Source of the DNA: Prevotella sp.
GTDB lineage: Bacteria; Bacteroidota; Bacteroidia; Bacteroidales; Bacteroidaceae
Assembly (NCBI GenBank): GCA_016285075.1
Contig: JAEEQB010000005.1
Coordinates: 1 to 64,000, forward strand
DNA: 64,000 nt
Direction: 5' to 3'
Part shown: positions 1 through 64,000 of the stretch, in pieces
How the letters are laid out: each line of letters opens with the position of its first letter
Numbering within the stretch: the stretch's first letter is position 1
The notes under the pieces: generated by a model
Told to the model about the DNA's origin: nothing
The model's input: only the letters and a program-made list of their open reading frames with translations
The model's database searches: none
Program-made: the position numbers and the translations under genes

Positions 1-334
1 CCTTCTTCACGTTCTCGTAGTTCTTGCCGCTGTCGATGTATTCCGTCACCAGCTTCGAGGCACCGAACAGGATGCGCTGGAAATAGGCATACTCCGACTC
101 TCCCTGCACCTCTACCAGCAGCATCTCTCCGTCTTCATCCTCTGCCAGCAGGTCCACCCGGTTCAGCTTGGCGTCGTCACGGTCCTTGTTCCCCTCGCTC
201 TCCAGCAGGCGGTGGATCTTCACCGGACGGTCCAGCAGCGTGGACACGAACCCCTCGAGCACACCGAAGTTGGCCTTGTCACGCAGCAGGCGCTTCAAGG
301 CCCAGTCGAAACAGATGAATGTCTTGTCTCTCAT
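1..334 (-). CDS. Rpn family PD-(D/E)XK nuclease/putative transposase, N-terminal part (runs off window start)
   Basis: Reverse-strand translation from ATG at 334: MRDKTFICFDWALKRLLRDKANFGVLEGFVSTLLDRPVKIHRLLESEGNKDRDDAKLNRVDLLAEDEDGEMLLVEVQGESEYAYFQRILFGASKLVTEYI; typical Rpn/PDDEXK_2 N-terminus. Confidence 0.75.
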   Translation of the reverse strand, partial: MRDKTFICFDWALKRLLRDKANFGVLEGFVSTLLDRPVKIHRLLESEGNKDRDDAKLNRVDLLAEDEDGEMLLVEVQGESEYAYFQRILFGASKLVTEYIDSGKNYENVKK

Positions 335-551
335 ATAACTGTCAGTCGTTTATCGACTGCAAAGGTACGAATAAGCGAGCAAAACACCAAATAAATTTGA
401 GTGTTTTCGAGCGGGAGTACCTTCGAGCATAGCTCAAAGATAGCACAAAGAAAAGGAAAAGCAAAATTTATTAGGAATTATTTAAGAAAAAAGTCTTCAC
501 CAAGTCAGGGTTGTTATGAAACTGCCGATGCTCATGCTTACTCGAATTCCG

Positions 552-600
552 CAAGTAAGAAACGGCCTTAAAGACCAAAAGCTTACAGATGCTGCCCCTT
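552..600 (+). repeat. 49-bp dispersed repeat, copy 1 (partner 2685-2733)
   Basis: caagtaagaaacggccttaaagaccaaaagcttacagatgctgcccctt; about 45/49 identical to 2685-2733. Confidence 0.75.
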
Positions 601-894
601 CTGGGCGCACTGGAGAAAGTTGAATACTATTATAAGAAAAAACCTTGCTCTCGCCGTTCAATTCATTGTTTTTTAGTACCATTCCTCTAAAGAAAATATA
701 AATTCTTTATTGGACTGGCTTGTAATTCAAGTTTTTTATGTACATTTGCAGGCGTAGCAGCTAGAGCGGATGAAGATAGTTTTGCGGGTAATAATCTCGG
801 GGCTATCTGTGCTTGCTACAATTGCCGTTCACATTGCTGGCAAAGAACTACGTTATCTTCAAAGAAATATACTAATAAAAAAAGAATTGTTGTT

Positions 895-2040
895 ATGATG
901 AGAACCTCTAAGACCGACAAGACCCTATGGGCATTGCTGCTGTGTGTCTTTTCCATTCTTCCTTTACATGCTGGCACCACATTGCCGCTGAAGGGTACGT
1001 TCGTCAGTCCCGCCGACAAACATATCAAATATGTAGGGCGTATCAGTTTCCAGAACCCGGAACGTCCTGCATGGAACTACCCAGGCACACAGATCATAGC
1101 TGCTTTTAAGGGCACTCAGGCAAAGCTGGTCTGTAAACCGGGAAGCGGTTACTTCATGGCTCAGATAGACCAGGCCGAGCCGTTCAAGGTGGCATTCCGC
1201 GGGCAGCGTGACTCGGTGGTGACGCTCTGCACTGCGCTGGCAGACGGCGTGCACACGGTGAGGCTGATGTATACCATAGAGGGTTACGAGATGAATCCCG
1301 AATTCTGGGGTTTCGTCTTCGACGGCCCTGTTGTGGACGCACCATCCTTGCCTGCAAGAAACATGGAGTTCATTGGCAACAGCATTACCTGTGGTTATGG
1401 CAATGAAGCCATGAACAGTAGTGACCACTTTGAATATGAGACAGAGAACCATTATTATGGCTATGCCCAGTTGACGGCTCGTGCGCTGGATGCCAAGGCA
1501 AGCATCGTGGCCCGCAGCGGCATTGGTGCCTATCGTAACTACAATGGTCCGAAGACCGGCAACCCTGAAAGTCACATGCCTGTACAGTATGAGTACACCG
1601 CCTATGCTTATGACACGAAGCTCCGTCAGGAACCTGGACTGCATGGCGAGAAGTGGGATTTCAGCCGCTTTACTCCAGATGTGGTATGTATTAATCTTGG
1701 CACTAACGACCTGTCGACTAGCAACTATGACACCCAGCTGCTGAAGAAAGGTTATCAGCGGTTGCTGAAGATGGTACGTGGTCATAACCCCAAGGCCAAG
1801 ATTGTGTTCCTGTGTGGCTCAATGCTGACCGGCAAGGAACTCGGCATCTGCAAGCAGTTGCTCAACGAGGTGTGTGACGAAGCACACAAGGCAGGCGACG
1901 AAGAGGTATACCGCTTCGACTTCTCACCCTCTAAAGGTAGTCTGAAGTATGGTGCCGATTATCATCCCAGCGTGTGGCAGCATGAGCTGATGGCTGCCGA
2001 GCTGACCGCTTTCCTGCGTACGCTGATGCAGTGGTGGTGA
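895..2040 (+). CDS. SGNH/GDSL hydrolase with CE2-type N-terminal domain (acetylxylan esterase-like)
   Basis: Signal peptide; motifs EFIGNSITCGYGNE, VVCINLGTNDLST and DYHPSVWQHELMA fit SGNH/CE2. Confidence 0.8.
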   Translation: MMRTSKTDKTLWALLLCVFSILPLHAGTTLPLKGTFVSPADKHIKYVGRISFQNPERPAWNYPGTQIIAAFKGTQAKLVCKPGSGYFMAQIDQAEPFKVAFRGQRDSVVTLCTALADGVHTVRLMYTIEGYEMNPEFWGFVFDGPVVDAPSLPARNMEFIGNSITCGYGNEAMNSSDHFEYETENHYYGYAQLTARALDAKASIVARSGIGAYRNYNGPKTGNPESHMPVQYEYTAYAYDTKLRQEPGLHGEKWDFSRFTPDVVCINLGTNDLSTSNYDTQLLKKGYQRLLKMVRGHNPKAKIVFLCGSMLTGKELGICKQLLNEVCDEAHKAGDEEVYRFDFSPSKGSLKYGADYHPSVWQHELMAAELTAFLRTLMQWW

Positions 2041-2164
2041 CAGTGCTAATACATTGTTGCCCTTCGTCGATTGCACTAAAGTACAGAGAAAATGCCTAAA
2101 AAGTTTCAAATTATCTGATATTTCCACCAAATTGTGTTAAATTATCATTAAAGTACGCGAAATT

Positions 2165-2215
2165 CATTGCACTTTGCACTTTTTTCCCTATATTTGCACT
2201 GAGTACTAATACATT
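2165..2215 (+). promoter_or_regulatory. Bacteroidetes-type promoter for the 33-aa ORF
   Basis: gcactttgcacttttttccctaTATTTGcactg resembles TTTG-N19-TAnnTTTG, followed by aggagg at 2225. Confidence 0.5.
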
Positions 2216-2236
2216 ATTCTAATAGGAGGAATTCTT

Positions 2237-2338
2237 ATGCCAACTAAAACACAATTTGAAAAGGAAGAGGTGAAGTTTGAAAGCATGAAGACTGACGGCT
2301 ATTCACCCGAAATGGAAACATCGATCTGGTATAACTAA
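2237..2338 (+). CDS. 33-aa micro-ORF MPTKTQFEKEEVKFESMKTDGYSPEMETSIWYN
   Basis: ATG 8 nt after a strong AGGAGG, upstream promoter-like -7 box, stop directly followed by a strong terminator; absent from the supplied 60-aa ORF track. Confidence 0.65.
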   Translation: MPTKTQFEKEEVKFESMKTDGYSPEMETSIWYN

Positions 2339-2351
2339 ACACACAGGGAGA

Positions 2352-2386
2352 AAAAGCGTGCCGACCACAGTCGGCACGCTTTTCTT
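2352..2386 (+). terminator. Rho-independent terminator
   Basis: AAAAGCGTGCCGAC-CACA-GTCGGCACGCTTTT then tttctttg; 14-bp perfect stem. Confidence 0.9.
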
Positions 2387-2566
2387 TGCTACCTTCCTTG
2401 ACAACGTTTTCTTCCTTTCCCCCATGTCGTTCTGGTGCAATTGTTGGCTATCGTTGCTCTGTCAGTTCTAAAAAACTCAAAAACATTTGGTTTTTTGCTT
2501 ACTTATTCGTACCTTTGCACGCGCAAAGCCGATTTGGCTGCTGCAAGAAACTATTATATTTGTGTT

Positions 2567-2638
2567 GCCCTGATAGTTAAATGGATATAACAAGGCTCTC
2601 CTAAAGCTTAGTTCCGAGTTCGATTCTCGGTCGGGGTA
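2567..2638 (+). tRNA. tRNA-Arg(CCT)
   Basis: Cloverleaf by eye: acceptor GCCCTGA/TCGGGGT, D-arm GTTA/TAAC, anticodon stem AGGCT/AGCTT with loop CTCCTAA, T-arm CCGAG TTCGATT CTCGG. Confidence 0.9.
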
Positions 2639-2642
2639 CTGA

Positions 2643-2673
2643 GTGAGAAACCGCTTCGGATTTCTCACTTTTA
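2643..2673 (+). terminator. Terminator downstream of tRNA-Arg
   Basis: GTGAGAAAccgcttcggaTTTCTCAC followed by ttttattt. Confidence 0.75.
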
Positions 2674-2684
2674 TTTGACCTTCC

Positions 2685-2733
2685 CAAGTAAGAAACGGCC
2701 TGAAAGGCCAAAAGCTTACAGCTGCTGCCTCTT
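2685..2733 (+). repeat. 49-bp dispersed repeat, copy 2
   Basis: caagtaagaaacggcctgaaaggccaaaagcttacagctgctgcctctt; see 552-600. Confidence 0.75.
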
Positions 2734-2762
2734 AAGGGATTTGATCAGGGACAATTTGATTA

Positions 2763-3623
2763 CTATTGAGGAGGTTTGAAGTAAACATATATATGCCCCA
2801 ACGATTCATAGTCCCAATGATAATCGAATGTTTTCCTTCCCTCCATAGAGCTGTCAATAGTTAGGGTTGTAATAGTTCCGGGTTCTATTATGATGTCCTT
2901 TGATGCGGGGTGAACTATGTGTTTACCATCTTTTTCGGTTTTGTATTCTTTTAAGGCGAAGAAAGAGAAAGTCAATGTCACATTCCTATGATGGTTTTGG
3001 CCATTTTCTTCCCAACTGTAATGACTATGATATGTACATGTTCCATTAGAAATCGTAAAACTATTTCCCCAATAACCATATTTGTGAAGACGTGGTTCAC
3101 GTTCCAAGACATAGTCGAACTCCATTGTAACATTGTAGTCATTCTCACCATATCTCAGTTTACAATGCCACCCTCTGTCAATGCGCGTAACTTCACTTGT
3201 GATTTCATTCGCACCTGCACTGATACTTAGTCCTAAATCATTCGTGTAAAGCCTGAACTGAAAATAATGTGGATCAAGTTTAAGGTTAGGCATTAGCCAT
3301 ATACGGAAAGACTTTTCTTCCGTCATAAAAAGACTCTCGTACTTCGACCCTATACCTACATATCGGAATCCTTCATCCCAATTGCTAATCTCCACTGTAT
3401 CAGCAGGACTATAATTGATGGGAACATTTTCCAAGAACTTGTCTCGATCAACCGAAATTTCAAACCTTCCCTTATTCCCATTGACAACACAAAAGCTGGG
3501 TCCTAAGTGATCAGCACCGTCTAACCAAAAATTATGAGACTTAACGCCTTCGATGTCGTTGCCAGTAACAACAAATGGATGATTCCCTTTGTGAGATTTC
3601 TGCCTCGAAGAGGCACTGAGGGG
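2763..3623 (-). pseudogene. 5'-truncated gene of unknown function (open frame without a start codon)
   Basis: The reverse frame stays open upstream of the track's TTG start (..SHKGNHPFVVTGNDIEGVKSHNFWLDGADHLGPSFCVVNGNKGRFEISVDRDKFLENVPINYSP..) back to an in-frame TAG near 3631, with no ATG. Confidence 0.6.
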
Positions 3624-3804
3624 CGCCTATAGGTTGTGGTCGCTTCTATAAAATGTAAATTAAATGAGAGGGGAATGGGAGAAGGATGGGAGGAGACCCC
3701 AATGAAAACAGGGGCGGCAGAAATGCCGTCCCCGCAATATGATCAAGGGAATACTATATGATTTCCACTCTTGGTTGTTTGCTATTCGAAACACGAATGA
3801 GGTA

Positions 3805-6486
3805 TTATTCCTGCCTTTCCATATAAGTTGCCACCATTCTCATGAAGTGAGGGTACATTTCACATATTTCATTATCAGTATGCTTGTTGCCTTTGCTATC
3901 CTTATAGGTTAACTGGATGTTTACCCTGAGGCACGTAGTAAGTGCTTTATAGCTAGTTACAGTGTAAGTTCCTTCCTGAGAAACAGCCCACTTCCCAGCA
4001 TCGGCTCCTTTTGATTTGTTATACTTCGTTTCCATTGTATAACTGCCATTACTATTGAAGGTGAACCTGTAATACAAGTAGCCTCCCAAATTGTCGGGTC
4101 CTTCGTTTGGGTTGTACCACGTTCCAACAAAGAGCTTTGACAGATCCTGGAGCTTATACGGTCCGGCTTCCTGTTTCACAACCACCGGCGTGTAGAGACG
4201 ATCCTTCTCTGTTGGGTTCTCCTTTTTCGTGAAGTATATCTTCAGGGTGTCGGTACGAGCACTCTTCGTATCGTTCGGTGATATAATGACATACCATTGG
4301 TTTGTGTGGCGCTTTGGCGACAAGTAGTCAACATTCCATCCAGCCGTTATCCATTTGGCGGCATCGTTGCTGAGCACCCAGTTCGAATTTGTGTAGTCGC
4401 CAAATGTCACCTTCACAGGTAGTGCCCCACCTATTGAGGGCACCGTCAGCACCGTGGGAGAGACGCTTGGGCCGCCAGACTGATCTGCTGCCTGATTCAC
4501 GGTGACAGTAACTGCCTGTACCACTTTTTTGTTGAATACTCCCTCTTTTACAGCGCGCTCTACGTTTTCCTGGCTATTGGCAGCATAGACGGTGAAGGTG
4601 CCCGAGCGTTCCTTGCCAGTATCGTTGGGGTCGACCTCTACCACGATGTTCCAGCCAGTCTCCGTTTCTTTCCAACTCAGATCGCACCATGAGGATAGTT
4701 CTTCGCCGATGACAGGTAAAGTATAGTTCAGGGCATTGGAATGGGTAATCTCAACCTCCTTCTTGCCACCCTTGGCGTCAAACTTCAGGGATGACGGTGA
4801 GGCGTCTACCCACTCCTCATAGACTGGTGGGAGCGTTTGCTTCACGGTGAGCACGGTGGTCTTCAGTACCTTGCCCTTTGAGTCGGTGGCAGCCACAGTG
4901 ACATGGCCCGTCCGCTCCTTTCCTGTGTCGTTCTTGGCTACGGTAACATAGAGGTAATTGATATCTTTGCCCATTCTGGCTGAAATCCATTTATCGGCAG
5001 AGTCGGGGATGCAAGTGTAGTACATATAGTTGGTCTCTACCATGACTTTATAGTTTCCACCATATCCGCCTTCGTCTATCATAGGGTTCCTTCCAAGTTT
5101 AAGGATACCTTTTTCAGGGTTCTCCTCAAGCAGTCTCTCGTCGTGCTCCAAGTCGAAAGTTATATCCATCGGATCATCATCAATATTCACAACTTTGGTC
5201 TTACGCTTGCCGGTTTGTTTGTTCACAACAGTGACAATCTTTGCACCTACCGATTGGGGATTGACAACAATCATTCCGTTGTTTTCGTTGGGAAAGCCAA
5301 TAATTGCCTTTCCAGTCTTCTCGTCTTGAATGACAACAAGGTCGATGGGCTTGCCATTTTTGTCCTTTACCGTGCAAGGATTCGTGATGATGCCAGCATC
5401 TCCATCATATATTTCCTTGAAGTAATCCTCATAATTGCCAATGATGCTTAATAAAGCTCCTTGGCCAAGTGTTTCATCGAATTCATCGAAAAGGTCATAA
5501 CCCTGCCATCCGTTTCCCTTTTTCAAGTTCATGAGGTAAGGATAATAGTTGACGAGGTTGCCTAAGCCGTTCTGCACTAATTCCTTCCCGGTTTTTGCAT
5601 CCCAATGCGTAACAAACTCAAGCCCTGCGTCTAAACCGTTATAGATGTCTTTGCCATAGTTTACCGAGCTACTGAAAAGTCCCATACTTCCAGGTATGCA
5701 ATCTATAATGAGCCCCAGACTTGCTTTACAAAGCTCACCGCCTATGATACCAATGTTACGACTTGGCGTAACTCCCATTTCCATGGCTTTTTCCCTGAAA
5801 TCAGGATGTGTTCTGTAGAGAGTGGTGAACACTACATTGCTCCGTGTTGAAATCTCTCCTTTACTATATGCTTTCCAGAATTCGGTGGCATTGCTGAAGC
5901 CTCGGCGTGTTTCAGAAGGAAGGGTTTCGTACAAATCTTGCAGCATAGATGGGTTATTTCCCCATCCCGCCTCATTGATGACGGCGATCACCGATTTGCG
6001 GCCCATGCCCACGCTTTTCATACCTCCCCTGAAAAAATCAATCATATCGGAAACACCGCGTGTCTCGTTGACAGTTGAGAGTACTCCCGAGACCTCCAGG
6101 CGTTCTAATGCCTCTGTGTAGGTATCACGGTTCTCTAAAATGTGATCCAAAATCTCATACAACAGTTCACCACAGCCGTACTCGTCTTTGTCAAGATCCT
6201 TGGCAGTGGCACAGAACGCCTTACCGTCTTCGAGGCTGTTAGATACAAGCATTAGCCAAACCAAACGGAAAGAATGTAGGTCAAGGGCATAGGTGGCCAA
6301 CGCATCCAAGTCATTTTGGAACGTCTTCGAGTCCTCATACTGTGTCACTTTGACAAAGTCCTTCACGGTCTCACCTACCTCGATAGAGGCTTCCGGTTCG
6401 TCTTCTGATTCACATGATGTGGTAAAAGTGGCCAGTGACAACATGGCCAGCAGCAGCAATAATGCCTGATTTCGCATTTTCTTCAT
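3805..6486 (-). CDS. Large lipoprotein with BACON-like repeats
   Basis: Lipobox TTSCESEDEPE; repeated WISA...VTVAKNDTGKERTGHVTVAA, VEVDPNDTGKERSGTFTVYA and VIISPNDTKSARTDTLKIYF segments typical of BACON. Confidence 0.75.
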   Translation of the reverse strand: MKKMRNQALLLLLAMLSLATFTTSCESEDEPEASIEVGETVKDFVKVTQYEDSKTFQNDLDALATYALDLHSFRLVWLMLVSNSLEDGKAFCATAKDLDKDEYGCGELLYEILDHILENRDTYTEALERLEVSGVLSTVNETRGVSDMIDFFRGGMKSVGMGRKSVIAVINEAGWGNNPSMLQDLYETLPSETRRGFSNATEFWKAYSKGEISTRSNVVFTTLYRTHPDFREKAMEMGVTPSRNIGIIGGELCKASLGLIIDCIPGSMGLFSSSVNYGKDIYNGLDAGLEFVTHWDAKTGKELVQNGLGNLVNYYPYLMNLKKGNGWQGYDLFDEFDETLGQGALLSIIGNYEDYFKEIYDGDAGIITNPCTVKDKNGKPIDLVVIQDEKTGKAIIGFPNENNGMIVVNPQSVGAKIVTVVNKQTGKRKTKVVNIDDDPMDITFDLEHDERLLEENPEKGILKLGRNPMIDEGGYGGNYKVMVETNYMYYTCIPDSADKWISARMGKDINYLYVTVAKNDTGKERTGHVTVAATDSKGKVLKTTVLTVKQTLPPVYEEWVDASPSSLKFDAKGGKKEVEITHSNALNYTLPVIGEELSSWCDLSWKETETGWNIVVEVDPNDTGKERSGTFTVYAANSQENVERAVKEGVFNKKVVQAVTVTVNQAADQSGGPSVSPTVLTVPSIGGALPVKVTFGDYTNSNWVLSNDAAKWITAGWNVDYLSPKRHTNQWYVIISPNDTKSARTDTLKIYFTKKENPTEKDRLYTPVVVKQEAGPYKLQDLSKLFVGTWYNPNEGPDNLGGYLYYRFTFNSNGSYTMETKYNKSKGADAGKWAVSQEGTYTVTSYKALTTCLRVNIQLTYKDSKGNKHTDNEICEMYPHFMRMVATYMERQE

Positions 6487-6564
6487 ATCTCAGATTATTA
6501 CGTTAATGATGGCGCAAAGATAGGCAATTCTTTCTACAAATAGCTTACAAATCGTCATTTTTTT

Positions 6565-6588
6565 ACTTACAAATGATCATTTGTAAGT
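6565..6588. promoter_or_regulatory. Perfect 24-bp palindrome upstream of the BACON lipoprotein gene
   Basis: ACTTACAAATGA|TCATTTGTAAGT, with a degenerate copy gcttacaaatcgtcatttt at 6543-6561. Confidence 0.6.
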
Positions 6589-6901
6589 GAAAAAGTTGAA
6601 AAATCATAGGCTTTACACCATATAAAGCACATCCACCCGCAGGAATTGATGCCTGCGATGGGCATGACAGTGGTGAAAAGGAAATGGTTTTACCTGCAGA
6701 GCCGGCTGCCTGTTTACCGCAAAATCTTGTCCTATAGAAGTCGTCTGTCCAAGGAATAAAGAAGTTACGCGATGCCAAAGGGTTGACTCCAGTAATTTCT
6801 CATATTTTTTTTGCTACGCGCAGCCCTTCTTCAATTTGGTTTTATATAGGAATCGGAATTCTTGACAAATCGGGAAGGTCCGGAAATGGTTATTTTCAAT
6901 C

Positions 6902-6977
6902 CAGTTAACTCACTCGATTAAATGAGTTAACTCAAACAATCAATCGAGTTAACTCAAACGACTGATCGAGTTAACTC
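6902..6977. repeat. Four-unit array, 22-bp period, palindromic core GAGTTAACTC
   Basis: Cores at 6902 (cagttaactc), 6924, 6946 and 6968, exactly 22 bp apart. Confidence 0.9.
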
Positions 6978-7004
6978 GCGTTTTTGGGGTAGTTATGCCA
7001 ATTT

Positions 7005-7052
7005 CCCTTTTTCATAGCAAAAACAAAGTAAAATAATTTGACTTTCGCAATT
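7005..7052 (-). repeat. 48-bp dispersed repeat, copy A (inverted relative to 58491-58538)
   Basis: Reverse complement AATTGCGAAAGTCAAATTATTTTACTTTGTTTTTGCTATGAAAAAGGG matches 58491-58538 at 46/48. Confidence 0.9.
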
Positions 7053-7529
7053 GTGCCCGTTCAGACCGTTTCTTACTTGAGATAGTTGAGTTCGTTATAG
7101 ATGTTAACAAACCTGCCGTGACATGGCATCAAGCTGTTTGGCAGACCCCGCTTATTCCAAAAAGGATCTTAAGCGAATCCGCTCAGGCACTGAACCTCGT
7201 TCACTCCCGTTCTCTCCTCGATTCACAAGGGATGTAAACGGCAGAGAGAACGTAAGCGGATAAGCGAGAGTGGCAAGGTGAACTGACTCTTCATTCCTTC
7301 TCCTTTTCACTTCTTCACCTTTTCACTCTTTTGCCCCCGTGACTATTTGCGTTTCTTAAAAGCCATTGTGCAACTTCCGCTCATCGTTGTACGTCCAACA
7401 GATGAAAGACAGGATAACATCCAACGAAAAAAAATGGCGAAAGTTGTAGTAAAACCAATAAGCCATGCGTCTAAGGAGTAAAATCATTTTTCCAAACATT
7501 CAATAAACAATTTTAAAATCTTGACCACA

Positions 7530-8075
7530 ATGAAAAAGTTATTTTTTGCAACACTGATGTGCGTAGCAGCCCTGAGCGCCAAAGCACAAGTTCTCACCTC
7601 AGAGACCGTGAACAATGTCTACGAGACAGTTACTCACAAGACCGATGGCAACTTCGCCCATAATGCCGAATGGACCGGAAAAGACATCACTACCATGTAT
7701 GTATTCAAGGTCATCAATAGCCCCAAGGGGGAGACGAGTTTGAAGCATCACCTGAAATACAATTACACCTATGCTGCCGATGGCACACTGACCAGCCGCG
7801 TGACCTATCGATGGAACGACGAGCAGAGCAGCTGGGTTTGTGCCAACCGTTACGACTATACTGTTGCCGGTGGAATCTATAGTGTAGAGTACAGCCGCTA
7901 CAACCACCTGGCCAATCGCTTCGACTTGCCGGTAGAGATGATGGTGTATTCGCTGACCCCCGACGGTTGCGTCAACAACGTCAGCTGCTACCATCGCAAC
8001 AATCCGTCTTCGCCGTACCAGCTGGTCAGCGAGACGATGGTAACAGACATGCCTATGCTCTTAGCCGTGAAATAG
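7530..8075 (+). CDS. Secreted DUF3836-like protein
   Basis: MKKLFFATLMCVAALSAKAQ signal peptide; YNYTYAADGTLTSRVTYRWNDEQSSWVCANRYDYTV pattern. Confidence 0.6.
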   Translation: MKKLFFATLMCVAALSAKAQVLTSETVNNVYETVTHKTDGNFAHNAEWTGKDITTMYVFKVINSPKGETSLKHHLKYNYTYAADGTLTSRVTYRWNDEQSSWVCANRYDYTVAGGIYSVEYSRYNHLANRFDLPVEMMVYSLTPDGCVNNVSCYHRNNPSSPYQLVSETMVTDMPMLLAVK

Positions 8076-8302
8076 CCAGGCTCGAGAGTGCCGGACAAAA
8101 AAGCCGCCGATACTCTTGCGTAACATATTAGCCAGTAATTGACAGATAGGCAGATTCACATCGCGTGAACCTGCCTATTCAAATATAAAAAGATGAAAGA
8201 ATAAAAGAAGCAAAAGATTAATCCAAAGAAATGACTGACCTTGATACAACTCACACCGAGAAAAAGAAATGAGCGGCGATATTCCTACCGCCGCTCTTGT
8301 GT

Positions 8303-8950
8303 TTAGTGATCAAGAAAGGAAAAGTCCTCGATGTGAGGACCGTCGTGCCAGTAGTCCGTGAAGTCCTCGGAGCATGGGGGAAGGTTCTCACCCTGACCCT
8401 CGCGGAAGATGATTGCCGTTTCCTGATTCTTCCTGCACATGTCCATCTCCGCATCCCATTCCATTTGGAGCTGATCGGGAAACCAGTTGCTGTCGTAGTT
8501 CTCACCGAAGAGATAGTGATAAGAGGTGCCAAACGTCTCACTGGCTATCCGTTCCATGTAATCACTCCACCAGTAGTCTTCAGGGAATCCTAATGCCTTG
8601 TAAAGGTCGCAACAGCGCTTGATGAGCAGTTCGTACTCCGTCTCTGAGATGACATCTGTCAGTCTTACCCTTTTGTTGTCGAACCAGACGTACTGCCAGT
8701 CTTCAATGTCCTTGTCCTCAATTAGGCTTGCGGTGAGTCCCCATACCTTTAAGGCCCAGATAAAATGACCGGTCTCGGCACAGAGGTCGCCTATACGCGA
8801 ACCTTTCAGGTACTTCCGCTTGCAACTTGCCGCGCAACGGATGGGATGGATCTCACGATTGACCAAGTCCCTGAGCAATCGGGCTTCAAGATGGGTCACA
8901 ACACCATTGGGTAAGCATCTGCATACCCTGTAGGGAATTCTTCTTCTCAT
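8303..8950 (-). CDS. Hypothetical protein
   Basis: Long ORF; ATG at 8950 (MRRRIPYRV) preferred over the track start. Confidence 0.5.
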   Translation of the reverse strand: MRRRIPYRVCRCLPNGVVTHLEARLLRDLVNREIHPIRCAASCKRKYLKGSRIGDLCAETGHFIWALKVWGLTASLIEDKDIEDWQYVWFDNKRVRLTDVISETEYELLIKRCCDLYKALGFPEDYWWSDYMERIASETFGTSYHYLFGENYDSNWFPDQLQMEWDAEMDMCRKNQETAIIFREGQGENLPPCSEDFTDYWHDGPHIEDFSFLDH

Positions 8951-9153
8951 AAAACTGTGTTTGAATGTAGTGTAACAATGTAAAAGAACGCCTTTCACCC
9001 ATCGTAACGACGGGTGTTGAAAAGGTCCAAAAACCTCATGGTTACACTGCTTTCAAGCGGATTCTTAGCTACGTCATACGGCTACCCTTCTCATTTTGCG
9101 GGTGCAAAACTACACATTATTCCTGAAACCACCAAATTTTTTACGGGAAATAT

Positions 9154-10593
9154 TTATTTGCAGAGTCGGCAGCCCTCGCACTTGCTGAGCTGTCCTCGGA
9201 AGCGTTTCTCTACAAGGTAGTGCAGACGGTCGCGCAGGGGACTGAGCTGCATCTTGTCTATCACCTCGTTGATGAATGCCTGCTGGAGGAGCAGACGTGC
9301 CTCGGCAAGGCTGATGCCACGTTGCCGCATGTAGAACAAGGCTGCATCGTTCAGCTGGCCTACAGTGGAGCCGTGGGCACACTTCACGTCGTCGGCATAG
9401 ATCTCGAGCATGGGCTGGGTGTACATACGGGCCTCATTGGATGCACAGAGGTTCTGGTTGGTCATCTGAGAGACGGTCTGCTGAGCCCCCGGCTGTACCA
9501 GCACACGCCCGGCAAAGGCACCGGTGGCGTGGTCGTTGAGTACATATTTATATAGTTCGTTGGAAGTGCAGTGGGTAGCCTGATGGGTGATGAGGGTGTT
9601 GTTGTCCACGTGCTGCTGCTTGTCGGCAATGACACAGCCATAGCAGGCACACTCGGCACCTTCTCCAGAGAATATGAGGTCGAGCTTGTTGCGGGTGATG
9701 CCGTTGTGCAGGGTGATGACATTGTGGTTGACGCGGCTGTCACGCTGCTGGTCGATATAGACATTGCTCACACGGACATTCTTGGCGTGGGTCTCTTCCA
9801 GGCAGTAGAGGTCAAGTGAGGCGTTGGCTCCCACGTAGGCCTCGATGATCTGTGTGGTCAGAAAGTGGCAATCGTCGGCGGCATGGTCGCAGAAGAGCAT
9901 CTTGACTTCTGCTCCTTCCTCCAGGACTATCAATACGCGACGATTGACCATCAAGGCTTCATTCCCCACACGTTCCGAAGGCGTCTTGGTCTCAGGCTCT
10001 GAAGAGCCGATATTGGCATTGCTCTTCGCTTGCATGAACGGCGACTTCAGAATGTTGATGACCTGGATGGCGCGGTCTACCTTGACGTTTCTTGGCACAT
10101 AGACCAACAGACCGTCCTGTGCCAGCATTGTGTTCAAAGCGGTAACGGCATCGTCGGAGGTCTTGGCGAGTTTTGCATAATAATTCCCGATGAAATCGGC
10201 GTTTTTTGCCAATGATCCAATGATGACACCCTCAGGCAGTTTGGGAGAGGAGCTGGGTATTCTCGTTCCACTTTCCACTTTACTCGCTTCACTATAGAAC
10301 GCATCGTTCACCATGAAGAAGAGATTGGTGGAGAGGTTGGGCACATCGCATCGGAAAGCCTGATAGGGGTCTACGGGAATCGTCAGCCTGTTCAGGTTCA
10401 ACCCGTAGTCGGGTGCAAAAAGCCTGCTGATGTCGGTATACTTATAGCGTTCCACCTTCCGGGAAGGGAAACCTTGGGATACGAAGTGTTCAAAGGCCTC
10501 GTCGCGTATGGCATTCATCTCTGCCGGGGCGTGGTCACAGATGATCTGCCTTGCCTGTTTGTACAACTCAATATATTGCTGCTCGCTGCTCAT
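9154..10593 (-). CDS. sufD: Fe-S cluster assembly protein SufD
   Basis: FPSRKVERYKYTDI N-terminus, LLVYVPRNVKVDRAIQV, CAHGSTVGQLNDAALFYMRQRGISLAEARLLL; overlaps sufC by 4 nt. Confidence 0.95.
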   Translation of the reverse strand: MSSEQQYIELYKQARQIICDHAPAEMNAIRDEAFEHFVSQGFPSRKVERYKYTDISRLFAPDYGLNLNRLTIPVDPYQAFRCDVPNLSTNLFFMVNDAFYSEASKVESGTRIPSSSPKLPEGVIIGSLAKNADFIGNYYAKLAKTSDDAVTALNTMLAQDGLLVYVPRNVKVDRAIQVINILKSPFMQAKSNANIGSSEPETKTPSERVGNEALMVNRRVLIVLEEGAEVKMLFCDHAADDCHFLTTQIIEAYVGANASLDLYCLEETHAKNVRVSNVYIDQQRDSRVNHNVITLHNGITRNKLDLIFSGEGAECACYGCVIADKQQHVDNNTLITHQATHCTSNELYKYVLNDHATGAFAGRVLVQPGAQQTVSQMTNQNLCASNEARMYTQPMLEIYADDVKCAHGSTVGQLNDAALFYMRQRGISLAEARLLLQQAFINEVIDKMQLSPLRDRLHYLVEKRFRGQLSKCEGCRLCK

Positions 10594-11345
10594 TCTTCTC
10601 CTATCTCCTCTTTTATCCAGTCATAACCATGCTCCTGAATCTCCTTGGCCAGTTCGGGGCCTCCGGTCTTGACAATACGACCCTTGTAGAGCACGTGGAC
10701 GTACTGGGGACGAATCATCTCTAACAACCGGTCATAGTGGGTTATCACTATGCATGAGGTCTCTGGAGTCTGCAATTTGTTGACACCCTCGGCTACAATG
10801 CGCATAGCATCGACATCGAGGCCGGAATCGGTCTCATCAAGAATACTGAGCTTGGGTTCCAGCATGGCCATCTGGAAAATCTCGTTGCGTTTCTTCTCAC
10901 CTCCGCTGAAGCCCTCGTTGACAGAACGGTTGGCCAGCTTGGAGTCGAGTTCCACAACCTTGCGCTTTTCGCGCTGCAGTTTCAGGAATTCTGCCGGTTT
11001 CATCGGTTCCAACCCCTGGTACTTGCGCTTCTCGTTGATGGCAGCTTTCATGAAATTGGTCATTGACACGCCCGGTATCTCCACGGGATACTGGAATGAA
11101 AGGAAAAGCCCCTCATGAGCCCTGTCCTCAGGTGCCATCTGCAGCAGGTCCTTTCCATTGAACCACGCCTCGCCTTCTGTCACCTCGTAGAGCGGATTGC
11201 CCACGAGCACAGCACTCAGCGTAGACTTGCCCGAACCGTTAGGTCCCATGATGGCATGGGTCTCTCCATCGTTGATGACCAGATCTATTCCTTTCAGTAT
11301 TTCCTTGTCGCCAATATTGGCATGCAGGTTCTTGACTTCTAACAT
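10590..11345 (-). CDS. sufC: Fe-S cluster assembly ATPase SufC
   Basis: Walker A GPNGSGKST, FSGGEKKRNEIFQMAMLEPKLSILDETDSGLDVDAMRIV. Confidence 0.97.
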   Translation of the reverse strand: MLEVKNLHANIGDKEILKGIDLVINDGETHAIMGPNGSGKSTLSAVLVGNPLYEVTEGEAWFNGKDLLQMAPEDRAHEGLFLSFQYPVEIPGVSMTNFMKAAINEKRKYQGLEPMKPAEFLKLQREKRKVVELDSKLANRSVNEGFSGGEKKRNEIFQMAMLEPKLSILDETDSGLDVDAMRIVAEGVNKLQTPETSCIVITHYDRLLEMIRPQYVHVLYKGRIVKTGGPELAKEIQEHGYDWIKEEIGEE

Positions 11346-11392
11346 AGTGATATTATGAAATTGAGAGATTGAGAAAATGAGATATTGAGAAA

Positions 11393-12583
11393 TTAATATT
11401 CTATGATGACGGAACGCTTTTCGAGAATACAGGTGGCAGGCGTTCCAATGACAGTGACGCGGGCTGTGGGGTCTTCGCTCTCATTTCCGTTGTCGCAGGC
11501 CCAGCTCTTCTTGACAGAAGCCTTGAACGAACCGCCGCTGACAATGATACCCGTGTCGCTCTTGACGGCCTTGGGCTTACCCTCGTCGTTAGAGCCGGTA
11601 GTGGTGATGTTGAGGCTTCCGCCGCTGAACTCCACGTTCTGGCTGCAGTTGATGCCTTTACCACCATCGCCAGTACTGGTGATGGTAAGGGAACCACCTG
11701 ACATGGTGAAGAGGCTGTCGCTTTTGATGCCTGCACAAGACGTAGTGTCGATGACTCCATCCTTCTTCTCGATGAGACAGTCGCCCTTGGTGGTGATGGT
11801 GATGTTGCCACCAGTGATTTCCGTACGTGCATCGTTCTTGATGCCACGTGCACCGTCGGCAGTGACATTGATGGTGAGGATACCGGCGCTGATGAACAGG
11901 CCGTCATTGATCTTGATGCCATTGCTGGCAGTAGAGTTGGCATTGATGGTGATGTCTTCGGCAACGATGATATAGTCATCAGAGGCGATGGCGTTCTTGC
12001 AGTTGCCAGTGACATTAAGTGTTCCTGTGCCCTGGAAATAGATCTGCCCCTCGCTGAAGAGCGCACCTTTCTGGTCGATGTCGCGCTCAATATAGGATGT
12101 GCCGTCGGTGAGGGTGTTGTTAGTACCGTCAGGACAGTTCACATAGAGTGCCTTGCTACACTGATTGTTAATGGCAGGGCCTTCGGGGTTGGTGATACTT
12201 ACATTGTTCATCACGATGCTAAATGGTGCCTCCCGATAGATGAGCAATGAGCCGTCGGGAGTGGAACCATTGAGAACAATGGTGATGTGATTTGTTGTGG
12301 CAGAGCTGATGACGACATCGGCTCCGCTGATGGTGAACTCGCTGTCAAGAGCACCAGTGACGGTGGCAGAAGCACCGTCATAGCTGACATAGATAGTGTC
12401 GCTGGAGGTGGCGGGAATGTCGGGTTCCTCGGGTTCTTCTTCCTCAGCCTTGATATATTCGCTGAAGTCGGTGGTATCGTCGTTCTCGCAGGCAGTGAAG
12501 GCAGTGAGTGCTACGGCAAAACCGCAACTCATGCAAAATGCAAGGAGAAACTTCTGTATGCTTGTGGTCTTCATATCTGTCAT
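11393..12583 (-). CDS. Carbohydrate-binding domain-containing lipoprotein (DUF4353-like)
   Basis: Lipobox TAFTACEND; repetitive beta-helix-like GTLNVTGNCKNAIASDDYIIVAEDITINANSTASNGIKINDGLFIS. Confidence 0.75.
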   Translation of the reverse strand: MTDMKTTSIQKFLLAFCMSCGFAVALTAFTACENDDTTDFSEYIKAEEEEPEEPDIPATSSDTIYVSYDGASATVTGALDSEFTISGADVVISSATTNHITIVLNGSTPDGSLLIYREAPFSIVMNNVSITNPEGPAINNQCSKALYVNCPDGTNNTLTDGTSYIERDIDQKGALFSEGQIYFQGTGTLNVTGNCKNAIASDDYIIVAEDITINANSTASNGIKINDGLFISAGILTINVTADGARGIKNDARTEITGGNITITTKGDCLIEKKDGVIDTTSCAGIKSDSLFTMSGGSLTITSTGDGGKGINCSQNVEFSGGSLNITTTGSNDEGKPKAVKSDTGIIVSGGSFKASVKKSWACDNGNESEDPTARVTVIGTPATCILEKRSVIIEY

Positions 12584-12601
12584 ACCTTGTTATCCGTAAT
12601 C

Positions 12602-13387
12602 TTAGAACTTGATTTTGTAGCCTACGCCCAGATAGTGCATATCGGGTTCGTAGTCGTTTTCATCTACATGGCGCTGGTCCTGGAAGCGGTAGTAGAGCTC
12701 GAAAGAATGCTGCTTGGAGAGCTTCAGACTTGTGCCCACCGAGTAGCGTACTTTCTCGATACCCCAGCTGTTGTAGAGCTCCACGCTGGCAAAGGGTTTC
12801 AGTGTGGCACGCTTACGGTCGTACTCTACCTCAAAGCGTGAGCGTAGCTGATTCTTGGCCTTGCCATTGCGTACCCTTGTCTGTGATGCCCATCCGTCTG
12901 TGCCTTGCCATGTGGAGGAGCCGTAGTCACTGAAATAGTAACGCTCAGTATCGGCTTGCGGACGATAGGTGTATTGCCAGCGTTCACGCAGCGAGATTTT
13001 CAGATTGGTACCCGGCAGCTTCGTATCAGCAGTCAGCGAGGCGTTCAGCCTGTGACGGATGCCCCAGTAGCTGGGCCGCCAGTATTTGGTGGCGATCTTC
13101 TCGCGATAGTTGTTGTAAAGCAGGATGTAAGAGGCATCAGCTTTCAACCATTTCGTGAGTTTGTAGTCCAAGCCCACAGAACCGCTCCAGCGGTCTGCTG
13201 TCTTGAAATTATTGCGGGAACGGAAATCGCCTCCAAGGTTGATGCTGAGGTTCGAGGTCAGCTTCTTCTCGGCTTCAACGCTTACAATCAGACCACCTTC
13301 CGATTGCGCCACTGCGTGGCTAAATGACAAATGATAAATGATAAATGATAATATCACCCATCTTTTTTCACCCCATACTCTCATCAT
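12602..13387 (-). CDS. DUF2490-like outer-membrane beta-barrel protein
   Basis: Signal peptide plus LTSNLSINLGGDFRSRNNF..SVGLDYKLTKWLKADASYILLYNNYREK and C-terminal HYLGVGYKIKF. Confidence 0.65.
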   Translation of the reverse strand: MMRVWGEKRWVILSFIIYHLSFSHAVAQSEGGLIVSVEAEKKLTSNLSINLGGDFRSRNNFKTADRWSGSVGLDYKLTKWLKADASYILLYNNYREKIATKYWRPSYWGIRHRLNASLTADTKLPGTNLKISLRERWQYTYRPQADTERYYFSDYGSSTWQGTDGWASQTRVRNGKAKNQLRSRFEVEYDRKRATLKPFASVELYNSWGIEKVRYSVGTSLKLSKQHSFELYYRFQDQRHVDENDYEPDMHYLGVGYKIKF

Positions 13388-13393
13388 AGCTTC

Positions 13394-14053
13394 CTAAAAT
13401 AAAATGCTGTGTAATGTCTCGCGCCATTGCGACTTGCGTACCTCGTACTGTCCATCCACATCGCTGGCAGAGTCACCTTCATACGTAATTTTAAGTACGG
13501 CAGAATCCTTCAGGAAGTCAACGCCTCCCACATTGATTCTCAAGATCTTCAACCCTAAGCGCTGCTCCAAGTCAGCCTTCAGTTCTGCACGACGCTCAGG
13601 CTTGATCAGTTCAATACGGTCGTACTGAATGAGTTTTGTCTGCTGCACCTTCAGACTCAGTTCACAAAGCCAGATGGTAGTGACTGTGACTGCATCGACA
13701 ATGAGTAACTCTAAATAGTCTTCAGCCATGGCGTGAACCACAGAGAGGCAGATGATGACAAACAAATAGGTCATCTCGCGAACCGGCATGGCATCTGTGC
13801 GATAACGCATGATGGAGAAGATGCCGAACAACCCCAGACCCACACCCATGGATGCCTTGCCACGCTCTATGCCCATCATGAAGTAGACCAAGAAGAAGAT
13901 GGCCACCGACATCAGCATGAACGTGAAGAAGAAGTCGCGGCGATGGCTCTTTTTATAATACAGCCGGGAGATGATCACCCAGTTCACTACCAAGCAGATG
14001 ATGAACTTCACCATCGTGCTCAGGAATTCGGTAGAAAAAATCGTTGTATCCAT
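13394..14053 (-). CDS. DUF4956 domain-containing membrane protein
   Basis: Multiple TM helices, LGLFGIFSIMRYRTDAMPVREMTYLFVIICLSVVHA, adjacent to VTC gene. Confidence 0.8.
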   Translation of the reverse strand: MDTTIFSTEFLSTMVKFIICLVVNWVIISRLYYKKSHRRDFFFTFMLMSVAIFFLVYFMMGIERGKASMGVGLGLFGIFSIMRYRTDAMPVREMTYLFVIICLSVVHAMAEDYLELLIVDAVTVTTIWLCELSLKVQQTKLIQYDRIELIKPERRAELKADLEQRLGLKILRINVGGVDFLKDSAVLKITYEGDSASDVDGQYEVRKSQWRETLHSILF

Positions 14054-14075
14054 AACTATATCTCTTTTTACCTTA

Positions 14076-14825
14076 TTAATTATTCATCTTTTCTATCTTC
14101 TCAATGTCACGCAGCTTCTGCTTGAAGAGGTTCACTGGCAGATCCTCGTTCGTCATGGCTGCCCCCATGCAGTATTTGCTGAAGCCGTGGGGTTTGATGT
14201 GCAGTTCTCGAAGCATGGACAGTACAGGAGAGAATACCTGACCGTCGCGCTTCAGTTCGATAATCACTAATGGTCCCATGTCTCGGTCGTGACCTGTCAG
14301 CATGTTGTGGAACTGCAATTCTGTGTCGATGGTCAGACGTTCGGTCTTCAGCCTGTTCACCAAGGTGATGCGGTGGAAGAAGTTGTGCATGTGGGGAACC
14401 AAGTCGTCGACATTGAACCGAAGGGTACGGCTCAGGAATTCGCGCTTGGCAGTGTCGGCAAGGTCCATGTCATTGACCTCTATCCGCTTCTTCTTCGTAC
14501 GTCCGTGGTTGTTCTTGGTCTTCACCTCCATGAACTGCAGGTTGGAACTGACATAGGTGCGGAAACGTATCTTCTGGCGGCCAGCATGTCCGTGCTGGTG
14601 GTCCTTGAACATGTCAAAGCCCTGTGTGTCGAAATAGGTGGTGTCGTAGAGCATGTTCCGCTCTCCGTCAATCTCCTGAGCATAGTAGTCACCCTGAGCC
14701 ATCTCCAATAGACGGCAAAGCTGAGGAAGAGTGGTCACGAACTTAGTGTCCGTGCGGTTCATCAGCTTTACCGAGCTCATTTCTGCCAAGGTGATGGCGG
14801 GAAAATTCTGGAGTAGTTCTGTCAT
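14076..14825 (-). CDS. Polyphosphate polymerase (VTC) domain protein
   Basis: LMNRTDTKFVTTLPQL, YDTTYFDTQGFDMFKDHQHGHAGRQKIRFRTY, FMEVKTKNNHGRTKKKRI. Confidence 0.85.
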   Translation of the reverse strand: MTELLQNFPAITLAEMSSVKLMNRTDTKFVTTLPQLCRLLEMAQGDYYAQEIDGERNMLYDTTYFDTQGFDMFKDHQHGHAGRQKIRFRTYVSSNLQFMEVKTKNNHGRTKKKRIEVNDMDLADTAKREFLSRTLRFNVDDLVPHMHNFFHRITLVNRLKTERLTIDTELQFHNMLTGHDRDMGPLVIIELKRDGQVFSPVLSMLRELHIKPHGFSKYCMGAAMTNEDLPVNLFKQKLRDIEKIEKMNN

Positions 14826-14949
14826 GGATTTGTCGCTTTTAGTTTCCGCTTTCTATTTTCCGTTTGCAAAGGTAATAAAAAAGTAGTAAACTCAGCAAAT
14901 CCATTCAACAAACCACCGTTTTTTTTCAGTTAATTAAAGTTCTGGTTAC

Positions 14950-15585
14950 TTACTGGAAGTCGAAACCGATGCGGACACCGTCATAGCTATTGCTTATCTG
15001 GCCAATAGCCTGGATGTTGGAGTTGCCGCTCAGAGCCGACAGCGTCTGCAGGACGGTAAGCAGTTTCTTGGCCTCGAAGAGGATGGCAATACCGTTGGCG
15101 TTGCGCTTGGCGTAGCAGTTCATGTTGAGCAGCAGGCCCTGCAGCTGTATCTTACAGTTGGACTCGTCGAACGTCCATCTGCCCTGCATGGGTTTGCCGC
15201 CAATGGTAGCAGAATAGGTACCATCCTGGTTGAATGTGATGCCGGTATTGCTGTTGTTGATGCCCACCTGCTGATAGTATGGCTGCAGCTTGCTCTTAAT
15301 CTGTGCGGCCACCACCTCACCGCCAGCCTTCGCCAACAGCTGATCACTGGTGAAGGCACAGCCGGGATTAGCATAACGCCATGTACCGATAAGATTCTGT
15401 GCGGTGACCTTCTGGGCACCGATGACGCTGGTAATGACGTTGGTAATGGTTCCTCCGTAGAGAACCTCATTCAGTACAGCACTGAGGATATCGCCAGTGG
15501 CCGATCCTGTCGAACCTGTTCCTAATGTTCCGCAGCCTGCCAATAGCATGGTGGCAGCTACTGCTAAAGTCTTAATTCTTTTCAT
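14950..15585 (-). CDS. DUF4923-like lipoprotein
   Basis: MKRIKTLAVAATMLLAGCGTLGTG lipobox; LIGTWRYANPGCAFTSDQLLAKAGGEVVAAQIKSKLQPYYQQVGI. Confidence 0.7.
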   Translation of the reverse strand: MKRIKTLAVAATMLLAGCGTLGTGSTGSATGDILSAVLNEVLYGGTITNVITSVIGAQKVTAQNLIGTWRYANPGCAFTSDQLLAKAGGEVVAAQIKSKLQPYYQQVGINNSNTGITFNQDGTYSATIGGKPMQGRWTFDESNCKIQLQGLLLNMNCYAKRNANGIAILFEAKKLLTVLQTLSALSGNSNIQAIGQISNSYDGVRIGFDFQ

Positions 15586-15638
15586 AGTTTTTGTAAGTTT
15601 ATGAGTTTTGTTTATGTAAAATGTTTCTGTTTTCACGA

Positions 15639-18600
15639 TTATCTTTCCAGCACTTCCTGCAAATAGATGGCATCAAGGCTCCAAAGAGCTGCATCGTTGG
15701 TAGACAGACCGTTCCACTCGTCAATTGGAGCCGCCACTTCGGGAGGCAGTATCTTACGGATGCTGAACTGGGGTGCCGCCTCGTGCTCAATGCGGCTCCA
15801 TAGGTCGTTCCAGGTCTCTGCAGCCAACTGTGGGGAACGCGTCTGCCACGCTGCATAGGCCATGAGTCTGCGGACGGGGAAGCGGTTGCGTGAGATTTCC
15901 GAGGCCATCTGCTTGTAGCGCCTGGCATGATCGAGCCATACGGGCTGGAATTGTCGGCGAGTAGCTTCTGGGATGATGGTCAGCATTTCGTTCATCACCT
16001 CAAATCCGCCCATAATGGTGGCAAGGTGGTTGGTATTTTTCCTCTGTGTATCACCCTCATAAGTGATTAATCCCGTATCGGGGTAGTAACCCAAGGCTTT
16101 GTTTCCAGTAAACAAGCCGTCGGACAGCCGTGAGATACTTTGCAGCCCATTGCATATCTTATCCAAGTAGTATTTATTCCCTGTCCGTTCCCATTCTGTC
16201 ATCCAATTGCCTGCGTATGCCAGCCAATCAGGACCGATACGCAGCCGTGCAGGTGCAGAACAGGGAAACATTGAGCGAGGCTCCGCCAGACGCATGGGAT
16301 CCAGATGATAGAGCAAGGTGTCGGCATCGGTCTGTGCATGCATCAGGTCACCAGTCCGCTCATCACAGGTGAGATAATAATAGAACCGTAGGAACGCGGA
16401 CTGCGAGATGCGTGCCTCCTTGGCTCCGCAACCCCAGTGGCTGACATTATGGCGTGAACCTAAGGGTGCGAAGGGCCCTAAATGGTAAGTATCCACCTCG
16501 GCATTGTGACGTGTCATTGCTTCAGCCATTTGCCAAACGTCCTTACGGCTTGTACGCAGGAACGAATACCAGAGCCACATGGGCGTTGCCAGCTCAGTGT
16601 TGTCCCAGGCATAGCCTCCTACATCGTATTGCCAGGAATGGCGCACAGGGTCGTAGGCATGCATCAGGTCTCCGTAGTTCCAGAATCCGTACCATTTGTG
16701 CTGCTCTATGGCATTACGGTAGAATTCCAGGTATTCACTCAGACGGCGCTCCACATGGGAAGAATCAGCCTTAGGCAGGCTCCATAATCCGAAAGCCTGC
16801 TTCTGATGCAGGTATTCCGGTGTGGGAAGCAAGAGAGCATCGTGGACTATCTGTGCGGCAGTGGCAGCAACTTGTGGCTTGCCTGGATAGCCCGTCTGAG
16901 GGAACAGCCAGAGCACCGAGGTGCGGGCAATGCCATAAGGTGAGCTCATGCCTGGCTGCACATCCTCATAACTGGCCTGAAGGCTGTGGGCAATGGTGTC
17001 GTAGTGGCATAGGTTCATCGGTTCTGCCTCAGGGCTCCACATCCAAGCGGTGACTGCTGCTTCTTCATTGCGGGCCTGGTCTATCTGTAACGTGGAGGGA
17101 TAGGACTGCCAGAAGTCCTTCAGCCCCACGCCTAATCCTCCGCTGGCGTCACCCACGAAAGCATAGCCGGGAGCCCGTTGCCCTGTAAACGTACCTATCC
17201 ATGGTGAAGCCGACGTTGCCCGTTTGCGAACGGAAAAGCTGTTATCAGTCAGCTGTGACAGACGGTAACCGTCCCACGCAGCCCAATTGTCCAATAACTG
17301 CCGGTCTATTGCATTGAAAGATTCATAGGCAGCAATACGTTCTCCCTGAAGCTGCCTGCGCTCTGCCTGCGGATCTGACAGCCAGCGACGTCCTGTCAAG
17401 GGTTGGACGGGTTCAGCCCAAACACCGTCGCCATTATCAGTGGCAAAGGCGACATGACGATTGTACAGTTCATCGCGAAGAGGAACGTTGAACCGGATGC
17501 CTAATGAGGAAATATTGTCACGGTGCTCGTCGCCATCGTAGACAAAGGAATGGACGAGTTTCACTTGTTCCGATCCCTTCCAGAAATACAGGCGGAGGGT
17601 AAAAGGCAGACACTGACGTTTTTCGTTAGACAGATGGTGTCCTTCCACCTTGACTACTGCAGATACATTGCCCGAACGTTCCAAGACGACAGTATCGATC
17701 TGAGAGACAAGTGGCACTTCTTTTTCAACAAGTGGCATTCCTGGTTCGTCAAGTGGCTCTTTAGATTCGTTATGTGGTTCTTTATAATTAAAGGATGCCA
17801 CTAACCATGCACTGCCTCCGACACGCACTCCGTCCAGTATAAGGCTGTCGAGGATGTTACTTCCTTTGCGAGGCAAATAGGCTTTCATGCGGCCTGTGCC
17901 AATTTGCAGTTGTGTGTCAGTAACTCGTGTATCCATCCGGTTCTGTTCCTTGCCTTTTTTGCTGTTCATCCGAAAGGACAAATCATCAGAGGGAGACGCC
18001 ACAGTAGATACTCCAGCCCACTTCACAGAGCCGTCAGGCCATCGGGCATTCACCCAACAGTCGAATCGATCTGTATTGCTTACCTCCCGCAATTCACCTG
18101 GAGCAAAGGGAATACCAAAACTCACAGGTTGCGGGTTGGAGGGAGTTTTCCCGATCCAATGCAGGGGAATGCCAGTCTTGAAAGAATACTGCCCGATAGG
18201 CATGATTCGGAAGTTGGTGATACGGATACGAGACCAAGTAGTACGGAAGCCAAACCATCCCTCCGTCAGCGGCTGAGGGTCGAGATAGCTGACAATTGGC
18301 TCTCCGTCGATTGTCATGGTGGTGCGTCCTACTGCACTTTCTATCCGGATATGATACCAATGGTTGGCCTTCAGCAGGTGTTTCGTGTCGGTATATTCTT
18401 TCAGGATGGCAGGTCTATAACCGGTACTGTCCACTCCCCGTGCGTCACCCGTATATCGACGGAAGCGGGTGGTGGTGTTGCTGTTGCCACCATAGCCTAG
18501 ATAATACATCTGCAGGGTGTAGCAGCGCGTGAAGATACCACTGCGCCACCCGGCACGAGCCCAGATGTCTTTTGCCTCAGGGTCTGAAGCCAGCCAGAAC

Positions 18601-18890
18601 ACATTCATGTCGCTCAAACGGTCACCGTTTCGGCCTTCGTCCAACACACACACGTCATATTCCACTGCTATATCAGCTTTCAGCTTTTCCTTTCGCCACA
18701 GTGTGAGACCCTTTGGCGACAACACCTCTGCAGTATCACTACGGAAAGACACCGTATAGTCAGACGATTCCGACTCTACCCGCCAGTACTTTTTGAACTG
18801 CCGGGCATCCAGTCCTGATTCAGCAGCCGCAGTGACTGCCGTCAGGAACAGCAGGAGAAGGAGTCTAGAAATGCGTGCTGCCATCGTCAT
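15639..18890 (-). CDS. DUF6250 + exo-rhamnogalacturonan-lyase-like (PL26-like) secreted protein
   Basis: Signal peptide; N-terminal YWRVESESSDYTVSF..RAGWRSGIFTRCYTLQMYYLGYGGN (DUF6250-like) followed by a long lyase-like region. Confidence 0.6.
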   Translation of the reverse strand: MTMAARISRLLLLLFLTAVTAAAESGLDARQFKKYWRVESESSDYTVSFRSDTAEVLSPKGLTLWRKEKLKADIAVEYDVCVLDEGRNGDRLSDMNVFWLASDPEAKDIWARAGWRSGIFTRCYTLQMYYLGYGGNSNTTTRFRRYTGDARGVDSTGYRPAILKEYTDTKHLLKANHWYHIRIESAVGRTTMTIDGEPIVSYLDPQPLTEGWFGFRTTWSRIRITNFRIMPIGQYSFKTGIPLHWIGKTPSNPQPVSFGIPFAPGELREVSNTDRFDCWVNARWPDGSVKWAGVSTVASPSDDLSFRMNSKKGKEQNRMDTRVTDTQLQIGTGRMKAYLPRKGSNILDSLILDGVRVGGSAWLVASFNYKEPHNESKEPLDEPGMPLVEKEVPLVSQIDTVVLERSGNVSAVVKVEGHHLSNEKRQCLPFTLRLYFWKGSEQVKLVHSFVYDGDEHRDNISSLGIRFNVPLRDELYNRHVAFATDNGDGVWAEPVQPLTGRRWLSDPQAERRQLQGERIAAYESFNAIDRQLLDNWAAWDGYRLSQLTDNSFSVRKRATSASPWIGTFTGQRAPGYAFVGDASGGLGVGLKDFWQSYPSTLQIDQARNEEAAVTAWMWSPEAEPMNLCHYDTIAHSLQASYEDVQPGMSSPYGIARTSVLWLFPQTGYPGKPQVAATAAQIVHDALLLPTPEYLHQKQAFGLWSLPKADSSHVERRLSEYLEFYRNAIEQHKWYGFWNYGDLMHAYDPVRHSWQYDVGGYAWDNTELATPMWLWYSFLRTSRKDVWQMAEAMTRHNAEVDTYHLGPFAPLGSRHNVSHWGCGAKEARISQSAFLRFYYYLTCDERTGDLMHAQTDADTLLYHLDPMRLAEPRSMFPCSAPARLRIGPDWLAYAGNWMTEWERTGNKYYLDKICNGLQSISRLSDGLFTGNKALGYYPDTGLITYEGDTQRKNTNHLATIMGGFEVMNEMLTIIPEATRRQFQPVWLDHARRYKQMASEISRNRFPVRRLMAYAAWQTRSPQLAAETWNDLWSRIEHEAAPQFSIRKILPPEVAAPIDEWNGLSTNDAALWSLDAIYLQEVLER

Positions 18891-18974
18891 TGAATATTGA
18901 TATGTCAGTAGGAATAGCTTCAGGGTTGAACCGCATACTCATAGCCTGTTTTTGATGTTTTGTTTCTGTGTCAG

Positions 18975-19583
18975 CTAATATTCGAAGTCAAAGGAGAGCT
19001 GTCCGTCCCCCAAAAGATTGTAGCTTTTACGATGGAATGGGGTAATTCCGAACTCCTTGATGGCCTGACGATGTTTTTTCGTGGGATAGCCTTTGTTGCG
19101 TTGCCAGTCATACTGAGGGTACTGCACGGCTAACTCGTTCATGTAGTCGTCGCGATAGGTCTTTGCCAGGATGGAGGCTGCTGCAATAGCCATATACTTA
19201 CCGTCGCCCTTGACAATAGTGGTATAAGGTACTTTCTGATAGGGCTTGAATCGGTTGCCGTCGACGATGATGGCTTCAGGGCGGACGGAGAGCTTGTCGA
19301 GGGCACGGTGCATAGCCAGGATGGAGGCGTTAAGGATGTTGATCTTGTCGATTTCCTCGGCAGTAACGATACCTACTGCCCAGCTGACGGCATCGCGTTC
19401 TATCTGCTGGCGCAGTTCGTAGCGTCGATGTTCCGTGAGCTGTTTTGAATCGTTGAGCAGCGGGTTCTCGTATCCATCAGGCAGGATGACTGCAGCAGCA
19501 TAGACGCTGCCAGCCAGGCAACCTCGTCCTGCCTCGTCGCAACCGGCCTCGACCATTCCTGTGTAATAATGACTTGCCAACAT
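18975..19583 (-). CDS. rnhB: Ribonuclease HII
   Basis: EAGCDEAGRGCLAGSVYAAAVILP, NDSKQLTEHRR, GDGKYMAIAAASILAKTYRD. Confidence 0.95.
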   Translation of the reverse strand: MLASHYYTGMVEAGCDEAGRGCLAGSVYAAAVILPDGYENPLLNDSKQLTEHRRYELRQQIERDAVSWAVGIVTAEEIDKINILNASILAMHRALDKLSVRPEAIIVDGNRFKPYQKVPYTTIVKGDGKYMAIAAASILAKTYRDDYMNELAVQYPQYDWQRNKGYPTKKHRQAIKEFGITPFHRKSYNLLGDGQLSFDFEY

Positions 19584-19595
19584 ATTTCCCTTTTT

Positions 19596-20837
19596 TTAGA
19601 ACATCTTGCTGACACGTTGGATACCGCTAACCAGCGTGTCAATTTCTTCCTTTGTATTGTAGAGGGCAAACGAGGCACGTACTGTTCCTTGAATGCCCAG
19701 ACGGTCCATCAAAGGCTGAGCACAATGGTGACCTGTCCGTACGGCTATTCCCAGACGATCGAGCAAGGTACCAAGATCCAGGTGGTGGATGTTGCCGACA
19801 TTGAACGACACTACCGCATCTTTCGGCGTGAGGTTGGGGGCAGAGAATGACGAGAGCTGTGGCCCGTAGATTCTCAGGCCGTCAATGGTCTGTAGCTGCT
19901 CCATGCAGTAGCGTGTCAATTCCTGCTCATGAGCCTTGACTGTATCAAGGCCTATGGAACAAAGGTAATTGATGGCAGTGGCCAGCCCGTGGGTGGCAAT
20001 ATAGTCGGGGGTTCCTGCCTCGAACTTAAAGGGCAGGCGTTCGAAGGTGGTCTTCTCCCACGTCACGCGGTCTATCATCTCACCGCCTCCCTGATAGGGT
20101 GGTAGTTTCTCCAGCCACTCCTCCTTGCCATAGAGCACGCCTATGCCCGTCGGACCGTACATCTTATGGCCGCTGAACGCCAGGAAGTCGCAGTCCATCT
20201 GCTGTACGTCAAGCTGCATGTGAGGAGCACTCTGTGCCGCATCCACCAAAACAGGTATGCCGTGTCTGTGTGCTGCCTGGATGATCTGTTCCACGGGATT
20301 GACGGTTCCTAGGACATTGCTCACATGAGCCACGCTGACGAGCCGTGTATTCTCTGTCAGACATGTCTCGATTTCGTCAAGGCAAAGCGTCCCCTCGTCG
20401 GTGATGGGCAGGTGTCTCACCACAATTCCCTTACGTTGTGCCTGCAGCTGCCAACTGACGATGTTGGAATGATGCTCCATGTCAGTGACCAGCACCTCGT
20501 CGCCAGTCTTCATCTGTGACTCGCAGAATGAGTAAGCCACCAAGTTGATGGCTTCCGTAGTTCCTCTGGTAAAGACAATCTCCTCCGTTTTCCGTGCGTT
20601 GATGAACTGCCGCACAGTCTCGCGTGCTGCTTCATGCAGATCAGTGGCCTGCTGCGACAGGTAATGGACACCGCGGTGGACATTGGCATTGACGTTGAGG
20701 TATTCATCTCGCATGGCATCGAGCACGCAGAGTGGCTTCTGCGTGGTGGCAGCATTGTCAAGATAGACCAAGGGGCGGTTGTAGACCGTCCGTGAGAGAA
20801 TGGGGAAGTCCTCCCTTACCTTATTTATATTATACAT
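19596..20837 (-). CDS. sufS: Cysteine desulfurase, SufS type
   Basis: VYLDNAATTQKP, FTRGTTEAINLVAYS, FSGHKMYGPTGIGVLYG, VRTGHHCAQPLM. Confidence 0.95.
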   Translation of the reverse strand: MYNINKVREDFPILSRTVYNRPLVYLDNAATTQKPLCVLDAMRDEYLNVNANVHRGVHYLSQQATDLHEAARETVRQFINARKTEEIVFTRGTTEAINLVAYSFCESQMKTGDEVLVTDMEHHSNIVSWQLQAQRKGIVVRHLPITDEGTLCLDEIETCLTENTRLVSVAHVSNVLGTVNPVEQIIQAAHRHGIPVLVDAAQSAPHMQLDVQQMDCDFLAFSGHKMYGPTGIGVLYGKEEWLEKLPPYQGGGEMIDRVTWEKTTFERLPFKFEAGTPDYIATHGLATAINYLCSIGLDTVKAHEQELTRYCMEQLQTIDGLRIYGPQLSSFSAPNLTPKDAVVSFNVGNIHHLDLGTLLDRLGIAVRTGHHCAQPLMDRLGIQGTVRASFALYNTKEEIDTLVSGIQRVSKMF

Positions 20838-20840
20838 CGT

Positions 20841-22082
20841 TTACTTGTATATCAATGTTATTATCTTGCCGGGTACGAACAGTTGCCGGGCAACCTGTTG
20901 AATTTGTTCAGCCGTAATGTCATCAATACGTGCCATAAGCTGGTCAAGGTTACGTTCCCATCCATAATGAAGGAAGCTCTTGCTGAAGTCCAGTGCAAAT
21001 TGTTCGCGGTTGTCGCAGGCGATGGCCAGCTGTCCCTTCAGCTGCATCTTGGCTTTCCTCAGCTGGCTGGCTGTCAGCGCTTCCTGCATCACGATGTCCA
21101 GTTCCTGCCTCACCAGTTCACGGCAGCGTTCTATGTCTTCCGCATCGCAACCGAAGTATACACTCCAGAATCCCGTGTCGGAATAGGTTGTCATATTGCT
21201 TTCCACGGTATACACCAACCCGTACTTCTCCCTCAGCAGCAGGTTCAGCCGGGCGTTCATACCCGGTCCTCCTAAGATATTATTCAGCAGATAGAGAGGC
21301 ATCCGTCGCTCATCATGGTATCCGAAGGTTCGTGTGCCTAACAGAACATGAGCCTGATGCGTGTTGCGATGGCGGGTAATGGTGGAGGGAGAGGAAGTGG
21401 AGAGCGGACTGCCACTGGGTTCTGGCATGTCTTTTCTAGGTCCGTCCATTCTATCCAATCCATTCAAGTTGTCCAGGACTTCCTCAAAAGCCACACTGCC
21501 GTAGACAAAAAAGATGGCATTGTCGCGCCGGTAGCCGCGGTGTGTGAAGCGCAAGGCATCGGCAGTAGTATATGTTCTCAGCTGGTCGGCTTCACCCAGG
21601 ATGTTGTGTCCTAAAGGATGATCTTTGAACAGGATATTCTCAAACTCATCATAGATCAGTTCGGCAGGCGAATCATTGTAGCTCTCTATCTCATCGCAGA
21701 TGACCTCTATCTCCTTGTCTATCTCTTCCTGTGGGTATTGGCTGTGGAACACGATATCGGTCAGCAGGTCTGCTGCCTCCATGAAGTGGTCTTTCAGTAC
21801 AGCTGCATAGAACGTAGTGCTTTCCTTGTTGGTATAGGCATTCAGTTCACCACCCAGTTCCTCCAAGGTATTGATTACTTGCAAGGCTGTCCTCCGTTCT
21901 GTGCCTTTGAAGGTGACATGTTCGCAGAAGTGTGCCAGACCTTCCTCACCCGGCAGTTCATGACGTGTGCCAGCCGCTATCTGGTAGCCGCAGTAGACCA
22001 CGGGCGACACCGATGGCAGGTGAATCACCCGCAGACCGGAGGGGAGTGTAGCTGTGTTGTACTTCATTTCCCAGTCCTTCAT
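20841..22082 (-). CDS. M16 family (insulinase-like) peptidase
   Basis: HFCEHVTFKGTERR (HxxEH) and downstream E; likely start MKDWEMKYNTATLPSG overlaps the upstream stop as TAATG. Confidence 0.9.
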   Translation of the reverse strand: MKDWEMKYNTATLPSGLRVIHLPSVSPVVYCGYQIAAGTRHELPGEEGLAHFCEHVTFKGTERRTALQVINTLEELGGELNAYTNKESTTFYAAVLKDHFMEAADLLTDIVFHSQYPQEEIDKEIEVICDEIESYNDSPAELIYDEFENILFKDHPLGHNILGEADQLRTYTTADALRFTHRGYRRDNAIFFVYGSVAFEEVLDNLNGLDRMDGPRKDMPEPSGSPLSTSSPSTITRHRNTHQAHVLLGTRTFGYHDERRMPLYLLNNILGGPGMNARLNLLLREKYGLVYTVESNMTTYSDTGFWSVYFGCDAEDIERCRELVRQELDIVMQEALTASQLRKAKMQLKGQLAIACDNREQFALDFSKSFLHYGWERNLDQLMARIDDITAEQIQQVARQLFVPGKIITLIYK

Positions 22083-22918
22083 TAGAAACTCTGCAGCCAT
22101 GCCTTCAGGTTGAACACCATCTCGTAGTGGTGGTCGAACGATTCGCGATAGCCCCATCCGTGACCTCCGGTAGGATAGACATAGAGTGAGGCTGGCACAT
22201 CGTGGCGCAGACATTCTGTATAGAAGCTCACGCCGTTGGTTGGCATCACCAGGTCATCATCATCGCTCAGTGCCACAAAGGCACGTGGAGTGACACGTGT
22301 CACCTGCAGGTCGCTGCTGTACTGCTGCTCCAACCGTTTCATCTGTTTCTTCGAATGTTCGGTACCGAGGAAGTTGTCGTGCGACCCGCGGTGCGTATGG
22401 TCAGGCATCATCGTGATGACAGGGTACATTAGTATCTGGAAGTTGGGAGCATCTTCGCCAGTGGTCAGGGTGGCAACAATAGATGCCAGATGGCCACCTG
22501 CCGAAAAGCCCATGATGCCTACCTGGTTCGGGTCAATGTTCCAGTTCGCAGCATTGCGACGCACCATGTGAAGCGCCTCCTTGGCGTCGCTCATAGGGAT
22601 AGTAGGGTTACCATGAGGCATTCTGTACTTCAATACTATCACGGCAATACCCTGGCTGTTGAAGAAGGGTGCCCAGTCGTGGCCTTCGTGGTCAATGGCC
22701 AAGAACCCATAGCCTCCACCAGGGCAGATGACCACGGCACGTCCCGTAGCCTTCTTCTTGTTGGGCAGATAGATTGTCACTTTGGCCGTGTCCGTAGCCA
22801 CGCCATTGGTATTGGGTGCTCCGTTGGCCCAGAGGTTATACGTTGCGCCTTTCTGTGCGCTGGCTGTCAGCGCGGTGGCAGTTATCACCATCAGCATCAA
22901 TATCTTGATTATCTTCAT
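22082..22918 (-). CDS. Alpha/beta hydrolase (BD-FAE/dienelactone-hydrolase-like)
   Basis: VVICPGGGYGFLAIDHEGHDWAPFF, MGFSAGGHLAS (GxSxG), GGHGWGYR. Confidence 0.85.
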   Translation of the reverse strand: MKIIKILMLMVITATALTASAQKGATYNLWANGAPNTNGVATDTAKVTIYLPNKKKATGRAVVICPGGGYGFLAIDHEGHDWAPFFNSQGIAVIVLKYRMPHGNPTIPMSDAKEALHMVRRNAANWNIDPNQVGIMGFSAGGHLASIVATLTTGEDAPNFQILMYPVITMMPDHTHRGSHDNFLGTEHSKKQMKRLEQQYSSDLQVTRVTPRAFVALSDDDDLVMPTNGVSFYTECLRHDVPASLYVYPTGGHGWGYRESFDHHYEMVFNLKAWLQSF

Positions 22919-22997
22919 ATCTTTGTTGTCGTTTATCGTAATCTGCGTGCAAAGATAGTGCATTTTTTTGAAAACGCCAAAAGGCTATAAAGAAAAC

Positions 22998-23026
22998 TGT
23001 CCCGAGCCTATATGACTCGGGACAGA
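22998..23026 (-). terminator. Stem-loop terminator
   Basis: CTGTCCCGAG-cctatatga-CTCGGGACAG followed (minus strand) by ttttcttt. Confidence 0.8.
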
Positions 23027-23050
23027 ATCTATGAATAATCAGGGGAACGG

Positions 23051-24526
23051 TTACTTAGCCTTGAAGTGCCAGTAAGTAGCTTCAGCCCAGTTGCCCAGGC
23101 CACCGAAGTCGCCACCGTCAGGATAGACAAGGCACATCTTGCTGTTGGTCAGGTAAACTACCTCGAACTTGGTAGGCATCTTACCGCCAGAGTTGATTTC
23201 GAACGGCCACAGTATGGTGCCTTCTGTCGTATTCAGGTCAGCCACCTTCCAAGCATTACCCTCAACGACATCGAACGAATAAGTTCCTTTCTTGATCACA
23301 CTGCCGTCGTTTCCATGACGAGTGATGTTGCCCTCAGCATCGAGTGTGAAGTAAGCATTCGGACCCTCGTCGCCATTCAGTGCACCGGTGTTGCTGTGGT
23401 TGGTCTGACCGGCAAATTCCTCCTCGGCCACAACACCCCACCACTGGCCTTCGTGTGTCATACCGACCTTTGCACCGTCACCGCCGCAGTAACCCATATT
23501 ACCCCATACGGTGTTGGTTCCATCGTAATCCCATGTCCAGTCCTTGGCAGCAGTCTTGCCATAGCCAACGGCCATACCTTCGATGTCTGTAGAACTCTTG
23601 AAATGCCAGAACGAAGCTTCGCCCCAACCGCCTTGTGAACCACCATCAGGATAAACGAGACACATCTTGTCGGCAGTCAGGTACACAATCTCGTAGGCAC
23701 CGGGAACGTTACCGCCAGAGTTGATTTCGTACGGCCACAGGATGGCCTTGGTCTTCAAGACGCCGAGTTTCCAGTTCTCGCTATCGTAAGCACCGGTATA
23801 GCCTTCCACAGAGTAGGCATCCTTGCGGATTTCGTTACCATCCTTGTCATAGACTGTGGAGTTGCCGTCCTCGTCCATCACGAAGTAAGCATTGATGCTC
23901 TCATCGCCGTGAGCCGAATTGTCGGGCGTATGTCCCAGCTGATTCATAAACTCGCTCAGTTCGCCATTTTCGTCAAGGCCTACGCCCCACCACTTACCAT
24001 TGGCTTCGAGAGCAACGGACTCGCCGGTGCCGGGCTTGTAACCCATGTTACCCCAAACCTCTCCGAGGCTGGTATCCCACGTCCAGGTCTTCTTGCCATA
24101 AGCATCGGAAGCCAGGAGACGGATTTCGGGGTCAAGATCCTGTTTCACGAAAACATTATAGGTCTTAGTGACCTTTGTCTCGGAACCGTCAGTATTGACG
24201 ACACGTGCATAGAACGTCTGGTTGGGATCGCTACCACGTTTGGGCGCGATAACAAAGTCGCCGCTGCAGCCGTGAGCCAGCACATTCTCTTCACCACTGG
24301 ATGCGATGTTGTAGAATGACACTTCGGTAGCAGGGCTGGTGGTATAGTGGAAGTAGTTTCCATCGGCAGCGGGATTGCCGTTTGCATCGGTCTGGGTAAT
24401 TGTCAGACATCCGTTCAGTGCCGACTCCGAGACCATGTTCAGTTCCAAGTCTTTCGATTCCTTCTCGGGATCGCACGCTGTTAGGACGGCCAGACCCATT
24501 GCGAATAATAATATTGTTTTTTTCAT
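23051..24526 (-). CDS. Putative surface glycan-binding lipoprotein with two tandem copies of a domain
   Basis: Lipobox LTACDPEK; internal repeats WTWDTSLGEVWGNMGYKPG..WWGV and WTWDYDGTNTVWGNMGYCGG..WWGV, each ending MCLVYPDGG..WHFK; downstream of susD. Confidence 0.65.
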   Translation of the reverse strand: MKKTILLFAMGLAVLTACDPEKESKDLELNMVSESALNGCLTITQTDANGNPAADGNYFHYTTSPATEVSFYNIASSGEENVLAHGCSGDFVIAPKRGSDPNQTFYARVVNTDGSETKVTKTYNVFVKQDLDPEIRLLASDAYGKKTWTWDTSLGEVWGNMGYKPGTGESVALEANGKWWGVGLDENGELSEFMNQLGHTPDNSAHGDESINAYFVMDEDGNSTVYDKDGNEIRKDAYSVEGYTGAYDSENWKLGVLKTKAILWPYEINSGGNVPGAYEIVYLTADKMCLVYPDGGSQGGWGEASFWHFKSSTDIEGMAVGYGKTAAKDWTWDYDGTNTVWGNMGYCGGDGAKVGMTHEGQWWGVVAEEEFAGQTNHSNTGALNGDEGPNAYFTLDAEGNITRHGNDGSVIKKGTYSFDVVEGNAWKVADLNTTEGTILWPFEINSGGKMPTKFEVVYLTNSKMCLVYPDGGDFGGLGNWAEATYWHFKAK

Positions 24527-24555
24527 ATTGCTATTCTCTGTTTAAGTTTGGTAAA

Positions 24556-26397
24556 TTAATAGACGGGAGTACCCGTGATGTTGGCATCGGCTACGCTACT
24601 GCCCCAACCGGGGTTCTGCTTCAGGATGCTCTCGTCACCTACGTTGTTAATCTGTGAGGGAGGAATCTGCAGGAATCCGTCGGTCTCAGCATAGCGTTTT
24701 GCCCAGCTGCTGGTGGCATGCTTCATGACAGTCCAGCGCTGAGTGTAGTTCACGCGGCTGCCGTTCTGGCGCTCCAAGGCCTTGGCAGCCTCGCAGCCCT
24801 CGCCACCGTTGATGCCCGACCAGCGACGCAGGTCGTTGAAGCGGATACCCTCGGCAGCCAGCTCCCAGCGCCGCTCGTCCTTGATGTTCTGCCAGCTGTA
24901 AGTGGTGGGCGACAGTCCTGCACGTGCGCGAACCTTATTCATTTGAGTAGCATCACCTGTCAGCTCACTCTGCATCAGCATGACGTCGGCCAGGCGCAGC
25001 AGCATGATGTCGGCGAAATGGTCGCCCTGGAACGAGTTACCGTTGTTGTTGGCATCTGCTGTGTTCTTGGTGCGGTACACACCCCACCAGGTGTAGACGG
25101 CGCTATGGTCGCCCCAGTTGGTCTCCGAGCAGGTGACGGGCATCCATTTCTTGTTGTAGTAGCCGGCATCCTCCGAGCAAGAGGTGGTGAACACGAACTT
25201 CTCGCAGTCGTTCACTGCATCGAGGATAGTAGCCTTCTTTCGGGGGTCGGCATCGCTCCAGTCATCCCAGAGGTTAGCATTGATAGTACCCTGGCCCCAG
25301 CCCTGTCCGAAGGGGAAGGTGTTCTGATCGCCATTGGCAGTACCGGCACCGTCATCATCACAGCGCAGACCCAGATAAAGTGAAGCCTGATTGACAAAGC
25401 CCATACCGATGGTACCGTTCCAAGAACCGCAGTTCATGAATTGTACCTGGAACATCTCTTCCTCATTGCCGTTGCCAGCCCAGAACTTGCCATTGTCAGC
25501 CAGATCTTTCACAAAGTCATAGTCGGGAGCTGTATACTCGTTGGTGTACTGCCACAGCAGACGATAGTCTTCCACCAGTTTGTAGCCACCGTTGTTGATA
25601 GCATCGTTCAGGTAGTCAATAACCTTCTGCTTGGAGAGGGGACCGCTGACACCTTCCTGCTCAGGCAATTCCACATCGGCAAGATTGGCAGTAGCCAGCT
25701 CGCCAGCCTTCTTGTAGAAGCCCTGATAGAACATATAGGCACGTGCCAAATAACCCTCGGCAGCACCCTTGGTGGCGTGTCCGTCGCCACGGGTAGTATA
25801 ACCATGACTCATCAGCTCAGAAGCGCTGACGAAGTCGGCCAGGATGTGCGGATAAATCACACTCTCAGCATCTTGCTGGGGGCAGGGATCGGGAGCGGCG
25901 GGAGCCCAGTAGGCGGGGATGTTGCCCCAGAACTGTGAGCCCCAGAGATAGAACAGGCCACGCATGAAGTAAGCCTCGCCCAGCAACTGGTTACGGGTTT
26001 TCTCCTGACCTGTCCAGTCGAAGGCGTCTACAGCAAAGATGATAGCGTTGGCACGGGCAATACCCACGTAGGTGCTATGCCAGGCCTTGTCGAAGAGTCC
26101 ATCCTTGTTGGTGGTGAGGTGGCCGATGGCGTGAGCCTCGACGTCACCAGTACCGCCGGCACCGTTGGCATCGTCAGACATGATATAGTTCACGAGCCAG
26201 GGTGACTGCAAGGGGTCGTTGTTGAATTGGTTCATCACACCGTAGAGAGCAGCCAACTCCTTGTTCAGGTCATCGGCAGAAGCCGGGTAGTTGTTGGTAG
26301 TAGCCTCGGTGTAGTTTGAGGAATCGAGGAAGTCCTCACACGACGTGAGTCCGAAGGTGAAGGCGGCCGCGATTGCCATTAAATATATCTTTTTCAT
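24556..26397 (-). CDS. RagB/SusD family nutrient-uptake outer membrane lipoprotein
   Basis: TSCEDFLDSSNYTEATTNNYPASADDLN; LGEAYFMRGLFYLWG; ERRWELAAEGIRFNDLRRW. Confidence 0.95.
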   Translation of the reverse strand: MKKIYLMAIAAAFTFGLTSCEDFLDSSNYTEATTNNYPASADDLNKELAALYGVMNQFNNDPLQSPWLVNYIMSDDANGAGGTGDVEAHAIGHLTTNKDGLFDKAWHSTYVGIARANAIIFAVDAFDWTGQEKTRNQLLGEAYFMRGLFYLWGSQFWGNIPAYWAPAAPDPCPQQDAESVIYPHILADFVSASELMSHGYTTRGDGHATKGAAEGYLARAYMFYQGFYKKAGELATANLADVELPEQEGVSGPLSKQKVIDYLNDAINNGGYKLVEDYRLLWQYTNEYTAPDYDFVKDLADNGKFWAGNGNEEEMFQVQFMNCGSWNGTIGMGFVNQASLYLGLRCDDDGAGTANGDQNTFPFGQGWGQGTINANLWDDWSDADPRKKATILDAVNDCEKFVFTTSCSEDAGYYNKKWMPVTCSETNWGDHSAVYTWWGVYRTKNTADANNNGNSFQGDHFADIMLLRLADVMLMQSELTGDATQMNKVRARAGLSPTTYSWQNIKDERRWELAAEGIRFNDLRRWSGINGGEGCEAAKALERQNGSRVNYTQRWTVMKHATSSWAKRYAETDGFLQIPPSQINNVGDESILKQNPGWGSSVADANITGTPVY

Positions 26398-26439
26398 ATT
26401 CTAATATATCTGAGTTTTTAAGTTCATTAGTTCACGAGT

Positions 26440-29400
26440 TTACTTCACCTCAGAGATGATGACCGAGCGAGAGAGTTGCTCATCGTTGAAATACATATAG
26501 TCAACGCCACCCTTAGAGTCCTTAACCAGCTGAGAGGCAGGAACGCCGTATTTGTTGACGAGGATGTCGTAAACGTTCTGTGCACGGCCCTGAGCCAGCA
26601 CGGTGTTGCCCTCGGGCGTACCGGTCTGCTTGTCGGCGTAGCCAATGACGTTGTACTTCTTGTTCGGAGTGGCCTTAATCATCTGTGCCACGGTTTCGAG
26701 GTTCACCAGTTCGCGGTTCACCACGTCAGTGGTGTTCACTACGAAGTTCACTAAGTAGGGGAATGTGATAGTCTTGTCGATGGTCTTCACCACCTCCTTG
26801 GCTGGCTGGTTGCGCAGCTTGTCGTTCTCTGCCTGCAGGGCAGCAATCTGAGCATTCAGACGGTCGAGCTCGCTGTTGTCAACAGCAGCGGGGATGACAG
26901 GAGCCTTGGTGGGGGCAGCCTTCTCGTCCTTGCCCTTGAAAGTGATGCTGGCACCTACGAGGAACGTGCGGGCTGAGGGATACAGACCTACATCGATACC
27001 ACGGATAAAGTTCTGGTTGTTAGCACTCTTACCACCATCGGACGTACACTCAGGATCCACACCTGTGTAACCAGTGAAGGTATAGAGGTTCTGGGCCTGC
27101 ACATAGAGACGCAGTTTAGAGAAGTAATCGTTTTTCCACAGACGTGCGAAGTCGTAGCCCAGAGTAACGTTCTGGATGCGGAAGTAGTCGGCATCCTGCA
27201 TGTAGAGGTCGCTTACCCACTGATTGGCCTCACCACCTACGAGCAGGCGGGGACGCTCATTGTTGGTGCCCTCACCGTGCCAGCGGTCGAAGGCATCCAC
27301 TGTGTAGCTGTCGAACGGTGTAGCGAGCAGAGCTGTGCGGTAGCACTGCATGATCTGCTGGCCGAAAGCTCCGTAACCAGTCACACCAAAGTCAAGCCCC
27401 TTCCACTCGAAGCCCAGGTTCACACCAAGGGTCATGTCGGGATGAGGGTTACCTATTTCGTGGCGGTCGCTGGCGTAGTCAATCTTGCCATCTCCGTTGA
27501 AGTCATCCCAGATGGGATCGCCAGGAGCGGCTTTATCGAGCACGGCCTTGCCAGCCTTGCGGGCAGCATCGATCTCACCCAGGCTCTGCCAGATACCATT
27601 GTGGCTCATACCCGAGAAATAGCCAATGGGATGTCCCTTTTCCACCACACTTACGTAGCTGGAGTTCTGGAACAGGGTGCTGGCATAAGTATCGTCTGCA
27701 CCAATGCGGCCTACGCCGTCAGGACCGGCGGCAACAGCCAGACGCGTTACCTCGTTCTTGTTCGTAGCGAAGTTCACACCCACGTTGTAGTTAAAGTCAC
27801 TTCCAATCTGGTCACGCCATGTCAGACCCACCTCAAAACCGGTATTCTCAATGTCACCACCGTTGATGTAGGCAGGATCCTCATAACCTAGTACCTCGTT
27901 CATAGGAGCCTGTACCAGCCAGTCCTTTGTAGTCTTCTTGTACCAGTCGAAGGCCAGGCCGAGTTTGCCGCCGATGAAGCGGGCATCGATACCGAGGTCG
28001 AGCTGCTCAGAGGTCTCCCAAGTGATGTCTTCATTGGGCACGTTACGGGCATAAGCACCTGTCTGGTAGATATTCGAACTGACCGTATTGATCATGTCAG
28101 AAGAGAACTTGTAGCCATAGTCGGGATAGCCTGTGGGCGAGAAACCCATGTTCGACAGATAGTAGTAATTACCAATCTGGCAGTTACCGTTCTGACCCCA
28201 GCTGGCGCGGAGCTTCAGGAAGTCAAGCCAAGAGCTGGTGCCCTGCATGAACTTCTCGTTGGTGATGACCCAACCGGCCGATACAGAGGGGAAGTAACCC
28301 CAGCGCTTGCCGCGTGCGAAGTTCGAACTGCCGTCAGCACGGATGATAGCGGTCAGCATGTATTTCTCGTCGTAGTTCCAGTTGGCACGTCCGAAGAACG
28401 AGGCGATGCTACCCTGCATGGGGTTGTCATAGCCAGAGTGGCCGGTCATGTACTGCTGCTCGTAGTTTGAGGGGATATTATAGTTCCAGCCATTGTAAAT
28501 CAGTGAGTTGAGGTTCTCCTCACCCACCTTGAAGTTGTTGCTCAGACCCATGCTCCACTGTGAACGTTCGAAACTCTGGCCTACCAACACGTCAATGTTG
28601 TGCTTACCAATCTGCGGCAGTGCATAGCTCAGGGTGTTCTCCATGGAGAAGCTCGAGCCCTCGTTGGCACTCATGTTCATGCTGTAGTTGGTATTCTGAT
28701 AAGTATAGTTCTTACTGAAGGGCAGGGTGACATCACGGTGGTTGTCGCCGCTATAACCCGTATTGAACTGTCCGCGGTACTTCAAGTTCTTGATAGGCTC
28801 GATGATCCAGTAGATGGTAGCACCCACGCCGTAGTCGCGGTTCTTGTTGATGGCAGCATAGTCACCGTTCATAAAGGCCACTAACGGCTGCTTGTAGATA
28901 TTGGTACTGTAGCCTGCGCCGTTCTCCTTAAAGTTGGTCAGGGTACCGTCAGCATTGTGAGCTTCCACCAGCGGACTGGCGTTGTAGGCATCCTGCATGA
29001 TGTTCCAGTAACCATTACCCTCTGCCAGGTCGTGTGAACGGTGATACCAATAGCTCACGTTCTCACCGATGGTCACGATGTCGTGGGTCTTACCGCGCCA
29101 GATGACATGCTCAGAGTTGATGCGGCCGCCATAGCGACGGAAGTCAGAGGCGTTGCTGCCACCCATGATACCTTCATTGAAGCTGTAGTTCAAGCTCATG
29201 CTGAACTTCGAACGGTCAGTACCGCCTGACAGTGTCACTGCGTGGCTGTACTGCAGGGCGTTCTTGTTCTCGTACTCCTTGAACCAGTCAGTGCCTTCCC
29301 AACCGCCGTTTACTTTGTCGATAATGCTCTGTGGCACGTTCTTCGACCAGTCAATGGCTGTACCATAAGTGTTGAACCATGTCTCGTTGATCAGCTGCAT

Positions 29401-30234
29401 GTACTGTTGGGCATTCACCACGCCAGGCACCTTGTAGGCATTCGAGATACCTACATAGCCGTCGTAGTTCACCGTCAGTGCACCTGCCTTACCCTGCTTG
29501 GTGGTCACCAGAATGACACCATTGGCAGCACGGGCACCGTAGATGGCTGCCGAGGCAGCGTCCTTCAGCACGTCGATGCTCTCAATATCGTTGGGGTTCA
29601 GACCGTTCAGGCCGTTGTCGGCAGTACCGGCATTGATACCGTCAATCACCAGCAGCGGAGAAGAAGTACCAATGGTACCTACACCACGGATGTTCACCTT
29701 GAAGCCCTTGCCAGGCTGAGCAGAGCTCTGGGCAATGTTCACACCAGGGCTTGAGGCCTGCATGGCTGACAGAGCATTGGTGGTGTTGAGTTTGGCAATA
29801 TCCTCACCCTTTACCTGCACCGTAGCACCTGTGACCAGCTTCTTCTTCTGGACACCATAACCTACGACTACCACTTCCTCCAGTGAGGTGGCGTCTTCCT
29901 TCATCAGGATGTTAAAGCTGGACTGGTTGCCCACTTTGATCTCCTGTTTGATAAAGCCGATGTAGCTCACCACGATGGTTGCACCGGGCTTCACTGAGAG
30001 CGTGAAATTACCGTCGAAGTCGGTAACCGTACCGTTGCTGGTACCTTTCTCGATGACGCTGGCACCGATAATCGGCCCCATCGCATCGCTTACAGTACCA
30101 GTAACCCTTTTCGCTTGCTGCACAGCCTGGGCACTGGCCTCAGGACTGGCGGCAAAGGCTGTCTGCGGGAAGCTCATCCCCATAAGGGAACAGGCACCCA
30201 GCAACAGCGCTGTCTTCCTAAAAGTTTGCTTCAT
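26440..30234 (-). CDS. SusC/RagA-type TonB-dependent receptor with C-terminal coiled-coil + OmpA-like domain
   Basis: VTGTVSDAMGPIIGASVIEKGTSNGTVTDFDGNFTL, plug and barrel to TFLVGASITF, then SELDRLNAQIAALQAENDKLRNQ and FPYLVNFVVNTTDVVNRELVNLETVAQMI..GYADKQTGTPEGNTVLAQGRAQNVYDILVNKYGVP. Confidence 0.93.
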   Translation of the reverse strand: MKQTFRKTALLLGACSLMGMSFPQTAFAASPEASAQAVQQAKRVTGTVSDAMGPIIGASVIEKGTSNGTVTDFDGNFTLSVKPGATIVVSYIGFIKQEIKVGNQSSFNILMKEDATSLEEVVVVGYGVQKKKLVTGATVQVKGEDIAKLNTTNALSAMQASSPGVNIAQSSAQPGKGFKVNIRGVGTIGTSSPLLVIDGINAGTADNGLNGLNPNDIESIDVLKDAASAAIYGARAANGVILVTTKQGKAGALTVNYDGYVGISNAYKVPGVVNAQQYMQLINETWFNTYGTAIDWSKNVPQSIIDKVNGGWEGTDWFKEYENKNALQYSHAVTLSGGTDRSKFSMSLNYSFNEGIMGGSNASDFRRYGGRINSEHVIWRGKTHDIVTIGENVSYWYHRSHDLAEGNGYWNIMQDAYNASPLVEAHNADGTLTNFKENGAGYSTNIYKQPLVAFMNGDYAAINKNRDYGVGATIYWIIEPIKNLKYRGQFNTGYSGDNHRDVTLPFSKNYTYQNTNYSMNMSANEGSSFSMENTLSYALPQIGKHNIDVLVGQSFERSQWSMGLSNNFKVGEENLNSLIYNGWNYNIPSNYEQQYMTGHSGYDNPMQGSIASFFGRANWNYDEKYMLTAIIRADGSSNFARGKRWGYFPSVSAGWVITNEKFMQGTSSWLDFLKLRASWGQNGNCQIGNYYYLSNMGFSPTGYPDYGYKFSSDMINTVSSNIYQTGAYARNVPNEDITWETSEQLDLGIDARFIGGKLGLAFDWYKKTTKDWLVQAPMNEVLGYEDPAYINGGDIENTGFEVGLTWRDQIGSDFNYNVGVNFATNKNEVTRLAVAAGPDGVGRIGADDTYASTLFQNSSYVSVVEKGHPIGYFSGMSHNGIWQSLGEIDAARKAGKAVLDKAAPGDPIWDDFNGDGKIDYASDRHEIGNPHPDMTLGVNLGFEWKGLDFGVTGYGAFGQQIMQCYRTALLATPFDSYTVDAFDRWHGEGTNNERPRLLVGGEANQWVSDLYMQDADYFRIQNVTLGYDFARLWKNDYFSKLRLYVQAQNLYTFTGYTGVDPECTSDGGKSANNQNFIRGIDVGLYPSARTFLVGASITFKGKDEKAAPTKAPVIPAAVDNSELDRLNAQIAALQAENDKLRNQPAKEVVKTIDKTITFPYLVNFVVNTTDVVNRELVNLETVAQMIKATPNKKYNVIGYADKQTGTPEGNTVLAQGRAQNVYDILVNKYGVPASQLVKDSKGGVDYMYFNDEQLSRSVIISEVK

Positions 30235-30463
30235 ACTTAAGTAATTAGTTAGTACTATTTATATATAAACAATGTTCTATGATGATTGATGCGTTTTACC
30301 ACGGTGCAAAGTTAAATTAATTTTATGAAACAGTAGCATACTTTTTTGTTAAAGTTTGGTACTTTTTTGTCATTTTTCCTTTTTGGGCACAAAAAAGCCT
30401 GAAAAGTATCAGCCAATAATCCAAGAAAAAGCTGTAAATTTGCAGCAGTTTTGCTGATTTGGT

Positions 30464-31198
30464 ATGAAAACAGAAAGCACAAGAGTGAAAGAAATGCCTG
30501 TACATAGCTTCTGGAGCCGGCTGTTCGACCTGATCTCTCCGCGAATGTGTGTCGTGTGTGGCTGTCGATTGGCAGTCAGTGAAGAAGTGTTATGCAGCAA
30601 GTGCAACTTTCACCTTCCGAGGACAGGTTTCCAGTGCGATGCGCTGGAAAACAATATGGCCAAGATGCTGTGGGGACGCATTCCTGTTGAACGGGTGGCT
30701 GCACTATTCTATTACGAGGCCCATTCGAAGCCTAGACACATCATCTACGACCTGAAATATCATAACCATCCGGAGATAGGACAGGTGATGGGACGTATGA
30801 TGGCTTTGGAGTTCATGCCCAGCGGATTCTTCGAGGGTATCGATGGCATAGTGCCTGTTCCCTTGGCAAGGAAGCGGCAACGGCAGCGTGGCTACAACCA
30901 AAGCGAGATGATTGCGGAAGGTATCAGAGAGGCAACAGGTATCCCTATATATAATAAGGTAGTAAGCCGTTCCGCTTTCTTGGAGAGTCAAACACATCTG
31001 GGCCGGTGGGACCGTAATGACAATGTGGAAGGAATCTTCCAACTGATCGGTGACGGTAGCAACATCCGTGGCAAGCATCTGCTGATGGTGGATGATGTGG
31101 TGACGACAGGAGCTACCGTTGTGGCCTGTGGGCAGGAACTGCTGAAGTCAGGCGATGTCAGGTTAAGTGTACTCTCATTAGGTTATGTGAAGCACTGA
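30464..31198 (+). CDS. comF: ComF family phosphoribosyltransferase
   Basis: CVVCGCRLAVSEEVLCSKCNFHLP zinc motif; VPVPLARKRQRQRGYNQSEMIA; LLMVDDVVTTGAT PRPP motif. Confidence 0.9.
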   Translation: MKTESTRVKEMPVHSFWSRLFDLISPRMCVVCGCRLAVSEEVLCSKCNFHLPRTGFQCDALENNMAKMLWGRIPVERVAALFYYEAHSKPRHIIYDLKYHNHPEIGQVMGRMMALEFMPSGFFEGIDGIVPVPLARKRQRQRGYNQSEMIAEGIREATGIPIYNKVVSRSAFLESQTHLGRWDRNDNVEGIFQLIGDGSNIRGKHLLMVDDVVTTGATVVACGQELLKSGDVRLSVLSLGYVKH

Positions 31199-31537
31199 GG
31201 TAACGTCAAAAAAGTCCCGCTGCCAAGAGGACTGAGGGGCCGAAGGGAGATTCCGTGCGTGTGATGGCCAGCGGAGACTTGTAGGGGTGCCTTCACGCTG
31301 GGCTTGCTCTTTATTCCAAGGTACACCTAGACATCCTTGTTGTCGTTCGATTTCAGCGATGTGAGTGTCTGCGTGGCGGCATCCAATGAGAATAAGCCAT
31401 TGTCCTCGCCGTTGCGCGCCTTGCTGTTGTCGGGTGACTGCCCGAAAATCTGCACGTCGTTCCTGTCCCAGGTGACGCCTTCCTCATAATACTGACCTAA
31501 TGTGACCTTTACCAACTGATTAAACCTGTTAATAGAA

Positions 31538-31571
31538 TTATCCCCGAAACCTTGTGGGGCCTCGGGGATAA
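31538..31571 (-). terminator. Stem-loop downstream of Ig-like lipoprotein gene
   Basis: TTATCCCCGA ... TCGGGGATAA perfect 10-bp inverted repeat. Confidence 0.5.
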
Positions 31572-31598
31572 CAGATGAGAGGGAGTTAACGTTATAGA

Positions 31599-32027
31599 CT
31601 ACTTCCTTTTCCTAATTTCTGCTTCAGCTTGGTCAATGGCATCATTCACACCCAAGATTTCGTCGGCAACTGTCAAGGTAATAGTTTGGCCGATTTCTGC
31701 ATTATTAATCGACTTCACTGTGATAGTGACAGTGCCCTCTCCAACGGCAGTAACAATGCCGTCAACAGTCACTGTAGCCACGTCGTTGTTGTCTGATATG
31801 AATATCACCGAAGGGTCGGTGGCATTGGCGGGAGCCACAGTCACTGTCAGCTGAAGAGTACTACCTATGGCCATGGATCCAACATCGCCATGAATACTTG
31901 GCCCAGTAATGGTGATACCCGTTACAGCCACATCCATATCGTCCACAGGGTTTTCGATGAAAGGTCCGCACGCAGAAATCAGATTGGCTGTCATAAGAAT
32001 AGCCAACATTTTACATATCTTTTTCAT
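31599..32027 (-). CDS. Ig-like (BIG2-type) domain lipoprotein
   Basis: MKKICKMLAILMTANLISACGPF; LQLTVTVAPANATDPSVIFISDNNDVATVTVDGIVTAVGEGTVTITV. Confidence 0.75.
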   Translation of the reverse strand: MKKICKMLAILMTANLISACGPFIENPVDDMDVAVTGITITGPSIHGDVGSMAIGSTLQLTVTVAPANATDPSVIFISDNNDVATVTVDGIVTAVGEGTVTITVKSINNAEIGQTITLTVADEILGVNDAIDQAEAEIRKRK

Positions 32028-32068
32028 ACCTCTAATTCTATTAATGTTCATTTTTTCCTTGTTTCACT

Positions 32069-35000
32069 TCACTTTACTACAACTTTATGTCCATTTAGGA
32101 TATATATGCCCTTCTTCGTAGGTTTGTCGATGCGATTACCCAGAAGGTCATACCAACGGTCGGTACCATCAGGATTCAAGGTGTGGATGTCTGTGATAGC
32201 ACCATCTACAATGCTCATCACGCGAGCGGCAGCACCATTCAGTTTCAATACGGCCTTGCCAGCAGGCGTCTTCGAACCGTTGTCTAACAGCGAGTGGAAC
32301 TCATTGTTCTTCAGAGCCCAGTAGTAGCCAGAGACGAAGTTTGTGGGCACTATAACGGGCACTAATTGATTATCGGCGTAGCTTTGGGCGTTGTCAGTCG
32401 TAACTTCGTCGCCGCTCTTCTTCGTGCCAGGTATGGCTATAATTTCATAGCTTGACCCCTTCTCGCCCTTCATGAGTATGCCGTTGTTGGCCTTGATGAC
32501 CTTTTGGCCATCCACGGTCAGTTCAGCGTTGCTAATCTCGTTCGCCAATACCTGCGTTGTATTGAACTGTCTACTTGCATAGGCAGTAAGACCCTCAGGC
32601 AGCAGCACGTCCACACCAGCCGATAGTGTGAACCAGTCGTTGACGGCAGTAAGGATGGTCATGATCTTACCTGCCTCGAAGAGTTCCTTCAGGGCTGGGT
32701 CGAGTGCATATTTTGCCAGCTGTCCTAATGGAACTTGGACATTCACATCTGCAGGCAGTGCACCTTCTGCAATCTTGATGGGCTCGTCCGTCTCAGGCAA
32801 GATGATGTTCGTGATGCCAGTTACGCCTTCGAGGGCGTCAGCGGTGATGTTCGTCAGCCTATAGCCCTGGATGGTGGCAGGAATAGTGATGGTGGTGGCT
32901 TCGGCAGCTGGTTCTACCTTCGTCAGATCAGCGGTCTTGTTGGCCTCATGAGTCACCTCGGCAGTAAGCTTTGACGATGGATTGTCTGTGGTTTGTGCCG
33001 TGAGCACCTTGGTCACGATGCTTACCTTCAATGATGCAGGCTCAGTATCTTTGTGGTTGGCGTCGCCCTCAACCATATAGTACACGGTGTACTCTTTTTT
33101 ATCCTTACCTTTTGGCACATCGGTACTGAAGTTCTTGCCATCGAGCGAGAACTTCATCGTGCCACCTTCGACAGTGACAGGGATGATGAGCTCCTGCTCC
33201 TCACCGCTATAGGTAAGCCCGGTCTTGGGGGTGGGAGCAGCGGTGATGTTGGCAATGTCTACTTTGTTGATGGTGAACTTCTGCGTAAGTCCGGTCTTTG
33301 GCAGTTTGTAATTCTCGTTGCTCAGCGCAGTGGCGGTGACGGTGTAGTGACCGGCATTGGTTTCTGCGCCGGAAACGATCACCTCGCATTTGTCACCGTT
33401 CACCAAGTCGTCGGCCTTCACGTAGGCGGAAGGAACGTGTTGCTGGTTGTCGTAGTCGAACTCGAAGGGCTCGCTCCATTCCACGGTCACCACCTTCGGA
33501 TTGACGGTAAGGGTACCGTCAGCGTAAGTGATAGCGTAGTTAGCGGAGCTGAGTCCGCTGGGGGTCATCTTGTAAGTGCCTACCTTGCCAAACTGTTTGT
33601 ACTCATGGGTGATGGTCAGTTTGCCGCTAAGCACAGCAGTTGTCTCGCCGTTGACGAATCCTTCATAGTTTGCGCCGAGGTCGGCAGGTGCATCGCCGTA
33701 GGTGATGGTAGTTGCGTTGTCTTTAGCCGTCACGGTTAGCGGTGCCTGCTTGATGGTAAACGTCTTCGTAGCTGTCTTGCCGTATTTTCCTGTACCCGTA
33801 ATGGTTACCGTGGCGGTTCCTGCGTTGATGTTGTTGTTGTAGCTCACCGTGTAGTCATTGTCGGCAGTTAGTACAGCATCGCCTAACGTCACGCTGCTCA
33901 CGGTAGGCTGTATGGCCTTTCCGGTGTAGGTGAACTGTGTTGTTTCTGTAGTTGAGGTACCGTCAGTGAGAGTGATGACAGCTTCGGCAATCGATGTCTT
34001 TGATGCGGAGGCGTCAGCAGATTTCACTAAGCGGACGGCAGAGCCTTCGCGCCGGTTCTGGGTGACGGCAGGATCGAGGTCAGATTCTGTGAACCATACC
34101 TGACATGCCTCCATCTCGGGTGTTCCCGTCATACCAGCCGACGGTGTGCTGCTCCAGTAGAAGCCTTTTTCGCCGATAAAGTCCAGACTCTTTCCTTTGG
34201 AGAAAAGACCTGCTGCAGGCAGGAATACGGCTCCAGCCTCCTCCATGGCAGCCCACTGATCGGCAGTATAGGTGTTGATGACAACTGTAGCAGCGTCTGA
34301 CTTCTTGTAGTAGGGACCAAATTCACTGACAGCGGGCTTTAGCTCCATGCCTCCCTCACTGTACGGTGTAAGGCTAATGCCTGCAGGCGTTTCCCATTCA
34401 TCAGGCAGAATGACGACACCCTGCACATTATTGACAGTAGCGTATGCCACTAACTTGTCGGCATTAGGACGCTCACAGAGGACATAGCTCCATTCGGACT
34501 TGCTTAGCGTGCGCCAGCCAGTGCCAAGACAGTCGATTACCTCCTGACTCTCACCCCACTCGGAAAAGTCACCCTTGAAGTAAGATTCTGCCTTGGATTC
34601 GTCGGAGTAGTTATAAGCGTAATAAGAACCGAGGTCGTTGTCGGCGGTGCTCCAGCAGAACAGGTCGAGAGTCGCAGAGGGGGCTATGCCTGTGGTGGTG
34701 TTCACCTTATTGCCCTCGCCGAGGATGTCGTACTGGTGTTCGGCCAGTGACCATACTTCCGTGTTGCGATTATAGCGCAGGTTGCCCTTGGCGAAACTAA
34801 TCTGCGTGCCATCAGCGCAAGTAGTAAACGCACCCTTCACTGGCTCTGCTTCTTCGCCGAGGGTAGTAAATACGGTTATGGGACTTTCGGGGCCTGTGGT
34901 GTCGTCATTATATACGGGCTCCACATAGGTCTCGTAGGTGGTGGCAGGCGTCAGGTTCTGAAGCATGTAGTCGGAAGGTGAGACATTGGGAACCGTCGTC

Positions 35001-38000
35001 CAATCGTTGACATCCTGAAGGATAGTGAAGCTGTTAAATTCCAAGATGTCGTAATTATCGTCAGGCTCATGTTCAATGTAGAAGAAGTAATACTCTTCGT
35101 CTGAGTCAGAAGCAGAAGCTACGCGGTTTGCACGTGACATCAATTTCTTCGATCCTCTAGACCATGCACTAACCCGTGCTTTCTTCGCTTTTTTCATGAA
35201 GAAATTCCTCTGCAACTGGAGAATTTTGATTTCCTGCTGTATCACCTCTTTCTTGGCAGCATCGGTTTCTTCATTGAATTCCTTCCACTTGGCTTTGAGG
35301 GTCTTGTCAATATTCTTCAGTTCTTTTCTCTTTGATAGTGAGAAGGTCTTCAGTTCTTCCTTTGACAATTTGCCGTCCTGCTTCACAAAGCCATATTTTA
35401 GGTTCACGCTGTTCTTGGCACTATTCCACTGAGTTATATTAAAGGTAATACCCTTCCCGGCACGTATGTTACCAATGACAATCATGTTGTCGCTCGAAGA
35501 GGATGCCTTAGAGGTATAGACTCCTTCAGAGCCGCCAAGTGTGTTGTCATCACTAATCAGTACAGTAACCTCATCGCCTTCTGCACCAGAAGTTGAGGAG
35601 AAAAGCCTGTAATACACATTCCATTTGCTCTCAGAGCCATAACCCGTCCATGTCAATTGCTCTTTCGTGGAAGATACGGGCGTAGCTGTCACGACAGATG
35701 GTGCTGCATTCTCTGATTGCGTGGTTACCTCCAAAGGCTCAGACCAGCGGCTGTTGCCGCCCTCTTCGCACACGCTGCGTATCCATATATAATAGGTAGT
35801 GAGAGGTTCAAGGTTCTCCAGAGTGTACTCCGAACCAGCCTCCACTTCGCTCTTGTTCTTCGCTAAGGGTGTCAGCGTGGATGGGTCGGCTTCTGGATTG
35901 GTGGAGTAAACTATTAGGTCTTTCTTCGTTGTGCTGTTATAGGTCAGCGTTACGCTTGTGGGCCTTGTTTCGCTTGCGGCTACCTCTACGGGCCGCTGTG
36001 CACAGTAGGAAGTGCAGTCCATGACGAACGAGCCAAGTTTTTTGTTCTCTGAAGCACCTTTGTAGTTCAGGTTGAAGAATACATCGCCCGGTGCAAACTT
36101 GAGTGTGCAATTCAGTTGGGAAGCCATCCAGCTGTAGTCGTCATCGTAAATCCAATTGATGTCGTACTTGCGTCCACAGCAGAGTGACACAAAGCCGGCA
36201 TCCCAGTTGCTGGTACTACGCAGATAAGCCGCTTCGATGCCCGTCTCTGCGTCAACAATCTGTATGGCAAAGCCATGCCAGCCACTATTCGGACCCTCGA
36301 GCTCGTACTGTATGGTGGCCATGTCCTCAGTAGCACAGCAGTTGGTGGCGAAAGTCAGCGTGGAAGACCATTCGCTCTGTTTGCCGCCATTAAAGATGCC
36401 CTGTACCTGTACCTCATAGTTGGTGGCTGCCGTCAGACCCTCAAGGGTCTTTGATTGGTCAACAAGGTTGCTCAGGGTCGTCCAAGCCTCCGTACCCGCC
36501 TTGCGATAGCGCAGGTTCCATACAGTAGATCCGCTACGCAGCGAGCACGAAATACGTGCAGTCGTGTTGGAAAGGTCGGCAACTGCCAGTCTGTTAGGTG
36601 CCGGATAGGTTGAGAACGTGAACTGCATCTGGGCTTTCCAACTAACAGATGTGCTATTTGTTGGAGGATTCGTCGGGTCGTAGTCTTCGTCACCTGTAGC
36701 ATATTCACACTGGCCGCTGCAATCGTAGCAATAGTTTTTCAGATCGCCCATATCCAGGCTAGTGCCTGTATTATCGTCAATGGTGACAAGCAGGTTCGAT
36801 GTGCCATCGTAGGCAAAAGGCTTGTCGAACTCAATGGCGTTCCACTGGCCAGACTTAAAGGTTACATCACCACTGAACACCAAGTCGCTGGCATTGACTG
36901 CTGAGAAGCCTGAGACACTGGCATTCGTGGTATGGGTAACGTAGACAGAGAGACTGCGGGTGACGCCACCCTTCACAGTATTGAAGGCTATGCTGGTCAA
37001 TGGCCCGGCACCACGCCCGAGTTGCTCCTTAGTATAGAGCTGTTGGGTTATGCAATAATTAGTGCTTACAAAGACAGGACCTACGTGGGCATACTTTTCC
37101 GTACCCACCGTCACCGTGCCGTCTGCATCAGGTACGACAGGTGTCGATACCTCTGGCATCGTAATACTCAGTGTGCGGTCATCGGTCTTGTCGGCCTTCC
37201 CTGTATCGTAGTTGCTCTTATCCTCAAGAATGCTGTTGATAGTGGCATCATTGATATTCGACAGCGTAAAGAGGGTACCATAGGTAGCATTTGACTTATA
37301 GGTGTTGTACGTAGTCAGCAGACCATTCTTGTCAGCTGAGGCATCCTCGTTGCCATCGGCATGGGTGGTGAACAGGCCTGCAGCGAAGGATCCCAGATTA
37401 CTCTTGACCTCATTGGTAGCGACAGCCATGGCAGCAGCCTTTATGGTCGGGTCAGTTATTGCATTGATCTTGCTTTCAATGGCCGCTATTGTGATGGCAG
37501 CCACCCTGCCCTGCAGGAAAGCCTTGCTCGTTGTGTCAAAACCCATCGTGGTGACGGTGAGTGTCTTCTTGTCCTCTGAGAGGGTCAGTGTGCGGTAGTC
37601 GCAGGGATAGGAGATGAGTGAGCCGGTGTTGATGTCATAGATAGACTCACCGGTCTTGGACGTACTTGCCCAGTCCTGCGCAATGTCTGAGGTGTGGAAG
37701 TGACCGGTCAGAATGACCTTTACGCCGGCCTTCACCAGTTCGTTGCGCACGGTTTCAGAGTTATTTACCGCATAGGTGGAGATAAACAGGTCGGCGCCTG
37801 TAATGTGTGGAAATAGCGGGTGGTGCATCATGGCAATAACTTGCTTGCCTGCTTCCTTTGCCGCTGTGGCCTGCTCGCAAATCCACGTAAGGGTGGCAGC
37901 AGGAACAGAGCCGTTGTGAGAGTCAATAGCCAAAAGCACTAGTCCGTCTATGGGCTCTGCCACATAGCTCAACGAGCCGTTTGGATCGAGCGTGCTGCCT

Positions 38001-38509
38001 GTGCCATAGCCATAGTCGGCATAGAACGTGGCGAAATCATCCGTTGTCATCTTAGTGGCTGCGGAAGTGGTTCCGTCGGCATTAAACTGCGTGCAGTTGC
38101 CCTCATCACCGAAGTCGTGATTACCTGGAATCACAAAGATTTTGATACCCGACACTCTGTTCTTCAGTGCTGTCAGCTTATCCTTCACGTAGTTGTGGCT
38201 GGCCTGTTCGCCGTCCTTGGTCAAGTCGCCGGTAATTAGCAGCAACTTGGCATCTTCCGGAACAGTATATTCCGTGAATGACGCGAAATATTCAGCACTC
38301 TCTTCCAGCATCTTGCGCTGGCCAGCATAGTAGGTCTTCCAAGCAGACTGGTTCTTAGCTGCATCGGGCAGCAAACTAGGCGCCATGACATGGATGTCGG
38401 AGACAACAATCATTTTTGTTCCCGTCTCTACAACCGCTGCGCCATAGGCACTAGTCCACGCTACCGCCATGAGTAGCGTAAACCATAGGTTTTGTAGTTT
38501 TCTTTTCAT
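32069..38509 (-). CDS. Giant (2146 aa) secreted metallophosphoesterase with Fn3-like, MBG-like and C-terminal sorting-like segments
   Basis: MIVVSDIHVM, LLITGDLTKDG, VIPGNHDF, MMHHPLFPH, ILTGHFHTS calcineurin-like motifs; PLTVTAKDNATTITYGDAP MBG-like repeats; C-term RWYDLLGNRIDKPTKKGIYILNGHKVVVK. Confidence 0.85.
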   Translation of the reverse strand: MKRKLQNLWFTLLMAVAWTSAYGAAVVETGTKMIVVSDIHVMAPSLLPDAAKNQSAWKTYYAGQRKMLEESAEYFASFTEYTVPEDAKLLLITGDLTKDGEQASHNYVKDKLTALKNRVSGIKIFVIPGNHDFGDEGNCTQFNADGTTSAATKMTTDDFATFYADYGYGTGSTLDPNGSLSYVAEPIDGLVLLAIDSHNGSVPAATLTWICEQATAAKEAGKQVIAMMHHPLFPHITGADLFISTYAVNNSETVRNELVKAGVKVILTGHFHTSDIAQDWASTSKTGESIYDINTGSLISYPCDYRTLTLSEDKKTLTVTTMGFDTTSKAFLQGRVAAITIAAIESKINAITDPTIKAAAMAVATNEVKSNLGSFAAGLFTTHADGNEDASADKNGLLTTYNTYKSNATYGTLFTLSNINDATINSILEDKSNYDTGKADKTDDRTLSITMPEVSTPVVPDADGTVTVGTEKYAHVGPVFVSTNYCITQQLYTKEQLGRGAGPLTSIAFNTVKGGVTRSLSVYVTHTTNASVSGFSAVNASDLVFSGDVTFKSGQWNAIEFDKPFAYDGTSNLLVTIDDNTGTSLDMGDLKNYCYDCSGQCEYATGDEDYDPTNPPTNSTSVSWKAQMQFTFSTYPAPNRLAVADLSNTTARISCSLRSGSTVWNLRYRKAGTEAWTTLSNLVDQSKTLEGLTAATNYEVQVQGIFNGGKQSEWSSTLTFATNCCATEDMATIQYELEGPNSGWHGFAIQIVDAETGIEAAYLRSTSNWDAGFVSLCCGRKYDINWIYDDDYSWMASQLNCTLKFAPGDVFFNLNYKGASENKKLGSFVMDCTSYCAQRPVEVAASETRPTSVTLTYNSTTKKDLIVYSTNPEADPSTLTPLAKNKSEVEAGSEYTLENLEPLTTYYIWIRSVCEEGGNSRWSEPLEVTTQSENAAPSVVTATPVSSTKEQLTWTGYGSESKWNVYYRLFSSTSGAEGDEVTVLISDDNTLGGSEGVYTSKASSSSDNMIVIGNIRAGKGITFNITQWNSAKNSVNLKYGFVKQDGKLSKEELKTFSLSKRKELKNIDKTLKAKWKEFNEETDAAKKEVIQQEIKILQLQRNFFMKKAKKARVSAWSRGSKKLMSRANRVASASDSDEEYYFFYIEHEPDDNYDILEFNSFTILQDVNDWTTVPNVSPSDYMLQNLTPATTYETYVEPVYNDDTTGPESPITVFTTLGEEAEPVKGAFTTCADGTQISFAKGNLRYNRNTEVWSLAEHQYDILGEGNKVNTTTGIAPSATLDLFCWSTADNDLGSYYAYNYSDESKAESYFKGDFSEWGESQEVIDCLGTGWRTLSKSEWSYVLCERPNADKLVAYATVNNVQGVVILPDEWETPAGISLTPYSEGGMELKPAVSEFGPYYKKSDAATVVINTYTADQWAAMEEAGAVFLPAAGLFSKGKSLDFIGEKGFYWSSTPSAGMTGTPEMEACQVWFTESDLDPAVTQNRREGSAVRLVKSADASASKTSIAEAVITLTDGTSTTETTQFTYTGKAIQPTVSSVTLGDAVLTADNDYTVSYNNNINAGTATVTITGTGKYGKTATKTFTIKQAPLTVTAKDNATTITYGDAPADLGANYEGFVNGETTAVLSGKLTITHEYKQFGKVGTYKMTPSGLSSANYAITYADGTLTVNPKVVTVEWSEPFEFDYDNQQHVPSAYVKADDLVNGDKCEVIVSGAETNAGHYTVTATALSNENYKLPKTGLTQKFTINKVDIANITAAPTPKTGLTYSGEEQELIIPVTVEGGTMKFSLDGKNFSTDVPKGKDKKEYTVYYMVEGDANHKDTEPASLKVSIVTKVLTAQTTDNPSSKLTAEVTHEANKTADLTKVEPAAEATTITIPATIQGYRLTNITADALEGVTGITNIILPETDEPIKIAEGALPADVNVQVPLGQLAKYALDPALKELFEAGKIMTILTAVNDWFTLSAGVDVLLPEGLTAYASRQFNTTQVLANEISNAELTVDGQKVIKANNGILMKGEKGSSYEIIAIPGTKKSGDEVTTDNAQSYADNQLVPVIVPTNFVSGYYWALKNNEFHSLLDNGSKTPAGKAVLKLNGAAARVMSIVDGAITDIHTLNPDGTDRWYDLLGNRIDKPTKKGIYILNGHKVVVK

Positions 38510-38559
38510 TGCAAATTGTTTTTAGTGTGTTAAATATTGTTTGATTATCACAATTGCTT

Positions 38560-38736
38560 TTAAAGTAATAAATTGTAGATGCCAAAGGGGATGAAGAGGT
38601 CGAATTTGTTGAAGTGGCTCGTCATCTTGGTATCGTGCATGTCATCGTTGTTTTTACACGACTCGTTCTGAGCATTTGCCTCTGTCAAGCAGAGAAAGGC
38701 AAATAGCAGCATAGTGATAGTTGTCTTTACTTTCAT
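38560..38736 (-). CDS. 58-aa putative exported small protein
   Basis: MKVKTTITMLLFAFLCLTEANAQNESCKNNDDMHDTKMTSHFNKFDLFIPFGIYNLLL; clean signal peptide; absent from 60-aa ORF track. Confidence 0.55.
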   Translation of the reverse strand: MKVKTTITMLLFAFLCLTEANAQNESCKNNDDMHDTKMTSHFNKFDLFIPFGIYNLLL

Positions 38737-38882
38737 TATCGGTTGTATTGTAGTATTTATAATAGGTATGTCTTCGGTCGTTGTTAGTTTGTTATCTATA
38801 CTTCTAGTTGCGAAGTTAACGTTTATTTTTCAAACAAATAAAAGCACAATGATTCCTTTATCTTTCCATTGTTTCAGATAAT

Positions 38883-39215
38883 CTATTTGCTGGCTCTCTT
38901 CTCCTTCTCTTCAGGCACTCGCTGTTCGAAGAGACGGCGCAGTCCGTCTTCATAAGCACGGAGTGCTTGTGACCCCTTTTGGGTAATACGACAGACTGTG
39001 CGAGAGAAACGGCCAAGACCTGATTTTGAAACTTCTATATACCCCGCTTCTCGCAATGTGGTGATTTGTGTACTCATATTACCCCGCGTGGAGTCAGTAA
39101 TCTGACAAAGATACATAAAGTCGGCACTCTCCAGTGAATCGAGCGCAACAATGATTTTCAGTCTTAATTCGCTGTGAAGCAGGGGGTTGATAACTGGAAA
39201 TTTGAAGGAATTCAT
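38883..39215 (-). CDS. Winged-helix transcriptional regulator (HTH_34-like)
   Basis: LLHSELRLKIIVALDSLESADFMYLCQITDSTRGNMSTQITTLREAGYIEVSKSGLGRFSRTVCRITQKG. Confidence 0.8.
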   Translation of the reverse strand: MNSFKFPVINPLLHSELRLKIIVALDSLESADFMYLCQITDSTRGNMSTQITTLREAGYIEVSKSGLGRFSRTVCRITQKGSQALRAYEDGLRRLFEQRVPEEKEKRASK

Positions 39216-39218
39216 GAG

Positions 39219-39812
39219 TTATTGAGCTATTGAGTTCTTGACATATCTGCGGAATAGGTGACCAGGGATGATGAGAGCAATGATGGTGATGATAGAGCCG
39301 ATAAGCATCTGCCACGGCCATCGTTCGTCTTGGAAGAAAAGGGGTAGAACAGAGAGAAGGGAGGCTGTGACGCCGCAAACTATCTTTGGACGGAAATGCA
39401 GGATGATGCCAGTCATGAAGCAGCCCATGCCGCAGAGCAAGCACTGATATGAACAGTAACATTGAGGGAATACGCCTGCAAAGCCCATCGCTGCTCCACC
39501 GATACAGGAGGCTCCACCGATAAAGCACCACATCATTAAAATGACATTCTGGTCGAGCGTCCTATGATGAGTGCGTCCGTAGTCTTCATTGATAAAATAC
39601 ATCATCAGTGGTACGCCTATCAATGGAATAACAACCCAAAGCCAGGAGCACCAGTCTTCGTTCCACAACAATAAAGCCATGAACTCCAAGAACAAGACGA
39701 TGGCTGTGGGATATCCCCATGCCAGGAAGAGGTTCTCGCCTGTCAACTCCCTGCTTCTTATGACCTCACTCCTTAGGCGTGTTATCATGTCCAGTTCGTC
39801 GGTTTTGTTCAT
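39219..39812 (-). CDS. Multi-pass membrane protein paired with the HTH regulator
   Basis: Several TM helices; 3-nt gap to the regulator gene. Confidence 0.65.
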   Translation of the reverse strand: MNKTDELDMITRLRSEVIRSRELTGENLFLAWGYPTAIVLFLEFMALLLWNEDWCSWLWVVIPLIGVPLMMYFINEDYGRTHHRTLDQNVILMMWCFIGGASCIGGAAMGFAGVFPQCYCSYQCLLCGMGCFMTGIILHFRPKIVCGVTASLLSVLPLFFQDERWPWQMLIGSIITIIALIIPGHLFRRYVKNSIAQ

Positions 39813-40035
39813 TATTGTTATGCTTAAAGGTTGTATTTGTTTTGCAAAGATAATGTTTATTCTTTAAACATTCATTTACTTCTGACCTTTTTTATTGTTT
39901 ATTAACTATATTTGCTCTGAGCGGCTGATCATTCCCTCTTGTTACCTCTGCTCTTCTGGCAGAACCGGAAAGTATCTATGCGGCAATTGTTGCATATCGC
40001 AAATACCACTTATCGATTCTAAAGCGCCACTTCGT

Positions 40036-40169
40036 CGTTAATCTTCCCAAATTCGTTGTTCTTTACAACCTCTTTTCGTAACTTTGCCATCAAAGATGGC
40101 GAAATTACTCCGTCTCGGCAAAAAAAGAAACGAGTTTCTTTGTTTTGCACTCGACTTTTCGTAACTTTG
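40036..40169 (+). repeat. 134-bp direct repeat, left copy (partner 52829-52962), with promoter-like boxes
   Basis: ttttcgtaactttgccatcaaagatggcgaaattactccgtctcggcaaaaaaag...tttctttgttttgcactcgacttttcgtaactttg shared with 52829-52962. Confidence 0.92.
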
Positions 40170-40287
40170 GAAGAATTCTTAGCTTTTCTTTATATAAAGG
40201 CAGTTTGGGGGATTGAAGGAAAATGGGGTTACGAATTGGAGACCGTTCTGAATTCCACATTCTGCTATGAAATGCACTCAATGAACA

Positions 40288-40329
40288 CCCGATGATGTGT
40301 CACCAGCCGTTTTATGGCCCATCATCGGG
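40288..40329 (+). ncRNA. Possible structured RNA/hairpin downstream of the left repeat promoter
   Basis: CCCGATGATG ... CATCATCGGG, 10-bp perfect stem with 22-nt loop. Confidence 0.3.
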
Positions 40330-40426
40330 TGCAAAGGTAATCATTCTTTCTGAAAGAACAAAATCTATTCACATCTTTTTTCCTGGGCCTGTTCTCTTTT
40401 TATTATCTACAGCCTTTCCTTTTTTA

Positions 40427-41044
40427 CTATTTATTCATCTGTTGTTTATAAAAGTCCACCACTTCTCGCATTGACATGATGTACATTTTGAGCCTCTTAC
40501 CGTCGAGAGGTGTGCGACTGCCGTCCATCCAACTGAGTTCTTGGAATTCTATGCAGAATGTGTAGTAGTCATTCCTGCCCTGTTGATACCATAGCAGCGC
40601 ATCGGCATAGACGGAGTAGTACAGGTTACAGAAAGGCTTGAAAAAGATGAAGTGCTCATCGTCCTCATACACCACCTTACAGAACTGCTCCACGACGCTT
40701 GGCACAAAGTGCTCGTCGGTATATTCCTCTACGAGCCGTTTAAACTCCCTGTATGTGGCGATAGATTCGTCTGTGCTTTCTTCCTGTGTGTGCATAAAGT
40801 CCGCTGGCGACGAATGGAACATGGTCATCTGATTCATCATCGCCGCCTGACGCTCTGCCTGCTGATACGTTGCCTGCTCCTCGCTCATGGCCAACTGCCT
40901 GTGAAGCATTGTCAGATGATACTTGCCATACGTCAGTGTCAACTTGACGGCCAAAGTCACATCAATGGCACGTTGTTGGTAGCGCTCTGACAATCCTTGC
41001 CGCGGCTTCAAGTGGCTAAGCGTTTCTTCTGAGAAATAGTTCAT
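40427..41044 (-). CDS. Hypothetical protein (last gene of the five-gene island operon)
   Basis: Overlaps upstream gene by 4 nt; no recognised motif. Confidence 0.65.
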   Translation of the reverse strand: MNYFSEETLSHLKPRQGLSERYQQRAIDVTLAVKLTLTYGKYHLTMLHRQLAMSEEQATYQQAERQAAMMNQMTMFHSSPADFMHTQEESTDESIATYREFKRLVEEYTDEHFVPSVVEQFCKVVYEDDEHFIFFKPFCNLYYSVYADALLWYQQGRNDYYTFCIEFQELSWMDGSRTPLDGKRLKMYIMSMREVVDFYKQQMNK

Positions 41045-42234
41045 GCTCCCTTATAGATACTCAATTTAAAGCCTTTACGGAAATGAATGTTGTCAAATCC
41101 TAAGTGATGAAGTATTGTAATTAACACAGTAAATTCTAAATAGAAAATCGTGTAATTGTAGTTCAAATAATCAATAATCTTTTCTGAAGGAAGCCTGTGT
41201 AAAATTTCATTTCGTAGGTCAACAAAGTCTTTTAACCCAACGCTTTCTTTGATATTACCATTTAGCTTGGACAAATCAATATTTTTCTTTGTCAGAGATT
41301 CGCTTACAATATCATAGGCATCCCGTGGAGCGTTATGCTCTTTCCCATTCTTGTCAACTACTTTTTCTGTTGTCTTTATCTTCTCAACTTTTTCTGCTAT
41401 GGTTTCAAGAATTGAAACTAAATATATAAATTTAGTTAGATTATCAACATATTTTGAACTTATATATCTTTCTATAGCTTTCACCATATATTCTCTTATC
41501 GTTCTCTCTGAATAGTTGTCTGCTGTTTTAAGAGACAATTTCATATACTGTTCTAAATCTTTTAATGCTACATGATCTAAATAGTGCAAGTCGTTGGTAA
41601 AGGGGGATAACTCACGAAACCGATATTGTACAGGAATATACGTTATTATCTTTTTACCTTCTTTACAATCCTCCTTACAACGGATTTCCATAGCCGTTCC
41701 TTGAAATAGCGATAACAAGGAAACAACAATGTCCTTGTATGGGGTGTCTCTCTTCGTTTTAATCAGTATTTCATTATCGTTATTCTGTGAAAGTAAATAT
41801 TTGTTGTGCTTATATTCAACTTCTACATCTTTATCACTGAGCCCCTTAACACGCCATTTCTTATCTGTAGTAACGACATCAAACAAAAACCCTTCTTCTT
41901 CGTTTGTCTCTATCACTCTCTTAAAAGAACTAATTGACCATTGATACTTTACACCATATACAGCGTGTTCCACTTTTGTATGTAATAATACTGTTCTAGA
42001 GAAATCATAATGGCATTGATCTCCTAAAACCTGGGACGAATTGACTATATAGTCGCTAAAACTGGTCGGGTTATTGACCATTTCATTTGAAAGGATCGCC
42101 AAACGGCTATCTTCTGGACTTGTCGCACTTAAAATATAATTTGCTCCATCAAACTCTATAGTGGCTTGATTCATTCTTATTTCTCCAGCTCTATCTTTGA
42201 GTGAAAAATCTATGCTATCTTTGAAAGTTATCAT
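41041..42234 (-). CDS. HEPN (ApeA-like?) domain protein
   Basis: Helical C-terminus with R-x4-H motif LRNEILHRLPSEKIIDYLNY (about 41191-41220). Confidence 0.6.
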   Translation of the reverse strand: MITFKDSIDFSLKDRAGEIRMNQATIEFDGANYILSATSPEDSRLAILSNEMVNNPTSFSDYIVNSSQVLGDQCHYDFSRTVLLHTKVEHAVYGVKYQWSISSFKRVIETNEEEGFLFDVVTTDKKWRVKGLSDKDVEVEYKHNKYLLSQNNDNEILIKTKRDTPYKDIVVSLLSLFQGTAMEIRCKEDCKEGKKIITYIPVQYRFRELSPFTNDLHYLDHVALKDLEQYMKLSLKTADNYSERTIREYMVKAIERYISSKYVDNLTKFIYLVSILETIAEKVEKIKTTEKVVDKNGKEHNAPRDAYDIVSESLTKKNIDLSKLNGNIKESVGLKDFVDLRNEILHRLPSEKIIDYLNYNYTIFYLEFTVLITILHHLGFDNIHFRKGFKLSIYKGA

Positions 42235-42275
42235 ATTAATTATTTATGTAATGGCATTTGTTGTTTGTAAAGTTT

Positions 42276-44168
42276 TTATCTAAAAGATGGGTTACGTATA
42301 AACCTACGTTCATTTTCTCGTGACCACGACAAGATTTCTTCACTATAGTATTTTAATGGTTTTACTTGTAATCCCTCTGTAGTGAATCCACAAGCTTCCT
42401 TTAATGAAAGAAATCTAAATCCATCCCTTGCATAATACATGTCATCGGGTATGAGGTATGCTGTTTCCGGCCACCATCCTAAATACCCCCAAGAGTCAAC
42501 ATGCCAACTCTGGTAATCATATTTTGCAACGAATTGCAAGACATATAGCAATTCTGATGAAGGGAAAGCCTTATGAAAAACTGTAATATGACAATAATCT
42601 GGCTCCATTATATATTCGGATGAACTACTGTCATCTTCACACACAAACATCTCTAGCCAAAGTTGTGAAGGGTGTAATAAAGCTCTGGTATCCAAAATAT
42701 CGCCGATGGTTTTATTTTGAAGTTCATCTGGGCACTTTATCACTTCTTTCCCACTCCTTTTATGAATCTCTTCCGCAATCTTATAGGCTTCCAGTATGCT
42801 AACATTCTTACATTTAGTAAGTCTTTCTCGGCAATGTTGATTGTAGGACTCAATTGCATAATTTGCTTCAAAAAGTAAACGCACATTTTCTTTTTTCAGA
42901 AATCTGTTTCTTCTTTTTAGCTTATGCGAAAAGCGAGAGTTGAAGACGCATGACCCTATAAATCGCTTTACGTATTTTTCTTTATCTGGATAATCTTCAA
43001 TGGCAGGTATCGTGACGAATTCCACAAAAGGAGTATTTGTAATTTTTGTGATTTTACCTAGAGTGCCACCAAACTCTGGTTTCTCCCCGATAATTTCCCA
43101 ACTAAAAAAACTATTCCTTTTTCTGCTATCTGGCCGAACTTCATATGTAAATTCTGGTTCTTTTCCATCATAGGAGAATATTTTGCGTTGCAAAGAACTA
43201 TCCCCGAATTCATAATTTGGAGAAGCAACTATTGCGGGCAAATGATGTTTCTTAATGTACTCATATGCTGAAATAGAATTTTTGTTCACCTTTATTTTAT
43301 AGTTTTTAAGTTCTTTGTTTGATTCTATAGCATCATTCAATTCTTTCAGTCTGTCTCTATAATCAGGCCAAAGAAAAAGTTTGTCAATATATTTGCAATA
43401 ATTTTCATAGGCAATTTCAGCTTCATTTCTTGCATTCTGACAAAATTCAATATATTCTTCATCTTCTTTCAGTTGGTCTTGCTTGCGAGCCCAGTCTTCT
43501 ATTTCTAATTTCATCAAGAAGTCAGGTTTTTCTTCAAACCTCATTTTTTGTTGAGTGACACTAAAAGTCCAATACTCAATGAACGATTTGATATAATCGT
43601 TGCTGTAGTTATCAACATCAGCGTGTTTCAGATCTTCTATAAATAATCTGACACGATCCTCTTTAGAAGGAATGATATTTCGATGTGCTTTTGAAGGGAC
43701 TGACGTAGGGTGTGTGGCTGATTTATCATTTGAATTACTTCCTTTTTTAAGTCTTTCGAAATGCGCGGAATACGCCTCTATCAATGATGGCTCGTCGTAA
43801 GTCATGTTGAAAGCCTCAACATTCTTGTTAAATCCGCGATAAGTCCAGTTACATGAACCATGCAGTAGAATCTTATTGTCGATGATGCAATATTTTGTAT
43901 GCATCGTTGAATTCATTTCTTCTACCCAATACAGTTTGCCTCCAAGTTTCTTATACTCACTAAAATCAAGAGAATTTCTGCCCCCATTGTTTATATCGTC
44001 ATACTGCAAAACCAATACAACATCAACGCCTCCCTTTAGTTTCCAGCAAAGGATGCCTAGTATATCCTTTGAGTTAATCCATGCGACCGCAACTTTTATA
44101 GATTTTTGCGCCAACATAAGTTGGTTGACGATGTTTGCCTCTATATTATCAAACACTACATTAGTCAT
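42276..44168 (-). CDS. Phospholipase D-like nuclease with large uncharacterised C-terminal region
   Basis: HKD motif HTKYCIIDNKILLHGSCNWTYRGFNKNVEAF; AQKSIKVAVAWINSKDILGIL N-terminus. Confidence 0.85.
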   Translation of the reverse strand: MTNVVFDNIEANIVNQLMLAQKSIKVAVAWINSKDILGILCWKLKGGVDVVLVLQYDDINNGGRNSLDFSEYKKLGGKLYWVEEMNSTMHTKYCIIDNKILLHGSCNWTYRGFNKNVEAFNMTYDEPSLIEAYSAHFERLKKGSNSNDKSATHPTSVPSKAHRNIIPSKEDRVRLFIEDLKHADVDNYSNDYIKSFIEYWTFSVTQQKMRFEEKPDFLMKLEIEDWARKQDQLKEDEEYIEFCQNARNEAEIAYENYCKYIDKLFLWPDYRDRLKELNDAIESNKELKNYKIKVNKNSISAYEYIKKHHLPAIVASPNYEFGDSSLQRKIFSYDGKEPEFTYEVRPDSRKRNSFFSWEIIGEKPEFGGTLGKITKITNTPFVEFVTIPAIEDYPDKEKYVKRFIGSCVFNSRFSHKLKRRNRFLKKENVRLLFEANYAIESYNQHCRERLTKCKNVSILEAYKIAEEIHKRSGKEVIKCPDELQNKTIGDILDTRALLHPSQLWLEMFVCEDDSSSSEYIMEPDYCHITVFHKAFPSSELLYVLQFVAKYDYQSWHVDSWGYLGWWPETAYLIPDDMYYARDGFRFLSLKEACGFTTEGLQVKPLKYYSEEILSWSRENERRFIRNPSFR

Positions 44169-44171
44169 ATC

Positions 44172-45245
44172 TTATAGAAATGTTAATTTGTACTTAAAGC
44201 CATTACAATAAGGTTCGCTTTCAAATTTGCACCTTGACAGTAAATCCATGCCAATAACAATAGAAACTTCTGCGTCGGGACTTATAGTTAAACCTCTTAG
44301 ACTTTCAATTTGTCCATTTGGAAATGTTACGAAGCAAAAAGTCTTGATAGCCTCTCGTTTACCCGTACAGCCCCCCACCGTTGTTTTTCCAAGATTCTTA
44401 AGTGATGCGTATTCAAAAAAGTCGTCTGAGAATCCCGATGACATAGCCCCTGTATCTATTAATCCTAATACAAGTTCTTCATTGCTACCAACAAGAACTT
44501 TTAGCGGCATCAGCATTTGCTTGTTCTTAACATTATATTCATCAATGATGGGGTCATACTTGACAGTAATAGAATTAGAATCCGTTATAATTTCATAATT
44601 GTTATCGAGCCCCACAAACTTGTGATCAATATTGCAAATCTTTATATCACCATTTTCGTCTAATCCAATATTATCAGGATGGGGATGCCAAAAAGATTCA
44701 GTGTCGAGGGGTTTTATGACATGGTAGGCCTCATCAATTGCCAGTGCCACGTCCTTTGCGACTTGTGTCGCATCTGCACTTTTTATGTTATGAATAACAA
44801 ACGTCCTTGATTTTTCATCCAAATTGGAGTATGCCGTTTCAATATCAATAAATGGATTAGAATCTAACCGATGTTTTTTGACTATACAATCAGTCCACAA
44901 ATCTCTAAATAGGTTAATGCCTGATTGTATAGTAGCTGTTGTTGTAAAATTACGTTTAAGAGGTTCGCTAACGATACAAAATACATTTTGAGGTTCACCG
45001 TACTGGTCAGGAAGAACTGTCTTGAAACAATCTGAGATACCTGCAATATGCTTGTATGTCTTGTTACAAAGTGCTGTAGAGAAATTATACATACTTGATT
45101 TTGTTGTAATACGCACCTCTCTACCATCGTCAAGTCGGTATACGCAAGAATACACATCTTCCAATATAGGCTCTACAATGTTGTAGCCTGTATGTTTCTT
45201 GTTAAATGCCGTTTGCCAAATTTTAGAAATCTGTTTCATAATCAC
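44172..45245 (-). CDS. Kinase-like domain fused to retropepsin-like aspartic protease
   Basis: N-terminal SCVYRLDDGREVRITTK and WHPHPDNIGLDENGDIKICNIDHKF (kinase-like catalytic loop region); C-terminal LGLIDTGAMSSGFS and VIGMDLLSR (retropepsin). Confidence 0.7.
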   Translation of the reverse strand: MIMKQISKIWQTAFNKKHTGYNIVEPILEDVYSCVYRLDDGREVRITTKSSMYNFSTALCNKTYKHIAGISDCFKTVLPDQYGEPQNVFCIVSEPLKRNFTTTATIQSGINLFRDLWTDCIVKKHRLDSNPFIDIETAYSNLDEKSRTFVIHNIKSADATQVAKDVALAIDEAYHVIKPLDTESFWHPHPDNIGLDENGDIKICNIDHKFVGLDNNYEIITDSNSITVKYDPIIDEYNVKNKQMLMPLKVLVGSNEELVLGLIDTGAMSSGFSDDFFEYASLKNLGKTTVGGCTGKREAIKTFCFVTFPNGQIESLRGLTISPDAEVSIVIGMDLLSRCKFESEPYCNGFKYKLTFL

Positions 45246-45272
45246 ATAATATGCATTTTGTTATTTACCATC

Positions 45273-46319
45273 TTATCCAAACTTCTGAATCATTATTTGT
45301 CTAAACTTGCTTAATTTTTCCGTATCGTTTCTGTCCTCTCTGGGATTGGCAACCAAATCAGCAGAAAACTCTATAGTATCTATATTCTCATCTAAAGTAT
45401 ATGCACAAATCTTTCCAACCATTATTTTTTCACGGAACAAACAATCAGATAATGGAGGTTGGCATCCTGCTTCGAAAAACTTAATGCCATAATCAGTATA
45501 GAAACATATGGTGTTGTATTCATTACCAGTTTTAGCGAAGAAGAATGCTTCATGAGGCCGTTCTTTCTTTACGAGCATTTGAAACCACTCGCGTACAGGC
45601 TCGCTCATGTCACTGTATGCATATAAGAAACGAATACCATAGAACCAAGTGACAGGTGCTTTGATTACATTCTTTTCCATATCATTATTTTCATTTTGAT
45701 TACGACGTACAGCATCTAGCTCAGATTGAGTATTTAGAAGTTTGACTCTCAATTTATGCATTTCCATAAGATATTCTTCTGCCAAATTATGCTTATATGG
45801 CTTTGATAACAGTAGAGTACCCAGACGACTATCAAGTACACCTGAATCTGTCTCCAGATTGGGGTCAACTATGAACTCAAAAAAATTCAGCGTGAAAGCG
45901 TTGCAGAAATTAAGCAGTCGTGTAACAGGAAGACGGTGTACCGCCAGCAGTGATTCTTTAACTCGATTAGGATGAACACCTACCGTAGTAGCGGCATCTT
46001 TATACGAAGAGACTACGCCTGATTTGACAACTTGTTGAATGGCTTCTCCGTTATAATAACATTCTTTAAAATGGTCACATACAATATAATCCTCGCGTTT
46101 ACCTATCTCATCAGAGTATTCAGATGAAAAGAATCGACTTACTGGAATATGCAGGCCATTAGCCAGGTCAATAAGTTGATGTACTGATATTTTAGATGGA
46201 GTCTGGACTATTCTATACCATGTTGATATAGCAATGTTAGACTTCTCCGATATAGCCCCATTCGTCATATTCAATATACGTGGAAGCTCTTTCAATAGTT
46301 TCTCGTTAAGCTGCATCAT
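45273..46319 (-). CDS. XRE/HTH-like regulator
   Basis: MTNGAISEKSNIAISTWYRIVQTPSKISVHQLIDLANGLHIPVSRFF; second HTH-like VVSSYKDAATTVGVHPNRVKESL. Confidence 0.7.
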   Translation of the reverse strand: MMQLNEKLLKELPRILNMTNGAISEKSNIAISTWYRIVQTPSKISVHQLIDLANGLHIPVSRFFSSEYSDEIGKREDYIVCDHFKECYYNGEAIQQVVKSGVVSSYKDAATTVGVHPNRVKESLLAVHRLPVTRLLNFCNAFTLNFFEFIVDPNLETDSGVLDSRLGTLLLSKPYKHNLAEEYLMEMHKLRVKLLNTQSELDAVRRNQNENNDMEKNVIKAPVTWFYGIRFLYAYSDMSEPVREWFQMLVKKERPHEAFFFAKTGNEYNTICFYTDYGIKFFEAGCQPPLSDCLFREKIMVGKICAYTLDENIDTIEFSADLVANPREDRNDTEKLSKFRQIMIQKFG

Positions 46320-46410
46320 ATTTTTGCTGTTGCGATTATGGGTGCAAAGTTAAGCAATATTTTCGATTAAACAAATATTTTCGCAAAAACATTTACTAAA
46401 TGGCCCACAA

Positions 46411-46445
46411 GCGTTAATTATGAGAGTAAAACGCAATAATTATGA
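46411..46445. promoter_or_regulatory. Two GCNNTAATTATGA direct repeats, 22 bp apart, upstream of XRE-like gene
   Basis: gcgttaattatga (46411-46423) and gcaataattatga (46433-46445). Confidence 0.4.
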
Positions 46446-46648
46446 TACAAACCTGATACTAATGTTATTAAAGATCTCCCACACCTTAGATTAGATTCAT
46501 AAAGCGTAGGAGATGGTTTACCAACATATGAGTGAAGAGCTTACATGCGCATAATCCAAGGCGATGCCATTGCTAGTGGCCTTGCCTTTTTTCTAATGGT
46601 TGGTGCATTCTATGTTCCTATACCTATTCTTATTTATAGTAAGTCACT

Positions 46649-48249
46649 TTAGTCTTGAATGGCTGATAGTTTCCCATTCTCAAAGTACACGTATCTGTTT
46701 CTGGAATATACCCATTGTTCGTGTACACCCCAGCGGCCTCTTGAAGTGTTTATGTCATCAGGCTCGCCCCATGAGAGTTTACATGCATCTTTAGACATGC
46801 CTATTCGGATTCTGCCCTGTCTTATCAGATTCCAATCAGATTTGGGTATTCGAGGAAATGCCTTCTCTGGATTAGAAAATTTATAGTGATCAATAAACAG
46901 ATTGTCTTCGTCTTCCAACGTAAGAGCATTGGTAAGTGACAAATTGGCTTGAATGCTATGTTTTTCCCCTTGGCTACCTATGAGTAAGATTTCATGCTGA
47001 TATTTTGTTGATTTACCTATCCCCACACCAATAATTGTCAATGGAGCATAGGGGAATCTGGTATCTCTGGTACCCCATACTTTTGTTCCAATCAAAACAA
47101 TTCTTGCAATCTCAACATCTTTAACATTGAAAAGATAAGGAAGGCGAATGCAATCTGCATTTGACTTACATTCATACGTTAATGTTGTTCCGTCATCAGT
47201 CTCAAATGTCATTAGAGCTTTTACAAGTTCTCTTGTAGAAATCGATCCAGACCTGAAACTTTTAAACCTTACAACGCAATTGTTTAGATCCTCGATTTTA
47301 TTCCGTCCTCCACCCTGGACTTTGACAATAATTCGACCGTAAATCCCATTTCCTGATCTATCATTACTACGAACAAGGAAACGTGTGGATTTATCATACT
47401 TCTCGTAAGCTATATAGGGGAAATCGGACTCGTATAGTAATGTTGAATAATGCTGGTCGATTTTAGCTTTTGATTTCCATTCAGGATCCTCATAAGCCTC
47501 ATAAACTCTTGCAATTGAGTCTGAGATAGTTTGTTTATGCGCTTTTTCTTTGGCAACTTGTTCTTGCATTTTCTTTTTGGCAGCAGCAAGATATGCATTT
47601 GCTTTGGCCTCACCATTATTGACAGACTTTTGTAGCCAAAAAACAGCTTGGTTTAAGTCCTTTGATACACCTAACCCCTCGGAGTAACTATAATCTAAAC
47701 ATAATTGTGCGCCTGCATGCCCTTTCTCTGCCGCTTTACGATAACGTTCAAAAGCTTGTGTCTCGTTTTTATCCACTCCCCATCCATTAGAATAGCACAC
47801 GCCCAACCAATATATGGCTTCTATTTGGCCTTTTTCTTCTGCTTTACGAAGCCAATAGACTGCTTGAGCATAGTCCTTTTGTCCCCTTTTTCTGTCATAT
47901 AGAATAGAGCCAGCACCAATAGTGCTGTATCATTTCCTTGTTCTGCAGATTTACGATACCAATACACTGCTTGTGATGGGTCTTTGGTTATGCCTTTACC
48001 AACCTCGTAAGAACGGCCTAAAAATTGTTGTGACATAGCATGACCTTGTTCAGCAGCCTTTCGCCACCAAGAAACAGCTTTTTTGTCGTCTTTATCTATG
48101 CCGTCGCCTTTACTATAGCATAGACCTATCCGACACTGAGCGTCCGCATCACCCTTTTTGGCTGCTTTAATATACGTTTTATAAGTGCTTTGAGCCGATG
48201 CCATCCTTGGAATGAGCATCAATAGCATAATAAAAAACCATTTTTTCAT
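46649..48249 (-). pseudogene. SEL1-repeat protein with C-terminal SmpA/BamE-like segment, interrupted by a frameshift near 47875-47890
   Basis: Track ORFs 47821..48249 and 46649..47806 are two parts of one gene. Switching frame at gaaaaaggggacaaaagg restores DYAQAVYWLRKAEEKGQIEAIYWLGVCYSNGWGVDKNET. Confidence 0.75.
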
Positions 48250-48632
48250 TTTTTCTTGGCTTTCTTTATTTCGTCAGCTGTTAACAGATTCATGCCTGTT
48301 TTGGCATCTGCGTCCTTCGTTACTAACTTTCTAAAAATATAATAGAAATGTCCATTGACGTTCTCAAAGCTGACAAATTCCCAGCCGACTTTGGATAAGA
48401 AGTTTACAATTTGCATTGGCCCAGAAAAAATCATTTTTTCATTATTAGCATCACAGATGACATAAGGTTCGTAACCGTCCAAACAAATGTCACCTCTCCA
48501 TTCTTTGCTACCTGCCCATGCAAATGGATGCAATTGCAGGTAGAAATAATAGGGTTTCGTACTTTCTACAGTGCCTTGTGCAAATGAATTCAAGCATATA
48601 AGCACAAACAAAGTTACTAAAATCTTTCTCAT
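48246..48632 (-). CDS. Exported hypothetical protein
   Basis: MRKILVTLFVLICLNSFAQ signal peptide; 4-nt overlap with downstream SEL1 gene. Confidence 0.6.
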   Translation of the reverse strand: MRKILVTLFVLICLNSFAQGTVESTKPYYFYLQLHPFAWAGSKEWRGDICLDGYEPYVICDANNEKMIFSGPMQIVNFLSKVGWEFVSFENVNGHFYYIFRKLVTKDADAKTGMNLLTADEIKKAKKK

Positions 48633-48681
48633 AAGTCAAACCCTAAATGAGTGTCGGGCGCAACCTCAATTTAAATGCAGA

Positions 48682-49203
48682 TTATTTTTGATATGGAGTT
48701 GTCTTTATATCGAAGTCAGGCATGTTTTTACGCTTGCATACAACGCGTAGGGAACTTCCTCCAGACTGTACAGCTTTTAACATGCGCTTCATTTGACGAG
48801 CTTGTGTGAAAGTACGGCCAACTACAAGAAGTGATTTAGAATCTCCCTCTTCTTCAAAATAACTTTCACCGTCTAATTTCTCCTGCAATGCTCCTTCTCT
48901 ATTGTACAATCCAATGAGCACCTTTGATACATATACAATCTTGTTCAAATGTGTTACAGGATTTATCACTTCACGCTTTGAGTACTCAAATTCGCCTACA
49001 TTGGTTGTGATGATAATTCTATCTTTCTTCTAGTCTGCGATTTCAATATACCCAATACTATCTACAGAGTACTGATAGCTTTCGCCACCTTTTACCCCCT
49101 TCAATTCATCGGCCTCCACTTTTACAGTGGTCCATTGTCCTTGTGCGCTTGCCGTTAAGCCTGTTAACAGCAGCAGTGTGATTGCAAACAACTTTTTTAT
49201 AAA
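48682..49203 (-). pseudogene. Exported hypothetical protein disrupted by in-frame TAG (49030-49032), with apparent loss of ATG start
   Basis: Frame reads ..SIGYIEIAD*KKDRIIITTNVGEFEYSKREVINPVTHLNKIVYVSK.. through the TAG in the same frame; signal peptide begins (ATA)KKLFAITLLLLTGLTASAQ where MKKLF would be expected. Confidence 0.6.
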
Positions 49204-49207
49204 TATA

Positions 49208-49831
49208 TTACCAATCCGAATTAGATGATAGTCCGCTAACAATTTTGGAGATATGCGAATTGAAAATTTCCTCTGCTTTTGCCTGATATTGTTCTCCAGC
49301 TTTTGTCAATTCTTCATATAGAGTATACGTATCTATATATTTTTCCGTAGCACTATTTCCTGGCAATATAGGAACGTCCCGTTCTGTTATTTTAGAAAAG
49401 GATGGGGCATCTACTTTTATCCTTCCAGCCTTAATCTCTATTTTGATGTTGTATATAAAACTGTAATGCTTAAAACTTATAAATTCATCTTTTACAATAA
49501 CGTCAGAGGCATAAGCATTAATGTTGATAATGTTATCTCCTAATGTAGATATGACCTTAGAAGGGTTCGTGTACATACTAGATAACGAACTCATAATTGA
49601 TGACTTGATGTCACTAACGGATTTTCCTGGAGCCGTTATTATCACATAATCTTTTTTGTCAGTTTCATGAAAAAATCCATCAGGATAAAATTTAAATTTC
49701 CCATTTGCAGATGGTTCTTTAGAGGTCTTGGTAACGGCTTTTGCGGTTCTCTTTACTGGTCTCTTAGTTTGTGCATTACCTACTATGGATAAGGACAAAC
49801 ATACAACCAAAAACATCAATAATCTTTTCAT
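49208..49831 (-). CDS. Exported DUF4468-like protein
   Basis: Signal peptide MKRLLMFLVVCLSLSIVGNAQ; DYVIITAPGKSVSDIKSSIMSSLSSMYTNPSKVISTLGDNIININAYASDVI. Confidence 0.55.
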   Translation of the reverse strand: MKRLLMFLVVCLSLSIVGNAQTKRPVKRTAKAVTKTSKEPSANGKFKFYPDGFFHETDKKDYVIITAPGKSVSDIKSSIMSSLSSMYTNPSKVISTLGDNIININAYASDVIVKDEFISFKHYSFIYNIKIEIKAGRIKVDAPSFSKITERDVPILPGNSATEKYIDTYTLYEELTKAGEQYQAKAEEIFNSHISKIVSGLSSNSDW

Positions 49832-49876
49832 AACGTTTGTATTATTAAATTGTTATACATTACACAAAAAGAAAAA

Positions 49877-50015
49877 CGTGAGCAATCTACTTCGCTTACG
49901 TCTTCTGAGGTATTGGGGAAACCTATCCGTATTAAACGAGTAAATGCCCACGCCGAGCGGCGTGAACTATCTACTTCAGTTCTTTACGGATTCGTCTAAT
50001 TCCCCAATTATCAGA
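49877..50015. ncRNA. Highly structured intergenic element (candidate ncRNA/cis-regulator)
   Basis: Nested pairs TCTGA/TCAGA, ATTGGGGAA/TTCCCCAAT, ATCCGTA/TACGGAT, CACGCC/GGCGTG; ATCTACTTC occurs twice in hairpin-like contexts. Confidence 0.5.
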
Positions 50016-50220
50016 AAACAAGAATCAAAAGTGGACGTTCAGTCTTATGTCCTATTGTCTTTTATCTGTCCATTGGCGTACATTTTTTATTAAACATGCT
50101 GCAAAATTACTCAAACTTTGCCACATAACCAAACAATTTGTATTAAATAAGGTGTTTTTGTCTATTAATTCTTTGCCCTTTGCTGGAAAATGCTTAATTT
50201 TGCAAGCAAAATTTTCAATT

Positions 50221-51327
50221 ATGATTGACAAAATAAGGATAGAAAACTATAAGTCAATAGTTGACTTGACGTTGGAACTTGGCCGTTTCAATGTTATCAT
50301 TGGTACTAATGGCTGTGGTAAATCCAACATTTTAGAAGCAATCACAATGGGAGCGTTGGGCGTTTCCGACAATGCCGACATAGGAAGATTGGCAAAACAC
50401 GGTATCCGCGTTACAGACTCAAATTTAATGGTCAATGCGTTTGAGGACATTGATGATAATATGAGTGAGTTTATCCAACTTCAGGTTTCTGGTGACAATA
50501 AGCCATACGACACGGGCATTGCTTTGTCATACGAAGAAAAATGGAACAAATGGGTTGATATCAAACCAAAAGAATACAGTATCATCAAGCAACATTATAT
50601 AAAAGAACATGGTGAGACAACAAAAGAAGAGGTTCCCTATAATGAATACCATAAACTACGTAAGGAACTAATCGAAAAGCCCGCGTTTCTTAGGTTTCTA
50701 ACGTATTCTCCTAATGAAAGTGTTATGAGAGAAATGGTTAGAAGTATAGATGTGTATCCATTAGGAGTGCATGGTGAGGGACTTTTCCAATACCTAAAAC
50801 TAACAAAAACTCAAAATCTTTTCCCCATTATCAATGAAGGGCTCAGAATGTTAGACTGGTTTGAGGATGTTTCTCCAGCCGATGATTTGTTGTCCAATGA
50901 ATTTGATGTTAATATAACAGATAAATATTTGAAAGAAACCCTGCACAGTTTCGACCAGCGTAGTACAAACGAGGGATTCCTTTATCTGTTGTTCTATCTT
51001 ACTTTGTTCAATAGTCAGGATACTCCATCTTTCTTTGCGGTGGATAACATAGAGACCTCATTTAATCCAGGATTATGTCAGAATTTGACAAAGTATCTGG
51101 TTGGTGTTTCAGGAAAAAAGGACAAGCAGGTGATTCTGACGACGCATAATCCATTTGTGCTTGATGGATTGGATTTGTCTGATGACGAACAACGATTGTT
51201 TGTATGCCGTCGTGATATTGACGGACATACAAGGATAGAGCGTGTGAAGTATAGGGAGGATAGGAAGATGTCTCTTTCTGAGTTGTGGATGTCAGGACTG
51301 ATTGGCGCTCTGCCTGAAAATTTCTGA
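50221..51327 (+). CDS. AAA family ATPase (AAA_21/OLD-like; AbiLi/AriA-like)
   Basis: MIDKIRIENYKSIVDLTLELGRFNVIIGTNGCGKSNILEAI (Walker A), FFAVDNIETSFNP, QVILTTHNPFVLDGLDL; ATG at 50221 preferred. Confidence 0.88.
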   Translation: MIDKIRIENYKSIVDLTLELGRFNVIIGTNGCGKSNILEAITMGALGVSDNADIGRLAKHGIRVTDSNLMVNAFEDIDDNMSEFIQLQVSGDNKPYDTGIALSYEEKWNKWVDIKPKEYSIIKQHYIKEHGETTKEEVPYNEYHKLRKELIEKPAFLRFLTYSPNESVMREMVRSIDVYPLGVHGEGLFQYLKLTKTQNLFPIINEGLRMLDWFEDVSPADDLLSNEFDVNITDKYLKETLHSFDQRSTNEGFLYLLFYLTLFNSQDTPSFFAVDNIETSFNPGLCQNLTKYLVGVSGKKDKQVILTTHNPFVLDGLDLSDDEQRLFVCRRDIDGHTRIERVKYREDRKMSLSELWMSGLIGALPENF

Positions 51328-51332
51328 GTTTT

Positions 51333-51995
51333 ATGAGTAAGAAAATTGGTGTCGTCAGTGAGGGTGTTTCGGATTATTATGTACTGAAACATATCGTCTC
51401 GCGCTATCTGAAAGAACAGGATGTCTATACCATCCCATTGAACCCCAAGCAGGACAAAGGTAAGCAGGTGGGCTTTAGCGGATGGCAGGGTGTGTTGAAC
51501 TATATTTCGGGCATGGATGAAAAGAATCTGTTTGTGGAAGCACTGAAAGAGGAATGCGAATATGTGGTAGTGCAGATTGACACAGACCGCTGTGCAGAGT
51601 ATGGCGTTGAGCATCAGACCGACGACTTGACTGTTCTTTGGAAGAATGTGTACGAGAATCTTGTGAATCGTATCCCTGCCGATTTTGATAAGAGCAAGCT
51701 AATCTTTGCCATTAGTATTGATGAAACGGAATGTTGGCTTATCCCTTTCATAGACACGAATAAGAAGAACTGTGAGAATATTGACCGTTGCGTGAATCTG
51801 GTAAACAAGGGGATTAAGAAGCAGGATCTTTTCATAGACCCTGACAACAAGAATAGCGATGGCGCAAAGAGCGCATACGATTATATTCTGAAACAAAAGA
51901 AGAAGCCAAAAGAAATTAAGGAGTGTTCGGAATTTAACTACGGGTTCAAGAAATTGATTGAACAATTAGACGAAATAAGTGCAAAGGAATCTTAG
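51333..51995 (+). CDS. TOPRIM/DUF4276-like protein (AbiLii/AriB-like partner)
   Basis: KIGVVSEGVSDYYVLKHIV, YVVVQIDTDRCAEYG, AISIDETECWLIPF; 5 bp downstream of the ATPase. Confidence 0.7.
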   Translation: MSKKIGVVSEGVSDYYVLKHIVSRYLKEQDVYTIPLNPKQDKGKQVGFSGWQGVLNYISGMDEKNLFVEALKEECEYVVVQIDTDRCAEYGVEHQTDDLTVLWKNVYENLVNRIPADFDKSKLIFAISIDETECWLIPFIDTNKKNCENIDRCVNLVNKGIKKQDLFIDPDNKNSDGAKSAYDYILKQKKKPKEIKECSEFNYGFKKLIEQLDEISAKES

Positions 51996-52009
51996 GTACA
52001 AATCCTAAA

Positions 52010-52048
52010 GGAAACGCCCCGACATTCAGATACGCGAGGCGTTTTTCT
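52010..52048 (+). terminator. Terminator-like hairpin after the ATPase/TOPRIM pair
   Basis: AAACGCC...GGCGTTTTTC. Confidence 0.6.
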
Positions 52049-52270
52049 TTAGTCTATTGACTCACGGATAATATGACGAGTTTCTCGTTTATATTCCAAT
52101 CGGTCATACTCATAGCCGCGACACATCGGGCAACTACAGGGCGTATCTGTTGAACGATAGACTTGCGTCCGATGTTTCTTTGCCAGTTCAAACCAGTGCA
52201 GACATACGAGCCTTAAACACTCGGAAGCCTTGCTTCCTTTGCCAAAGTTTTGTTATTTTCGTTTCCATCG
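52049..52270 (-). pseudogene. Remnant of a small Cys-rich protein
   Basis: Frame gives ASECLRLVCLHWFELAKKHRTQVYRSTDTPCSCPMCRGYEYDRLEYKRETRHIIRESID*; the plausible N-terminus METKITKLWQRKQG is in another frame. Confidence 0.45.
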
Positions 52271-52828
52271 TCACTTTGTATTAAAGTGATTAGGTGATGG
52301 AAATTCGCTATGGTAAAAATCATAGTGTTCATAATCTTCTATTCTTAAGTTACTTACTGAACGTTGATCAAATAGTGTGCCAATATACTGCATCAAATAT
52401 ACTTTAGAGGGACGTGATAAATCGTCATGGAAAAATATACATTTTCTCTTTATATGTCGTCATTACACATTGATTTCATCTTGCAATTCCGCAATTAGAT
52501 TCTGTAGAAGGGTGTAGCCTAATACGCACTTTGTGGCGGAGTGCCACACAAAGATGCTTGCCTGCTTTCTGATGAGCAAGCTCGGCAGACATTAGGTTTT
52601 TGTTTCCTTGAATTGAGCGCAGTGCCTACGAGGTAATCGGCTTGCCGCTTCGCTCGTCGAAGAACTGCTGACGGGCTTCAACAGTTTCGTCACAAAGATG
52701 AAGGAGATGGCTAAATGAGGTTATGATTTGGAAACCTAACTTCTTCACCGATCCTCTCTAATTTGCCTTTTGCCACAAATCGTACTTCCACGTTCTTCCC
52801 CTCTTTGCCTTTATTTCAGGCCGAATTG

Positions 52829-52962
52829 CGTTAATCTTCCAAAATCCGTCTTTCGTTACAGACTTTTTTCGTAACTTTGCCATCAAAGATGGCGAAATTA
52901 CTCCGTCTCGGCAAAAAAAGGAAAGAGTTTCTTTGTTTTGCACTCGACTTTTCGTAACTTTG
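52829..52962 (+). repeat. 134-bp direct repeat, right copy; supplies promoter-like boxes immediately upstream of pyrE
   Basis: See 40036-40169; ends ttttgcactcgacttttcgTAACTTTGc 20 nt before the pyrE ATG. Confidence 0.92.
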
Positions 52963-52981
52963 CAGCCAAATCAACGTTGAT

Positions 52982-53620
52982 ATGATGAATATTAAGAATC
53001 AATTTGCTAGGAAACTGATGGAAATCAAGGCCATCAAGTTGCAGCCGAACGACCCTTTCACTTGGGCCAGCGGCTGGAAGTCACCCATCTACACCGACAA
53101 TCGGAAGACACTGGGCTACCCGGAGGTGCGCTCTTTTGTGAAGCTGGAACTGTGTCACGCCATCCAGGAGTATTTCCCTGAGGCTGAGGCTGTGGCCGGC
53201 GTGGCTACAGGCGCCATTGCACAGGGTGCGCTTGTTGCTGACGAGTTAGGGCTGCCCTACTGCTATGTACGTCCGAAACCGAAGGATCACGGCATGGGCA
53301 ATCAGGTGGAAGGTGAAATCAAGCAAGGTACCAAGGTGGTGGTGGTGGAAGACCTCATCTCTACCGGAGGTTCGAGCTTGAAGGCTGTTGAGGCACTGCG
53401 TCAGTATGGTGTAGAAGTAGTAGGCATGGTGGCTTCGTTCACTTATGGGTTTCCTGTTGCCGAAGAGGCATTTGCCGCTGCTGGCGTGAAACTCATTACG
53501 CTCAGCAACTATGAAGCCGTGGTCGAGGAAGCTGCCAAGACGGGTTATATCAAGGATGAAGATAAGGCCGTGCTTGCTGAGTGGCGGAAAAACCCCGGTA
53601 CTTGGGGAGTTAAGAGTTAA
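52982..53620 (+). CDS. pyrE: Orotate phosphoribosyltransferase
   Basis: FTWASGWKSPIYTDNRKTLGYP, GVATGAIAQGALVADELGLPYCYVRPKPKDHGMGNQVEG, VVVVEDLISTGGSSLKAV. Confidence 0.96.
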   Translation: MMNIKNQFARKLMEIKAIKLQPNDPFTWASGWKSPIYTDNRKTLGYPEVRSFVKLELCHAIQEYFPEAEAVAGVATGAIAQGALVADELGLPYCYVRPKPKDHGMGNQVEGEIKQGTKVVVVEDLISTGGSSLKAVEALRQYGVEVVGMVASFTYGFPVAEEAFAAAGVKLITLSNYEAVVEEAAKTGYIKDEDKAVLAEWRKNPGTWGVKS

Positions 53621-53717
53621 AGATTAAGGATTTAGAATTAGGAGTTCTTTTAGTCGGCTGACGCCTTTGTAAAAGAGGCATAGCCGATTGAAGAACGAAG
53701 AATTAAGCTTAGAAACG

Positions 53718-54149
53718 ATGGGATTATTCGGAGGTGAAAGTAAATTCGAGAGTAGTGTGAAGATGGTTCCCTACCCTCAGCAGGCAGTGTACGACAATAT
53801 CAGCGACCTGCGGAACCTGAAGAAGGTGCAGGACCGTGTGCCTGACGACAAGGTGAGTGATTTCCAGTATGACGAGGATACGGTGAGCCTGAACGTACCG
53901 CCTGTTGGCGAGCTGAAGCTGCGTATCTGCGACCGTGAGGAACCGAAGTGTGTGAAGTTCGAGACGCTGCAGTCGCCCGTACCATTCAACGTGTGGATTC
54001 AGGTCCTGCCTGTCGACGAGAACAGCTCGAAGATGAAGGTCACAGTGAAGGCCGAGCTGAACCCGTTCATCAAAGGTATGGTGGAAAAACCACTGCAGGA
54101 GGGTGTGGAGAAAATAGCCGATGCCTTGGCGCAGGTTCATTATGTTTAA
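53718..54149 (+). CDS. SRPBCC/polyketide-cyclase-like protein
   Basis: SSVKMVPYPQQAVYDNISDLRNLKKVQDRVPDDKV..; between pyrE and argH. Confidence 0.75.
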   Translation: MGLFGGESKFESSVKMVPYPQQAVYDNISDLRNLKKVQDRVPDDKVSDFQYDEDTVSLNVPPVGELKLRICDREEPKCVKFETLQSPVPFNVWIQVLPVDENSSKMKVTVKAELNPFIKGMVEKPLQEGVEKIADALAQVHYV

Positions 54150-54196
54150 CGAAACGTTCCTGTGGACAAGACGTCTTAACGACAAAACGTAGAAAG

Positions 54197-55528
54197 ATGA
54201 AGCTTTGGGAAAAGAACTTTGAAGTGAACAAGGAGATAGAGCGGTTCACCGTCGGGCGTGATCGTGAGATGGACCTCTATCTGGCCAAATACGACGTGCT
54301 GGGCTCTATGGCTCATATTATTATGCTGGAGAGCATCGGCCTGTTGGGTAAGGACGAACTGCCCGCGCTGCTGCGTGAGCTGAAAGCCATCTATGGGCAG
54401 TGCGAGAGAGGTGAGTTCGTCATAGAAGATGATATAGAGGATGTACATTCACAGGTGGAGATGCTGCTCACTCGTAAGCTTGGCGACATGGGCAAGAAGA
54501 TACATTCCGGACGGTCACGCAACGACCAGGTATTGGTGGATCTGAAGCTCTTCACCCGCCACGAGCTGATGGAGACAGCCGAGGAGGTGAAGGTGCTGTT
54601 CGATGAGCTCATACAGAAGAGCAACCAGTACAAAGACGTGCTGATGCCGGGGTATACGCATCTGCAGGTGGCCATGCCATCGAGCTTTGGATTGTGGTTC
54701 GGAGCCTATGCCGAGAGCCTGACGGACGATATGCTTTTCCTGCAGGCCGCCTACAAGATGACCAACCGTAACCCGTTGGGATCGGCTGCCGGCTATGGTT
54801 CATCATTCCCCTTGAACCGTACAATGACCACGCAGCTGCTGGGTTTCGACTCGATGGACTACAATGTGGTCTATGCACAGATGGGGCGGGGCAAGATGGA
54901 GCGGAACGTGGCCTTTGCCATGGCTTCCATAGCCGGCACATTGGCCAAGCTGGCGTTCGACGCCTGCCTGTTCAACTCGCAGAATTTCTCGTTTGTGAAA
55001 CTGCCCAAGGAATGTACTACTGGCAGCAGCATCATGCCGCACAAGAAGAACCCTGACGTGTTCGAACTGATACGTGCCAAGTCGAACAAACTGCAGAGCC
55101 TGCCACAGCAGGTGATGATGATCATGAACAATCTGCCCGTGGGCTATTTCCGTGACCTGCAGATCATCAAGGAGGTGTTCCTGCCAGCCTTCGGCGAACT
55201 GAAGGACTGCCTTCAGATGACGGCATACATCATTAACAAGATAGAGGTGAACGAGCATATCCTGGACAACCCGATGTACGACCCGATGTTCTCGGTAGAA
55301 GAAGTGAACCGCCTTGCAGCTGCTGGAATGCCTTTCCGCGATGCCTACAAGAAGGTTGGACTTGACATTGAAGCCGGACAGTTCACGCCCGACAAGGATA
55401 TTCACCATACCCATGAGGGTTCTATCGGCAACCTCTGCAATCAGCAGATAGAGGCCTTGATGAAGCAGTTGATGGAAGGTTTCCATTTCGAGCGGATAAA
55501 GGAAGCCGAGAAAGCACTGCTGAAGTAA
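54197..55528 (+). CDS. argH: Argininosuccinate lyase
   Basis: KLWEKNFEVNKEIERFTVGRDREMDLYLAKYD, HSGRSRNDQVLVDL, CTTGSSIMPHKKNPDVFEL; ATG at 54197. Confidence 0.96.
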   Translation: MKLWEKNFEVNKEIERFTVGRDREMDLYLAKYDVLGSMAHIIMLESIGLLGKDELPALLRELKAIYGQCERGEFVIEDDIEDVHSQVEMLLTRKLGDMGKKIHSGRSRNDQVLVDLKLFTRHELMETAEEVKVLFDELIQKSNQYKDVLMPGYTHLQVAMPSSFGLWFGAYAESLTDDMLFLQAAYKMTNRNPLGSAAGYGSSFPLNRTMTTQLLGFDSMDYNVVYAQMGRGKMERNVAFAMASIAGTLAKLAFDACLFNSQNFSFVKLPKECTTGSSIMPHKKNPDVFELIRAKSNKLQSLPQQVMMIMNNLPVGYFRDLQIIKEVFLPAFGELKDCLQMTAYIINKIEVNEHILDNPMYDPMFSVEEVNRLAAAGMPFRDAYKKVGLDIEAGQFTPDKDIHHTHEGSIGNLCNQQIEALMKQLMEGFHFERIKEAEKALLK

Positions 55529-55544
55529 CAACTGAGGGCAAGAA

Positions 55545-56144
55545 GTGATGGGTGGGAATCGTTTCGTGAGGTCAATGCGGCATTCATTATTATTGCCGCT
55601 GCTATTCATCTGTCAGTTGTCACTCATCACTTCTTCTTGCGACGGCGAGGATAAATTCAGCCGTAAATACCCCTGTTCGTTTGTTTTCCAGGCACAGTAT
55701 CACACTGCAAGCCTCTTTGCCCGTTCCTTGGGTAATCCGGGAATGTTTGTCATTGTCACCTCTACCCAGCGACAAGGCGTCACACACCTGTTGGTGACCG
55801 CAGCTGACGGTCAGAAAGAGGATATCGCCATGTCCACGGCCATTGAAAACGAACGGACCTACTATGCTAATATGGGGGCTAACCGCGGCCTCATCATCGG
55901 CCTTAGCAATTTTGACGGGCTGAAGGCGTACGACCGCCAGTGCCCTAACTGCATGGAGGAGACCGGCGGCGTGAACCACCCGCTCACCTTCACCAGCAAC
56001 GGACAGGCTGTGAGCTGTGCCCGTTGCCAACGGGTTTACAATCTCAATGCAGAGGGGATGCCCCAAAACGGAAAGCAGGGTGATGAAGCCCTGCTGCAAT
56101 ATGTGGCGGCCTATGACGGCACGCGGCTATATGTTCATAACTAA
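55545..56144 (+). CDS. Lipoprotein with Rieske-like fold but Cys4 ligand pattern
   Basis: SSCDGEDKF lipobox; YDRQCPNCMEETGGVNHPLTFTSNGQAVSCARCQRVYNLNAEG. Confidence 0.5.
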   Translation: MMGGNRFVRSMRHSLLLPLLFICQLSLITSSCDGEDKFSRKYPCSFVFQAQYHTASLFARSLGNPGMFVIVTSTQRQGVTHLLVTAADGQKEDIAMSTAIENERTYYANMGANRGLIIGLSNFDGLKAYDRQCPNCMEETGGVNHPLTFTSNGQAVSCARCQRVYNLNAEGMPQNGKQGDEALLQYVAAYDGTRLYVHN

Positions 56145-56163
56145 AACAGTTTCTAAAGTAGGA

Positions 56164-57351
56164 ATGAGACACTTCTGTGTATTCATCGTCATATTGGCTG
56201 CTTTCTCTGCCTGTACTGGCGGAGGAAAGTATGAGGAGATGCGGCAGGGTCTCCAGGCGCTGAACGCGCTGAACCGTGCCGACTCCGTGCTCACCGCTAC
56301 GGAGCGCGACGAGGCATAGGCCTTCGTCGACTACTTCGACAGTCATGGCATGCCTAACGACCAGATGCTGGCCCACTACCTCCTGGGTCGCTGCTACGCC
56401 GACATGCACGAGGCTCCCATGGCCCTCCACTGCTATCAGGAAGCCATCAGTCGTGCCGACACCACAGCGAAGGACTGTGACTTCGCCCAGCTCAGCAGGG
56501 TGTACGGGCAGAGTGCCACCATATTCTATCAACAGGGTTTGTATAGGAATCAGTTAGAGTATCAAGATCTTGCATCATCTTATGCTTGGCGGGGAAACGA
56601 TACTTTGGCCACTTTACAATGTTACGCTATTAAAGCATTGGCTTACAACCAGCTACAAATGAAAGATTCTGCCATCTATGTTTACACAGATGCCATCAAG
56701 CAATTAAAAGCAAATAAATATAATAAGGTAGCAGCTCATTAGGGAACACATCTCCATGCAGGCAGAGATGATGCAGTTACGTGAACGTAAAGCCAACTAC
56801 GACCTTCTGCTTCAAGAAAAAGAAGAGCAGGCCACGGCTTTGGGTACTGTACTGTTGGAAATGGAAACTCTACGGCAGGAAAAGAGTAGGTTCGACCAAA
56901 TGCTGAAAGAGAAAGAAGACAAGATAGAAAAGCAAAAAGCAGACATCGGTCGATACAAACGATTAGCACGCTTGGAGAAGGACAGATTAAAGCACCAATT
57001 ATATGATGCACCCATATACCAGAATGTCTCCTTCAAGGCTGCCAGAGGAATGGTGCTTACCAATGAGGAATGGAAAGAACTGGAACTGTTTGTTGTCAAC
57101 CGTCTTCCAGAATTTTATATGTTTGTTTCCTCTCGTGAACATGGCTTGACTACCATCATTTACCATGTGTGCATACTTGTTCGCCTACAGTTCTCCTTCT
57201 CTTCCATCAGTCACATGATTGGTGTCAAGGCTCCTACCATCACAAAAGTATGCAGTGTTGTGCTTAAAAAAACTCTTTGACCAAGAGGGAAGTGGAAAGG
57301 ATTTAGAGCAGAAACTAATTCAGTTCAACTGATTTTTTAGGGGCTAATTTT
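56164..57351 (+). pseudogene. TPR/coiled-coil/HTH regulator-like lipoprotein, multiply disrupted
   Basis: In-frame TAG at 56317-56319 between ERDEA and AFVDYFDSHGMPNDQ; frame change near 56730-56742; A7 tract near 57266-57272, where +1 restores KKLFDQEGSGKDLEQKLIQFN*. Confidence 0.75.
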
Positions 57352-57523
57352 TGCGATAATTCTTGCAATTCACTATTTCCCAGCGGATTGCATTTTCTGT
57401 GCTAATTTTAATGCTAATTCTGTTCGGTCTCTACTTTTGATAGTTTAGACCGAAACTGTTATTTTTGCTGTCAGAAATCTGTTTTCATATTATAACACAA
57501 TTAGTAATTAAAAAGAAAAAAAG

Positions 57524-57628
57524 ATGAAGAGGACGAAGTTTTTCATTGCGACATTGGTCGCTTATTTCCTCTGTCTAGGGGTACTATCTGTTAATGCTCA
57601 AGAATGGAGAAATATGCAGCTCGAATGA
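57524..57628 (+). pseudogene. Orphan signal peptide ORF (34 aa), likely 5' remnant of a secreted protein gene
   Basis: MKRTKFFIATLVAYFLCLGVLSVNAQEWRNMQLE*. Confidence 0.4.
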
Positions 57629-57699
57629 TTTTTAGCGGCTATTAAGTTGTAGATTTATCGAAAAATATATATCTTTGCAACACAATAAATGTTTGTATT

Positions 57700-58443
57700 A
57701 TGAGAAAAGGATTGCTTTTCATATTGTTGGTTCTTCTGCCTTTATTGTTATTCGGGCAGGAGATATACAGATCTTTCTTAGAGGAGGGAAAAGTATGGAC
57801 GTATCATTACTATAATGATATGACAGGAAGAGAGTTCTATAAGTCCTTGACCATAGCAGGTGACACTGTTATAGATGACAAGAGCTACAAGCGAATCGTA
57901 GATGTGGCTACAGGAAACTATGAGTATGCTATACGCGAGGATGGAAAGAAGGTTTATTGTATCTATGCGAACTATGAATCTAACGGAGAGAAATTGATTT
58001 ATGATTTCGGGCTGAACATAGGAGATACATTCAAGTTGTATGATGCAGACGAAACCGTAGACCCTTCCTCACGGGCAACAGTTGTCTCTGTGGATACCAT
58101 CGTGTTAGGGAATCGAGCCTTCCGAGTGATGGATGTTCGTCCTAACGACCAGTCGAGTTGGTCAAACTGGTGGGTAGAGGGTATTGGCAGTATGCATGGG
58201 ATTGCCAGTAATTCTTTATTACCAGGCAATGATTATACATTCTCTTACTGCCAAATCAATGGAGAAACCATATTGACGCATAAGAATGTCAGGACTGTTG
58301 GCATTCATCATCAACCCATCATCCACAAGGGTTCGTATTCTACGATTGATCCTCTGTTCGACCTCCAGGGCCGCCGCCGCCAGGGCGAGCCGCAAAGGAA
58401 GGGCGTGTATATCCGTGGTGGCAGGAAGTACGTGAGACCCTAG
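57700..58443 (+). CDS. Secreted hypothetical protein with C-terminal sorting-like tail
   Basis: Signal peptide; C-term FDLQGRRRQGEPQRKGVYIRGGRKYVRP. Confidence 0.6.
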   Translation: MRKGLLFILLVLLPLLLFGQEIYRSFLEEGKVWTYHYYNDMTGREFYKSLTIAGDTVIDDKSYKRIVDVATGNYEYAIREDGKKVYCIYANYESNGEKLIYDFGLNIGDTFKLYDADETVDPSSRATVVSVDTIVLGNRAFRVMDVRPNDQSSWSNWWVEGIGSMHGIASNSLLPGNDYTFSYCQINGETILTHKNVRTVGIHHQPIIHKGSYSTIDPLFDLQGRRRQGEPQRKGVYIRGGRKYVRP

Positions 58444-58490
58444 AGAGCCTCCGGCCTTGCAGGCGCTGAACCTATCGCTTTTAAGAAATG

Positions 58491-58538
58491 AATTGCGAAA
58501 GTTAAATTATTTTACTTTCTTTTTGCTATGAAAAAGGG
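58491..58538 (+). repeat. 48-bp dispersed repeat, copy B
   Basis: aattgcgaaagttaaattattttactttctttttgctatgaaaaaggg; 46/48 to reverse complement of 7005-7052. Confidence 0.9.
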
Positions 58539-58548
58539 TCATTGTGCC

Positions 58549-60159
58549 TTAGTCTCTGTTGGGTACGCTTAACTGCTCTAGCGCCTTGCGGACAATGTCG
58601 CTCTGCTCGTTGAAGATGGAGAAGTATTCACTCATGTCCCACAGGTCGCGGGCAATGAGGGCTTTCAGCTGTAGACGCAAGTAAGGCTGTGTACGCTCCA
58701 GCTCCGCATCGTCCTTTGGTTCTATCTTCTGTTTTTTCCCCTCGGCAATGATCTCATCGACAAGTGCCTTCGGAACTTCAAACTGCTGCTTGAAAGTTTC
58801 AAACTGCGGATACTGTTTCTTCAGTTCCTTGCGGTGATTGTCAACATAGCGCAGGCATTGCTGCAGGACGATGGACTTGGCTGCCAGCTGACGATGCAGC
58901 ATGGTGTAGCGGGTGGTGTCCAGAGGAACGAAGTAGTCAGGCATGATACCACCGCCACCATAGACGGTGCGGTGTTCACGCAGGGTCTCGAACTTCAGTG
59001 AATCGGCAAAGTGTATGCTGTCGGCATTGGTCAGCTCACCATGCTTCAGACGGTTCACCACGTCCATGGCATAGTCCGTCTGCTTGCCCTTCACATAAGG
59101 CTTCTGGATGCATCGGCCGGAGGGTGTGTAATAATGGGCAATGGTGAGCCGTATCATCGAACCATCGGGCAGGTCGATGGGGCGTTGTACGAGTCCCTTG
59201 CCAAAGGTGCGGCGTCCCACGACGAATCCACGGTCCTGGTCTTGGATGGCACCTGTCACAATCTCTGCGGCCGAGGCTGTATATTCGTCTACGAGCACTA
59301 CGACACGTCCCTGTTTGAAGCTGCCGTTGCCGTCAGCACGATAGTCACGGCGAGCCTGACGACGTCCCTGAGTATAGACGAGTAGGTCGCCTTTCTGCAG
59401 GAACTCGTTGGATATATCGGCAGCTGCCTGCAAATAGCCGCCGCCATTCTCCTGAAGGTCGAGTACCAGGTCTTTCATACCTTGTTTACGGAGTTTCTCC
59501 ATCGCTTCGACAAACTCCTGATAGGTGGTGGCACCAAAGTTGCCGATGCGGATATATCCGATTCCTGGCCTGATGATGTATGCAGCGTCAATGCTCTTGA
59601 CGGGAATCTTGTCGCGTACGACAGTGAACGTCAGCTGATCCTTTATGCCGCGGCGCACCACGCCGAGTTTTACCTTTGTATCCTTGGGACCGCGTAGACG
59701 TTTCATGATTTCCTCTTTCGACATCTTCACACCCGCAATGGCTGTGTCGTTGACGCTGATAATGCGGTCGCCGGCAATGATGCCCACCTTTTCTGACGGG
59801 CCATTGGTCACAGGCTGGATGACCAGCAGCGTGTCTTCTATCATGTTGAACTGCACACCGATGCCTTCGAAGTTGCCATTCAACGGCTCGTTCATGGCCT
59901 TCACCTCCTTTGGCGTAGAATACTGGGAATGGGGGTCGAGCTTCTCCAACATCCCGCGGATAGCATCCTCCACGAGTTTGGTCTCGTCCACACTGTCCAC
60001 ATAGAGGTTGGCTGTGGCCATCTCTGCTATCTGCAGCTTACGCAACGGGGAGTCCTCACTCATGTTGATGCGCATCTGCGCCCCAAGGGGGCTGAATGTG
60101 AAATAAAACAGAATCAATAAAACCCCCGTTATCAGTAGGGTGCCATTTCTTGTTTTCAT
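58549..60159 (-). CDS. S41 family C-terminal processing peptidase
   Basis: PDZ region GDRIISVNDTAIAGVKMS; VLVDEYTASAAEIVTGAIQDQDRGFVVGRRTFGKGLVQ. Confidence 0.93.
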   Translation of the reverse strand: MKTRNGTLLITGVLLILFYFTFSPLGAQMRINMSEDSPLRKLQIAEMATANLYVDSVDETKLVEDAIRGMLEKLDPHSQYSTPKEVKAMNEPLNGNFEGIGVQFNMIEDTLLVIQPVTNGPSEKVGIIAGDRIISVNDTAIAGVKMSKEEIMKRLRGPKDTKVKLGVVRRGIKDQLTFTVVRDKIPVKSIDAAYIIRPGIGYIRIGNFGATTYQEFVEAMEKLRKQGMKDLVLDLQENGGGYLQAAADISNEFLQKGDLLVYTQGRRQARRDYRADGNGSFKQGRVVVLVDEYTASAAEIVTGAIQDQDRGFVVGRRTFGKGLVQRPIDLPDGSMIRLTIAHYYTPSGRCIQKPYVKGKQTDYAMDVVNRLKHGELTNADSIHFADSLKFETLREHRTVYGGGGIMPDYFVPLDTTRYTMLHRQLAAKSIVLQQCLRYVDNHRKELKKQYPQFETFKQQFEVPKALVDEIIAEGKKQKIEPKDDAELERTQPYLRLQLKALIARDLWDMSEYFSIFNEQSDIVRKALEQLSVPNRD

Positions 60160-60350
60160 GATCTTTTCTCGCTTACTTGTTGGGGCGCAAAGGTACAAAA
60201 TAAAATGAAAACTCCACCTTATTGCACTACTTGATGTTGTTAACGAATGCAAATTTAGATGAATTTTTAGAGTTTACAGGCCTGTTGAGAAGAAAATGTC
60301 CGAAAATTTCGTACCTTTGCACCCTGTTAGGACACAAATTGCTAAAGACG

Positions 60351-61532
60351 ATGAGGCTTAGACTCTTTTCCATATACGCTCTGAACCGCACATATCCATT
60401 ACTATTGCTATTGGCTATGAGCGTTACCGTGGGTGGTTGTTTCAAGGATGAACCGCTGAACGCTGAGTGTGACATCCTGGAGGCGAGTGTCACCACCACC
60501 AGTATGACAGAGACTTTTTTCCATGAAAGCGATACCTTGGTACGCGTCGGTTCCGATGCTTCCATCATTACCTTTACCGTGCGCCGCACAGCCGACTTGA
60601 GCCACATGGCACCGAGATTCAGGATTACCGATGGAGCTACCATCGAGCCTGCCAGTGGCTCAGTGCATGACTTCAGCCAAGGACCTGTAGCCTATACCGT
60701 TACGTCGGAAGACCGGCAGTGGAGCCGCCGTTACGAGGTGGCGTTCCGTCCCGTGACAGTGACGGTGAACGATACCGTGCGCTACGATTTCGAGCACTAT
60801 GAGCTGGACGACAACTACAAACGCTTTTACGTATGGTACGAGGAGGAACCTGATGGCCGGCAGCCTATATGGGCATCTGGCAACGGCGGTTTCTTCATTG
60901 CCAACCAGAGCAAGGGCGCCGAGGACTATCCCACCACACCTAGCGACGGCGGTGTGGACGGCGGGAAGTGCCTTCGGCTGATGACCCTCGACACCGGTCC
61001 GTTGGGCCGTAGCACCGGACGCCCCATCGCAGCCGGGAACATGTTCCTTGGCAAGTTCAACGCCGAGCTGGCATTGCGCGATGCCCTTCATAGTACCGAG
61101 ATGGGGGTGCCCTTTACACAGCTGCCGCAGAAAGTCACAGGCTATTACCGCTACAAGCCGGGCACAGAGTACAGGAACAAGGCTCAGCAGGTGATGGCAA
61201 ATCGTACTGACAGTGCCGACATCTATGCTGTGCTCTATCGTAATCATGATGCCCAGGGGCAGCCTACCGTGCTCTATGGCGACAATGTGCTTACCAGTCC
61301 GCTCATCGTGCGGAAGGCACGTATAGACCTGGTGAAACCCACCGACGAATGGACCTTTTTCGAGTTGCCCTTCTCTGTGCTGGCACCTGTGGACGAAGAG
61401 CTTCTGCGTAATCGCGGCTACAATCTGGCGCTGGTGTTTGCTGCCAGTATCCACGGCGATGTGTTCGAGGGGGCCATCGGTTCCACTTTATTGATCGACA
61501 AAGTAACAATTATATGCTCCCACGAAGAATAA
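60351..61532 (+). CDS. PCMD domain-containing lipoprotein
   Basis: VTVGGCFKDEPLNAECDI lipobox; FYVWYEEEPDGRQPIWASGNGGFFIANQ..YPTTPSDGGVDGGKCLRLMT; PQKVTGYYRYKPGTEY. Confidence 0.85.
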   Translation: MRLRLFSIYALNRTYPLLLLLAMSVTVGGCFKDEPLNAECDILEASVTTTSMTETFFHESDTLVRVGSDASIITFTVRRTADLSHMAPRFRITDGATIEPASGSVHDFSQGPVAYTVTSEDRQWSRRYEVAFRPVTVTVNDTVRYDFEHYELDDNYKRFYVWYEEEPDGRQPIWASGNGGFFIANQSKGAEDYPTTPSDGGVDGGKCLRLMTLDTGPLGRSTGRPIAAGNMFLGKFNAELALRDALHSTEMGVPFTQLPQKVTGYYRYKPGTEYRNKAQQVMANRTDSADIYAVLYRNHDAQGQPTVLYGDNVLTSPLIVRKARIDLVKPTDEWTFFELPFSVLAPVDEELLRNRGYNLALVFAASIHGDVFEGAIGSTLLIDKVTIICSHEE

Positions 61533-61540
61533 AACTATCA

Positions 61541-62302
61541 ATGGCCTATCATCAATTGTCAATTGCCCTTGTCCTGCTACTGCTTGCCACGGGCGCTAAG
61601 GCCAGCCAACCGGCGGATGCTGATGGATGGAGGCTGTGCATCCGTGCCGGCTACAGTCTGGGAGCTACTACGCCAATAGGAATACCCGCCACCATCCGGA
61701 AACTGAACCGTTTTAACCTGTCGCCCAATGCGGTTGTCGGTCTCGATGCCACTCTTCCGTTTTCAGAACGGTGGGGACTGTTGACCGGACTGCACTTCGA
61801 GCATAAAGGCATGGATGTCACTGTCACCACCAAGGGCTACCACATGGCAATGGTGAAGGGTGGCGAGGAACTGGAGGGTGTCTATACAGGCCGCGTGGAA
61901 CAGCATGTGAAGGCATGGATGTTCAGCCTGCCGCTTCAGGCTACCTACAGTCTCTCGCAGTGTTGGCAGCTGAGGCTAGGTCCTTATTTCTCTGTGCTCA
62001 CGTCCAAGGCCTTCAACGGAGAGGTCTCTGACGGCTATCTGCGCAAGGACACGCCTACAGGCCAGAAGATAGAGATGGGACACGAGGCCGACGAGCGGGC
62101 CACCTACGACTTCTCGTCCAACATGCGCCGGCTGCAGGCTGGTCTCGACGTGGGCGCAGACTGTCAGCTGGCCAGCAGGATTGGTCTCAGCGCCGACCTC
62201 TCCTGGGGGCTCACAGGACTGATGCACAGCTCGTTCAAGACCGTGGAGCAGACGTTATATCCTATCTACGGCACAATCTCTGTAACATATCAACTGAAAT
62301 AA
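61541..62302 (+). CDS. PorT-family outer membrane beta-barrel protein
   Basis: RAGYSLGATTPIGIPATIRKLNRFNLSPNAVVGLDATLPFSERWGLLTGLHFEHKGMD. Confidence 0.8.
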   Translation: MAYHQLSIALVLLLLATGAKASQPADADGWRLCIRAGYSLGATTPIGIPATIRKLNRFNLSPNAVVGLDATLPFSERWGLLTGLHFEHKGMDVTVTTKGYHMAMVKGGEELEGVYTGRVEQHVKAWMFSLPLQATYSLSQCWQLRLGPYFSVLTSKAFNGEVSDGYLRKDTPTGQKIEMGHEADERATYDFSSNMRRLQAGLDVGADCQLASRIGLSADLSWGLTGLMHSSFKTVEQTLYPIYGTISVTYQLK

Positions 62303-62315
62303 AACAAATATCAGA

Positions 62316-63824
62316 ATGATGAAAAGAATTCTTTACTTCTTGATGGTTGCAGCAGCCACGCTGTCTGCTCACGCAACCGACTACACCGATCAGCTGCTGG
62401 TGCTGGTCAATGGCGATGGTGGTATTCAGCAGGCTACCATCTCAGTCAATGAACACAATGGCCTATATGACCTGAACCTCAAGAACTTTGTGCTGATGAA
62501 TGGCGAGGAACCCATGCCTGTTGGAAACGTTGAACTGAAGGACATCGTGCCGGAAGTTGCCGGTGATGCCATCTTCCTGCGTACTAATCAGAACATCACC
62601 ATTACCAACGGTGACCTGCCTGACGTGCTCTTCTGGATGGGTCCGACCCTCGGCGAGCTGCCGGTGATGGTGACAGCCGTGCTCAACGGTGACCGCCTGC
62701 GGGCCATCATCGACTTGGATCTCTCTCAGATGCTGGGACAGATAATCAATGTGTTCTTCGGCGAGTCACTGGTCTCGGGTACCGGTTATCACATCCCCAA
62801 TGGTGACTTCGAAGCCTGGCACACTTCGGCAGAAGGATATGTCGAGCCCAACGCCTGGCATTCTTTCGAGAGCGCCACTGGTGCATTGGCTTTACTGGCT
62901 GGACACCATTTAGAAAAAAGCGACAAGGGACGTGACAGATCTGCCTGTGCCCGCATCTTTGCTACTTCCATCTTTGGCATCGTTGCCAACGGAACCATGA
63001 CCACTGGACGTATGAACGCTGGTTCCATGATGGCCAGCAACGTCGACAATCACGCTTACATAGATATGAGCCAGACTGATGTCGACGGCAACGGAGACCC
63101 CTTCTATGTGGCTCTCAACAGCTGTCCCGACTCACTTGTGTTCTGGGTACAGTTCCATCAGGGCAGTGCTAACAGCGAACACCCTTATGCCACCGTCAGC
63201 GCTGTCATAACCGATGGCACCCGCTATCAGGACCCGGAGGACAAGGCCTACAGCAATGTGGTGGCACGGGCCTCCAACAATCAGATTTCCGTCACTGGCG
63301 ATGAATGGCGCCGCATCAGCATACCCTTTGTCTATACCGACAACAACGTGAAGCCTCGTGCCATCATGGTTACTATCTCTACCAACGCCGATCCCGGCCA
63401 AGGCAGTGGTGACGACGAGGTGCTCGTCGACGACCTCACACTGGTTTACAACAACCGTCTGGCCGCACTGTCAGTAGAAGGGTTCCAGCCCGATAGATTC
63501 GACTACAATGTGGATAAGCACATTGCCACCGATGCCCTCGACTTCAACCCTGCTGCCAACGGCAAGGGTGCCTACGTACTGGTGAAAGACAACGAAAATG
63601 AGGGTAGGATTGTCATCGATGTCTTTGCTGCTGACCTACGCTCACAAACGACCTATTACATCAACTATCCTAATAGTGCTGACGGCATAGAAAACCTTGC
63701 CGTTCGTCCTGTAGCAGCTGATACCTATTATAATATAAAGGGACAGCGTGTGGATAGCCCCCGGAAGGGTCATCTTTTCATTGTACGTCAACCCGATGGC
63801 AGCGTAAGAAAGGTTCTGAAATAA
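62316..63824 (+). CDS. Calycin-like + PCMD domain secreted protein
   Basis: YTDQLLVLVNGDGGIQQATISVNEHNGLYDLNLKNFVL; IPNGDFEAWHTSAEGYVEPNAWHSFESATG; C-term ADTYYNIKGQRVDSPRKGHLFIVRQPDGSVRKVLK. Confidence 0.75.
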   Translation: MMKRILYFLMVAAATLSAHATDYTDQLLVLVNGDGGIQQATISVNEHNGLYDLNLKNFVLMNGEEPMPVGNVELKDIVPEVAGDAIFLRTNQNITITNGDLPDVLFWMGPTLGELPVMVTAVLNGDRLRAIIDLDLSQMLGQIINVFFGESLVSGTGYHIPNGDFEAWHTSAEGYVEPNAWHSFESATGALALLAGHHLEKSDKGRDRSACARIFATSIFGIVANGTMTTGRMNAGSMMASNVDNHAYIDMSQTDVDGNGDPFYVALNSCPDSLVFWVQFHQGSANSEHPYATVSAVITDGTRYQDPEDKAYSNVVARASNNQISVTGDEWRRISIPFVYTDNNVKPRAIMVTISTNADPGQGSGDDEVLVDDLTLVYNNRLAALSVEGFQPDRFDYNVDKHIATDALDFNPAANGKGAYVLVKDNENEGRIVIDVFAADLRSQTTYYINYPNSADGIENLAVRPVAADTYYNIKGQRVDSPRKGHLFIVRQPDGSVRKVLK

Positions 63825-63925
63825 GGCGATCGCTCGATCCAGAGCGATGCCCATGACAGACATCTGCTTGGCCCTGCAGGCTGCTCTTGTCGGGGTCTGA
63901 TTTGTTAATCATCGCCTAAATTATA

Positions 63926-63959
63926 AATGGAGTCCACTCAAGAAGTGGACTCCATTTAT
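63926..63959 (+). terminator. Strong stem-loop terminator
   Basis: AAATGGAGTCCACT-caag-AAGTGGACTCCATTTATG. Confidence 0.75.
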
Positions 63960-64000
63960 GATTCCCTGATACTGCCGGCTTACTCCTCTTCTTCCGGACG

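Follow-up and report, generated by a model that had tools for sequence, protein, structure and literature searches.

A gene of a Prevotella sp. contig may encode the protease partner in an HTH-protease controller that governs swappable immune genes, and its product would act by cutting the HTH regulator encoded next to it. This is a tentative reading of the arrangement of genes at related loci, to which we assign a probability of about 0.4. We named the gene and its protein KP, for an N-terminal kinase-like region and a C-terminal retropepsin. The window is the whole stretch of DNA that was analysed (64,000 nucleotides).

The KP gene and its operon

KP stands second in what appears to be an operon of five genes on the minus strand, in which an HTH regulator, KP, a PLD protein, a HEPN-like protein and a 205-aa gene follow each other with intergenic gaps of 27, 3, 41 and -4 bp (5' to 3'). 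The genes and the elements upstream of them are the following:

46356..46383, minus strand: tandem CGAAAATATT repeat by the HTH-gene promoter, a weak operator candidate (9 of 500 shuffles reach it)
46344..46348, minus strand: TTTGC of a putative -7 promoter element, 29 bp upstream of the HTH gene; boxes like it precede several sibling HTH genes
45273..46319, minus strand: dual-HTH regulator of 348 aa with a coiled coil and an extra C-terminal domain, operon gene 1; its homologues head defence loci
44172..45245, minus strand: KP gene, 357 codons if read from GTG and 355 if read from the conserved ATG, which lies at 45239 (from the ORF, homologues, alignment and start context)
42276..44168, minus strand: PLD-family nuclease-like protein of 630 aa, HxKxxxxD at residue 90 (PF13091, E=2.2e-21), 3 bp after KP
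41041..42234, minus strand: 397-aa protein with a HEPN-like RNEILH (R-x4-H) at residue 341; a 75% identical copy is found in locus L011
40427..41044, minus strand: 205-aa gene, overlapping the HEPN-like gene by 4 bp; most sibling loci have a homologue at their 3' end

The first-pass annotation had described KP as one 357-aa ORF. The frame from 44172 to 45245 is indeed single and unbroken from a GTG start, although the homologues start at the internal ATG, six bases on, so the native protein probably has 355 residues and the GTG is probably unused. All the motifs that had been quoted for KP were located in its translation, namely LGLIDTGAMSSGFS, which holds the DTG at residues 264-266, VIGMDLLSR, which holds IGMD at residues 331-334, VYRLDDGREVRITTK and WHPHPDNIGLDENGDIKICNID. 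The whole protein had no significant match in Pfam, NCBIfam, PHROGs or PADLOC. A search of 301 genomes of the family returned one homologue, full-length and 53% identical, and searches by genus added homologues in two other genomes (G718 and G855); KP is therefore not a chance ORF. No further homologues were found in 398 genomes of the window's own genus.

The neighbours had been called PLD and HEPN proteins, in agreement with the PF13091 match of the former and the HEPN-type RNEILH in the 397-aa ORF. The HTH Pfam matches of the dual-HTH homologues are weak. The TTTGC box upstream of the HTH gene is presumably a promoter of the Bacteroidetes type. Ten upstream regions were searched for a conserved operator; they yielded only the weak CGAAAATATT repeat of the window, which is not conserved in the sibling loci. 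The GC content of the first four operon genes is 0.33-0.37 versus 0.48 in the window, which points to their horizontal acquisition; that of the 205-aa gene is 0.48. Homologues of this last gene occur in six other loci (L011, L012, L027, L030, L044 and L059), and those at interchangeable defence loci are often shortened, to 131, 155 or 84 aa. The window contains a second defence-type pair at 50047-51995 on the plus strand, an AAA/AbiEii-like ATPase (PADLOC PDC-M31A, E=1.9e-64) and, after it, a DUF4276 protein (PDC-M31B), which makes the region a defence island.

The C-terminal retropepsin-like domain

The C-terminal third of KP is an ordinary retropepsin fold with a single DTGA, and its features are as follows:

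44175..44519, minus strand: retropepsin-like domain, KP residues 243-357 (AlphaFold model and Foldseek matches)
44445..44456, minus strand: DTGA active-site motif, KP residues 264-267, invariant in 4/4 homologues
44238..44255, minus strand: IGMDLL, second retropepsin motif, invariant in 4/4 homologues

The first-pass annotation had proposed this fold from motifs and had suggested AlphaFold and Foldseek as a check. The AlphaFold model, built from a five-sequence alignment, was confident over residues 240-357 (pLDDT about 70-87), and its best PDB match in Foldseek was Rickettsia APRc (5c9f, E=2.9e-6). Other matches included XMRV protease (3sm1), DDI1, HIV protease and phage retropepsins. With E<=0.001 as the threshold, 87 PDB entries matched, and those listed were almost without exception retropepsins. 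Among viral models, the top match was a stand-alone phage retropepsin (A0A8S5LJK9 in BFVD; E=2.1e-10, TM-score 0.76 over the target). Fold and motifs thus agree: KP combines the D-T/S-G-A motif, the second hydrophobic-hydrophobic-Gly motif and a fold of ~110-120 residues (AF2 and Foldseek), while Pfam aspartyl-protease models score it below their cut-off (PF13975, E=0.04). The KP chain carries one DTG, from which a homodimer would be expected in the retropepsin family.

Aspartic proteases are rare in bacteria (PMC11957791). Rickettsia APRc/RC1339, RimB and RloA resemble KP in having a retropepsin fold and a single DTG(A) per chain, and dimers have been reported for RloA and RimB (PMC12239564, PMC11957791). 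RimB targets ribosomal protein S6, RloA functions in osmotic stress, and no kinase-like domain has been described for any of the three. The closest relatives of the KP domain in sequence and structure are stand-alone phage/Prevotella-type retropepsins (132-168 aa), which differ from KP in being without the N-terminal domain; when checked for an adjoining dual-HTH gene, none had one. One retropepsin-like ORF (L046:6159-6575) lies in a phage tail region, shortly upstream of a 1210-aa tape-measure-like ORF. Stand-alone ORFs (L053, L054, L056, L087, L088, L089 and L092) are often preceded by an ORF of 75-105 aa, possibly forming a two-gene cassette with it, and in L054, L056 and L060 the retropepsin ORF is followed by a NusG-like ORF.

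The N-terminal kinase-like region

The N-terminal two thirds of KP are probably of protein-kinase origin, judging from profile comparison. The segments concerned are:

44550..45239, minus strand: N-terminal region, KP residues 3-232, probably kinase-derived and degenerate (hhalign profile score)
44670..44693, minus strand: FWHPHPDN, aligned with the catalytic loop HRDxxxxN of kinases; the HRD Asp is His here and Phe in homologues, and the Asn is kept
44625..44633, minus strand: NID, equivalent of DFG with Asp replaced by Asn (alignment); NIG in the other three homologues

A kinase fold had been read into this region by the first-pass annotation, and that part of its proposal is only suggestive. 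Against 23 Ser/Thr kinase domains from related genomes, the profile of the region gave a global hhalign score of 22.8, which was reached by none of 150 column shuffles (3.4 +/- 2.0, maximum 11.7) and by none of 102 real protein segments used as decoys (4.3 +/- 2.4, maximum 12.25). In addition, beta1-beta2 and the catalytic loop align in order, and the predicted order of strands and helices fits a kinase N-lobe and the start of a C-lobe. The spacing of 13 residues from the catalytic-loop equivalent to N205 is that of kinases such as PKA. The profile score, the aligned segments and the predicted order of strands and helices argue against the region being an orphan fold unrelated to kinases, in which case KP would be a retropepsin whose other domain is a novel module for sensing or for substrate recruitment. 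We regard this as the less favoured of the two origins but as a serious possibility, since the region matched nothing in Pfam or among PDB sequences, its models were of low confidence in two AlphaFold runs (pLDDT ~35 and 42), the isolated model gave no significant Foldseek match, and the hhalign probability of the kinase match was just 4-19%, with a poor middle of the alignment. Single family members also scored lower than the profile against the kinase set (18.4, 10.5, 12.0 and 7.5). End-to-end alignments to the kinase families APH and HipA did not rise above shuffles, and a HipBA-type toxin-antitoxin reading of KP was set aside on this ground.

If the region is kinase-derived, it would be a pseudokinase, as had been suggested from the replaced HxD Asp, and more thoroughly so than was claimed. 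The Gly-rich loop and the VAIK lysine are absent from the family, which has EDVYSCV and VRIT/LRLT instead, and in 4/4 KP proteins the position of the VAIK Lys is Thr, that of the HRD Asp is H or F and that of the DFG Asp is N.

Homologues, exchanged cores and natural deletions

Four intact copies of KP are known from our searches (the window, L012, L044 and L059), and they represent three independent lineages. The other three are 51-53% identical to the KP of the window, two of them being nearly identical to each other, and those of L012 and L044 are 72% identical. Purifying selection acts on both halves of the protein, with a dN/dS between the L012 and L044 copies of 0.16 overall, 0.19 in the N-terminal part and 0.125 in the C-terminal part. 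The copies of L044 and L059 differ by a dS of 0.026 and lie in different genera, which indicates that the module moves horizontally. No homologues were found in IMG/VR scans or by tblastn against plasmids and phages. Partial matches to the N-terminal region in other genomes (e.g. L005 and L008) were short and chance-like, and were rejected.

A gene for a dual-HTH homologue lies directly upstream of KP, on the same strand, in all four cases. The core behind KP is PLD plus HEPN-like in the window, McrB492 plus McrC440 in L012, and McrB678 plus McrC346 in L044 and L059; McrC was confirmed by PF10117. Without KP, the same HTH family heads McrBC loci (L029 and L030) and other cores (L028), and most loci of the family end in the 205-aa gene. 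In L025-L027, also without KP, the HTH gene is followed by genes for a TM protein and a 655-aa zinc-finger nuclease-like protein, which contains seven treble-clef zinc fingers (DUF4379) and weakly matches REase_MTES_1575. The HTH proteins of L012 and L044 are just 36% identical despite the similarity of their KPs, and that of L012 is closest (54%) to the HTH protein of a KP-less locus. HTH proteins of PLD-type loci (45273-46319 in the window and L011:6882-7973) have an extra C-terminal domain of ~130 aa that is absent in McrBC-type loci.

Two loci have lost KP. In L011 (CAMHJQ010000006.1), a deletion of ~919 bp that adjoins a short ATTGT repeat leaves the first ~20 and the last ~28 KP codons, out of frame; the HTH, PLD (93% identical) and 389-aa HEPN-like genes are open. 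In L045, a C-terminal remnant of the HTH gene is fused directly to the last KP codons, and the PLD gene is shortened. This HTH remnant retains part of the extra ~130-aa domain.

Possible roles of KP

The first-pass annotation had proposed testing cleavage of the neighbouring PLD and HEPN proteins. This is not the likeliest function, since KP is tied to the upstream HTH gene while the downstream core is swapped. Because the cores differ, a target shared by all KPs would have to lie outside the operon if it is not the HTH protein; the HTH protein is the sole partner within the operon common to all of them besides the 205-aa gene, which makes cleavage of the regulator the most economical proposal. 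In such a controller, the dual-HTH protein would repress the whole operon, from its own gene through KP to the immune core, and the catalytically dead kinase-like domain would sense a signal of infection or damage. KP would then pair as an active homodimer, in which two DTGA motifs form one site, and would cut the HTH protein. The cut would probably fall in the variable linker that joins the coiled coil of this protein to its HTH part, and would lift repression. KP-less HTH relatives head other immune-type cores, as expected of an operon regulator. Against a controller, KP and HTH do not co-diverge, several HTH loci are without KP, the intact copies number just four and come from three lineages, and KP is dispensable in L011, where the PLD and 389-aa genes outlast it.

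The movement of KP between HTH lineages regardless of their ancestry would also suit an independent immune effector, with a kinase-like domain that senses infection and a retropepsin that then cleaves essential proteins of host or phage. The HTH gene would in that case only control KP expression, and the neighbouring core would be another system placed behind KP. Bacterial immunity is known to use protease effectors, and KP fills a second slot that is held by a TM protein or another core gene in sibling loci. We nevertheless consider this main alternative somewhat unlikely, as KP was never found without the HTH gene and never alone, a complete other system lying behind it in 4/4 intact cases. 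The gap of just 3 bp between KP and PLD suggests translational coupling, as might be expected if KP were a maturation protease that clips and thereby activates the downstream nuclease (PLD or McrB/C). However, one specificity would have to fit proteins that differ over three contexts (PLD/HEPN and two McrBC types), and L011 has kept its PLD and HEPN-like genes after losing KP, so that this role appears improbable. The same locus makes an antitoxin-like role most improbable, in which KP would restrain a toxic core protein by removing or inhibiting it. The operon order, with KP before the nucleases, would permit restraint, but loss of a sole restraint beside a full-length PLD and the 389-aa gene should be lethal; the L011 and L045 relics, with KP deleted and the L011 PLD still open, indicate that KP is not indispensable for restraining PLD.

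Comparison with known immune controllers

Regulator cleavage by KP would have a parallel in the 'Cap' controllers of immune operons, in which the CapP protease cuts the CapH repressor (PMC13373217). CapH+CapP of CBASS and related operons resembles the KP locus in context only: in both, an HTH gene paired with a protease gene lies upstream of varied, interchangeable immune operons. CapP belongs to the zinc metallopeptidases and is activated by ssDNA, whereas KP has an aspartic protease fold without HExxH, and the KP locus is therefore not a member of this class. CapK+CapS and CapW/BrxR are also regulators placed before swapped immune cores (PMC13373217), but they consist of a GHKL kinase with a STAS-wHTH protein and of a WYL regulator, respectively, and no such domains were found by Pfam in KP loci. 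The likeness to protease-HTH immune controllers thus appears to be one of organisation only. Our literature searches found no paper that places a bacterial retropepsin-like protease in an immune or phage-defence operon, nor, together with protein-family libraries, did they return the KP fusion, a dead-kinase-like partner or placement in swapped immune operons. It is rather doubtful, though conceivable, that KP loci represent a fourth class of Bacteroidales immune-operon controller, in which a dual-HTH repressor would be destroyed by a pseudokinase-gated homodimeric retropepsin and the cassette would be mobile between McrBC, PLD/HEPN and other cores.

The two KP relics and the swapped cores make the role of KP directly testable. 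If immune genes are under the control of KP, switching of immunity by proteolysis would have evolved with a second, unrelated class of protease, and the pseudokinase would represent a new type of infection sensor. The placement of the HTH-KP pair suggests a new way of turning on bacterial immunity by proteolysis.
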